Of a stretch of DNA of 43,413 bases, positions 1 to 43,413 are shown one piece after another. The stretch's first letter is position 1. Each line of letters begins with the position of its first letter. The notes under the pieces were generated by a model. It saw only the letters and a program-made list of their open reading frames with translations, was not told the origin of the DNA and did not search any database. Both the position numbers and the translations under genes were made by a program. Location of the stretch: assembly GCA_903875055.1 (NCBI GenBank), contig CAIQUX010000029.1, positions 1-43,413 on the forward strand, read 5' to 3'. The DNA comes from an uncultured Bacteroidota bacterium (lineage in GTDB: Bacteria; Bacteroidota; Bacteroidia; Chitinophagales; Chitinophagaceae).

Positions 1-1052
1 CTGGTACACGTTGAGGAATTATTTAATGACCCCAAACTGAAATTCAAAATATCTTCAGCACTTGTACTGACAGATGTGCTATAGCAGTAACAGAGATAAT
101 GTGGCGTTAACTGCACAAAGGTATAAGGCGTGATATACGATAAACCACTGGCTGTGCAAGTAACTATACATCGATAATAAGAAGCCATTGATTCTGTTGT
201 CGAATAAATTTCTGTCGTACCCAGATTAGTCAGACCTGTGGTGAACAAACTATCACTTGCACGCTGCCATAAGTAGGTGATCCCACTTCCTGCCACTGGA
301 TTTTGAATAGCAAGTGTAAACGGAGTATTCGCACAAACAGTGGATGTATATGTGAAGGCCGGACCGGTCATTGGCATTGAATTACAAGGGGAAGGTGGTA
401 AATACGTTATACGCATAGTTGGACGAGAGTTTCCAAAAGTGCTACTTTGCAAAAAAGAGCTTGCTTGAATTGGTGAAGATGATCGAGTACCAACTCCTTT
501 TCCTGCCGCTGTCTGAGAATAAAAGAAAACGGTTGCACCTGCACTCCCTTGTGTCCAATCAGTAAGAATTTGAATATTGCTGCCGGTATAAACAAAACTA
601 TCATTACCCGGTACATTAAATGTGTTCCCCATGTACGAACCAGCACCTATAACTAATGGAAAGGAAGAATTGGCATAAGTATGTACAGCACCAGTCTGCA
701 ATGTTCCCCATTGAATGCTTGATGGAAATGTGGAAACCATTGTATTCGACAACCATACATTAAAGATATTCGGGCCGGGAATTGAAGCACCGGAACTGCT
801 TAACCATTCGAGTTTTAAAATAGATGAACCTGCCGGAATACCCAATTCAGCTGCAGTATAGATATACGCATTTCGCGAATGAATTTGGTTTGGTGTCCCA
901 CCATTATCTATAGGGCCATAATTTGGCGAAGCCGTACCTGACGTATTCCCTATAACAACAGTTACAGGTGTCTGGGCATTGCCAATCTTGATTTGAAGAA
1001 GCAGAAATGCAAAAATAAAAAGGACGGCTTTTAGTGAATAATGTTTTTTCAT
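1..1052 (-). CDS. Secreted surface protein with GEVED-associated region, 3' end outside window
   Basis: The frame is open from an ATG at 1052 to the left edge, giving about 350 residues without a stop, so this is the N-terminal part of a larger protein. The start MKKHYSLKAVLFIFAFLLLQ is a signal peptide ending near GNAQ, so the product is exported. The first 230 residues look like a beta-rich extracellular domain with no catalytic motif that I recognise. Next comes an Ig-like stretch with paired cysteines (ITYLWQRASDS, then YYRCIVTC). A cysteine-rich CYCYSTSVSTSAEDI segment follows, of the type that precedes GEVED domains in Bacteroidota secreted proteins. A T9SS sorting domain would be expected beyond the edge; that is inference. 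It lies downstream of a two-component locus and has the same upstream motif as the receiver gene (about 90 bp before the start), so it may be a regulated output. Specific function unknown. Confidence 0.8.
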   Translation of the reverse strand, partial: MKKHYSLKAVLFIFAFLLLQIKIGNAQTPVTVVIGNTSGTASPNYGPIDNGGTPNQIHSRNAYIYTAAELGIPAGSSILKLEWLSSSGASIPGPNIFNVWLSNTMVSTFPSSIQWGTLQTGAVHTYANSSFPLVIGAGSYMGNTFNVPGNDSFVYTGSNIQILTDWTQGSAGATVFFYSQTAAGKGVGTRSSSPIQASSFLQSSTFGNSRPTMRITYLPPSPCNSMPMTGPAFTYTSTVCANTPFTLAIQNPVAGSGITYLWQRASDSLFTTGLTNLGTTEIYSTTESMASYYRCIVTCTASGLSYITPYTFVQLTPHYLCYCYSTSVSTSAEDILNFSLGSLNNSSTCT

Positions 1053-1129
1053 GATGTGTGCTTTGTGGTTGTAAAGTATAAATTATTCAAGATATAAATT
1101 TCTGAATGTAAAGCTACCCAGGAAAAACA

Positions 1130-1157
1130 AAGAATGTATAAGTAGAAATACCTGATT
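1130..1157 (-). promoter_or_regulatory. Shared upstream motif, site 1 (before secreted protein)
   Basis: On the minus strand this reads AAATCAGGTATTTCTACTTA followed by TACATTCT. It matches site 2 (1576-1603) at all but about three of 28 bases. It starts just after the stop of the receiver gene and lies about 90 bp before the ATG at 1052. A role as a binding site is inferred from the conservation. Confidence 0.5.
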
Positions 1158-1523
1158 TCATTTTGGTTCAAAATCACTAAGTGCTTTATTTACCACGGCA
1201 ATCAATTCAGTAATTCGTATTGGTTTGAGAAGATAACCTGTAATAGGATATTTCGGTCTCTCAATAATATAATTATCATAGACACTGATTATAATTACAT
1301 AAATATTTTCCTGGCGAATTGAATTGAGCAATTCATTCACAGTATTATTGAATATTTCGGTATCTAAAAAGAGAATATCAGGTTGTTCTTTATTGATGAC
1401 TTCATGAGCCTCATCAAATGATTCTGCCGTGCCAACAACGTTAACTCGTGGACAATACAATCTCAAAAATGTTTCTAATAACTCGATATTCAATCGCATA
1501 TTATCAACAAGAACTGCCTTCAT
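1158..1523 (-). CDS. Stand-alone receiver domain protein (LytTR-type regulator lacking its output domain)
   Basis: This is a 121-residue single receiver domain. I chose the ATG at 1523 because MKAVLVDN then aligns with MKAIIIDD of the LytTR regulator at 3863; an in-frame ATG lies 7 codons upstream. The two proteins are colinear at the key positions: phospho-acceptor D54 (LFLDTEI), S80 in place of T80, and K100 (YLLKPI). The acidic pocket is altered, since the second acidic residue is N8. The protein ends right after the receiver fold with no LytTR domain. Receiver-only proteins usually act as phosphate sinks, relays or protein-interaction regulators; which applies here is not visible. It lies 80 bp downstream of the LuxR-type regulator and has its own upstream motif copy. 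A truncated paralogue of the 3863 gene is the simplest origin. Confidence 0.85.
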   Translation of the reverse strand: MKAVLVDNMRLNIELLETFLRLYCPRVNVVGTAESFDEAHEVINKEQPDILFLDTEIFNNTVNELLNSIRQENIYVIIISVYDNYIIERPKYPITGYLLKPIRITELIAVVNKALSDFEPK

Positions 1524-1575
1524 TTTGATTGGTTTCAATTCCAAAATAACGAGTGCAATTTACAGGCTGATCAAT

Positions 1576-1603
1576 AAGAATATCTAAGTATAAATACCTG
1601 ATT
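1576..1603 (-). promoter_or_regulatory. Shared upstream motif, site 2 (before receiver gene)
   Basis: The minus strand reads AAATCAGGTATTTATACTTA followed by GATATTCT. It begins immediately after the stop codon of the LuxR-type regulator and about 65-80 bp before the receiver gene start. It is nearly identical to site 1, and its core AGGTATTTATAC recurs at 3694-3707. This suggests that the receiver gene can be transcribed separately from the upstream operon. Confidence 0.5.
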
Positions 1604-2278
1604 TTACTCATCATCCAACATAAACAATTTGTTTTTTATGGCATAAATGACTATTCCGATCGTGTTCTTCACATCCAACTTGCTTTGTATATTTTGCTTA
1701 TGACCTTCAATGGTTCTGAAACTCACATGAAGCAGTTCTGCAATCTCCTTTGCACTTTTTTCATGGCATATCAACTTGATAATTTCCAGTTCTCGTTCTG
1801 TAAAAACGGGCTTTAACGTTATACCCGCTATCTGAGACTTATTCCGTTTAATCAATACGCCAATTTTGGAAACCATATTTTTACAATAATAGGTTTGATT
1901 GTTCCTTACCTGATAAATGGCTTCAATGATTTCTTCACGATCTGAATTTTTGAGAAGATAACCTCTAGCACCGGCATGCAGTATGTCTAATACCGTATCG
2001 TCATTGTCAAACATCGTTAATGCAATCACGCCGATATTCGGATATTGTTCATTGATTTTTTTAGTCGCTTCAATGCCATCAAGTACTGGCATATTAATAT
2101 CCATCAAAATAATATCAGGTTCTTGTACTGAAACTCCCTGTAATAAGTCCGCCCCGTTTTCGAAGTCACCAATAATAGAAAAGGCTCTTTCTTTCTTTAG
2201 CATAGTCATTAAGCCGTCACGAAAGATAGCATGATCATCTGCAATCATAATATGAATCGTGGGCTCACTCCTGTTCAT
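1604..2278 (-). CDS. NarL/FixJ-family response regulator (receiver + LuxR-type HTH)
   Basis: The protein has 224 residues, the usual length for this family. The receiver domain (about 8-125) has the acidic pair D14/D15, phospho-acceptor D60 (IILMDINMP), T88 and K110. The C-terminal LuxR-type helix-turn-helix (about 160-215) shows the standard FTERELEIIKLI start and the IAELLHVSFRTIEGHKQNI recognition region. The gene overlaps the end of the histidine kinase by four bases (ATGA, 2275-2278), so the two are translationally coupled and almost certainly cognate partners. The expected chain is kinase autophosphorylation, transfer to D60, dimerisation and DNA binding. The conserved AGGTATTTATAC sites in this locus are the natural candidates for its target (inference). 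Confidence 0.95.
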   Translation of the reverse strand: MNRSEPTIHIMIADDHAIFRDGLMTMLKKERAFSIIGDFENGADLLQGVSVQEPDIILMDINMPVLDGIEATKKINEQYPNIGVIALTMFDNDDTVLDILHAGARGYLLKNSDREEIIEAIYQVRNNQTYYCKNMVSKIGVLIKRNKSQIAGITLKPVFTERELEIIKLICHEKSAKEIAELLHVSFRTIEGHKQNIQSKLDVKNTIGIVIYAIKNKLFMLDDE

Positions 2279-3024
2279 AATTCACATTTTGGAATATATA
2301 CATTGATTTCAACACCTTGATTTTTTTTAGAGAAAAATGAAATCGTACCCTGCATCATTTCCACCCGGCATTGTAAGGTATATAAACCTATATTTTTGTT
2401 GTTCATTTTAACCTTGTCTATATCAAAACCTTTTCCGTTGTCTCTTGTTCTTATATGATAGTTATCACCGCTTTCTTCAATCAATATTTTCAACTCAGAG
2501 GCATTGGCATGTTTCTTTGTATTATGAATGATTTCTTCCATCATCCGGAAAACATGGACTGATTTTTCTTGCGACATTACTACGTCAACTTCACAGATAA
2601 ATAGTATCTTAAGACTATTGTTTTCTTCATGTAAAATATATTCCCGTAACGCAGCGAGTAGGCCTTTTTTTAATAAAATAGCCGGAATTAAATTGTAAGA
2701 AATACTTCTCAAGTTATTAATCGCATCATCAATATGTCTTTTAATTTCAATCACTTCTTTTCTATCTTCCGTTGGTACATTTAACCCGTCAACCTGAAAT
2801 TTGACATTCGATAATAAAGGCCCGATACTGTCGTGTATATCGCTTGCAAACCTTTTGCGCTCGGTTTCTAATGCATCAATAATATTTGAAAGGGTCAGGT
2901 AGTGATGACGTGTTTCTTTACGGCGATACCTGAGCACTGCCGCAATAAAAAAACCAACCACAGATACTAATGCGACGGCTGTATAAATTACCAGCGTGAA
3001 TATTTTTGCTCTTTGGGTATCCAT
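2275..3024 (-). CDS. Sensor histidine kinase, HisKA_3 (NarX/DesK-like) type
   Basis: I chose the ATG at 3024 (249 residues), giving MDTQRAKIFTLVIYTAVALV; an in-frame ATG 17 codons upstream would add residues with no clear purpose. One transmembrane helix (about 8-30) is followed directly by a HisKA_3 dimerisation/phosphoacceptor region, with the histidine in FASDIHDSIGPLLSN (about H64). The ATPase part has an N-box (MEEIIHNTKKHANAS) and a G-box (DNGKGFDIDK ... NIGLYTLQCRVEMM). There is no extracellular sensor domain of its own. The start overlaps the 3' end of the upstream 7-TM gene by 37 bp, and the 3' end overlaps the response regulator by 4 bp, so the three are made together. Sensing is probably done by, or with, the 7-TM protein (inference). 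Confidence 0.92.
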   Translation of the reverse strand: MDTQRAKIFTLVIYTAVALVSVVGFFIAAVLRYRRKETRHHYLTLSNIIDALETERKRFASDIHDSIGPLLSNVKFQVDGLNVPTEDRKEVIEIKRHIDDAINNLRSISYNLIPAILLKKGLLAALREYILHEENNSLKILFICEVDVVMSQEKSVHVFRMMEEIIHNTKKHANASELKILIEESGDNYHIRTRDNGKGFDIDKVKMNNKNIGLYTLQCRVEMMQGTISFFSKKNQGVEINVYIPKCEL

Positions 3025-3647
3025 ATAATTGCGTATAAAAAAGTAAATATGATCAGCATATCTATGGCTAAACAAAAAATGCTTACATTAATAAAGAATG
3101 GGACCCCAATTACTTTAATAAATATGCCGCAACTATTTAATAAGATATCAAAACTGGCATTCATTGCAATGCAAATACTACAGATGAATTTATAATCTTT
3201 CTTTATTGGTATTGAATATTTAATAACCCTGTTTATCACATCAATGCCCAATATCATATGCAATAAGGAATACCCTATGGTGAATATCCCGATTGTTGTT
3301 GGGCTGAATTGAAGAATGACAACCAACCAGACCAAAAAGATTCCTCCCAACCCAATATAAAGCCATTTGATTTTGGGGTAAGCCCCCCACAAAAACAATT
3401 GGCTAAAAAGTAATGTGCTTTGCATAAGTGACTCAGTTTTAATATTGAGCCAATCAGTATAAACAGAATGGAAAGAATGACCAGTAACACCAAATATTTC
3501 CCAAAAAATAAAAACCAGTAACAAGATCATAGATTTTCTTTCAACCGTGGGCAATTTAATAATACTTACAATTACAAGTGGAATTAATGAAATTTGCCCA
3601 ATCTCAAAGCAATGTTTTATTATAGCTAATGCATGTTCCCGGTTCAT
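2988..3647 (-). CDS. Seven-transmembrane protein, probable sensor partner of the kinase
   Basis: This 219-residue protein is almost entirely hydrophobic. About seven helices can be seen: around residues 17-30, 39-56, 77-90, 95-113, 119-137, 153-176 and 184-209. It ends in a short charged tail (PKEQKYSRW). I recognise no enzymatic motif. It is the first gene of a minus-strand operon with a histidine kinase (37 bp overlap) and a LuxR-type regulator. The kinase has only one membrane helix and no sensor domain, so the 7-TM protein is a good candidate for signal input. The 7TM-plus-kinase layout resembles 7TM-sensor kinases split over two genes; that comparison is inference. An AGGTATTTATACCT inverted repeat lies about 50 bp upstream of its start. 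Confidence 0.8.
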   Translation of the reverse strand: MNREHALAIIKHCFEIGQISLIPLVIVSIIKLPTVERKSMILLLVFIFWEIFGVTGHSFHSVYTDWLNIKTESLMQSTLLFSQLFLWGAYPKIKWLYIGLGGIFLVWLVVILQFSPTTIGIFTIGYSLLHMILGIDVINRVIKYSIPIKKDYKFICSICIAMNASFDILLNSCGIFIKVIGVPFFINVSIFCLAIDMLIIFTFLYAIIWIPKEQKYSRW

Positions 3648-3693
3648 AATAAATTGTTGTTACAAAGAAACGGAAACGGATTCACTATTTTAT

Positions 3694-3707
3694 AGGTATT
3701 TATACCT
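3694..3707. promoter_or_regulatory. Inverted repeat AGGTAT-TT-ATACCT in divergent promoter region (site 3)
   Basis: Two perfect 6-bp arms are separated by TT, between the minus-strand sensor operon (start 3647) and the plus-strand LytTR regulator (start 3863). The core AGGTATTTATAC is identical to site 2 and differs from site 1 at one base. The symmetry suits a dimeric regulator. Autoregulation by the LuxR-type regulator is inferred, not shown. Confidence 0.55.
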
Positions 3708-3862
3708 GTAAATACTGTCAGTATCAATCGTAAGCTAGCATAAATGAAGGCTGTGTTAATAAAATCTTCGCATACACCTCCCTTTCAACAAATTTCCTTC
3801 CTACCTATTGGATTTTTTAAAATCATATCTTATTTTTATTTTCCTAAAAACTACTTTTTCCT

Positions 3863-4567
3863 ATGAAAGCTATCATTATCGACGACGATTTGATGAATAT
3901 AGAACTAGTTGAACATTTTATTCGAAAATATGCCCCTGATGTAGAGGTCATAGGCAAGGCAGCTAATCTTGATGAGGGCATACAGGAACTGACCCATAAA
4001 AAACCAGACCTGGTGTTTTTGGATATCGAAATCAATGAAGATACCGGTTTTGATATTCTTCAAAGTATCCATCTGCCCGATTTGCTGGTGATACTGGTGA
4101 CAGGCCATGAGAATTATGGCCCTGAAGCTTCTGAAGCGAGGGTGATAGGCTATCTGCTAAAACCGATGTCCATCAAATCGTTTACATTGGCTGTGAACCG
4201 TGCGCGAGAAGAATACGGTAAACGTCAGTCAGCGAAACCGTTCAAGAATCTTGTGCATGTCACGCATAAGGGGCAGGCTATCGTGTTTCATTATGAACAA
4301 ATTTCCCGCTTGCAGGCCAGTAAAAACTATACCATCATCAAAACCATCGACGGCAATGAGTATCTCGAATCGAACCCACTTAGCTATTATGAAGCTAATC
4401 TGCCTTCGTCGCTATTTTACAGGGTACATTATTCCCATATCATCAATATTAAGGAGGTGGCTTCCATCGTTCGTCAAAAGTCGGATAAGATATTGCTTCA
4501 TTCAGGTGATCTGGTACCGGTATCGGATCGCCGTCGTAAGGAAATTTATGCGCATTTGTTTATATAA
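3863..4567 (+). CDS. LytTR-family response regulator (receiver + LytTR DNA-binding domain)
   Basis: The protein has 234 residues. The receiver domain (1-120) shows the acidic cluster D7-D9, phospho-acceptor D54 (LVFLDIEI), T80 and K100 (YLLKPM). A LytTR domain (about 135-232) carries the typical blocks ISRLQASKNYTIIKTIDG, FYRVHYSHIINI and LVPVSDRRRKEI. LytTR proteins bind imperfect direct repeats through beta-strands. Its usual partner would be a LytS/YehU-like kinase, but none is adjacent, so it may take phosphate from the divergent kinase or from elsewhere. It is divergent from the 7-TM/kinase operon over a 215-bp intergenic region that holds the AGGTAT inverted repeat. The receiver-only gene at 1158 is a shortened paralogue. 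Confidence 0.95.
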   Translation: MKAIIIDDDLMNIELVEHFIRKYAPDVEVIGKAANLDEGIQELTHKKPDLVFLDIEINEDTGFDILQSIHLPDLLVILVTGHENYGPEASEARVIGYLLKPMSIKSFTLAVNRAREEYGKRQSAKPFKNLVHVTHKGQAIVFHYEQISRLQASKNYTIIKTIDGNEYLESNPLSYYEANLPSSLFYRVHYSHIINIKEVASIVRQKSDKILLHSGDLVPVSDRRRKEIYAHLFI

Positions 4568-4832
4568 CAAATACACACAATGGCCTTGACATTGATTATT
4601 ATTTATCTTCATTAATATGTCACAGCAGGATTCTAATGACCTTAGAAAAATGGCGTTAAGAAAATTTTGACTGATGGCGTTAAGAAATGAAAACAATTGT
4701 TTGATGCTTAATAAAGCATAACTGCCAAATCTAAAAAAGACAGAAGAAGACAGAAAAAGAGTTGCATAGCTTTTTCATTTTAGCCAACAGTTAAAATTTT
4801 TAACCTATTTTTCGTCAGTCTAGATTTTTTGC

Positions 4833-4860
4833 CCCACTTTTTTATCATGAAAAAAGTGGG
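4833..4860. repeat. Perfect 11-bp inverted repeat (possible terminator-like hairpin)
   Basis: CCCACTTTTTT and AAAAAAGTGGG are separated by the loop ATCATG. The stem is perfect, but no T-tract follows on either strand and it is about 270 bp past the LytTR stop, so classical intrinsic termination is doubtful. Confidence 0.5.
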
Positions 4861-4922
4861 AAAATTCCATTAACCGAACTAATACAATCTAAATACCGCC
4901 AGATTCTTAGATAACTCATATT

Positions 4923-4930
4923 TATGTTTG
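4923..4930 (+). promoter_or_regulatory. Possible -7 element (TATGTTTG) ahead of the repeat array
   Basis: TATGTTTG fits the Bacteroidota consensus TAnnTTTG. No clear TTG lies about 20 bp upstream. If used, transcription would start near 4937 and run rightward through the 21-bp array towards the gene at 5957. Confidence 0.35.
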
Positions 4931-5025
4931 TAAAATAATGAGTAACTCCTTGACAAATAGAAATCTCAATTCGTTAATTGCATCTTGCACCCCCACTCCT
5001 TTCTCCTCCTACTCCCAACTCCTAT

Positions 5026-5823
5026 TTCTGCAACGGTAGTCTAAAAAGCCGCAGTTATACATTTATTTCTGCAACAGTTAACTTGACCTTGCGCCGCCCC
5101 TGCAAGCTCTTTAGGTTTGTCAGCATGAAAAGGGTACAAGCAACTGCCATCATTACAAGACCAGGGAAGGTTAGCAAAGTATCAGATACTACTGATACAT
5201 CACCCGCCAAACTGTTTAGCAGTCCAGCTACCGGCAATGGTAACCCATGCCACCCTGATAGAGTTGTACTTAATCTCCTTGGTTCTCTAAACCTCTTCCA
5301 TAGCCCTGTATCTGATATCCTTGGCTACCCATCCGTCAGTATTAACCACGCCGCTATCCTACTTGGTCGACCCGCTAAACTTACTAGTAATTCCTCAAAG
5401 TTAGCGGAAGTCCCCTCAGCTAGTTTTGGTCCCCCATCAGATAATTTCAACCGCCCATGGGTCAGTGCTGGTCCCCCATCAGTTGCTGCGGGTGGACCAA
5501 GATATCGCTTTAGACCTGCCTCACTGTTTGAGGGGTGTCCCGCGAAGGACTATGAAGGTCCCGCTGTTTGTGAGGGGGGACTATCACCCATTGCCGGGGG
5601 ACCCGCATCGAATGAGGGTAGACCCGCGGAAAAAGTTAGACGTCTAGCCAGCACTGCGGCACGGCCCGCGAGACTTCATGGGCGGTTGAAACCTGTTGCG
5701 GGGTGCTTGAAATATACTGCGGGATGGTTGAAAAACACTGCGGGGAGGTCAATATCTCGTGGTGGTGGACTAATACCCAAGCGTAATTTACCTTCCAAAT
5801 CTGCGGCTTTTCTAAGTAGGCTT
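5026..5823. repeat. Degenerate 21-bp tandem repeat array, about 38 units
   Basis: Cutting the sequence every 21 bp from 5026 gives about 38 units. Many start with GCGG or GAGGG, often have an internal palindromic core of the type GGGTnnACCC or GACCCGC, and end in a more variable A/T-richer third. Clear examples are units at 5425 and 5467 (15 of 21 bases shared), 5593 and 5614 (shared AGACCCGC/GGACCCGC core), and 5698 and 5719 (17 of 21 shared). The register is strongest from about 5362 to 5823 and much weaker towards the left. The array is bounded by an 11-bp inverted repeat, AAAAGCCGCAG at 5044-5054 and its complement at 5801-5811. Because 21 is a multiple of three, the plus frame is open from 4978 to 5862 and would encode heptads such as AGRPAKx. 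I treat that as a by-product, since the composition is unlike a normal protein. Confidence 0.75.
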
Positions 5824-5956
5824 CATCGATATATTGTATTGATCAAGACCATACCTCCCTGAAAGGATGAGGCTCGTTGATGGCATCAATAGGATGTGCT
5901 CAGCAAAATTAGATTCAACCAATTTTCTATTTCAAAACGTTTAAATCAATTTAACT

Positions 5957-6652
5957 ATGCATCATGATTTCGTAAAGAAGAGCGACATGGATTTTGCTCT
6001 TCAACTGACAAACTTCAGCAATAAATTAGGCAACCTGAAAGAAACGCTCGGTCTCACCGATGAGGACGTAAGCGAGGCTGCGGTAGCCAGCGATTATTTC
6101 AAATATGTGCTCGACATGCATGTGGCCCATACCGACCGTATCAAAAACTGGACTTCCTACAAAGACCACCTGCGTAAACCCGGTGTGGGCCATCCGGCAG
6201 TGAGTGCAGCACCTGTTACCTTGACCGTGCCTCCTGCACCCGATCAGGCACCCATGGGTATCGAAAACTGGTTCAGGTTGCTGGTACGTCGTATCAAAGG
6301 CAGTAAAAACTATACCGAATCCATAGGACAGGATTTGGGTATAGTGGCTGTGAATACAGGTATCGATACCGTCAATGTAAAACCTTCACTCAAGGTAGAA
6401 CTAGTGGCTGGCCAACCCCTCATCATTTGGAAAAAGGGACAGATGGATGGTATCGAGATATTCAAAGACAGCGGCAATGGAGGCTGGATCATGCTTAAAT
6501 ATGACCAACGTCCCAATCATCTCGACACCAGTGCCTTACCGGCAGTCGGTGTCTCTGCCAACTGGAAGTACAAGGCCATCTATCGCTATCAGGATGCCCG
6601 AGTGGGTAACTGGAGCGATGAAGTGAATGTGGTGGTGAGCGGGTCGGTGTAG
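5957..6652 (+). CDS. Conserved hypothetical protein: helical N-terminus plus Fn3-like C-terminus
   Basis: This 231-residue protein has no signal peptide and no membrane segment, so it is probably cytoplasmic. Residues 1-70 look alpha-helical (FALQLTNFSNKLGNLKETLGL). A proline/alanine linker follows (about 75-100), then a short block RLLVRRIKGSKNYTESIGQD with DLGIV. The C-terminal 95 residues read as a beta-sandwich of Fn3 type (IIWKKGQMDGIEIFK, WKYKAIYRYQDARVGNWSDEV). I have the impression that this arrangement recurs in an unnamed Bacteroidota/Verrucomicrobia family, but I cannot name a function. It starts 134 bp after the 21-bp repeat array, on the strand a rightward array transcript would use, and is followed by a good terminator. 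A link between array and protein is a hypothesis. Confidence 0.8.
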   Translation: MHHDFVKKSDMDFALQLTNFSNKLGNLKETLGLTDEDVSEAAVASDYFKYVLDMHVAHTDRIKNWTSYKDHLRKPGVGHPAVSAAPVTLTVPPAPDQAPMGIENWFRLLVRRIKGSKNYTESIGQDLGIVAVNTGIDTVNVKPSLKVELVAGQPLIIWKKGQMDGIEIFKDSGNGGWIMLKYDQRPNHLDTSALPAVGVSANWKYKAIYRYQDARVGNWSDEVNVVVSGSV

Positions 6653-6702
6653 TACAATGATTGTTTTCTAACACCTTGTTACCTATGAAAATGTTGTGAC
6701 AC

Positions 6703-6735
6703 AAAAAACTCTCTTCGTTGGAAGGGAGTTTTTTT
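6703..6735 (+). terminator. Intrinsic terminator after the 5957-6652 gene
   Basis: AAAAAACTCTCTTC pairs with GAAGGGAGTTTTTT around a GTTG loop, with one G-T wobble and a T7 run. It lies 50 bp past the stop and closes the array/hypothetical-protein unit. Confidence 0.8.
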
Positions 6736-6861
6736 GTTGTGCTTAGGTATAGGACATACGATTGGCAACTTTCGCAACTGCCTGAATAATAAGCAATCAG
6801 ACAAAAAAGCTGATCCATACATTTATTTATCCTATGACCGATAAACGATTGTTAGAGGTTG

Positions 6862-9204
<2,343 letters not shown>

Positions 9205-9235
9205 GACACAATGAATACTGTATAAAATTAAAAGG

Positions 9236-9259
9236 TGGTCTCAAAAGACTATATTTTTT
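9236..9259 (+). terminator. Weak intrinsic terminator after katG
   Basis: TGGTCT-CAAA-AGACTA forms a 6-bp stem with one wobble pair, followed by a T-rich tract (TATTTTTT). It lies about 30 bp after the katG stop. Confidence 0.5.
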
Positions 9260-9260
9260 A

Positions 9261-9325
9261 CCGCAAAGGGCGCTACGTTTTTTCGCAGAGATACGCAAAG
9301 CCTTCTTTCTATGCGTTCTTTGCGG
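9261..9325. repeat. Imperfect palindromic intergenic element with CCGCAAAG ends
   Basis: CCGCAAAG at 9261-9268 is mirrored by CTTTGCGG at 9318-9325, with further CGCAGAG/ACGCAAAG words between. The arms extend weakly into the flanks. It resembles the CGCAAAG-type dispersed intergenic repeats I associate with Bacteroidota; copy number in this genome cannot be seen. It explains the spurious open frame at 9235-9474. Confidence 0.5.
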
Positions 9326-9452
9326 TTAACCCTGCTTTTGAGAATGCCCCTTTTTATGCCTTGATAAATGCTCCAATACACCCACATATACACTGTATGC
9401 TTCAAACGAAAAATCATTGCAAAGCTTTCTGTGTGAAAAGGAATACGTGGGT

Positions 9453-9460
9453 TATCTTTG
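9453..9460 (+). promoter_or_regulatory. -7 element TATCTTTG upstream of yajQ
   Basis: An exact match to TAnnTTTG, 20 bp before the ATG. The predicted start near 9467 leaves a very short leader. No clear -33 TTG is visible at the right distance. Confidence 0.6.
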
Positions 9461-9480
9461 CGACACTAAACTAAAAAACT

Positions 9481-9972
9481 ATGCCATCCTTCGATATCAC
9501 CAGCAAAGTGGATTTGCAGACATTAGATAATGCCGTCAACATCGTCAAGAAAGAAATCACGAATCGTTTTGACTTCAAAGGTGTTCATGTTTCCATTGAA
9601 CTCAACAAAAAGGATTTCAAGATCAATCTGGAAACAGACAGCGACATGAAAATGGAACAGATCTGCGATGTATTACTGAGCCGTTCGATGCGTCAGGGTT
9701 TGGATGGGAATGCCTTTGATTTGAGCAAAGAGCCCTACCCTTCAGGAAAAATCGTAAAGAAAGAAGTTATAGTTAAGAACGGTATTGCGCAGGACGATGC
9801 CAAGAAAATAGTGAAAATGATCAAAGACAGCGCATTGAAAGTACAGGTAGCCATCATGGATGATATCATACGGGTCACAGGTAAAAAGATTGATGATTTG
9901 CAGGAAGTCATACAGTTTTGCCGCACCGCTGATATCAAAATACCCTTGCAATATGTCAATATGAAGAGTTAA
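9481..9972 (+). CDS. yajQ: YajQ-family nucleotide-binding protein (DUF520)
   Basis: The 163-residue length and the sequence match the YajQ family throughout. It begins with MPSFDITSKVDLQTLDNAVN, continues with EITNRFDFKG, and has the later block VKNGIAQDDAKKIVKMIKDS followed by KVQVAIMDDIIRVTGKKIDDLQEVI. The fold is two RNP-like alpha/beta domains. Members bind nucleotides or RNA, and some bind cyclic di-GMP and act as effectors, but ligand choice cannot be read here. It is a single gene with its own TAnnTTTG promoter, followed by the rpmE2 promoter only a few tens of bases after its stop. It is cytoplasmic. Confidence 0.95.
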   Translation: MPSFDITSKVDLQTLDNAVNIVKKEITNRFDFKGVHVSIELNKKDFKINLETDSDMKMEQICDVLLSRSMRQGLDGNAFDLSKEPYPSGKIVKKEVIVKNGIAQDDAKKIVKMIKDSALKVQVAIMDDIIRVTGKKIDDLQEVIQFCRTADIKIPLQYVNMKS

Positions 9973-9993
9973 TCAGGATTTCTTCTACGATTT

Positions 9994-10025
9994 TTGCTGA
10001 AATTTAAAATCTTTCCCTACATTTG
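9994..10025 (+). promoter_or_regulatory. rpmE2 promoter (TTG-N21-TACATTTG)
   Basis: TTG at 9994-9996 and TACATTTG at 10018-10025 fit the Bacteroidota -33/-7 consensus with 21-bp spacing. Transcription would begin near 10032, giving a leader of about 50 nt. This is the best-formed promoter in the window. Confidence 0.75.
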
Positions 10026-10079
10026 CGCCTCTTTAAAAATCGCATGGTTAGAAATCATGCACTAAAAAAATAACAGAAT

Positions 10080-10337
10080 ATGAAACAAGGCATTCATCCA
10101 GAATCATTCCGATTTGTCATCTTCAAGGACATGAGTAATGAAAGCGCGTTCTTATCGCGTTCAACGGCAAAATCAAACGAAACCATGATGTGGGAAGACG
10201 GGAAAGAGTATCCTGTCATCAAACTGGAGGTTTCCAATACATCACATCCTTTCTATACAGGGAAGAATGTATTGTTGGATACAGCAGGTCGTATCGACAA
10301 ATTCAACAAGCGTTACGCAAAGAAAAGAGAAATCTAA
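10080..10337 (+). CDS. rpmE2: 50S ribosomal protein L31 type B
   Basis: This 85-residue protein begins MKQGIHPESFRFVIFKDMSN and contains the family blocks HPFYTGKNVLLDTAGRIDKF and FNKRYAKKREI. It lacks the CxxC zinc-binding cysteines of L31 type A, so it is the zinc-independent type B form. In bacteria with both forms, type B replaces type A under zinc limitation; in Bacteroidota it is often the only form. I see no Zur-like palindrome upstream, which agrees with constitutive use. It is flanked by its own promoter and terminator. Confidence 0.95.
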   Translation: MKQGIHPESFRFVIFKDMSNESAFLSRSTAKSNETMMWEDGKEYPVIKLEVSNTSHPFYTGKNVLLDTAGRIDKFNKRYAKKREI

Positions 10338-10354
10338 TTTTCAATATCATTGTG

Positions 10355-10380
10355 AAAGGAGTCTTTATGGCTCCTTTTTT
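10355..10380 (+). terminator. Intrinsic terminator after rpmE2
   Basis: AAAGGAG pairs with CTCCTTT around a 9-nt loop and runs into T7. It lies about 20 bp after the stop codon. Confidence 0.75.
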
Positions 10381-10460
10381 TATGCCCTTTTTATGGCTTT
10401 GCCAATCATGCTTCCGAATGATTGATTTCTACTTCACATGCCTCGAAGGACAGGATCAGT

Positions 10461-11249
10461 TTACGCATCATTCCGTCGCATTCTCTTGTCATTTCTTGGC
10501 AGGCATAAGGGCGTAGGCACAAACGTACCGCTTACATCACGTACGACCCATGACGCCATATGCAATCCGAACAACGCAGGGATGTAGGAAATGGTACCAT
10601 AGAAAGAGGTCTTGAAATTCGAACCGTCTGTCAACTTGATCGATTCGCTATTGGGTTGTTCTTCGGAGAAGACGGTCATGACACCTGAATAAATACCTTC
10701 TTTACGAAGCCGTTTACGGATATAATAGGCAAATGGACACATATGAGTCCTTGAGATGTCGGCATATTTCAACAGCATGGAATCGGTCTTTCCACCGGCC
10801 CCCATACTGCTGATGATTTTACAGTCTTTCGCTTTGGCAGCTTTGATAAGATATAATTTCGGGGTGATAGAATCGATACAATCCATCACATAATCGTAAT
10901 CGTATTGATTGACGAGATCGGTTGTTTCATCGGGATTCAGAAACTGATTAATGGCCAACAGATCCAGTTCAGGGTTGATATCGAGCAAGCGTTCTTTCAT
11001 ATATTCGGCCTTACTTTGACCGACAGAACTTGTCAGTGCAGGAAGCTGACGGTTGATATTGGTAATGTCCACAATATCGCCATCGACTATGGTCAATTTG
11101 CCAATGCCGGCCCGGACGAGAAATTCGGCAGCAAAACTACCAACTCCGCCCAGGCCGACAAGCAGCACATTGGTATTCTTTAATTTTTCTAAAGGTTCTT
11201 TTTTGACCAGCAATTCGGTACGTTCGAGCCATTTCGGAGTTGCATACAT
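10461..11249 (-). CDS. tcdA: tRNA threonylcarbamoyladenosine dehydratase (ThiF/MoeB-like)
   Basis: The enzyme is a E1-like adenylyltransferase that dehydrates t6A at position 37 of tRNAs to the cyclic form ct6A. Starting at the ATG at 11249 (262 residues), the protein opens MYATPKWLERTELLVKKE, typical of the family. It then has the nucleotide-binding loop VLLVGLGGVGSFAAEFL and the VDGDIVDITNINRQL segment with the Arg/Asp residues used for ATP. DYVMDCIDSITPK and SSMGAGGKTD follow. An ATG nine codons upstream gives an unlikely extension (MVFFFTFVP). A TACATTTG -7 element ends only 4 bp before the chosen ATG, implying a leaderless or nearly leaderless message. The basic C-terminal tail (RNDKRMRRNDA) is unusual. 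Confidence 0.9.
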   Translation of the reverse strand: MYATPKWLERTELLVKKEPLEKLKNTNVLLVGLGGVGSFAAEFLVRAGIGKLTIVDGDIVDITNINRQLPALTSSVGQSKAEYMKERLLDINPELDLLAINQFLNPDETTDLVNQYDYDYVMDCIDSITPKLYLIKAAKAKDCKIISSMGAGGKTDSMLLKYADISRTHMCPFAYYIRKRLRKEGIYSGVMTVFSEEQPNSESIKLTDGSNFKTSFYGTISYIPALFGLHMASWVVRDVSGTFVPTPLCLPRNDKRMRRNDA

Positions 11250-11325
11250 AGGTACAAATGTAAAGAAGAAAACCATTTTCTAAAGCATACACCTATGATT
11301 AATCAATCTAAGGAGCGGCTACCTT

Positions 11326-13380
11326 CTAATGCATATACAATGCGGTATTATTTCGATAACCCGGATGATTCGTGTACCAGTCGGGGTAACTTTGACCGCC
11401 GCTTTGTGCCCATTCGATAAACTTCAGGTAACCTTGATTGATAGGTGATTGTTCAACCGGATAGGTAAAATCAGCTGGTATCATCAAGGCATACGGAAGG
11501 TTGTTTTTTGTCTTATAGAAGGTATTGTTTGAGACATTGGTATTGTCATGCGAAGTGCCGAATAACGAGGTGTTTGCCAGTTGAGTAGGAGCATACCCCG
11601 GTAAATGAACCTCTTTGCCACGATTTCCATCGATGAAAATGAATGGGTTAAAAGGTGCGGCTCCGAGTTCTGACAAGGATTTCGGTGAGGAGAACGTTAT
11701 TCCCAATGTAACCGTGTCAGGGGTCAGGAACATCTTACTAAGTAATGTGTTGAAGCCAGCGCCCTGAGCTATATTCAAGGTTCTATAATCGTTATCAAAG
11801 GCAATCACAGTTGCTTTATTCTGATTGGCTTCAGTATGGTTGGCGGATAATGTGACTGAATTATCATACAACATGGAACCGGTCACATTACTGATAGCTG
11901 ATGATGGTACATTCATTTGGAAACCGAAACCATGTTTATAATGCGCACCGATAGCCCGGATGGCAAAACGTGCTTTCATACTCTTGACTTTGTTTTGCGC
12001 ATTGGCCCATTCTTCATATTGATAGCCGACTACAAGATCATTAAAATCATAGTCACCTTTTCCAGGCCATGAATCTTCAAAAGCGAGCGTATTAAACGTG
12101 GTAGCCGAAGGATAGAAGTTCTTATAAGCCAAGGTCGCGTCATTTGGGAAACTGTCGTATAAATCAGAAACGCCATCACCATCAGAATCGATTCCATTAT
12201 CAATTAATGGCATGTTCACGTTCGAAATAGCAGATACCGGGTTTGATTTGGCGTAGAAGACGATATCGTTAAAATCATTATCGCAACTAGGGTTATTACG
12301 GGCAATATCTTCAAAACCTAAGTAATAAATCTGATTGACATTATCGTACAATAATACACTTTGCTGTTTCAGTGCGGGATTGGATTGGACATTCAGGTTC
12401 TGATCTGAGAACAGAATAAAATTACCATTGCCAACCCCCGATCCGTTCCATCCATTCGATATACAAACAAATCCAATGCTGGTGCCTGCAGGGAAAGTTC
12501 CGATCTTGACTCTATCTCCACTGTGTAATGCACCCCCACTTCCTGAATAAGAGGCATTTGGGAATGCGAGATACACCGTATCGATTTGACTCATACTCGT
12601 TGGTGGATTATTAGTTTGGTATTTATAAAATCCGAGTGAATTGGTATAACCGGCTCCTTCATGTACGAAGGTCAACCAAACATCGGCGAGCGTGGTGATA
12701 TCTAAATCGGTATTAAGGTTCTGCTGCAGATAACCTGGGTGATGAACCGCTACATTCTGCTGTTCTGGTAAGGAATTATTAATAAACTGAAGTTGCTGGG
12801 CAGTGATGACATCTCTGGTCGCCATGACAGATGGCACACCAGAACTGTTATATGGAGAAAGATACTGATAATGAAGTAAGGTTCTTGACAGCATCGAAGC
12901 CATTGGCGCACTCCCGGCCTTTATGATTGTTGAGTAATTTATTGGGCCCTGGACCTTGGATCCTGTAACATTAAGTACCACCAGATTCCCTGTGACGGGC
13001 ACCAGAACATCATTGAGCACTCCGATATAATTCGGACTGATAACGATATCTGTGATGGCACTTGGTAGATTGAAGAAACCTTCGGCTAACCCATTCTGAT
13101 CGGTCATGATTGTGAATAAAGGAATCAACGTATCATTGACAACGTGGCCAATTTGAACTGGTATCCCTGTAATCGGGTTGCCATCTGGCGCATTCAGCTG
13201 AATCTGGAAGTCTGTTTCATTCGTAGTTCTGTAATTAAATACTGGCGGAACGATCATCTTATCTATCGAGTCGACAGTGTCATGTGTCGTCAGAAGATTA
13301 TCATTAAGTTGACTTTTACGGCAAGAAGTTAGGGCAACTGATAAGAATACGGCCCAAAATAGTAAATGACTGATTTTCAT
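11326..13380 (-). CDS. LruC domain-containing lipoprotein with DUF4114 region
   Basis: I chose the ATG at 13380 (684 residues); the only upstream in-frame start is a TTG in an A/T-rich leader. The N-terminus MKISHLLFWAVFLSVALTSC is a lipoprotein signal, with lipidated Cys20 in LTSC, so it is anchored to a membrane, probably the outer one. Residues about 60-150 look like a carboxypeptidase-regulatory or Ig-like beta domain. The region about 310-385 resembles DUF4114 (FEDIARNNPSCDNDFNDIVFYAK). It is followed by a thrombospondin-type calcium motif (DSDGDGVSDLYDSFPND) and the LruC/DUF4842 domain (FEDSWPGKGDYDFNDLVVGY). Such proteins are common Bacteroidota surface lipoproteins of unproven function. 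The gene is divergent from the anchor V pair and 76 bp upstream of tcdA. Confidence 0.88.
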   Translation of the reverse strand: MKISHLLFWAVFLSVALTSCRKSQLNDNLLTTHDTVDSIDKMIVPPVFNYRTTNETDFQIQLNAPDGNPITGIPVQIGHVVNDTLIPLFTIMTDQNGLAEGFFNLPSAITDIVISPNYIGVLNDVLVPVTGNLVVLNVTGSKVQGPINYSTIIKAGSAPMASMLSRTLLHYQYLSPYNSSGVPSVMATRDVITAQQLQFINNSLPEQQNVAVHHPGYLQQNLNTDLDITTLADVWLTFVHEGAGYTNSLGFYKYQTNNPPTSMSQIDTVYLAFPNASYSGSGGALHSGDRVKIGTFPAGTSIGFVCISNGWNGSGVGNGNFILFSDQNLNVQSNPALKQQSVLLYDNVNQIYYLGFEDIARNNPSCDNDFNDIVFYAKSNPVSAISNVNMPLIDNGIDSDGDGVSDLYDSFPNDATLAYKNFYPSATTFNTLAFEDSWPGKGDYDFNDLVVGYQYEEWANAQNKVKSMKARFAIRAIGAHYKHGFGFQMNVPSSAISNVTGSMLYDNSVTLSANHTEANQNKATVIAFDNDYRTLNIAQGAGFNTLLSKMFLTPDTVTLGITFSSPKSLSELGAAPFNPFIFIDGNRGKEVHLPGYAPTQLANTSLFGTSHDNTNVSNNTFYKTKNNLPYALMIPADFTYPVEQSPINQGYLKFIEWAQSGGQSYPDWYTNHPGYRNNTALYMH

Positions 13381-13401
13381 TTTAATAATATTTTTTTTCA
13401 A

Positions 13402-13761
13402 AGATTCGGTTTGAAATAGGTTGTGCAGGCCTTTTTACGACAAACATCAAAATTCGCCTGTCTAACTTCAATTTTTGGGGGTTAAAAATATTTGGCCCTT
13501 TATTTTACTAAAAATTCTGCTGACTTCTTGCGTAAGAACTCTATAAGTCAACAATTTGCCTTTTAACTGATCTGTAATGATAATGTCCACAATCCGCTGT
13601 GGAGTATATTTTCAATGCTTTTAGGGTTTAATCCATCCCCAATAATCGAGTATCAGATTGTTTGACCCTATCTTTCTAAAGGAACTTTTTTAGTAAATAA
13701 TACAATTATTTGTTTAAACATCTAATATCTTTAGTATATTCGTATCACTAAACTAAAACAT
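13402..13761. other. Divergent intergenic region of 360 bp
   Basis: This AT-rich sequence separates the LruC lipoprotein (minus) from the first anchor V protein (plus). I see no gene. A TATCTTTA near 13725 is a near miss to TAnnTTTG for the plus-strand gene, and TGACTT/AAGTCA at about 13520-13550 forms a weak inverted repeat. Confidence 0.5.
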
Positions 13762-14847
13762 ATGAAAACGAGATCCTTTTTACTTCTTTCACCACTTGTC
13801 TCTGTAGTCTTGTACTTTACGCTTACTTCGTATAGCAGCGGAATCAGCGGAGCGTATTCGGGGGGATGCACCTGTCACGATGCAACATCCTCTTCTGCCA
13901 CAGTCATCAGTCTCACCGGATTACCGTCAGGGGGGTATCAAAACGGGACTGTATACACATTGACTTTAACCGTGACAAATACATTAGTTTCCGGGCCAAA
14001 TCCAAGAGATGGCTTTGATCTGAATGCGTCTGACGGAGAATTTTCACCCACATCCGAAACCCAATTATTCAGTCCGAATGAAATCGGGCATAATGCGCCA
14101 AAACAAGCTACAGGAGGGACGGTCATCTGGACGTTCGATTGGACAGCCCCTTTAACAGGAAATATGCCAGTTACCTTCAATTTATCTGCCAATGCTACAA
14201 ACGGAGACGGTGTGAATGGTCCTGGTGATTTCTGGAATACATTCAATACGACCATCGTCAATGCCAATGGCTCTCCCTCTACAGTACTTAATCTTAAACT
14301 ATTCCTTGAAGGTTATTATGTGGGTGGATCAACAATGACGCCGGTCCTGATGAATCAAGGTATTGGTAGCAACGCCAGCATAACAGATTCGATTCAAGTT
14401 GAATTAAAAGACCCTTTTGATTTCTCTACTACGTTGAGTACTAGCACCCTGCTGCTAACCGACGGTACAGCTAGTTGTGACTTCGGTCCTACAAGTGGGG
14501 CATACTATATTGCAATCAATCATCGAAATGGGATCTTGAGTTGGAGCGCATCGCCAGTTTCAATCGTTCCAGGATACAATATGTACGATTTCTCAAGCGA
14601 TGCTAGTCAGACCTATGGGAATAATATGATTGAAGTGGAAACCGGTATTTGGGCCTTTTATGTGGGCGATCTGGTGAAAGACGAAAATATTGATCTCTTG
14701 GATCTTGGTGCTGTGGAAAATGATATTAATACTTTTCAATACGGGTATTTTGCAACAGACTTAAACGGTGATGGGAATGTTGATCTGCTAGACACCCCGA
14801 TTCTTGAAAGTAACGTAAGTAATTTTGTTTTTTCAAATCATCCTTAG
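13762..14847 (+). CDS. Secreted protein: choice-of-anchor V domain plus dockerin-like C-terminus
   Basis: This 361-residue protein has a signal peptide (MKTRSFLLLSPLVSVVLYFT). The N-terminal domain (about 30-165) has the choice-of-anchor V/Reeler-like signature: a small Cys-His motif (GGCTCHD), then VISLTGLPSGGYQNGTVYTL and NATNGDG. The middle part (about 175-300) is the LKLFLEGYYVGG ... AYYIAINHRNGILSWSASP type of repeat common in Bacteroidota exoproteins. The end carries two dockerin/EF-hand-like blocks, GDLVKDENIDLLDLGAVEND and DLNGDGNVDLLDTPILESN, which suggests calcium binding or docking. No T9SS sorting domain is present. The N-terminal half is paralogous to the next gene, so this is a tandem duplication with different C-termini. 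Role unknown, presumably cell surface. Confidence 0.82.
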   Translation: MKTRSFLLLSPLVSVVLYFTLTSYSSGISGAYSGGCTCHDATSSSATVISLTGLPSGGYQNGTVYTLTLTVTNTLVSGPNPRDGFDLNASDGEFSPTSETQLFSPNEIGHNAPKQATGGTVIWTFDWTAPLTGNMPVTFNLSANATNGDGVNGPGDFWNTFNTTIVNANGSPSTVLNLKLFLEGYYVGGSTMTPVLMNQGIGSNASITDSIQVELKDPFDFSTTLSTSTLLLTDGTASCDFGPTSGAYYIAINHRNGILSWSASPVSIVPGYNMYDFSSDASQTYGNNMIEVETGIWAFYVGDLVKDENIDLLDLGAVENDINTFQYGYFATDLNGDGNVDLLDTPILESNVSNFVFSNHP

Positions 14848-14958
14848 TAATTCATCTTTCTTAAAAAAAACTCAACATTTACTCAATCTATATTCTGGTT
14901 GCCATCAGTCCTGACATCATATACTGAGAAGGCAATTATCCTTTAAACACATTTCATC

Positions 14959-17619
14959 ATGAAGAACAAATACATTCTCTTTCTGGCTCCTCTGTTGGCT
15001 TTTGTGACTTATACTACCTTGACTTCCTCGAGTGGAGGCATCACTGGTCAAAGCATAGTTGGGTGCGGTGGTGCCAGTTGCCATGGCACAACAGCCACCA
15101 CCACCACCGTTATTAACCTCACGGGATTGCCGGCTGGTGGATATCAGAACAATACCATTTATTCCATTACGTTAACGATCAGCAGCCCGGGCATCACGCC
15201 TGGAGCATTCGGACTACGTGACGGTTTTGATATGACGGCAACAGCAGGATCATTTACTGCCATCACTGGCACTTCATTAAACGGAGTCACAGAAATCAGA
15301 CATACTATTCCGAAAGCGGCTACCACCGGCACCACATCCTGGACCTTTAACTGGACTTCTCCAGCAAGTGGAAGTGCTACGGTCACATTTCGAATAGCGG
15401 GAAATGCTACAAACGGTGATGGAAGTCAGAGTAATCTGGACAGATGGAACACATTTACAACAACACTTGTCAAAGCACCATTAGCCGTTTCAGCAACAGC
15501 TTCTGTGATTGCATGTAACGGAGGTACTTCAACAATAACAGCTGCAGGAACAAACGGAAATAGCCCTTACCAATATGAATTAAATACAGGCACATTTCAA
15601 ACACTGAACACCTTCACCGGAAATCTGGTCGGTACCTACACTGTAACCATAAAGGATGCAGTCAATGCTACGGCCACAACCACTGTGACCATCAGTCAAC
15701 CGTCTTTACTGACTTTTAATGCACCTAGCACCACAACACCACTTTGCAATGGAGGTACAGGTAGTTTAAATATTCTCGCTACAGGGGGAACCGGAACAAA
15801 AACATATACGATTACACCTTTAGGACCTCAATCGAATACCAGTGGAAATTTCTCTTCTCTTACAAGCCAAACATATACGGTTACAGTGACTGATGCAAAC
15901 AGCTGCACCAAGACCAACGCTGTTACAATGTCTCAACCATCGATTATCACTTTTTCGTCAGGAACAGTCAATTCGCCTCTTTGTAATGGAGGAACAGGAA
16001 GTGCATCCATACCAGCCAGCGGCGGAACCGGCACCATTACTTACACAATCAATCCGCTTGGACCTCAAACCAATATCACCGGAAATTTTTCGGGCCTGAG
16101 CGGGCAAACATATACAATCACAGCCACGGATGCGAATAGCTGTTCTAAAACCACCACTTTCACAATCACTTCGCCAACTGTGATTGCCTTTATTGCTCCA
16201 TCAATTACCAATCCGGTATGTAACGGCGGAACAGGTTCTGTACAGATTATCGCCAGCGGTGGTACAGGAACTAAATTCTATAGCATTACACCGCTAGGAC
16301 CACAGACCAATGCCACAGGGACCTTCAGCACTCTGACCGCACAGAATTATACGATATCGGTTATTGATGCAAACAGCTGTTCGTTGACAACGCTGGTCAC
16401 ACTTACTCAACCCGCTCCAATCACAGTGACATCTTCTAACGTTAGCGGATGTCAGGGAAGCGCCATTCCATTAGTCGGCAGTCCGCTTGGAGGCATTTTC
16501 AGTGTACCGAATCCATATACAGGACCGTCCACTTCGTACACATATTCCTATACGAATGGAAGTGGTTGTAGTGGCACCTCTTCTGCATCAGCCATCACAG
16601 TCACACCGGTCAATTCGTCCAATATTGTCATGCCTGGTGCTTCCTCTCTTTGCCAAACATTGACTCAGGTGAGCGGCACTAATTCCTACGCAAATTCATC
16701 CTGTGAATTAATCGCCAGTATTTCAGCACCAGGTCTAGGTTCTACCAATGCCTGTATCAGCTTCTTAACAGGCAGCCCATCCTGGAATGGCGAACCCTAT
16801 GCAAACAGGGTTTATAGCATCACGCCGACCAATCAACCAGTTAGTCCGGCTACCGTATGCTTATATTATACCTCAGCTGATCTTGCATCGGCAGGCATCA
16901 CGGTCAATACCGATATCAGCATAACAAAAGTAGGTGGCAATGGTGTGCTTGGAGGAGGCGGCACCGTAACTGAAATCCCAAATAGCTCCATGATCATCAA
17001 TAATCTATTTGGCGGTGATAAGGAAGTCTGCTTTCCGGTTTCAAGTTTCTCCTCGTTTTATTTACATTCAAAAAATCCAAACAATGTCGCTCTTCCGGTT
17101 CAACTCGTTGATTTCTCCGGAATAGTAACAAACAATACAGATATCCTGAGTTGGAAAACGCTCAATGAGATCAATAATGATTATTTCACTGTTCAGTACA
17201 GTCAGGACGGCATCCGTTTTGAGAATATCGGAACGGTAGACAGTAAAGCGAAAGAAGGTAACAGCAACATGCCATTAAACTATAACTTCACAAATCCGAA
17301 TCCGGTAAACGGCTCCACTTTCTATCGTTTGGAACAGGTTGATATCGATGGAAAAATCTGGTATTCAGAAATCATTTCATTGACAAGAAAGCTGATATCC
17401 AATTCGATTCGAATCTATCCCAATCCGACATCCGGTGATTTTATCATCGAATCCGAGTTGCCACTTAAAATCAGTATCACCGATATGAAAGGGCAAACTG
17501 TATTTGAAAAAAATCAAAGTACTGGAACAGCAGTTAAGTTGTATCATGCGGGATTATTTATCATCAAACTGACAGATGAGCAAGGTCAGCAAAGTATCCG
17601 CAAAATCGTAGTTCAATAA
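14959..17619 (+). CDS. Choice-of-anchor V surface protein with SprB repeats and T9SS type A sorting domain
   Basis: The product has 886 residues with a signal peptide (MKNKYILFLAPLLAFVTYTT). Residues about 25-170 form the anchor V/Reeler-like domain with the motif VGCGGASCHGT and INLTGLPAGGYQNNTIYSI. A divergent SprB-like unit and three 79-residue SprB repeats follow (about 250-487), each with PLCNGGTGS, ASGGTGT and VTDANSC signatures. A further beta region and the block VQLVDFSG ... ILSWKTLNEINNDYF lead to the T9SS type A C-terminal domain (IRIYPNPTSGDFIIES ... QQSIRKIVVQ). It is therefore exported by Sec, passed through T9SS and attached outside. SprB-type repeats occur in gliding adhesins; adhesion is the likely but unproven role. 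The N-terminus is paralogous to the preceding gene, 111 bp upstream. Confidence 0.9.
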   Translation: MKNKYILFLAPLLAFVTYTTLTSSSGGITGQSIVGCGGASCHGTTATTTTVINLTGLPAGGYQNNTIYSITLTISSPGITPGAFGLRDGFDMTATAGSFTAITGTSLNGVTEIRHTIPKAATTGTTSWTFNWTSPASGSATVTFRIAGNATNGDGSQSNLDRWNTFTTTLVKAPLAVSATASVIACNGGTSTITAAGTNGNSPYQYELNTGTFQTLNTFTGNLVGTYTVTIKDAVNATATTTVTISQPSLLTFNAPSTTTPLCNGGTGSLNILATGGTGTKTYTITPLGPQSNTSGNFSSLTSQTYTVTVTDANSCTKTNAVTMSQPSIITFSSGTVNSPLCNGGTGSASIPASGGTGTITYTINPLGPQTNITGNFSGLSGQTYTITATDANSCSKTTTFTITSPTVIAFIAPSITNPVCNGGTGSVQIIASGGTGTKFYSITPLGPQTNATGTFSTLTAQNYTISVIDANSCSLTTLVTLTQPAPITVTSSNVSGCQGSAIPLVGSPLGGIFSVPNPYTGPSTSYTYSYTNGSGCSGTSSASAITVTPVNSSNIVMPGASSLCQTLTQVSGTNSYANSSCELIASISAPGLGSTNACISFLTGSPSWNGEPYANRVYSITPTNQPVSPATVCLYYTSADLASAGITVNTDISITKVGGNGVLGGGGTVTEIPNSSMIINNLFGGDKEVCFPVSSFSSFYLHSKNPNNVALPVQLVDFSGIVTNNTDILSWKTLNEINNDYFTVQYSQDGIRFENIGTVDSKAKEGNSNMPLNYNFTNPNPVNGSTFYRLEQVDIDGKIWYSEIISLTRKLISNSIRIYPNPTSGDFIIESELPLKISITDMKGQTVFEKNQSTGTAVKLYHAGLFIIKLTDEQGQQSIRKIVVQ
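15709..16419 (+). repeat. Three tandem 237-bp SprB-repeat coding units
   Basis: Equivalent codons fall at 15709, 15946 and 16183, an exact 237-bp (79-codon) period. Each unit encodes PLCNGGTGS/PVCNGGTGS followed by a SGGTGT segment, TPLGPQ and DANSC. The regular spacing fits duplication by unequal recombination. Confidence 0.85.
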
Positions 17620-17635
17620 GGACTATGTTACAACC

Positions 17636-18688
17636 TTATTTTTCTTGGCAAATCACATCCAAAGCAGCAAACAAGGACTTATTATCATCGTGTTTGAATG
17701 TTTTCAGTTTATTCGTAAACAAGGGTAAATCGTATAAGAATGCCTTGATGTGATCGCCTTTAAATTCATTAAAATGGCGACCGTAACCTAATTTCTGGAT
17801 ATAGGCCGCATTGACAAATTGCTCGAATTGATTTTGAATTGGAACGCAACAGATTGGTTTGTGTAAGAACACGGCTTCACTGATAAAAGAAAATCCGCCG
17901 TTGGCAATTACCGCTTTTGCCGAGGCGAAATAGCTGACAAATTCCTTTTCAGAAAATGATTTCAACACCACGTTGCCATGTACTTCTTCACGGTTGAAAC
18001 CATATACAATGAAATGTTCATCAGGAAGAGATTGCAATGCCGTTATCAAATCCTTTTGCGATGTAGAAGTCTGATAGACAACGATATGATTTTTAATCGA
18101 TGGTTTCGCGTGTAAAATCTCATCTCTGATAATCGGAGCCACGTAGGACGTGTTTGCTTTTATAAGTCTTGGTTGAAAAAAGGAGGTGATAAAATAATGT
18201 TGAGCTCCAGGCACTTTAGCCTTGACGATATTTTTTGAAAGTATAAAATTCGCTTTCTCTGCTTTGGGTATTTCTATATCCAACTTAGCCCTGTTCAGTA
18301 CTTGCATATTGTCGATACTGACGAATGGTATATTCCTTGATTTCGCAAAGAAATGAGAAAAACTTTCAAAATCGCTGATGACAAGATCAGGTGTAAAACT
18401 CTTCAACAGATGCTGATAGGTGTTGAAATTTTTAATCAACTGACGGGGCGCTTCTTTTAACGTCAATAACATGGTGGAGCCTACTGAAACTTTTGCATTT
18501 TTATACGCCAGATGAAAGCCTTCGATAGACACTACCCTGTCGCCAAAATGCTTTTGCAGGAACATGAAAGCCCTGTCACTGGTCACAATACACACATCAT
18601 GTTTTTGGGACAATAAATGTTGAATCACTGATTTGCTGCGTGTCGCATGCCCCATTCCCTCGCTTGGCACTCCGTATAAAATTTTCAT
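17636..18688 (-). CDS. MurG-like glycosyltransferase (MJ1255/VC2487 type)
   Basis: The protein has 350 residues and starts MKILYGVPSEGMGHATRSKS, the glycine/histidine-rich N-terminal motif of GT-B enzymes of this group. The C-terminal domain has the donor-binding blocks ASAKAVIANGGFSFISEAVF and KPICCVPIQNQFEQFVNAAY, which match the MurG-type nucleotide-sugar site (GG.....E). No membrane helix is present, so it is a cytoplasmic or membrane-associated transferase. The acceptor is unknown: a cell-envelope glycan or glycolipid is likely from the family. The gene starts 3 bp after the stop of the GNAT gene, so the two form an operon. It converges with the SprB-repeat gene with 16 bp between the stops. 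Confidence 0.88.
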   Translation of the reverse strand: MKILYGVPSEGMGHATRSKSVIQHLLSQKHDVCIVTSDRAFMFLQKHFGDRVVSIEGFHLAYKNAKVSVGSTMLLTLKEAPRQLIKNFNTYQHLLKSFTPDLVISDFESFSHFFAKSRNIPFVSIDNMQVLNRAKLDIEIPKAEKANFILSKNIVKAKVPGAQHYFITSFFQPRLIKANTSYVAPIIRDEILHAKPSIKNHIVVYQTSTSQKDLITALQSLPDEHFIVYGFNREEVHGNVVLKSFSEKEFVSYFASAKAVIANGGFSFISEAVFLHKPICCVPIQNQFEQFVNAAYIQKLGYGRHFNEFKGDHIKAFLYDLPLFTNKLKTFKHDDNKSLFAALDVICQEK

Positions 18689-18691
18689 AAC

Positions 18692-19144
18692 TCACTCATT
18701 GATTTCGTTTGCCCGACGAAGGTTTTTATTCATTTTAACATGAGGTATACCGACTTCCTCAAATTCAGTCCCTTCGATGCTATATCCTGATTTTAGATAA
18801 AACCCGATGGCTGATTTTCTTGCATGCAGCTCAATCGAAAAGTAATTATTAAGAATACAAAAATTTTCTGCATAACTAAGCACCATCGCCCCGACACCAG
18901 CTCCTTGCACTGAATCATCCACCGCCATCTGTCGCAATTTGATCGTATCCTTGTCGATTATTTTCAACATGATACAAGCGAGTACTTTTTCATCCCGCGT
19001 CATGACGACGGTAAACTGGTTTTCTTCATCACGTAAGTCTTCATCAGATAAGTTCAATCCAAGAGGCAACCTGAGTATTCGATTACGAAGTTCAAGTACC
19101 TGAGAATAATATGGCGATGCTGAGCTTATTACATTTAGTTCCAT
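18692..19144 (-). CDS. GNAT-family N-acetyltransferase
   Basis: This 150-residue single-domain protein carries the acetyl-CoA binding motif A as RQMAVDDSVQGAGVGAMVLS (Q/RxxGxG/A form). A later HARKSAIGFYLKSGY block is typical of GNAT enzymes of the ElaA/YitI-like kind. Substrate is not readable. It is the first gene of a two-gene operon with the MurG-like glycosyltransferase (3 bp spacing), so it might modify a sugar or lipid in the same pathway; that is inference. On the minus strand, TATCTTTG (plus 19171-19178) and TAACTTTG (plus 19200-19207) are two possible -7 elements upstream. Confidence 0.85.
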   Translation of the reverse strand: MELNVISSASPYYSQVLELRNRILRLPLGLNLSDEDLRDEENQFTVVMTRDEKVLACIMLKIIDKDTIKLRQMAVDDSVQGAGVGAMVLSYAENFCILNNYFSIELHARKSAIGFYLKSGYSIEGTEFEEVGIPHVKMNKNLRRANEINE

Positions 19145-19388
19145 GTTGAATGTCAGTTAGTTGACTGCTTCAAAGATAAGTACGACTAAGGATTTAATAC
19201 AAAGTTATTCGTAATGTCCGAACATGATCAAACCATCCAATCCATCATTTACATGCACGTCAATTATCAACCCTGTCAAGTCTGAAAGCACTAATCTTAA
19301 ACTCACTATCAACTTGTAATCATGCCATCGGCTGTTAAAATATCTTAAAGTGTTCTCTTGATTGATTTTGATACTATACTTTTGGGCC

Positions 19389-20678
19389 GTGAAAAGAATT
19401 TTCCCTGTTATAATCATACTGATCGCTATTTCCGTTTTGGGTATCATCTACCTGCAGGTCGAATGGATAAGAGGTGCCACAAAATTGAAACGTGACCAAT
19501 ATGCGCAGGATATTTATGTAAGCCTTGAAAATGTGAGGGATTCGATCAATAAACGGAAAGACAATTCCCTCGGTGGTATTTCATTTCCAACACAATTATT
19601 ATCCTTCAGCAGCTTTGTATCGACGCCTACGGTCATTTCAAATTTCCAGTTGCATGATATCATCAAGCATGAACTCAGGATGAAGAAGATAAAGCAATCG
19701 TTCGAATTCTGTATCACAAACGAAGCCCGTTTGCCAACCATGTTCAGCAGTGGATACAAGATGGAATATCTGGATGACCCTAATAACCGTCAAATTTTTC
19801 TAACTACTGAAAATACGATCATGAACACCGAAGTACTAAATGTATTCATCCTTCAGCCTGAAAGTTATTTTCAGAATCATTTTGCCATGTTATTGCTCGG
19901 TTCAGTGTTATTCACGTCGATCATCATCACCGCTTTTCTATTGACGCTTAAAACTATGCTGAGCCAAAAAAAGCTATCCGAAATCAAATCTGATTTCATC
20001 AACAACATGACTCATGAGTTTAAAACACCGATTGCGACCATACAACTTGCTACCGATGCCCTGAAGAATGAAAAGGTGATTAATAACCGTGAACAAATTC
20101 TGTATTATTCAGGCATCATTAAAGAGGAAAATCGACGTATGAATAAACAAGTGGAGAAGATCTTGCAGTCAGCGCAGTTGGAACGTGAGGAGATCAAACT
20201 ACAATTACGCAAGCTCGATGTCCATATCGTTATTCAAAAAGTGGCTGAAAATGTAACCTTACAGATGCAGGAGGCAGGAGCTACGCTTACAACTACGCTG
20301 AATGCAAGCAACAGTGTGATCTATGCCGACGAAGTTCATTTCTCAAATATCATTTTCAACCTGATCGATAATGCCATCAAATATTCCAGAGAAAATCCAG
20401 CCATACATATCGAAACCAATACGCTCGGACAATCACTACAATTGAAGATTAAGGATAATGGTATCGGCATGAGCAAGGAGACTATGAATCATATCTTCGA
20501 AAAATTTTATCGCGCTCATACGGGCAACCTCCATGATGTGAAAGGCTTCGGTCTCGGACTGACCTATGTCAAAAAAATTGTGGATGCACATGGCGGAAAA
20601 ATTCATGTCGATAGCGAATTGGGTCAGGGTACCACATTTACGCTTTCATTTTCAAACAAAACCGGCTCCGCATCCTGA
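19389..20678 (+). CDS. Sensor histidine kinase (HisKA + HATPase_c), orphan
   Basis: With the GTG start at 19389 (429 residues) the protein begins VKRIFPVIIILIAISVLGII, a first membrane helix. An extracytoplasmic sensor region of about 135 residues follows, then a second helix (MLLLGSVLFTSIIITAFLLT). The HisKA domain has the phospho-acceptor His in FINNMTHEFKTPIATIQ. The ATPase domain shows the N-box IIFNLIDNAIKYS, the G1 box KIKDNGIGMS, the F-box FEKFYRAH and the G2 box GFGLGLTYVKKIV. The only earlier start is a TTG at 19362. A TACTTTTG -7 element at 19377-19384 ends 4 bp before the GTG, so the message is leaderless or nearly so. No response regulator gene is adjacent, and the gene converges with the LD-carboxypeptidase. 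Confidence 0.92.
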   Translation: MKRIFPVIIILIAISVLGIIYLQVEWIRGATKLKRDQYAQDIYVSLENVRDSINKRKDNSLGGISFPTQLLSFSSFVSTPTVISNFQLHDIIKHELRMKKIKQSFEFCITNEARLPTMFSSGYKMEYLDDPNNRQIFLTTENTIMNTEVLNVFILQPESYFQNHFAMLLLGSVLFTSIIITAFLLTLKTMLSQKKLSEIKSDFINNMTHEFKTPIATIQLATDALKNEKVINNREQILYYSGIIKEENRRMNKQVEKILQSAQLEREEIKLQLRKLDVHIVIQKVAENVTLQMQEAGATLTTTLNASNSVIYADEVHFSNIIFNLIDNAIKYSRENPAIHIETNTLGQSLQLKIKDNGIGMSKETMNHIFEKFYRAHTGNLHDVKGFGLGLTYVKKIVDAHGGKIHVDSELGQGTTFTLSFSNKTGSAS

Positions 20679-20710
20679 TCTGTTTACACGATTTTAGACA
20701 TGCATGTGTA

Positions 20711-21628
20711 CTAGTCTGACAAAATCTCTTTCAACAACACTTGATCGGATTCAACTTTCAATTCATATTCAATACCCATCTTTAATGGCCAGTTTTTGGG
20801 TTGATGACCTACAGGAAAATCAAAACAAACAGGATAATTAAAATCCTTTACTTTCTCCCATACGATTTCGTATTCTGTCATACCGAAAGGTGTCTCATTA
20901 TCTTGCGTATCGGTGAAACCACCAACGATGAGGCCAGCCAACTTATCCAATTTTCCCGCTCTGAGCAGTTGCCACAACATACGATCGATATTGTATTTAT
21001 ATTCTCCAATATCTTCTATCATAATAATGGAGCCATCAGTGTTGATATCGCTTTTAGTGCCTATAAGGTCAGATAATAAGGCCAAATTGCCACCTGCCAA
21101 TTTCCCGATGCAGCTACCAGTCCTGTTCATGATGTTTGAAGAAATTTCATATTGAATTGGAGTGCCCTTCAGCAATTCATTGATTTGAAGGGTCGAATAC
21201 TCATCCTTGTTTTCGGGGCGGTAACCAGCTCCCATATGTCCGTGAATAGAGGCAATATTGAATTGTGTCAGTATATGAGAATGCAAACAAGTGATATCGC
21301 TATACCCCAATAACCACTTCGGATGTTGTAAAAATCGCGTAAAATCAAGTCGGTCAATAATACGCACGACACCATAACCTCCTCGCCCAAATAGAATGGC
21401 ACGTATACTTTCATCATCAAGCATCTGTTGCAGGTCGTCAAGACGTTCATCGTCAGTTGAAGAAAATTTAAAATAGCTGCTACCGACGTTCTTACCTATT
21501 TTTAAGGTATACCCCCATTCCCTCAATTGTGTAAACATGGGTTCCATGTCAACAAGATTCACGGCGCCGGCAGGACAGGTAATACCGATAGTGTCACCAG
21601 GTTTTAAATATGAGGGAATCACAGTCAT
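20711..21628 (-). CDS. ldcA: LD-carboxypeptidase, peptidase family S66
   Basis: The enzyme hydrolyses the L-Lys/Dap to D-Ala bond of muropeptide tetrapeptides in peptidoglycan recycling; MccF-like relatives cleave acylated nucleotides. I use the ATG at 21628 (305 residues); the longer frame begins with TTG. The Ser-Glu-His triad is visible: nucleophile S110 in LLGYSDITCLHS, E205 in IMIEDIGEYKYNIDRML and H275 in FPVGHQPKNWPL. The N-terminal signature SYLKPGDTIGITCPAG and the FGRGGYGVVRII block are standard. There is no signal peptide, so it acts in the cytoplasm. It stands alone, convergent with the orphan kinase. Confidence 0.93.
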   Translation of the reverse strand: MTVIPSYLKPGDTIGITCPAGAVNLVDMEPMFTQLREWGYTLKIGKNVGSSYFKFSSTDDERLDDLQQMLDDESIRAILFGRGGYGVVRIIDRLDFTRFLQHPKWLLGYSDITCLHSHILTQFNIASIHGHMGAGYRPENKDEYSTLQINELLKGTPIQYEISSNIMNRTGSCIGKLAGGNLALLSDLIGTKSDINTDGSIIMIEDIGEYKYNIDRMLWQLLRAGKLDKLAGLIVGGFTDTQDNETPFGMTEYEIVWEKVKDFNYPVCFDFPVGHQPKNWPLKMGIEYELKVESDQVLLKEILSD

Positions 21629-21744
21629 TGTCAATGCAAAGCAGGTTTTATCTATGTTTCACTGGTTTTTAGAAAGCCTTTTCTGATAACATACATCGAT
21701 GATATTTAAAACCAAAAAAGTCAGCAATCTAAAGTGTGAAATAG

Positions 21745-21752
21745 TAACTTTG
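21745..21752 (+). promoter_or_regulatory. -7 element TAACTTTG for the small membrane protein-metG unit
   Basis: An exact TAnnTTTG match, 26 bp before the ATG at 21778. No good -33 TTG is seen at the expected distance. Confidence 0.55.
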
Positions 21753-21777
21753 CCCAAATATATAAAAAACTAACAGA

Positions 21778-21966
21778 ATGGATAAGTTTAGCGTGAGCAG
21801 AAACATGGGTTTTATTACCGGGCCATTGATGCTGATTTTGGGAATCATGACCTATATGAACCATCGTTTCCCGCCCTTATCTATCGTCATGATTTTTTTG
21901 GGAATCGTCAGAATCGGTTTGACCATATACAGTTACATGATGAATAAAAAAGAAAATCAAGAATAA
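21778..21966 (+). CDS. Small two-helix membrane protein
   Basis: This 62-residue protein has two hydrophobic segments (about 11-27 and 33-52). It starts MDKFSVSRNMGFITGPLMLI and ends in a charged KKENQE tail. I do not recognise a named family. A TAnnTTTG promoter precedes it, and metG starts 17 bp after its stop, so the two are probably co-transcribed. A real gene is supported by the promoter, the clean start and the balanced hydrophobic/charged pattern. Confidence 0.75.
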   Translation: MDKFSVSRNMGFITGPLMLILGIMTYMNHRFPPLSIVMIFLGIVRIGLTIYSYMMNKKENQE

Positions 21967-21983
21967 CACACTGACTTTAACGC

Positions 21984-24056
21984 ATGAAAGAATTTAAACG
22001 ACATTTAGTGACCGCGGCTTTGCCGTATGCCAATGGGCCGGTTCATATCGGTCATTTGGCCGGTAACTTTTTACCCGCCGATATCTACGCCCGTTATTTA
22101 AGGGCAAAAAAACAAGATGTGAAATTCATCTGCGGCACAGACGAGCATGGTGTGCCGATTACGATTCGTGCCATGAAGGAAGGCGTGACTCCGCAGGCCA
22201 TCGTAGATAAATACTATACCATCATCAATGAAAGTCTTCAGACGATGGGAATTTCATTCGATATCTTTTCAAGGACTTCCAATCAGGTTCACCACGAAAC
22301 ATCACAGGCTTTTTTCAAGACTTTATATGATAAGAATCTTTTTGAAGAAAAAGAATCAGAACAATATTTCGATGAAGAGAAACAAACCTTCCTGGCCGAC
22401 AGATATATTACCGGCACCTGCCCTAAATGCGGCAATCCGAATGCGTATGGCGACCAATGTGAAAAATGCGGTTCGGCCTTAAGTCCGGATGAACTGATCA
22501 ATCCAAGAAGCACACTCAGCAATTCTGCGCCAGTCAAACGAGTCACTAAACATTGGTATCTCCCTCTTCAAAACTATGAAGTCTGGCTAAAGCAATGGAT
22601 ATTGGAAGAACATAAGGATTGGAAAAACAATGTGTATGGCCAATGTAAAAGCTGGCTCGATAACGGGCTCCAATCTCGCGCCATGACCCGCGACAGCAAC
22701 TGGGGTGTAAAAGTTCCTTTACCGGATGCGGAAGGGAAAGTGTTATATGTGTGGTTTGATGCCCCAATCGGTTATATCTCGGCAACCAAAGAACTGACAC
22801 CGCAATGGAGTGATTATTGGTGTAAGGATGATACTAAGCTTGTGCACTTTCTTGGTAAAGATAATATCGTTTTTCATTGCATCATTTTCCCTGCCATGTT
22901 GAAGGCCCATGGCGATTTCATCTTACCTGAAAATGTGCCTGCCAACGAATTTCTGAACATCGAAGGTGAAAAAGTCAGTACGAGTCGTAACTGGGCTGTG
23001 TGGGTCGATGAATATGTCAAAGATTTTCCTGACATGCAGGACGCTCTTCGTTATGTACTCTGTGCCAATGCGCCGGAGAATAAGGATAATGATTTTACCT
23101 GGAAAGATTTTCAGGAACGTGTCAACAGCGAACTGGTAGCCATCTTCGGAAATTTTGTGAACAGGGCTTTTGTGTTGGTCCATAAATTGTGTAACGGAAA
23201 AATACCACCTTTTCACCTTGATGCGAAAGATGAAAAAGATGATGCTTTATTCGACAAGATAGTCAAGACAAAAGAAACCGTATCCAATTGTATCGAACAT
23301 TATAAATTCAGAGAAGGCCTTTTTGCAGTTATTGATCTGGCAAGAGAAGGAAATAAATATCTTCAGGATAAAGAGCCATGGAAAAAAGGAGATGATCAGG
23401 TGTCGATCGATAATAGCCTGCATATATGTATGCAATTATGCGCCAATCTTGCCATTTTTATCAATCCTTTCCTTCCATTTACCGCAGCTAAGATGTGCCG
23501 TATGATGAAGGTAGTGGATCGTATGTTGGATTGGGATAACAGCGGAAGTTTGAAATTATTGCAAAAAGGCTATCCCATGAACGCACCTGAATTATTGTTT
23601 AAGAAAATCGAAGATGAACAGATCGTATTTCAATCCGAGAAGTTAAAGAACGGCCTGATCCTTTCTGCACAAGAAACAGCAGCTGGTAAAGCCAATGATG
23701 AACCTTCTTCCGTTCATACGAGCTTGAAAGAAACTATACAGTTCGAGGATTTTGACAAGATTGATTTACGGGTCGGTAACATATTGACAGCTGAGAAAGT
23801 AGAGAAAGCAGATAAACTTCTGAAACTTACCATTGATCTTGGTTTTGAACAACGAACTGTCGTGAGCGGTATCGCCATGCATTATACACCTGAAGAGATT
23901 GTAGGAATGCAAGTGACCTTGGTCGCTAATCTGGCGCCACGTAAGATGCGCGGAATTGAAAGTAATGGTATGATACTGATGGCAGAGAATGCTGAAGGCA
24001 AACTAATCTTCATCAATCCACACGGCGAAGCTATGAATGGAAGCGCTGTGAAATAA
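21984..24056 (+). CDS. metG: Methionyl-tRNA synthetase
   Basis: It charges tRNA-Met for initiation and elongation. The protein has 690 residues and is of the long type with a C-terminal tRNA-binding domain. HIGH is at 21-24 (YANGPVHIGHLAGN). The zinc-knuckle cysteines are at 146, 149, 159 and 162 (CPKCG ... CEKCG). The KMSKS loop is KVSTS at 330-334. The anticodon-binding helical domain runs about 390-560. Residues about 590-690 form the EMAP-II/Trbp111-like module (FEDFDKIDLRVGNILTAEKV ... NLAPRKMRGIESNGMILMA), which also dimerises. It lies 17 bp after the small membrane protein and converges with the ABC permease gene. Confidence 0.98.
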   Translation: MKEFKRHLVTAALPYANGPVHIGHLAGNFLPADIYARYLRAKKQDVKFICGTDEHGVPITIRAMKEGVTPQAIVDKYYTIINESLQTMGISFDIFSRTSNQVHHETSQAFFKTLYDKNLFEEKESEQYFDEEKQTFLADRYITGTCPKCGNPNAYGDQCEKCGSALSPDELINPRSTLSNSAPVKRVTKHWYLPLQNYEVWLKQWILEEHKDWKNNVYGQCKSWLDNGLQSRAMTRDSNWGVKVPLPDAEGKVLYVWFDAPIGYISATKELTPQWSDYWCKDDTKLVHFLGKDNIVFHCIIFPAMLKAHGDFILPENVPANEFLNIEGEKVSTSRNWAVWVDEYVKDFPDMQDALRYVLCANAPENKDNDFTWKDFQERVNSELVAIFGNFVNRAFVLVHKLCNGKIPPFHLDAKDEKDDALFDKIVKTKETVSNCIEHYKFREGLFAVIDLAREGNKYLQDKEPWKKGDDQVSIDNSLHICMQLCANLAIFINPFLPFTAAKMCRMMKVVDRMLDWDNSGSLKLLQKGYPMNAPELLFKKIEDEQIVFQSEKLKNGLILSAQETAAGKANDEPSSVHTSLKETIQFEDFDKIDLRVGNILTAEKVEKADKLLKLTIDLGFEQRTVVSGIAMHYTPEEIVGMQVTLVANLAPRKMRGIESNGMILMAENAEGKLIFINPHGEAMNGSAVK

Positions 24057-24074
24057 ACTTACCAATAATTACTC

Positions 24075-25301
24075 CTAGGCGATCTTAAGGATATTCCTTC
24101 TGAACATGATCAAAGCGATTATATTCAGCGTGGTTCCAATCAGAACCAACACGACTAATCTGCTAAGGAAGGTCGAATCTTGCAAGGGCAACATGCGCCA
24201 GAAGATATCATAAAATCCTTGAATCGACCAATAGTTGACCGAGAACACCGACATCTTTTGCATAAAAACCGGCATGGCAAAACTTGGAATCATACTGCCA
24301 CCGATACAACTCATTATCATGACGATGAGTGTGGAAAACGCCTGCACCTGCTGACGCGATTTAGCAATAGATGCTAATAATACACCAAAACTTGAACAGG
24401 CATAGGCCGTGGCGATGATCATTAATATCAGTGAAGTTAGATGTGGCATGATATCCAAACCGAAAGCCAACTTCGCAAAGATGAACATGATGACCAGTTG
24501 AAAAATTGAGATCAGGTTGACATACAACATCTTTCCAAACAGGATTGTATCAGGTCTGATGGGAGAATATAATAATTTCTTAAGTGTCCCTTGCTCCTTT
24601 TCATCCAAGAGACTCACACCCATACCAACTACAGAGAACAATAACATCATCACAGAGGTACCGGCGACAGCATGAATAAGACCGGGTGAATTTTGCTTTT
24701 CCGCAATGAGCGGAGTGGATGTGATAAACGAAGCTGATTGTTTTTTAGTTTCTCCGGATGAAAAATTTTGCGTTATCTGTTCATGGATCCTTTTCCTCGA
24801 ATCTTCTTCTATCGACGGGTTTTCCTTATCGAAATTGGCAATCGCTTCCTTAGCCATCGACTTACCACCGATAATTCCCATCAGGTTTCCGATCAATGAA
24901 CCTTGTAAAATACCTACTTCAGCTTCTTTAGACGCATCATATTCAAATTCAACAGGGAGTTTAGTACCCGCATTCACTGAATCGGCAAATCCTTTATGAA
25001 ATACAAGCACCGCTGTTTCATCTCCTTTCTTCACCATTGCTTCGGCAGAATCTCTGGTAGTCTGATACACTTCAAGTTCTTTCAATGAATCCAATTTCGC
25101 AATGACATTGATCGACGCTTCACTTTTATCCTCATCAGCAATCACAATCGTGGCAGGTCTGGATTCGCCTTTCTTTTGTCCGACTCCGCCAAAGGCAAAA
25201 GCAAACAAGGTAACCAGAGCAATAGGAACCACAAAACTAAGGATGATGGCTCTCCTGTCGGAGGCAAATAATCTGAGATCTTTGATGGCAAGTCTTATCA
25301 T
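24075..25301 (-). CDS. ABC-2 type transporter permease
   Basis: This 408-residue protein has an N-terminal membrane helix (about 20-38) followed by a soluble extracytoplasmic stretch of about 170 residues. Five helices fill the C-terminal half (about 215-405). This layout is typical of ABC-2/NatB-like permeases that export drugs, ions or glycolipids. The block GVSLLDEKEQGTLKKLLYSPI is the coupling-helix region of ABC-2 permeases. It starts 2 bp after the stop of the ATPase gene, so the pair forms one exporter with two copies of each subunit, or a heterodimer with another permease. The substrate cannot be deduced. Confidence 0.9.
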   Translation of the reverse strand: MIRLAIKDLRLFASDRRAIILSFVVPIALVTLFAFAFGGVGQKKGESRPATIVIADEDKSEASINVIAKLDSLKELEVYQTTRDSAEAMVKKGDETAVLVFHKGFADSVNAGTKLPVEFEYDASKEAEVGILQGSLIGNLMGIIGGKSMAKEAIANFDKENPSIEEDSRKRIHEQITQNFSSGETKKQSASFITSTPLIAEKQNSPGLIHAVAGTSVMMLLFSVVGMGVSLLDEKEQGTLKKLLYSPIRPDTILFGKMLYVNLISIFQLVIMFIFAKLAFGLDIMPHLTSLILMIIATAYACSSFGVLLASIAKSRQQVQAFSTLIVMIMSCIGGSMIPSFAMPVFMQKMSVFSVNYWSIQGFYDIFWRMLPLQDSTFLSRLVVLVLIGTTLNIIALIMFRRNILKIA

Positions 25302-25303
25302 AA

Positions 25304-26227
25304 TCAGTCGCGGAGTTGCTTTCCGGTTAAACGAAGAAAAATAGTTTCAAGATTTATTTTCTGTATCGAGACATCGGTTATATCTAATCCGGCCTCATGG
25401 CATTTCAGGATGATGACAGATAAATCACGTTGAACCGCCTTACTGATAAAACGTATGGCATGATCCCCTGCTTTCGATACATCAAAGCTTTCTGCTAAAC
25501 GATCATAATGAGTATCTGTCAGATTGCTAAAAGTGATCATGATGGTTTCATCGATATCGCTCGACGACTTTAATTCATCAAGGGTACCTTGTGCTATGAT
25601 ACGCCCCTTATCGATGATGCCGATACGGTTACAAAGACGTTCAGCTTCTTCCATATAATGAGTGGTATAAACGATGGTCATTCCTTCCTTATGCAATTTC
25701 TCCATCACTTCAAAAATCAAGTTACGACTCTGCGGATCTATGCCCACTGTCGGTTCATCCATAAATAACACATCAGGTCGATGTAATAAGGCAGAGGCTA
25801 TATTGATTCGACGTTTCATACCCCCGGAATAGGTTTTTACCTTATCATTCCTTCTGTCGTATAATCCGAATAGATGCAGGGTTTCATCAATCCTTGTATT
25901 CAGGGTTGTAGCAGAGATATCATATAAACTCCCCCAGAACTGTAAATTGGCATAGGCTGTAAGATCATTGTACAACGCTAATTCCTGCGGCACCACACCG
26001 ATGTGCTTTTTACATTCCATTGGATTCTTTTGAAGGTCAAAACCTGCGATGGTTACTTCACCCTGATCAGGTTTCAGAATGGTACTCAGTATGGAAATCG
26101 TGGTTGTCTTACCGGCTCCGTTCGGACCAAGCAGTCCATAAAACTCGCCTTTCTGTATATCGAAAGAGATGCCCTTTAGAGCTTCTATCGAATCATAGGA
26201 TTTACAAAGGTTAAAAACAGTAATCAT
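25304..26227 (-). CDS. ABC transporter ATP-binding protein
   Basis: This 307-residue ATPase has a Walker A motif at 34-42 (GPNGAGKTT), a Q-loop in VPQELALY (about 80), a signature motif YSGGM at 133-137, and Walker B VLFMDEPT at 153-160 with the catalytic Glu. The H-loop is in TTHYMEEAERL. The C-terminal extension (about 215-307), ending QKINLETIFLRLTGKQLRD, is typical of ABC-2 exporters of the DrrA/NatA/CcmA type. It is the first gene of an operon with the permease (2 bp apart). A near -7 element (TATCTTTA on the minus strand) lies about 15 bp upstream of the start. Confidence 0.95.
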   Translation of the reverse strand: MITVFNLCKSYDSIEALKGISFDIQKGEFYGLLGPNGAGKTTTISILSTILKPDQGEVTIAGFDLQKNPMECKKHIGVVPQELALYNDLTAYANLQFWGSLYDISATTLNTRIDETLHLFGLYDRRNDKVKTYSGGMKRRINIASALLHRPDVLFMDEPTVGIDPQSRNLIFEVMEKLHKEGMTIVYTTHYMEEAERLCNRIGIIDKGRIIAQGTLDELKSSSDIDETIMITFSNLTDTHYDRLAESFDVSKAGDHAIRFISKAVQRDLSVIILKCHEAGLDITDVSIQKINLETIFLRLTGKQLRD

Positions 26228-26398
26228 AATCTGGAATAAAGATATATATTCCGGATGATATTCAATATAAACAACGTGTATTCTTATTTATTTGATTCGT
26301 ATAAAATAAACATGTAAAGGTCAGGATGAAAAAATGAACCTTATCATCCTGATTCATGAAGAACGAGAATGAGTTTTAAATTGACGGCTGATAATCCG

Positions 26399-26406
26399 TA
26401 AATTTG
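26399..26406 (+). promoter_or_regulatory. -7 element TAAATTTG directly before the Na/Pi cotransporter gene
   Basis: An exact TAnnTTTG match that ends 6 bp before the ATG at 26413, with a TTG at 26381-26383. The predicted start falls at, or within a base or two of, the ATG. Confidence 0.6.
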
Positions 26407-26412
26407 TGCCAC

Positions 26413-28047
26413 ATGAATATAATTGAAAGTTGGAAATTCCTGGCCGGTATCGGATTCTTTCTTTACGGTATGAGTCAAATGGAATATCTGGTGAAGAAGA
26501 ATTCGGGCCGTTCATTAAAGGTCTTTTTAAAGAAGAATACTCATAACCTTTTCAAAGCGATTAGCGGCGGTGTGCTCATCACCTGTCTCCTGCAAAGCAG
26601 TTCGATTGTTTCACTCATGGTACTTGCCTTTGTAGAAACCGGCATCATCACCTTCAGAAATGCTCTTGGAGTGGTACTTGGGAGCAATCTCGGCACCACA
26701 TTGGATGGATGGATCATGGCGGCCTTCGGTTTTAAATTTGATATGCAATTGTATGCACTCCCTGTCATCGGTTTGTCCGCTATAGGCTTGTTTATCGTCG
26801 ATAAGCGAAAGAAAGTCAGACTGGTACTCAATATCCTTTTTGCCTTAGGCATCTTATTTCTGGGACTCACCTATATGAAAGATGCCGCTTTGGAACTTGT
26901 AAAATCATTCGAACTGAAGTCGTATATGAACCATGGAGTGTTAGTGTTCGTGCTGGCAGGTTTCGTATTGACTGCGCTCATACAATCAAGTTCGGCCACA
27001 GTGGCTATAACCCTTACAGCGATTTATTCAGGTATCCTTAGTTTTGAATCAGCCGCCGCTATCATCATCGGTTCAGAAGTGGGCACTACCATCAAGATAC
27101 TGATATGGGGCATGAAAGGGACAGCCGATAAGAAGCGGGTGGCATGGTCTGATTTCATTTATAATATCTTCACAGCTATATTTGCCCTGATTTTTTTAAA
27201 ATGGCTACTGTATCTGATCAATGATATCTTTACCATTCATGATCCATTGATAGGATTGGTATTATTCCAGACTATCATCAATTTCATCTCTATTCTGTTG
27301 TTCATTCCTTTCCTCAATCTATTTGTCAAATGGATGGGAAAACGTTTCCGGAATGATGACACTTCTGCCAGTTCCGACATCAGCCGGAATTTGCCCAGCC
27401 TTCCGGTACTAGCTGCAGATGCTATGAAAACTGAAGCCGGGCTTTTCATTATGCGAACAATTAAATTTATCAATCGTTTGCTTTGCAAACAATCTGAACC
27501 TGCCATCGGTTTTATTAATCAGATTAAGTCTATTTCTCATGTCGTCCCTACTATCGATGACGATTATACCCGGTTGAAACAAACCGAAGGCGATCTTCTT
27601 GAATATGTGGCTTCAATTCAGCAAGACGAACTTCATGATCAGGAAATAAAGCAGTTAAGTGACTATCAATATTCAGTGCGACAATGTGTGTATGCCGCCA
27701 AATCGCTCAAGGATATCAATCATAATCTGGAAGATTTCAAGGCTTCTGCCAATGATCTACTTCATAAACAAAACAGGATCATCGATCTTAACTGGAAATC
27801 CTTTGAACTTGAAATCCATAAAATGCTGACCCATCCATCGGATAATACGCATGAAATTGAGACGATTATGGCACGCACATTGGATGAAGAGAAGGTTGAA
27901 AATTTGTCTATCATGAATTATCTCAAAAGCGGATTGTTGAATGAGGTAGAATCAAGCACACTAATGAATGTACAACGTGAAATCATTTCGGCTAAGAAGG
28001 CATTGCTGATAGCCATTGAACATCTCGGCACTAATGGAAATTCATAA
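26413..28047 (+). CDS. Na/Pi cotransporter family protein with PhoU-like C-terminus
   Basis: I chose the ATG at 26413 (544 residues). An upstream TTG would lie inside the -7 element. The membrane half has about eight helices and two inverted repeats, each with the family motif QSSS: CLLQSSSIVSLMV (about 61-64) and ALIQSSSATVAITL (about 191-194). Paired GSNLGTT and GSEVGTT motifs complete the substrate site. The cytoplasmic part (about 325-544) is helical and PhoU-like, with DDDYTRLKQTEGDLLEYV and later coiled helices. Members take up phosphate with sodium, though several bacterial homologues have other or unknown roles. No pho genes are adjacent. It converges with the small secreted protein with only 4 bp between the stops. 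Confidence 0.9.
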   Translation: MNIIESWKFLAGIGFFLYGMSQMEYLVKKNSGRSLKVFLKKNTHNLFKAISGGVLITCLLQSSSIVSLMVLAFVETGIITFRNALGVVLGSNLGTTLDGWIMAAFGFKFDMQLYALPVIGLSAIGLFIVDKRKKVRLVLNILFALGILFLGLTYMKDAALELVKSFELKSYMNHGVLVFVLAGFVLTALIQSSSATVAITLTAIYSGILSFESAAAIIIGSEVGTTIKILIWGMKGTADKKRVAWSDFIYNIFTAIFALIFLKWLLYLINDIFTIHDPLIGLVLFQTIINFISILLFIPFLNLFVKWMGKRFRNDDTSASSDISRNLPSLPVLAADAMKTEAGLFIMRTIKFINRLLCKQSEPAIGFINQIKSISHVVPTIDDDYTRLKQTEGDLLEYVASIQQDELHDQEIKQLSDYQYSVRQCVYAAKSLKDINHNLEDFKASANDLLHKQNRIIDLNWKSFELEIHKMLTHPSDNTHEIETIMARTLDEEKVENLSIMNYLKSGLLNEVESSTLMNVQREIISAKKALLIAIEHLGTNGNS

Positions 28048-28051
28048 GAAT

Positions 28052-28579
28052 TTAGTAATCCCTTAGCATGAGTGCTCCCTTCCTGTAGGTCATGATAACA
28101 TACAACGAATGAACACCACGCCGTTTCCAGGTAGTCGGTATAGCACTGAAAGTATTATCGGCATTAAGATAGATGTCAGATACTCCATCACCATCGAAAT
28201 CATGTACGACAAACTGAATACCGGGATGATGTTTATATTGCACAAGCTGTTCTTTCGTATTCGGATAAGGCATATCTAATTGCAAGAAAGGAAATTCAAT
28301 GGCTTTCCGTTTACTGCTCAACTTAACTCTCAGATAATAATAGGCATGCGCTCCTCCATTCCCTACAAACCAAACTGTATCTTTCAATCCATCGCCATCC
28401 AGATCCCAACGGTCTGCATATTGGTAAGAACTGTTCATTGTTTTAGTTTGGGGATTATACAAGGTTACCATGCATTCCGGTAGAGGTCCTGTGAGCTGTT
28501 CTATCCCTTTTGAATGCGCTTGTGCGAATAGGCCGTAAGATGGCAAACATAAGATTACCGCAATTGCTATTGACTTCAT
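28052..28579 (-). CDS. Small secreted protein with two DxDGDG calcium-type motifs
   Basis: With the ATG at 28579 (175 residues) the protein opens MKSIAIAVILCLPSYGLFAQ, a signal peptide with a cut after AQA or FAQ. An ATG eight codons upstream is possible but adds a charged stretch. Two repeats of FG-GAP/EF-hand-like form are visible: DRWDLDGDGLKDTVWF and VVHDFDGDGVSDIYLN. Each has the DxDGDGxxD calcium-binding pattern, as in VCBS/integrin-like beta-propeller pieces, but with only two repeats it cannot form a full propeller. I do not recognise a named family. It is likely periplasmic or extracellular. Confidence 0.75.
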   Translation of the reverse strand: MKSIAIAVILCLPSYGLFAQAHSKGIEQLTGPLPECMVTLYNPQTKTMNSSYQYADRWDLDGDGLKDTVWFVGNGGAHAYYYLRVKLSSKRKAIEFPFLQLDMPYPNTKEQLVQYKHHPGIQFVVHDFDGDGVSDIYLNADNTFSAIPTTWKRRGVHSLYVIMTYRKGALMLRDY

Positions 28580-28603
28580 ATGATTTATTTTCCTTTCCGT
28601 CAT

Positions 28604-28977
28604 GTTACTCTAAAGTCCGGCCTGACTTCATTAAACCGATGTTTTATGAGTGAAATATATTTTTTGCCATGGAAAGTTAGTCTCATTTGTTCGAAATGCA
28701 ATCACATGATTTTGTATATAGTTGATTGACAACATGAAACGATACATTGATTCTCGTCAAACGTTAAGGCTTGATTTCTCGTCTGTAAGTACTTATGAAT
28801 AAACAAGACTTCTGCTGTTGGCATTTACTTTTTTTCAATGCCGTTTGCGTTTACGGGTTAAACAATGTAAATTTGGTAGGCTCATTGTATTTTCAGTAGC
28901 ATGAACGATGATGTCAGCACAAAACAAAAAATAAAAACTATCTCTAAAGCTTCATTCTTTACATACATTCTTTGATT
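28604..28977. other. Divergent intergenic region of 374 bp
   Basis: No gene is seen between the small secreted protein (minus) and the T9SS type B protein (plus). The right half holds a good promoter (28845-28875). The rest is AT-rich sequence without clear repeats. Confidence 0.5.
28845..28875 (+). promoter_or_regulatory. Promoter of the T9SS type B protein (TTG-N20-TAAATTTG)
   Basis: TTG at 28845-28847 and TAAATTTG at 28868-28875 match the Bacteroidota consensus with 20-bp spacing. The predicted start near 28882 gives a leader of about 95 nt before the ATG at 28978. Confidence 0.7.
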
Positions 28978-31089
28978 ATGAAAAAACTTTTCCTCGTACA
29001 GCTATTTCTTGTCTTTTTTTCCCTTCTCAATGCACAATGTATCTTGTTGCCGAATGCAACCCCGGGTAATACCTTGGTGCATCAGAATACCAATTGCTTC
29101 AACAACAGCGGTGTAGCTTTTAATCCAAATCAGAATTTGTACTATGGTGTACGGGCAGGGAACAGCAGCTTTCCTCTTGAAACATGGAGTGCGACTTCGG
29201 TTCCTTTAAGTCAAACCACAGCCGGATTCGATTGGAGAGGCATGTGGTGGAATCCAACAACGAATCAACTTGAAGGAAACGGATATAATACTTCAGGCAT
29301 TTGGAAGGCCGATTTAAATGGAAGCGGCTATGCGCTAAGTACCGGTGTGACTATTTTTTCAGGCATGAATCAACCCGACGCACAAAGCTGCGGCGATCTT
29401 GACTGGCAGGCATATGAAATACTCTATTATTTCAATGGCACAATCTACAGATACTCCCGCACTACAAATGCCTTGTTGGGTTCTTATCCTATTACAGGCA
29501 CACCCGTGGCTATCTCTAATCTCAATTCTACTACATTGATGTATACAGGTTGTACCGGCAAGGAAATTGCCTTGTTGGATTATGTCAATAAACGTGTGTA
29601 TGTGTATAATAAAGCGAATGGTGCTTATGCGGGCACCAGTCAATTACCGGCTACAGCTGTCACTACTAGCTCTTTCAGAACTTCCTGGGCCAATTGTCAT
29701 GTATGGCTTTTCAACGTGGCTGATTTTACATGGTATAGTTACAAGATATTCGATGTCTGTTCGGCTTGTGCACCGGTCTATACGATACAAAACCATACTC
29801 TTTGCAATGGCGATAGTCTCTTAGTTGCCGGCGTATGGCATCACCTGAGCGGGACTTTCAACGATACACTTATAGCGGCAAATGGTTGCGACAGTATCAT
29901 TTCAAGTGTCCTCACTGTATTACCTCCTGCCGCTTCAACACAAAATCATTCTTTATGTTTCGGCGACAGTGTTTTTGCAGGAGGAACCTGGCGACATGTA
30001 AGCGGCACGTATCACGATACATTGACTGCTTCTTCAGGTTGCGACAGTATTGTAACGCATATAGTCAATATCGCTGCTTTAGTAAGTACCAATACAACGG
30101 CAGCCATATGTGCCGGCGACAGTTTATTCCTTGGTGGTGCCTGGCGACATTTGGCTGGTGTATTTGTCGATACGCTCAGTACAGTGACAGGTTGCGACAG
30201 TTTTATATTTACTACCTTGATCGTACATCCTGTGTATATCAAAACGAATACGAAAACAATCTGTCAGGGTGATAGCATCTTGGCCGGAGGACATTGGCAA
30301 CACAGTTCAGGTGTCTATACAGATAGCCTCCATACAATTAATGGATGCGACAGTATTATCCGTACTGTTCTTGCCATCAATCCTACCCCGTATGTTAATC
30401 TTGGCAAAGACACCATCTTATGTCAGGGAGAGACTTTAGTCTTGAATGCTGCATCAACGAATGTCACCTATCTATGGTCGGATAATTCGACGAACTCGAC
30501 ACTCACGGTCACACAAGGAGGAACCTATTGGGTCGAGGTGGCTATCAACAGTTGCAAAGACAGAGACACCATCAATGTGGTAGTCAACGAAAGACCTGTA
30601 GTGGATCTTGGCCCTGATCAAAGTTTATGCCCTGACAGGACGGTCTTTTTAGATGCAACTACTTCCAATGCAAAATATCTTTGGCAGGATAACTCCACGA
30701 AAGCAACTTATACAGTCAGTACAGATGGCATGTATTGGGTGCGTGTGACAGTCAGGAATTGCTCTGCAAGCGACACAGTGAAAATTGATTTTGCCAATCC
30801 TGATTGTGGTTGCCCTGTTTTTATTCCTAATGCATTCTCACCGAACAATGATGGAAAGAATGATGAAATCGGCTTAGTGAATACCTTCGGAGTTGATCTG
30901 AAAGATTTCAGGATTTATAATCGATGGGGACAAGAAGTCTTCAAATCACAAAGCCTGTTCGATACCTGGAATGGTAATTTCAAAGGTGGCCAATCCGAAA
31001 TAGGTACTTATTATTATGTAGCCAGATATCATTGCCGTTACAATAATAAAGACTATGTATTGAAAGGTGATATCACCCTGATCCGTTAA
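28978..31089 (+). CDS. Secreted repeat protein with T9SS type B sorting domain
   Basis: I use the ATG at 28978 (703 residues), giving MKKLFLVQLFLVFFSLLNAQ, a clean signal peptide. The longer frame begins with TTG. Residues about 20-260 look like a beta-propeller-like domain with WNPTTNQLEGNGYNTSGIW and DLDWQAYEILYYFNG. Four exact 51-residue repeats follow (CxGDS ... G.W.H.SG...DTL....GCDSI). Two Ig/PKD-like units come next (LGKDTILCQGETLVLNA, LGPDQSLCPDRTVFLDA). The end is the gliding-motility-associated, CHU_C-type T9SS type B domain (VFIPNAFSPNNDGKNDEIG ... YNNKDYVLKGDITLIR). It is exported through T9SS and is probably surface-attached; adhesion is the usual guess. It has its own promoter. 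Confidence 0.9.
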   Translation: MKKLFLVQLFLVFFSLLNAQCILLPNATPGNTLVHQNTNCFNNSGVAFNPNQNLYYGVRAGNSSFPLETWSATSVPLSQTTAGFDWRGMWWNPTTNQLEGNGYNTSGIWKADLNGSGYALSTGVTIFSGMNQPDAQSCGDLDWQAYEILYYFNGTIYRYSRTTNALLGSYPITGTPVAISNLNSTTLMYTGCTGKEIALLDYVNKRVYVYNKANGAYAGTSQLPATAVTTSSFRTSWANCHVWLFNVADFTWYSYKIFDVCSACAPVYTIQNHTLCNGDSLLVAGVWHHLSGTFNDTLIAANGCDSIISSVLTVLPPAASTQNHSLCFGDSVFAGGTWRHVSGTYHDTLTASSGCDSIVTHIVNIAALVSTNTTAAICAGDSLFLGGAWRHLAGVFVDTLSTVTGCDSFIFTTLIVHPVYIKTNTKTICQGDSILAGGHWQHSSGVYTDSLHTINGCDSIIRTVLAINPTPYVNLGKDTILCQGETLVLNAASTNVTYLWSDNSTNSTLTVTQGGTYWVEVAINSCKDRDTINVVVNERPVVDLGPDQSLCPDRTVFLDATTSNAKYLWQDNSTKATYTVSTDGMYWVRVTVRNCSASDTVKIDFANPDCGCPVFIPNAFSPNNDGKNDEIGLVNTFGVDLKDFRIYNRWGQEVFKSQSLFDTWNGNFKGGQSEIGTYYYVARYHCRYNNKDYVLKGDITLIR
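29797..30408 (+). repeat. Four tandem 153-bp coding repeats
   Basis: The first cysteine codon of each unit lies at 29803, 29956, 30109 and 30262, an exact 153-bp (51-codon) period. Each unit encodes C-x-GDS, a W-x-H-x-SG segment and a terminal GCDS motif. Confidence 0.85.
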
Positions 31090-31376
31090 TCTTTCAGGGT
31101 ACCTAAACGCCTTGCAAATTAGGATCTGCGCATACCAAAATTTTTTTAAATCGTATCGTTAACCATCACTCTTTTTCCTACATCGGGCAATGTGCCTGTT
31201 AGCAATTTACAGCAACGATAGAGGCGATTTGCCCAATGAGATTGCAGACAACTCTCCTATCCTACGCCAGCAACATTCATGAAAGACACAATGTTCATTA
31301 CGACGGAAACATTTATTTCATAAAGTTCTTGTGATCATCCGCCCTTTTCTGCCGATATCAATTTTAACGTTGCATA

Positions 31377-33938
31377 TTATTCCTTTATGAATTGTTCCAC
31401 ATAAGAGTTTCTGTCAAGCTTGACCTTGATGGTATATATCCCTTTGCTGAATGAGGCTACATTCAACTTCGTCGTATTCGACGTACGTTGCATTAATTGT
31501 CCTATTGAATTGAAAATTTCAATTTCAACCTTTCGCGAAAATGATTTAATATCAACATACAATTCTGTTTGTGTCGGGTTGGGGTAAATAAGTATTGCAT
31601 TGTCGGCATATAACTGATGGCCAATTGAAGTAAGGTTTTTCACGATTTCAATTAAATGATTTCCTGGCAAGAGTATCAATGAAGTTTGCAAAATACCATT
31701 TGTATCTGTAAGAGCTGTTGAAACGATAGATCCATCGACCTTCACAAAATATGAACCGACATGCAAATCTGCTGCAAAAATTCCAATGGTTCTGTTACCA
31801 TGTACCTGATTAAAAAAATGATAGACTTTTCCTGTGTCTGAGTTACCTGAAAAGAAATATAACGTATCGTTCCAGTCAGCACCCACAGAAACGTTGTTTT
31901 GAAATGCTATGCCACCCGCCACTGAACTATTCAGACTGTCACCAATTTGTATGGTATGTAAATAAACAATTGTATCTGTGATGGTCTTAGGCCTGACTTC
32001 AATTCTCCAATTTCCCGGTGTGTAGTAACTGGTGTCAGGGCTTACCAAAGGAGGATAATTCACCCCATCGACCCAATACTCATAACCGGCTCCGCCTATG
32101 AGTGTCGTGGTTGTGCTATCGGGCAACAATGTTCGAATAGCAAGATTTCCGTTGCCATTTGATGCTGTATAATCCTTACCGCTGAACGTTTCAATATGCC
32201 CGGCCACCTCGGTACTAAGAATACTTCCACTGATGACAGGTTGGTTCGCAAAATGCCCAACCCATTTGATATCTCTTTGATTTGTGCCGATATTAGTTAA
32301 GTGAACATGGTCAATCACGATTACCTTGTTTGGATTAAGATATAATAACCTCCTGCGAAAAAAATCAACCTTGTTCGAATTGTAAGACAATTGAGCATCT
32401 GAAACATGATAGGTATACTTAGCGCCCGAAGCATATTGTATCCATGCGCCCCGTTGGTTCTGCGGAAGAAAAATATCATTATAATTTTGTAATGCCACCG
32501 ATTCTATTTGCCCGCCATCGTTAGATGCAGGATTCCCAAAACAAGTATAGCTCTCTGCAGAGTCATAGACGCAAATACTGTTATGGGCAATAGTTCGCTG
32601 ATAATAGTTGATGTAGTGATTGCCACCATATGTGTCATAATACCCGGATTCTATGAGCAATGGCTTGTCTTTGAAAATAGTAAATGAATTATTTTCACGA
32701 TGCTCATGGGCCGATTTCTTACTTGGTGCATCATAATAAGTGATCATTGTGGCATCGCTGCTCCATGATGAACGACATACAGACAGTCCCACTTTATCAG
32801 CCCACCAATATAAAGGATTGTCTGGTTGGGTAACAACGGGCATCGTAAAATCCTTGTATAACAGTTTTGTAAATTTATCCATGGTATTACCGGTGAAAGC
32901 AGGTTGGGAGTAATATTGCGCCATCCATAAACTACGGGGATCATTAAAGATACGGGCGTGTAAATACATCACCCTGTCACCGGCAATATTCGTTTCACCA
33001 TCACCCAAATGAATACATTTTTGATTGGGTTGAATGAAATAAATGTATTGATTGATACTATTCTTGACCCAAGGCAAATCCGTATAAAAATTTTTGTTCG
33101 TACCTACGCGCATATTCTCAAACAATTGAAACTGGTCGGTAAGCGACCACATAGCATAGGCTGCGCCCCAGTTCCAACCACCATCGTCATCACGGTAATA
33201 TGTCCAACAAGGAATAAACCCGTTGATATGTTTATCGTAAACATTTTGATACCATTGGTTCACGGTGTCTTGCTGTGCTAATGACAAACCGGGTGCCTGG
33301 TGAAGAACCAATGCATTTTGATTGCAAAAAATGTTATTCCAGGTATTATGACTTGATACATAACTTGTTCCTGCGCTTGAATAAATGTAGGTATTCATAA
33401 ATTCCCTGCTCATCTTATACATCGATTGTTCCAATGAATCTCTGAGTGCAATTGGAAAATTGTTGTAGCACCAGTCAAGAAACAAGTCGCCGCTTCCACT
33501 CATCTTACGCAACAAATCTTCTTTTGGATACCAACCCATGGTGGCAAAATTTGTTGTATCGATTGTATTCATCACTTGCCGCGCAATAAAACGGCAGCGT
33601 TTCAATTCCAATGGGTCGTTTGTTAATTTGAAAATCAATAGTGATAATTGTGCCTGGTCTGCTGCCCATTGCGAGTTCCAGTCCCAAGTCCAAAGTGTGG
33701 AATCTGTACCTAAGAGATATAACTGAGGGTCATTAATCCACCAATTGTTATAGGCATATACTATATTATTGAAGGTGGTCTGACAGTCCCCTGGAGTCAG
33801 TATATTGGCTTGAAGCCAGGCTATTCTTGTAGAGTCTGCATAAATCCTTGGTCGATTCGTATGTATGACTGGATATTGAGCATATGCAAAAGTGATCAAT
33901 GTCAATAAGATAAAACTGAGTACTGCCTTTTTCATCAT
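31377..33938 (-). CDS. Heparinase II/III-family polysaccharide lyase with T9SS type A sorting domain
   Basis: The 853-residue protein starts MMKKAVLSFILLTLITFAYA, a signal peptide. Residues about 25-370 form an alpha/alpha-toroid rich in Trp and Tyr (HNTWNNIFCNQNALVLH, DDDGGWNWGAAYAMW), as in alginate/heparin lyases. The central beta-sandwich has the heparinase II/III signature SAHEHRENNSFTIF, then ESGYYDTYGGNHYINYY and RTIAHNSICVYD, which provide the expected His and Tyr residues. A further beta domain precedes the T9SS type A tail (ILIYPNPTQTELYVDI ... RNSYVEQFIKE). The role is elimination-type cleavage of a uronic-acid-containing glycan outside the cell; the exact substrate is unknown. No SusC/D pair or other carbohydrate genes are adjacent, so it is not in a recognisable utilisation locus. 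Confidence 0.85.
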   Translation of the reverse strand: MMKKAVLSFILLTLITFAYAQYPVIHTNRPRIYADSTRIAWLQANILTPGDCQTTFNNIVYAYNNWWINDPQLYLLGTDSTLWTWDWNSQWAADQAQLSLLIFKLTNDPLELKRCRFIARQVMNTIDTTNFATMGWYPKEDLLRKMSGSGDLFLDWCYNNFPIALRDSLEQSMYKMSREFMNTYIYSSAGTSYVSSHNTWNNIFCNQNALVLHQAPGLSLAQQDTVNQWYQNVYDKHINGFIPCWTYYRDDDGGWNWGAAYAMWSLTDQFQLFENMRVGTNKNFYTDLPWVKNSINQYIYFIQPNQKCIHLGDGETNIAGDRVMYLHARIFNDPRSLWMAQYYSQPAFTGNTMDKFTKLLYKDFTMPVVTQPDNPLYWWADKVGLSVCRSSWSSDATMITYYDAPSKKSAHEHRENNSFTIFKDKPLLIESGYYDTYGGNHYINYYQRTIAHNSICVYDSAESYTCFGNPASNDGGQIESVALQNYNDIFLPQNQRGAWIQYASGAKYTYHVSDAQLSYNSNKVDFFRRRLLYLNPNKVIVIDHVHLTNIGTNQRDIKWVGHFANQPVISGSILSTEVAGHIETFSGKDYTASNGNGNLAIRTLLPDSTTTTLIGGAGYEYWVDGVNYPPLVSPDTSYYTPGNWRIEVRPKTITDTIVYLHTIQIGDSLNSSVAGGIAFQNNVSVGADWNDTLYFFSGNSDTGKVYHFFNQVHGNRTIGIFAADLHVGSYFVKVDGSIVSTALTDTNGILQTSLILLPGNHLIEIVKNLTSIGHQLYADNAILIYPNPTQTELYVDIKSFSRKVEIEIFNSIGQLMQRTSNTTKLNVASFSKGIYTIKVKLDRNSYVEQFIKE

Positions 33939-34038
33939 TTTTCTATTACTGTCAATTTTATTTCTTGAAGGATATCTTCAAAACCTCTCCTTTTGCATTC
34001 TACATACTACAGCAGAGAAGTAAATTTACTCTTATTCT

Positions 34039-35148
34039 TTAAGTGATTTGATGAACTACCGGTAATTTAAAAGTTGGATAATCAGTATAGCCTTTCTCAT
34101 CGGCTGAATAGAACAGGTCTGTCTTCAGATGTTGTGAGAGTTCCTGATGACGTTCTAAACGTTCTACCAAATCAGGATTATTGATAAAAGGGCGACCGAA
34201 TCCTATAAGATCACATAAGCCACTTTCAACATCTTCTTCGGCCCTGTCAATATCATAACCGCCACACAGGATCAATGTATTCGAAAAATTCGTCCGGATC
34301 AGTTTTTTAATTTCTATCGGAACCGCCGGTGCACCCATTGCCGAATGATCGACCAGATGGATATACGCTATACCTAAAGTATCAAGCTCGGTGGAGAGAT
34401 AATCATAGGTCTCACTGATTTCAGGATAAATAGGCATATCACTTGCCACACCATAGGGCGATAAACGAATACCGGTCTTTTCCTTTCCGATCGCTTTCGC
34501 AACCGCTTCAACCGTTTCCAATACAAATCGGCAACGGTTTTCTACATTACCTCCATATTGATCTGTACGCACATTACTCACAGGCGATAAAAATTGCTCC
34601 AGCAAATAACCATTCGCTGCATGCAATTCTACCCCATCAAACCCTGCCTCGATAGCTAATTGTGATGCTTTGACATATTCTTCCCGTGTAGAAACGATGT
34701 CCTCAGCCGTCATCGCTTTCGGAACTGGAAAGTCTTGTAATTGCTGAGCATCCGTCCACATCTGACCGGCTGCCTTCACAGCTGAAGGTGCTATGATACG
34801 CGCATCCTTATCCATGTTCAGGGGATGACTGATTCGTCCTGTGTGCATCAATTGTAATACGATCTTACCACCACTTTTATGGACGGCTGTTGTCACTTTT
34901 TTCCAACCCAGCATTTGCTCTTCAGTAAACATGCCCGGAATACGCGCATAACCCAACCCATTGGGCGAAGGTGAAGTTCCTTCGGTAATGATAAGTCCGG
35001 CTGTGGCTCTTTGTTGATAATAGGTGGCCATCAGATCATTCGGAATATTACCGATCGCTCTGCATCTTGTCATGGGTGCCATCACAATTCTGTTTCTTAA
35101 ATCCATCTTCCCCATTTTAACAGGGTTACATACTTTGTATTGTTTCAT
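34039..35148 (-). CDS. Old Yellow Enzyme family ene-reductase (NemA-like)
   Basis: This 369-residue FMN-dependent TIM-barrel enzyme reduces activated C=C bonds (enones, maleimides, nitro-esters) with NAD(P)H. It shows MDLRNRIVMAPMTRCRA at the N-terminus. The active site is H176, N179 and Y181 in ELHAANGYLLEQF, the His/Asn/Tyr pattern of classical OYEs. R-containing SNVRTDQYGG and the phosphate-binding LCGGYD and IGFGRPFINNPDLV motifs follow. It lies 32 bp after the SOUL gene on the same strand, so the two are probably co-transcribed. No TetR or MarR-type regulator gene is adjacent. Physiological substrate unknown; a role in electrophile detoxification is inferred from the family. Confidence 0.95.
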   Translation of the reverse strand: MKQYKVCNPVKMGKMDLRNRIVMAPMTRCRAIGNIPNDLMATYYQQRATAGLIITEGTSPSPNGLGYARIPGMFTEEQMLGWKKVTTAVHKSGGKIVLQLMHTGRISHPLNMDKDARIIAPSAVKAAGQMWTDAQQLQDFPVPKAMTAEDIVSTREEYVKASQLAIEAGFDGVELHAANGYLLEQFLSPVSNVRTDQYGGNVENRCRFVLETVEAVAKAIGKEKTGIRLSPYGVASDMPIYPEISETYDYLSTELDTLGIAYIHLVDHSAMGAPAVPIEIKKLIRTNFSNTLILCGGYDIDRAEEDVESGLCDLIGFGRPFINNPDLVERLERHQELSQHLKTDLFYSADEKGYTDYPTFKLPVVHQIT

Positions 35149-35180
35149 TGTATCGTTATTTAATCATTTATTAAATTCTC

Positions 35181-35783
35181 TTAATTAAAATTTTCCGACT
35201 TCAAAGCCACTATCACTTCATTTCTTCGACCAAACAGTTGATACGGAGGATTATATCCCAGAAAACGAAAATCGCCATAAAACGAAAGTCCTTTATCTTG
35301 CAAAGCCCTTCTGAGATGATTGATATGTAATTGTATACTGTTAGCATTCGCAAATCCTGAAAATCGCATGACAGCCACATATTCGGGTGCCGATGTAATA
35401 ATAGATATTCCTGAGTCTAAGGGTGTCGGTACTGTCGATGGCGTATACTCTGAAGGAAGCACAAAAGACATGGTGGATTGTGTGTCTCCAATATCCATAT
35501 GCACGGGTGAGGTCATCGCGATTTGTTTCTTTTCACTGTTGCCTCCGAAAATATATTTCGCCAGGGTACGAAAGCCTGTATTCCCCAAATCACGATACGA
35601 TGTGGATGCAGATGCAATCATAGCCATGGTAGCAGCCGGGTAATAACGTATCTCAAAATCTTTCTCTACCCGAATGACCTTGTAAGGCTGGGTTTCTGTC
35701 TTATTGACTGACATGGTCGTATAGATTTGAAAGACAAGGAAAACAACGATCAGCACGATCACGATGACTATAACTACTTTCAT
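35181..35783 (-). CDS. SOUL family heme-binding protein
   Basis: This 200-residue protein has one N-terminal membrane helix (KVVIVIVIVLIVVFLVFQIY), which serves as a signal anchor. The SOUL/HBP domain follows: YKVIRVEKDFEIRYYPAATM, FRTLAKYIFGGNSEKKQIAM with TSPVHM, and the C-terminal NEVIVALK strand. SOUL proteins bind heme or tetrapyrroles in animals and plants; bacterial members are less well studied. The domain is probably exposed to the periplasm. It is the first gene of a pair with the ene-reductase (32 bp). Upstream, CATTCAATAAAG on the minus strand also occurs before the TPR gene, possibly by chance. Confidence 0.92.
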   Translation of the reverse strand: MKVVIVIVIVLIVVFLVFQIYTTMSVNKTETQPYKVIRVEKDFEIRYYPAATMAMIASASTSYRDLGNTGFRTLAKYIFGGNSEKKQIAMTSPVHMDIGDTQSTMSFVLPSEYTPSTVPTPLDSGISIITSAPEYVAVMRFSGFANANSIQLHINHLRRALQDKGLSFYGDFRFLGYNPPYQLFGRRNEVIVALKSENFN

Positions 35784-36030
35784 GGGAATTCATTTTATAT
35801 AAAAAGATCAATTGATTCATCTACTTGCACTTTATTGAATGACCTTACCCATAACTTTCTCCGGGATAAAAATACGATTAATTGTAATAGAATTCTCAGC
35901 ATGCTACAAAGGTCAATACAAACCGTACAAATAACCTTACATAATACTGACAGAAATTGTATAATTCACACTTTAGATTCTAAGAACGGGGAACATAAGT
36001 ATCTCTTGCAGCAATAAACGAGTTTACTCG

Positions 36031-36069
36031 GCGAGATTGAGACGTTGCCAATGTGTGCTGGCATCTCGT
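36031..36069. repeat. GCGAGATTGAG...GGCATCTCGT element, copy A
   Basis: Starts GCGAGATTGAGACGTTGCC and ends TGTGCTGGCATCTCGT. It matches copy C at 39008-39046 over the same 39-bp length, with mismatches concentrated in the middle. CGAGAT and ATCTCG at the ends form an inverted repeat. Confidence 0.65.
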
Positions 36070-36104
36070 GTGTTCAAAAGAGGATTAGAATCATTCATTC
36101 ACTG

Positions 36105-36130
36105 GCGAGAGATTGAGGCCTTGCCGATGT
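36105..36130. repeat. GCGAGATTGAG element, partial copy B
   Basis: GCGAGAGATTGAGGCCTTGCC matches the left half of copies A and C, with a 2-bp insertion. It lacks the right half and runs directly into the 77-bp palindromic repeat at 36133. Like copy C it is preceded by CATTCACT. Confidence 0.55.
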
Positions 36131-36132
36131 TT

Positions 36133-36209
36133 AATCCGAGCTTTGTGTCTTCACAAACCTTCTTCAATAAATAATATGTATGGTTTGTGGAGACACAAAC
36201 CATGGGAAT
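36133..36209. repeat. 77-bp palindromic repeat, copy 1
   Basis: Identical to 37960-38036 except for two bases. The left arm GCTTTGTGTCTTCACAAACC and the right arm GGTTTGTGGAGACACAAACC pair over about 18 of 20 positions around an AT-rich loop. It looks like a small non-coding palindromic or MITE-like element. Confidence 0.8.
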
Positions 36210-36266
36210 GAAATAATAAAACTTCGAAGCAAAGGACCTTGCAATGATCAACATCCGTCGCTACCC

Positions 36267-36849
36267 TCACAAACTCCGATCGATCTCAATATCATACTGA
36301 TCTAATAGTCCTGAGATCGCTGATAATGAAAACTTCGCTTTCTTAATCCTGTTCAATGCAGGATGTATGGAATAATGAAACGATGTTCGCAGATCGGCTT
36401 TTTCAAGGATGGTCTTTTCAAAATGAGCATGCAAGAAATCACACTCATCAAAAAACACCCCCACTCAAATCACATTCTGTAAAATCGGCTTCATGAAACT
36501 GCGAATTCGACCATCGCGACTTCTTAAGGACAGTCTGATAAAAAGAGGAATGATTCAGATTACAATGATCTAATGTAAAGGCAAGCCCAAACTGACTGCA
36601 ACGATCAAACTGAAGGCCTAGCATCTTACATTCCTTGAATATGATATCCCTGAAAGCAGTACGATTCAATTTGGCCAGACTCAGATTACACGCTGTAAAC
36701 TCGCAATCTGCAAACTTCCTGTCTGACAAGTCGATAGATGAAAAGTCGCACTGAATAAAACGGCAATTCTCATAATCACCTGTTGGCAATACCTCTTGTG
36801 TAAAGTCGATCGTATCAAAGGTGTGGTCTTCGTGGTAGTTCTCCTGCAT
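36267..36849 (-). pseudogene. Pentapeptide-repeat protein gene split by a one-base frameshift
   Basis: Two frames together encode one pentapeptide-repeat protein of about 193 residues. The first (36849 to 36448, 133 residues) has the repeats ENCRFIQCDFSSIDLSD, FTACNLSLAKLNRTAF and FHEADFTECDLSGGVF, then a stop. The second (to 36267) continues as DECDFLHAHFEKTILEKADL and ends DQYDIEIDRSL. At 36450-36455 there are six A's (T6 in the coding strand). With five, the frames join as SGGVFDECDFLHAHF, which is exactly the expected repeat pattern. This is either a real frameshift, a slippage site or a sequencing error. Such quadrilateral beta-helix proteins can mimic DNA and act on gyrase, but this one's role is unknown. 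It lies 30 bp downstream of the TPR gene on the same strand. Confidence 0.85.
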
Positions 36850-36879
36850 CTGACGTCGTATTATCCTTGGGTGAAGGTA

Positions 36880-37854
36880 TTATTTATTGACAATCTTACC
36901 TGTCTTGAAAAACGTCATCCATTTCTCTTTCTGTGCGGCAGATATACTTGCTTTCTTAACAGCCCTGAAATTGGTATACAAGGCTTGCTTCCCTTGTATG
37001 ATATACCACAATTGCGATTCGGGTGTCTTATCATCATTAAAACCCGGGGCCTCTATCGTGAAAAGTATCCAGGGATACTCCGCTTTCTCATCCTTTTCAA
37101 GAAAAGTCAACTTAGCTTTCGGTGCATTCTTTTTAGCCTGATCAAACATCAGTTCCATGGCCTTATCCATCGGTATTTTAGCTGTCATTCCTTTGTATGC
37201 CGTCATATTTCCTAATTCAGTCCACTTTTCGATGGTTTCATTACTATGTATCAGATCTAGTACATGTTGCTCATTATTCTCCTGATTATCACCCACCTTC
37301 CAGTTTTCACTTTCAGGCCAGTCAAGCATCAATGATTCACCGGCTTGTTGTTCATTACCACAAAATTGAGCCAAATACTTCGCTGCTTTGGCATCACCGT
37401 ATTCCTTGGCCAGATTAAAATCTTCACAGGCTCCTTTCTTATTACCCGTTTGGGCTCTTAACTGTCCCCTCAGCGATAAGGCATTGGGAGTTTTAGCGTC
37501 TAATTGTATGGTCTTATCCAAATCGCTTAAGGCTTCCTTATAATGTTCTTCGCTGACCGCAATTGTAGCCCGACTATAATAGGCCTTCACAAAAGAAGGA
37601 TCTATCTCTATGGTCTTATCAAAATCCTTTCTGGCTGCTTTCATGTCAATCAACGCCTGTTCACATACACCCCGGTTATAGTAGCCGTCTCTTAATTTCT
37701 TATCGGCTTTGATGGCATTAGTATACTCCTTAATGGCCCCTTCATAATCTTTGGCATTATGCTTTTCAATACCTTTTTGCAGAGACTCCGCCGCAGATTG
37801 CCCGTAAGTATTGACTGTAACAAACAGACAAATCAAAATACATAGTTGCTTCAT
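36880..37854 (-). CDS. Secreted TPR-repeat protein
   Basis: This 324-residue protein has a signal peptide (MKQLCILICLFVTVNTYGQS). About four TPR units follow (residues about 20-165), with consensus pieces such as KDYEGAIKEYTNAIKAD, YYNRGVCEQALID, ALSDLDKTIQLD and NKKGACEDFNLAKEYG. The C-terminal half (about 175-324) is a separate mixed fold (MTAYKGMTAKIPMDKAMELM, PESQLWYIIQGKQALYTNFR) that I do not recognise. It probably acts in the periplasm as a protein-interaction factor. The pentapeptide-repeat gene follows 30 bp later. Both genes lie between two copies of the 77-bp palindromic repeat. Confidence 0.85.
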   Translation of the reverse strand: MKQLCILICLFVTVNTYGQSAAESLQKGIEKHNAKDYEGAIKEYTNAIKADKKLRDGYYNRGVCEQALIDMKAARKDFDKTIEIDPSFVKAYYSRATIAVSEEHYKEALSDLDKTIQLDAKTPNALSLRGQLRAQTGNKKGACEDFNLAKEYGDAKAAKYLAQFCGNEQQAGESLMLDWPESENWKVGDNQENNEQHVLDLIHSNETIEKWTELGNMTAYKGMTAKIPMDKAMELMFDQAKKNAPKAKLTFLEKDEKAEYPWILFTIEAPGFNDDKTPESQLWYIIQGKQALYTNFRAVKKASISAAQKEKWMTFFKTGKIVNK

Positions 37855-37959
37855 ATAGATGTGCTTTATTGAATGATGATAACCAAGATACTGATCAGCT
37901 TATTGAATGAATCATAGCAGGCTTCAAAGATAATTAAATCTTATCCCTTGATAAGAACG

Positions 37960-38036
37960 AATCCAAGCTTTGTGTCCTCACAAACCTTCTTCAATAAATA
38001 ATATGTATGGTTTGTGGAGACACAAACCATGGGAAT
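37960..38036. repeat. 77-bp palindromic repeat, copy 2
   Basis: Same sequence and orientation as 36133-36209, with two base differences (A for G near the left end, C for T in the left arm). With copy 1 it brackets the TPR and pentapeptide genes as a direct repeat about 1.8 kb apart. Confidence 0.8.
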
Positions 38037-38136
38037 AAGCGAACGCGGGTATTATGGGTAGCTCTAATAATTTTTTAAGAAAGTAGCTGTCTCAATGCCC
38101 CGTTCTGGAAAGTGTCTTTTGCGTCACCATTACAGA

Positions 38137-38739
38137 TCAGTATTCGCTAAATATCCTATAGAGTACGCACAGACAAGCAACTGATGTGACAAGTATACCC
38201 AGTTTATTATGATAGGCCTTATTTCCTTGTTTTATCTTGTTATTAAAAATATCGATTATGATATAGCTAACATTGAACAGATGCAATAGAAGGCAGGAGT
38301 AAAGCACACCATTTACATGTTTACATGACCATAGAATGACCGGAACCAACAGAATACAGACAGTGGTAAAGATACCATGCTTATTTTCAGCTGGTTTAAG
38401 CAGCAGGGCATGTTGCTTAAAATTTTGATAGAGATAAAAAAAGTGTATCAGATGATTCACGGCAAACAAGGTGATTAAGATCTGAAACATATCCAGGTAC
38501 ATTTTCCCGGCATAGATTTCCTTCAACCCGAACCATGCGATCATGAACAATATCATTACATTCAATACCGCGGATACTCTACCTGAAATACGGGCACATT
38601 TATCAAAAACATAGCTAGGTTCTATGAAAAACAGATTACTCTCTTCTAATGTGGCTGTCCAAGCCGACCAATAGTAAATGCCTGCTTCCATGCCAAGGTT
38701 CACGGCTATAAAAATGGGCAGTTTACTTGCTGTCAACAT
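38137..38739 (-). CDS. Membrane protein of unknown function, about five helices
   Basis: This 200-residue protein has hydrophobic segments at about 5-25 (weak), 58-75, 84-104, 124-142, 146-164 and 180-197. Histidines and tyrosines cluster in the middle (FAVNHLIHFFYLYQNFKQH). I do not recognise a family or motif. It stands alone between repeat-rich intergenic regions, and no exact TAnnTTTG was noted upstream. The consistent membrane pattern over the full length supports a real gene. Confidence 0.7.
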   Translation of the reverse strand: MLTASKLPIFIAVNLGMEAGIYYWSAWTATLEESNLFFIEPSYVFDKCARISGRVSAVLNVMILFMIAWFGLKEIYAGKMYLDMFQILITLFAVNHLIHFFYLYQNFKQHALLLKPAENKHGIFTTVCILLVPVILWSCKHVNGVLYSCLLLHLFNVSYIIIDIFNNKIKQGNKAYHNKLGILVTSVACLCVLYRIFSEY

Positions 38740-38854
38740 AGAGGCTTGGTTTTGTAGAAAGTATAAACGACAATTAAACTACTTTATTGCCTGCCTTGTG
38801 CAATTATACCTAGCTTCCAGCGAGTCGCTGTTATAGTTGTACCATCATTAACCT

Positions 38855-38888
38855 AATCCTATAAGGTTTCAAAAAACCTTATAGGATT
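38855..38888. repeat. Perfect 15-bp hairpin AATCCTATAAGGTTT / AAACCTTATAGGATT
   Basis: The arms are separated by CAAA. CCTATAAGGTTT-type hairpins are familiar to me as dispersed intergenic repeats in Bacteroidota genomes (recollection, not checked). No T-tract of terminator length follows on the plus strand beyond TTTT. Confidence 0.7.
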
Positions 38889-39007
38889 TTATATCAGCGT
38901 CCTTCGCTTCGAAGTTTCATATGATTCGCTTGCAGCGATAAACGATCATCGTTTATCGAAAACAATGTATTGAATTAAATTCAATTGATAACTAAAAGCA
39001 TTCACTA

Positions 39008-39046
39008 GCGAGATTGAGGTCTTGCCTTTTTGTGCTGGCATCTCGT
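39008..39046. repeat. GCGAGATTGAG...GGCATCTCGT element, copy C
   Basis: Reads GCGAGATTGAGGTCTTGCC, a variable middle, then TGTGCTGGCATCTCGT, like copy A at 36031. It is preceded by CATTCACT, as in copy B. Confidence 0.65.
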
Positions 39047-39152
39047 ATTTTTAAAATATCATTCCTTTCATAAAAATTAATGGATAGAAATTGCAATACA
39101 GCACGAGAAGCTGTCGCGTACTTCCAAAGCCTCATTCTCGAGTGAGTGGATA

Positions 39153-39383
39153 TTACATCCCATCCTCCTTCTTATTCCCAAAGAAAGTATTGCTGCTTGT
39201 TTGAATGGTATTGCTGTAAAGTTTCTTCAGCACTCGTTCTGCTGAATCCTTATGAGCCAAGTAAGGCATTCGATCACCAACCTTAAGATGTTCTTCACAA
39301 TTCTCAATCAACAATTTCAACGCTGATTTAAGCATGATAATTTCGGTGTCATTGAGTTTGATAGTATGGGAATATGTTGTCAT
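39153..39383 (-). CDS. Small hypothetical protein downstream of hsdR
   Basis: I use the ATG at 39383 (76 residues, MTTYSHTIKLNDTEIIMLKS); the longer frame starts with GTG. The protein is mostly helical (MLKSALKLLIENCEEHLKVG, KDSAERVLKKLYSN) with a polar tail, no signal peptide and no cysteines suited to metal binding. No known family is recognised. It is the last gene of the run hsdR, 79-residue gene, this gene, all on the minus strand with short gaps, so co-expression with the restriction system is plausible. Confidence 0.65.
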   Translation of the reverse strand: MTTYSHTIKLNDTEIIMLKSALKLLIENCEEHLKVGDRMPYLAHKDSAERVLKKLYSNTIQTSSNTFFGNKKEDGM

Positions 39384-39458
39384 AGAAATAGTATTATTTT
39401 GATTTGATTCATTAATAGACTGAAAACACCGAATTTCAATCACGAAAGAATTGATTAA

Positions 39459-39698
39459 TTACCAGTCTGAACTATAAATCTTTACGATGTTTTCCAAATT
39501 TTCAATTTTTACACCCAGTCGAATCTGTTCGTTGGTTCTGCGTTTCCCTTTTAAAGCACCACTAGGATCTTTAAAAAGTCGGTATTCACCACGAGAATCG
39601 GTGTAAATGACATCATCCACCGGTATTAAAGTCTTCAAAAATCCTTTAGGGCTGCTAATTCTCAGGTTCCCCGTTAATCTTGGTTTAGAATATTCCAT
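39459..39698 (-). CDS. Small hypothetical protein directly downstream of hsdR
   Basis: This 79-residue protein starts MEYSKPRLTGNLRISSPKGF, has a basic middle (GALKGKRRTNEQIRLG) and ends in a helical ENLENIVKIYSSDW. It has no signal peptide, membrane helix or motif that I recognise. It begins 67 bp after the hsdR stop on the same strand. The net basic centre would fit nucleic-acid or protein binding, which is only a guess. The position suggests an accessory gene of the type I restriction locus. Confidence 0.65.
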   Translation of the reverse strand: MEYSKPRLTGNLRISSPKGFLKTLIPVDDVIYTDSRGEYRLFKDPSGALKGKRRTNEQIRLGVKIENLENIVKIYSSDW

Positions 39699-39765
39699 TG
39701 CTCTACTTTATTATGTGTTTAAGAAATAATTAATCTGATTTCATATTCAACGTAAAAAAATCCAG

Positions 39766-42700
39766 TTACATATTATTCTTCTTAAAATTCTCTGCTTGCT
39801 CAAATATCTCGACATAAACCTCATCTCTTTCAACAGGAGGATAACCGAATTCGTCCAGCAGAAGTATCAGGCCTACTTTTAAGGCCGACTTAATATCATC
39901 ACGCTTATTCCAATCTGGATATCTCGCTTGTCCTTCAACAAGTTCTTTCACGGCTTTTGCCAATTCAATCAGCTGATCTTCAGGATACTTGAAATCATAC
40001 TTGACACATAATGATTTCAGGATATCATAAAAGGCTTTTTCTTCAAAGTCAATTCCTAAGGCGTCACCGGCTGAAAACTCACGGTGGACTTCCCAAATCA
40101 AATCGGTTAACGCATTTGCCATCTCCTCATAGACTTCACTTCTGAGAATATCATTGGCATCTCTGTTATTGTAACGCTCTACTAAAGCCTGCATCTTTTT
40201 TGAAAAGTCAATGCCCTTTACCCTGTTAACCTTTCTGATTTCTCCTATCACCTTTGCAAGCAGTTGTTGAAGCAATTTTATTTTGGTATTCGGCAATTTG
40301 ATTTTATCAATCTTCGCCAGATAATCCTCATCGAACAGGTCTTGTTCCGTTTCGTTTTCATCACCGAGTTTAAAAATCTCTTCCACGCCTTCACTTTGCA
40401 ACGCTTCCTTTATCATTTCCCTGACTTTGGCGTTCATCTGTGCCGTGTCGGGTGCATTTCCTTTCGTTAATTTGAAGATGATGGAACGAATCGCCAAATA
40501 GAAGTGCGTATAATCTCTTTCTGATTGAGTCAGTTGTTCGCTTCCTGCACAAATATCATAAGCTGCCTTTAATCGCTTTACCAAACCCATAAATCGGGTT
40601 TCAAATTCCTTGCTTTGCTGCACAAACTCAGCGGCCAAATTCAATGTATTCAATTGCTGAATGGTTGTGCCTTGAAAATATTTTGAACTATCAAATGTGT
40701 GAAACAGTTTGGCCAACAAGTCTACATGGTTTCGTACGATGATGATGGATTCTGCAATATCTTCAAAATTGTCTTTGTCACCTTCGCTATATTGCTTCAA
40801 GGCCAGATTCATTTGATTTTTGATACCTATATAATCGATTACCAATCCTTTGTTCTTGCCTTCAAACTTGCGGTTTACGCGTGAAATGGTTTGTATTAAA
40901 TTGTGGCGCTGAATTGGTTTGTCAATGTAAATACTGTCTAAGGCAGGAATATCAAAACCAGTGAGCCACATATCCACCACTATGGCAATCTTGAAATTCG
41001 ATTTTTCGTTTTTGAATTGCCGGTCAAGTTCCTTACGTTGATCTTTAGTTCCCAACAAATCATACATGTCCTTTGGGTCATCTTGTCCTCTGGTTGCGAT
41101 CAATTTGATTCGTTCAATCGGTTTTAGTTCTCGCTTATGTTTATCGGTGAGTTCTACACCTTCTTCCGCTGCCCGTATTACATTCCATGCCGGTTTTAAT
41201 GCAAGGATGTATTTATACAACTCATAGGCTATTTCTCTTGTGCTGCACACAAACATGGCTTTACCTATCACCGTAGAACCTTCCGAAACACGTTTCTCAT
41301 AATGATTCACGAAATCATTTGCGACTTCCTTTAAACGATCAGGATCTCCGATAATGGCATACATCTGTGCCATTTCCTTTTTACTTTGTTCTATCTGATT
41401 TTCATTACTTCCTATTTCCGCACATCGTGCATAGTATTCTTCAATCTCCTTCAGTTTTGCATTATTCAGCAATACTTTGGCGGCCCTGCCTTCATATACG
41501 ATACGCACTGTTATTTCATCTTTCACCGATTCCGTCATTGTATAGGCATCAACCACTTTCCCAAACACATCCAGTGTTGCATCAATGGGAGTTCCGGTGA
41601 AACCGACAAAGGTGGCATTGGGTAATGAATCATGCAGGTATTTGGCGAAACCAAAGGTCTTTGTAACTCCTTTTTCCGTAACCTTTACTTTTTGATCAAG
41701 GTTTACCTGACTTCTATGTGCTTCATCTGAAATACAAATGACATTGGTTCTATCTGTCAGCAGTTCAGTATCTTCTGTAAACTTATGTATGGTGGTTAAG
41801 AATACACCTCCGCTTTGTCTGCCTTGAATTAATTCTCTCAAATTGGCTCTGCTTTCTACGCTTACCACGGTGTTGTCTCCTATAAAGCTTTTAGCATTGA
41901 CAAATTGCTCCGAAAGTTGGACATCCAAATCGGTGCGGTCTGTGATTAATACTATCGTAGGACTTCCAAAGTATTCACTCTTCATTAAAAGCCTGGTCAG
42001 GTAAAGCATGGTGTAGCTCTTTCCACAACCTGTCGCACCAAAATAAGTTCCTCCCTTTCCATTTCCTTGTGGCTTTTGAGCAAGTATAATATTATCATAT
42101 AAGGCTCTGGCTGCATAGTATTGCGGATAGCGACAAACTATCTTCTCATCCTTTTTTGAACTGTCAGGAATGTAAATGAAGTTTCGAATTATATCCCGCA
42201 ATCGGTTTTTGTGAAACATGCCCTGTATGAGTGTATACATACTATCAATGCCATCTACTTCTTTTGCTAAACCTGCTACCCTACGCCAGGCATAATAAAA
42301 CTCATAAGGAGCAAAGAAGGAACCTGCTTTATTGTTTACCCCATCGCTGATAACACAGAAGGCGTTGTATTTAAAGAGTTCCGGAATGTCTCGTCGATAC
42401 CGTATCGTTAATTGTTTGAAGGCATCATAAATGGTGGCTTCCTCACGAATGGCAGATTTGAATTCAAATACCACTAATGGCAAACCGTTGATATAGACAA
42501 TACCATCAGGAATACGTTTTTCAGAACCAACAATTTCTAATTGGTTGACAAACTTGTAAATATTATTGTCGGCTTGATAGGCTTCTTCAGGTTCAGCAAA
42601 AATGGAAAGTAATTGATCTGCTTCGGGTTGGCGGTGTTTGTTTAACCCGGCATAATTAATAAGTTGTATATAAATGTCTTTTTGATTGCGGTCTTCTCGT

Positions 42701-42978
42701 TTGAGAATAAAACCATCTGAAAGCATTTTTACAAATGTTTTATTGCTCTCATATAGGTCAGAAGCAGAAAGTGATTTAAGTTGAAGAATAATTGATTTGA
42801 TTTCGTTTACGGTGATTCCCTGACCAGCGTATTGCATCAACAGAAAGTTTTGCAAATCTTCTTCTATCAATACTTCGTCAGGCTTACGAATAATCGTAAT
42901 ACCCAAATGATGGGGAAAGCCTTCCTGCCCCAGCAACTCGGTAAACGCCCTCTCTAATTTTTCTTCAGTGAATTTCAT
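39766..42978 (-). CDS. hsdR: Type I restriction enzyme, HsdR subunit
   Basis: This is the ATP-dependent translocase and nuclease subunit; with HsdM and HsdS it cuts DNA lacking the host methylation pattern. The 1070-residue length is normal. The N-terminal nuclease domain has PD-(D/E)xK residues: D158 in RIPDGIVYINGLPLVV, then E172 and K174 in FEFKSA. The SF2 motor has Walker A at 314-321 (GATGCGKS), DEAH at 418-421 and motif III FVGFTGTPID. Motif VI is in HNLIQTISRVNRKFEGKNKG. The C-terminal helical part (about 770-1070) binds HsdM. The start codon overlaps the stop of the transposase gene (ATGA). hsdM and hsdS are not in the window, and upstream of the transposase is where they would be expected. 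Confidence 0.97.
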   Translation of the reverse strand: MKFTEEKLERAFTELLGQEGFPHHLGITIIRKPDEVLIEEDLQNFLLMQYAGQGITVNEIKSIILQLKSLSASDLYESNKTFVKMLSDGFILKREDRNQKDIYIQLINYAGLNKHRQPEADQLLSIFAEPEEAYQADNNIYKFVNQLEIVGSEKRIPDGIVYINGLPLVVFEFKSAIREEATIYDAFKQLTIRYRRDIPELFKYNAFCVISDGVNNKAGSFFAPYEFYYAWRRVAGLAKEVDGIDSMYTLIQGMFHKNRLRDIIRNFIYIPDSSKKDEKIVCRYPQYYAARALYDNIILAQKPQGNGKGGTYFGATGCGKSYTMLYLTRLLMKSEYFGSPTIVLITDRTDLDVQLSEQFVNAKSFIGDNTVVSVESRANLRELIQGRQSGGVFLTTIHKFTEDTELLTDRTNVICISDEAHRSQVNLDQKVKVTEKGVTKTFGFAKYLHDSLPNATFVGFTGTPIDATLDVFGKVVDAYTMTESVKDEITVRIVYEGRAAKVLLNNAKLKEIEEYYARCAEIGSNENQIEQSKKEMAQMYAIIGDPDRLKEVANDFVNHYEKRVSEGSTVIGKAMFVCSTREIAYELYKYILALKPAWNVIRAAEEGVELTDKHKRELKPIERIKLIATRGQDDPKDMYDLLGTKDQRKELDRQFKNEKSNFKIAIVVDMWLTGFDIPALDSIYIDKPIQRHNLIQTISRVNRKFEGKNKGLVIDYIGIKNQMNLALKQYSEGDKDNFEDIAESIIIVRNHVDLLAKLFHTFDSSKYFQGTTIQQLNTLNLAAEFVQQSKEFETRFMGLVKRLKAAYDICAGSEQLTQSERDYTHFYLAIRSIIFKLTKGNAPDTAQMNAKVREMIKEALQSEGVEEIFKLGDENETEQDLFDEDYLAKIDKIKLPNTKIKLLQQLLAKVIGEIRKVNRVKGIDFSKKMQALVERYNNRDANDILRSEVYEEMANALTDLIWEVHREFSAGDALGIDFEEKAFYDILKSLCVKYDFKYPEDQLIELAKAVKELVEGQARYPDWNKRDDIKSALKVGLILLLDEFGYPPVERDEVYVEIFEQAENFKKNNM

Positions 42979-43413
42979 TGCATATAAAATTTATCTTCTG
43001 CCCATTTTGCCGGATTATTTAGTATATAATTTGAAATCTGAAGGTATGATTCCTCATCGCGTATGATATGTTCATAATAATTGCGTTGCCACAATGTACC
43101 ATCAAACCGCGGCCATCCCAATGTTTTTACCCCACGGATATATTCAACCGTGGTTATTGATTTAAATGCGTCCATCATATCACCAATGGTTTTGGTAGGG
43201 GCGACCCTTGTGGTCGCCCTATTGTTATTGTCAACACCATCATTGTTTTCACCACCATCATTGTTGGGGGCAACCACAAGGGTCGCCCTATTGTTATTGT
43301 CAACACCATCATTGTTTTCACCACCATCTTTGTTGGGGGCAACCACAAGGGTCGCCCTATTGCTATTGTCACCACCATCATTATTTTCACCAACAACATT
43401 GTTAGGGGCAATC
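42975..43413 (-). CDS. REP-associated (Y1/RAYT-type) transposase, C-terminal part, 5' end outside window
   Basis: The frame is open from the stop at 42975 to the right edge, about 145 residues. The last 75 (TIGDMMDAFKSITTVEYIRG ... GTLWQRNYYEHIIRDEESYL ... YILNNPAKWAEDKFYMQ) match the C-terminal end of IS200-like REP-associated tyrosine transposases. The catalytic HUH and Tyr residues would lie upstream, beyond the edge. Before this part comes an unusual in-frame repeat, rich in Asn, Asp and Gly (NNDGGENNDGVDNNNRATLV), built from 69-bp DNA repeats that contain REP hairpins. The stop overlaps the hsdR start by four bases, so the gene sits inside the restriction operon. RAYTs are usually domesticated single-copy genes that mobilise REP sequences. 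Confidence 0.82.
   Translation of the reverse strand, partial: IAPNNVVGENNDGGDNSNRATLVVAPNKDGGENNDGVDNNNRATLVVAPNNDGGENNDGVDNNNRATTRVAPTKTIGDMMDAFKSITTVEYIRGVKTLGWPRFDGTLWQRNYYEHIIRDEESYLQISNYILNNPAKWAEDKFYMQ
43198..43413. repeat. 69-bp tandem repeats with REP-type hairpins, at least three units
   Basis: GTCGCCCT recurs at 43213, 43282 and 43351, an exact 69-bp period. The third unit runs to the window edge. The first hairpin, GGGCGACC-CTTGT-GGTCGCCC (43199-43219), is perfect; the following ones read GGGCAACC-ACAAG-GGTCGCCC with one mismatch. This is the GGGCGACC/GGTCGCCC class of REP sequence. Since 69 is a multiple of three, each unit adds 23 codons, with the REP read as RATLVVAP. Confidence 0.8.

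Follow-up and report, generated by a model that had tools for sequence, protein, structure and literature searches.

Here we describe an apparently unreported class of bacterial DNA arrays, in which mirror-symmetric sites recur two turns of DNA apart in front of the members of one gene family. The array from which the analysis started lies in the window, the whole 43,413-nt stretch of DNA from an uncultured member of the Chitinophagaceae that was analysed. Period, phase and dyad symmetry are kept without a coding signal and without covariation between hairpin halves, the arrays are linked to the gene family, further arrays of the same consensus type (here called a dialect) are present in the same genome, and arrays and gene family co-occur in the stretches sampled. 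Full-text literature searches found no description of such arrays in the portions of the literature that they returned, which does not establish their absence from print.

A phased array of diverged 21-bp units

Across positions 5026-5823 the autocorrelation at lag 21 is 0.391, whereas none of 500 dinucleotide-preserving shuffles exceeded 0.291 (z 9.3); harmonics appear at lags 42, 63 and 84, and the six strongest 400-bp autocorrelation windows in the whole 43 kb start between 5101 and 5601. The 21-bp periodicity proposed in a first-pass annotation of this DNA is therefore real. The same annotation counted about 38 units; a tandem period-21 array is indeed present, but it comprises roughly 30-34 units in total. 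Taken by itself the segment 5026-5194 is not significant (z 1.3 at lag 21), so the array stands out clearly only from about 5194, the signal being strong in 5194-5823. Its left edge falls at about 5093 by segmentation and at about 5110 by homology to a second copy on another contig (C66), and its right edge lies near 5823 (Table 1). Tandem Repeats Finder, suggested as a check, does report a period-21 array, but only at 5686-5744; it misses the remainder because the units have diverged.

What is conserved in the window array is a dyad-symmetric core, GG-N4-CC, every 21 bp, and the earlier description of a partly palindromic, GC-rich core in something that is neither a CRISPR nor an ordinary minisatellite holds. 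Units are present in both orientations (Table 1), and a unit matches the other units at 7.5 of 21 positions both directly and as their reverse complements. The 11-bp inverted repeat said to mark both ends exists, and no repeat as long as this arose when the two 84-bp ends were shuffled 500 times, but it is atypical of related arrays: of the 57 tested, only 10 are flanked by an inverted repeat exceeding the longest in any of 20 shuffles, which rules it out as a general array boundary. A scan of 4500-6100 gave three promoter-like sites against 3.3 expected, which is chance level; the terminator-like sites in the same interval, three against 1.3 expected, were likewise set aside.

Table 1. Features of the array and the linked gene, in window coordinates.
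Feature	Position	Strand	Basis
Phased array of diverged 21-bp units with dyad core GG-N4-CC, strand-symmetric	5093..5823	.	autocorrelation; segmentation 5093-5684, period-21 signal on to ~5823; C66 copy
Left arm of the 11-bp boundary inverted repeat, AAAAGCCGCAG	5044..5054	+	shuffle test
Right arm of the 11-bp boundary inverted repeat	5801..5811	-	shuffle test
15-bp part of a unit, exact reverse complement at 5677-5691	5445..5459	+	sequence match
Reverse-complement partner of 5445-5459	5677..5691	-	sequence match
Gap from array to start codon of the linked gene; a promoter would be expected here	5824..5956	.	position only
Linked gene, 231 aa; predicted N-terminal helical domain and C-terminal fibronectin-III fold	5957..6652	+	model, fold comparison, relatives

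Constraint acts on the DNA unit

The genome to which the window belongs (3.47 Mb in 329 contigs) holds a colinear second copy of the array on contig C66 and, on contig C311, a third array that has diverged further. Alignment of the window array (C29) with the C66 copy by MAFFT gives 633 columns with 417 identities (65.9%) and no internal gap, and blastn with deliberately cheap gaps places seven gap openings over 641 columns. Copied arrays elsewhere are similarly colinear, with one gap between L118 and L119 and a gap-free match of 86.5% over 364 bp between L121 and L122.

When 630 columns of the C29/C66 alignment are sorted by phase, 29/180 positions are mismatched at the six core positions and 184/450 elsewhere (Fisher p 9e-10), the six positions having been picked after column information had been seen. 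Mismatch is at its minimum in the core, with 0.17 and 0.10 at the GG (index 3 and 4) and again 0.17 and 0.10 at the CC (index 9 and 10), and it peaks in the middle of the linker, at 0.63 for index 17. By codon position, by contrast, it is flat (74, 67 and 72 of 210 each; p 0.76). Constraint therefore lies on the dyad-symmetric 21-bp unit and its spacing and not on codons, and the window array carries no coding signal. The core consensus is matched at 81/116 positions in C29, 73/104 in C66 and 72/84 in C311.

An open frame does run through 4978-5862, with fewer stops than 98% of phase-preserving shuffles, and the first-pass annotation had accordingly listed a heptapeptide-repeat coding region among its guesses. 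Since mismatch is equal at the three codon positions and stop codons interrupt the C66 copy, that reading is scarcely credible; the frame also has no Pfam match.

The annotation's guess of a string of RNA hairpins or, more broadly, the idea of a long structured RNA preceding the gene, we consider very improbable. The consensuses are palindromic, being dyad-symmetric in 18 of 28 gene-linked arrays (p at most 0.05, column order permuted). Among 39 arrays folded against phase-preserving shuffles the mean z is -1.15 on one strand and -0.96 on the other, with z below -2 in 10 and 11 of them; an 845-nt stretch of the window is somewhat more stable than dinucleotide-shuffled versions of it (20 shuffles; z -2.25 and -2.59), and one of the 28 gene-linked arrays, L044, shows excess pairing (z 2.97). 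These signs of folding are about equal on both strands, however, and the window array gains nothing over phase-preserving shuffles (z 0.11 and -0.48). Over the 28 gene-linked arrays the two halves give 1114 Watson-Crick matches where 1119.9 +- 15.2 are expected from the columns, that is, no covariation. Nor was there covariation between unit halves in C29, C66, C311 and two arrays of relatives, and pairing across the linker exceeded chance in only one of those five (G057, p 0.019). Moreover, the self-complementarity of a unit falls below its complementarity to other units (mean difference -0.42 +- 0.17 of 21 in 29 arrays), and a period of 21 would suit B-DNA rather than A-form RNA. RNA hairpins should covary; independent variation of half-sites at a constant two-turn spacing fits a row of dimeric DNA-bound proteins. 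Two narrower RNA candidates were also rejected: a giant hairpin, anti-diagonal pairing being significant in only 1 of 29 arrays, and a known RNA family, there being no Rfam match at gathering score in the window. Of the three original guesses a protein-binding platform thus fits best, the binding itself being something that we infer.

Arrays accompany one gene family

Similar arrays, which the first-pass annotation had proposed to seek in related genomes, are found upstream of the relatives of the linked gene. Among family genes with enough upstream DNA, 51/63 carry an upstream array, or 49/61 when L024 and the window locus, whose arrays were known beforehand, are left aside; from the sample of 195 genomes, the loci scored are part of the listed family matches. 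In the first set, 28 of 33 relatives have a segmentation score above 30 in the 900 bp upstream (lowest 34.3; top block shuffle 16.7). Within 500 bp upstream, 28/33 score above 20 at period 21, at most 1/33 does so at any of the periods 18, 19, 20, 22, 23, 24, 27 or 30, and 5/33 do at period 15. Controls exceed 20 in 1/30 cases downstream and in 2/30 gene bodies (L047, L057). A second set, from the phylum search, has arrays in 7/12, and a third, gathered after the scoring rule had been fixed, in 16/18. The arrays end a median 167 bp before the start codon and have a median size of 10.9 units, segmented sizes ranging from 5.5 to 28.

Twelve family genes have no upstream array (L027, L041, L043, L046, L060, L064, L069, L073, L076, L077, L083 and L091); L043, with no ATG in frame, and L046, re-scored with its likely start, are counted among these misses. 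At L077 a strong period-21 array (score 446) was seen on the downstream side of the family gene. Left out of the count were L030, whose match contains one stop and whose array (score 152.6, at 4771-4937) lies before the gene match; L035, L054, L080 and L082, with only 203, 66, 5 and 96 bp upstream, respectively; L066, where the gene was not located; and L061, L062 and L067, which repeat loci already counted.

Arrays also co-occur with the family at the level of genomes. Stretches sampled from genomes with the family, on contigs known to carry family genes and outside the matches, contain 15 intergenic period-21 arrays scoring above 30 in 799 kb, 12 of them dyad-symmetric; a further 17 of 32 period-21 matches had been set aside by rule as lying inside long ORFs. 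In five genomes without the family there are three such intergenic arrays in 660 kb, none dyad-symmetric; all three come from one genome (G034), and two are visibly 7-bp repeats. The dyad threshold of 0.45 was set post hoc, once the scores were available, and the counts without it are 15 versus 3. In the first 400 kb, a score above 30 was reached in 10 of 780 tiles at period 21 and in none at period 20 or 22.

Array dialects recur within genomes

Array consensuses differ widely between loci, and dialects differ between the family genes of a single genome. Proteins that are 72-77% identical can have unrelated array consensuses, with similarities of 0.30 (L036/L055, 72% identity) and 0.42 where the background median is 0.28. 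Close relatives can also share a consensus (L063/L071, proteins 97% identical and arrays 0.97 similar); for L037/L058 the values are 48% and 0.75. Overall, array similarity correlates with protein identity (Mantel r 0.22, p 0.0005, 2000 permutations), a weak relationship that does not name the binder.

Arrays of one dialect occur again in the same genome, away from family genes. The C29 consensus is common to C66 (similarity 0.86) and C311 (0.75), both of which were found by their similarity to it. L116 and L103b were found in control stretches and are for that reason unbiased cases; they resemble the gene-linked arrays L040 (0.90) and L096 (0.73), respectively, where 99% of the background lies below 0.55. 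Of the seven arrays lying apart from family genes, three fall below that level even in their best match within their own genome (G147C154 0.45, L103a 0.54 and L104 0.51). Further same-dialect arrays were found in the own genome for six of six dialects searched: C66 and C311 for C29, two arrays for L040, about six places for L092, one array each for L032 and L053, and for C19 the array C126, a weak match (E 0.0035) with an array similarity of 0.72. Searches of 13 other genomes for each of the dialects L032 and L053, and of 13 genus relatives for C29, found no array of the dialect sought.

A family HMM detected no family gene beside the further same-dialect arrays in flanks of up to about 1.5 kb per side; the C66 and C311 flanks reach contig ends, beyond which a family gene is possible. 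A gene-linked array together with same-dialect arrays elsewhere in the genome suggests matched pairs of protein and DNA array. Arrays without a family gene need not be promoters: one weakly scored array, L128, sits between convergent genes. In genome G147, two arrays away from known family genes (L188 5272-5399 and L025 1856-2065) look by eye to be of the same dialect.

The linked protein

The 231-aa product of the linked gene matches no Pfam or NCBIfam model, and its only sequence match in the PDB has an E value of 0.51. An AlphaFold model (pLDDT 93.1) predicts an N-terminal helical domain and, C-terminal to it, a fibronectin-III (FN3) fold, matched over 87 residues with an rmsd of 2.1 (Z 11.4). 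The helical half is modelled with similar confidence on its own (pLDDT 91.2); Foldseek gave no match for it below E 2.4, and the best Z among 51 chains was 4.3, which does not imply a new fold. We found no recognised DNA-binding fold in the protein and, by Pfam, NCBIfam and the structure model, no transposase or recombinase domain. The family is not basic, with a median pI of 6.1 over 35 members. Identity in the helical domain is lower than in the FN3 domain in 1741 of 1953 protein pairs, as might be the case for a recognition domain.

Relatives occur in 12/195 genomes of the family-level sample, that of the window included, nine of these twelve having 5 to 12 matches, and in 6/296 genomes of the phylum sample. 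Further relatives lie at five loci in records of Gallionellales and Methylococcaceae (Pseudomonadota). A search of 72,556 plasmid records with the window protein gave no match at E 1e-5.

Relation to known repeat systems

Iteron and plasmid-centromere arrays consist of repeats of about 10-22 bp that are bound by Rep or ParR proteins. The arrays described here resemble them in being tandem sites in helical phase, here with a kept period of 21, in adjoining the gene of a presumed binder, and in a presumably private specificity. They differ in lying, as far as seen, on chromosomal contigs, with many arrays per genome, in having up to 28 segmented units that are highly diverged, and in a helical-FN3 partner that has no Rep or Par match in Pfam or NCBIfam.

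Two papers on REP/REPIN sequences and RAYTs (PMC3116915, PMC3733652) describe palindromic intergenic repeats, with one gene and dispersed copies of the same type in a genome, which is the arrangement seen here; their palindromes are single or paired, whereas ours form a tandem phased 21-bp array. As a class, REP palindromes, which bear GTAG/CGTC tags, are 20-40 bp long, in contrast to contiguous arrays of 5.5 to 28 units, and the RAYT is a Y1 (HUH) transposase, for which the linked protein and its relatives have no Pfam or NCBIfam match, the model showing helices and FN3. By analogy, then, the array would work like iteron or plasmid-centromere arrays and the gene with its dispersed copies like REP-RAYT, while the partner gene is unlike either.

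CRISPRs are likewise regular arrays adjoining a gene family, but here there is no constant repeat with unique spacers, the unit is 21 bp with window units matching at 7.5/21 on average, and the linked protein has no Pfam or NCBIfam model. Minisatellites (VNTRs) share the tandem repetition; they carry no constraint beyond it, whereas here phase and dyad are kept although units have diverged this far, one period underlies many consensuses, and the core is protected from mismatch.

A model for the arrays and its alternatives

According to our model, the array would be a DNA-level element offering one dyad-symmetric protein-binding site per 21 bp, that is, per two turns of B-DNA, which would place all sites of an array on one face of the helix with one dimer per unit. 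Array and downstream helical-FN3 gene would together form a module, in which the linked protein, or a complex containing it, would bind cooperatively along its own array, dimer beside dimer, and control its own gene from there. The same protein would also occupy the further same-dialect arrays elsewhere in the genome, and each protein-array pair would drift to a private consensus, resulting in several non-interfering dialects per genome. We infer the protein binding, the identity of the binder, its dimeric and cooperative mode and the autoregulation from the patterns described above; for the core of the proposal, cooperative dimer rows of the helical-FN3 protein or its complex on its own array, we regard the chances as approaching even. 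The linked protein is the most economical candidate binder because dialects follow individual genes, because dyad arrays were not seen in the sampled genomes without the family, and because conservation is lower in its helical than in its FN3 domain. Against it stand the lack of a recognised DNA-binding fold, the median pI of 6.1, the weakly scored L128 array with its convergent neighbours, and the family genes that lack an array upstream (12 of 63, L077 with its downstream array among them); and unrelated consensuses at 72-77% protein identity would need very fast change of specificity. In a broader form, which we offer more tentatively, the modules would amount to a self-diversifying addressing or nucleoprotein-filament system, with a private 21-bp array for each helical-FN3 protein, insulated dialects, copies that serve as addresses only, and array sequence that changes faster than the protein on a fixed geometry.

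It is conceivable that the arrays are instead operators or nucleoprotein scaffolds for another DNA-binding protein, with the helical-FN3 gene merely one of its targets. In its favour are the same phased dyad geometry at all arrays, the presence of arrays away from family genes, and the lack of a recognised DNA-binding fold in the linked protein. A single factor is, however, insufficient when dialects differ between the family genes of one genome; keeping the period at 21 bp across so many consensuses would call for an entire family of factors, and the one found beside the arrays is the linked family. Dyad arrays were also not seen in 660 kb of genomes without it, and we judge this alternative rather unlikely.

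More doubtful still is that array and gene constitute a complete REP-RAYT-like mobile element, with lone arrays as dependent copies and a protein that helps them spread. The colinear copying of whole arrays (C29/C66, L121/L122), the pattern of one gene-linked array with further same-dialect arrays per genome, the sporadic distribution of the family across the two genome samples, and the flanking inverted repeats at some arrays would all be accounted for; but the protein has no transposase or recombinase domain, a general terminal repeat is lacking, and dispersal leaves the conservation of phase and core after copying unexplained. A functionless satellite, produced by slippage and copying, would explain the fast sequence turnover of the arrays and the higher-order repeats of two or four units that some contain, yet one period and a kept phase over unrelated consensuses, a core that mutates less than the linker, and a position upstream of one gene family all argue against it, and we give it very little credence.

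Should the binding model be right, several protein-DNA address pairs coexist in one genome with constant geometry and changing sequence, so that specificity and architecture would be separable, and nature would have provided a set of orthogonal DNA-binding pairs. A class of spurious ORFs with heptad repeats would likewise be accounted for, and one would have to ask what an FN3-fold protein does on DNA. Even with another binder, the arrays form a gene-linked, genome-specific class with one fixed period, of which the literature as far as searched yielded no description.

Neighbouring repeats and insertion sequences

Several features were noted in or near the arrays. Within L068, L040, L036, L055 and L074, blocks of two or four units (42 or 84 bp) are themselves repeated. 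At locus L119, an array at 1400-1870 without a nearby family gene lies between the arms of a 14-match inverted repeat, GGCACACGCGAGGGC, with a similar sequence at about 2133. Shortly upstream of the 21-bp array of L024, in genome G057, is a run of 7-bp CGAGCAA-type repeats (2210-2300).

In genome G126, insertion sequences that we take to be IS3-like, with an rve-integrase OrfB of 319 aa and an OrfA of 132 aa, lie at several same-dialect arrays or within them (L121, L123, L124, L125, L127 and L129); L123 and L127 look like the two halves of one array split by such an element. Arrays of this type may be insertion hot spots.

To the left of the second array on C66 (L013 1-1740), several dispersed copies of a REP-like repeat of about 70 bp surround an ORF at 541-1047 on the minus strand, which presumably carries an HUH-like motif and has no Pfam match at E 0.001. 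Finally, near the end of the window, a 69-bp tandem repeat of 2.9 copies (43212-43411) lies a short way upstream of the gene for the R subunit of a type I restriction system (39766-42978, minus strand).
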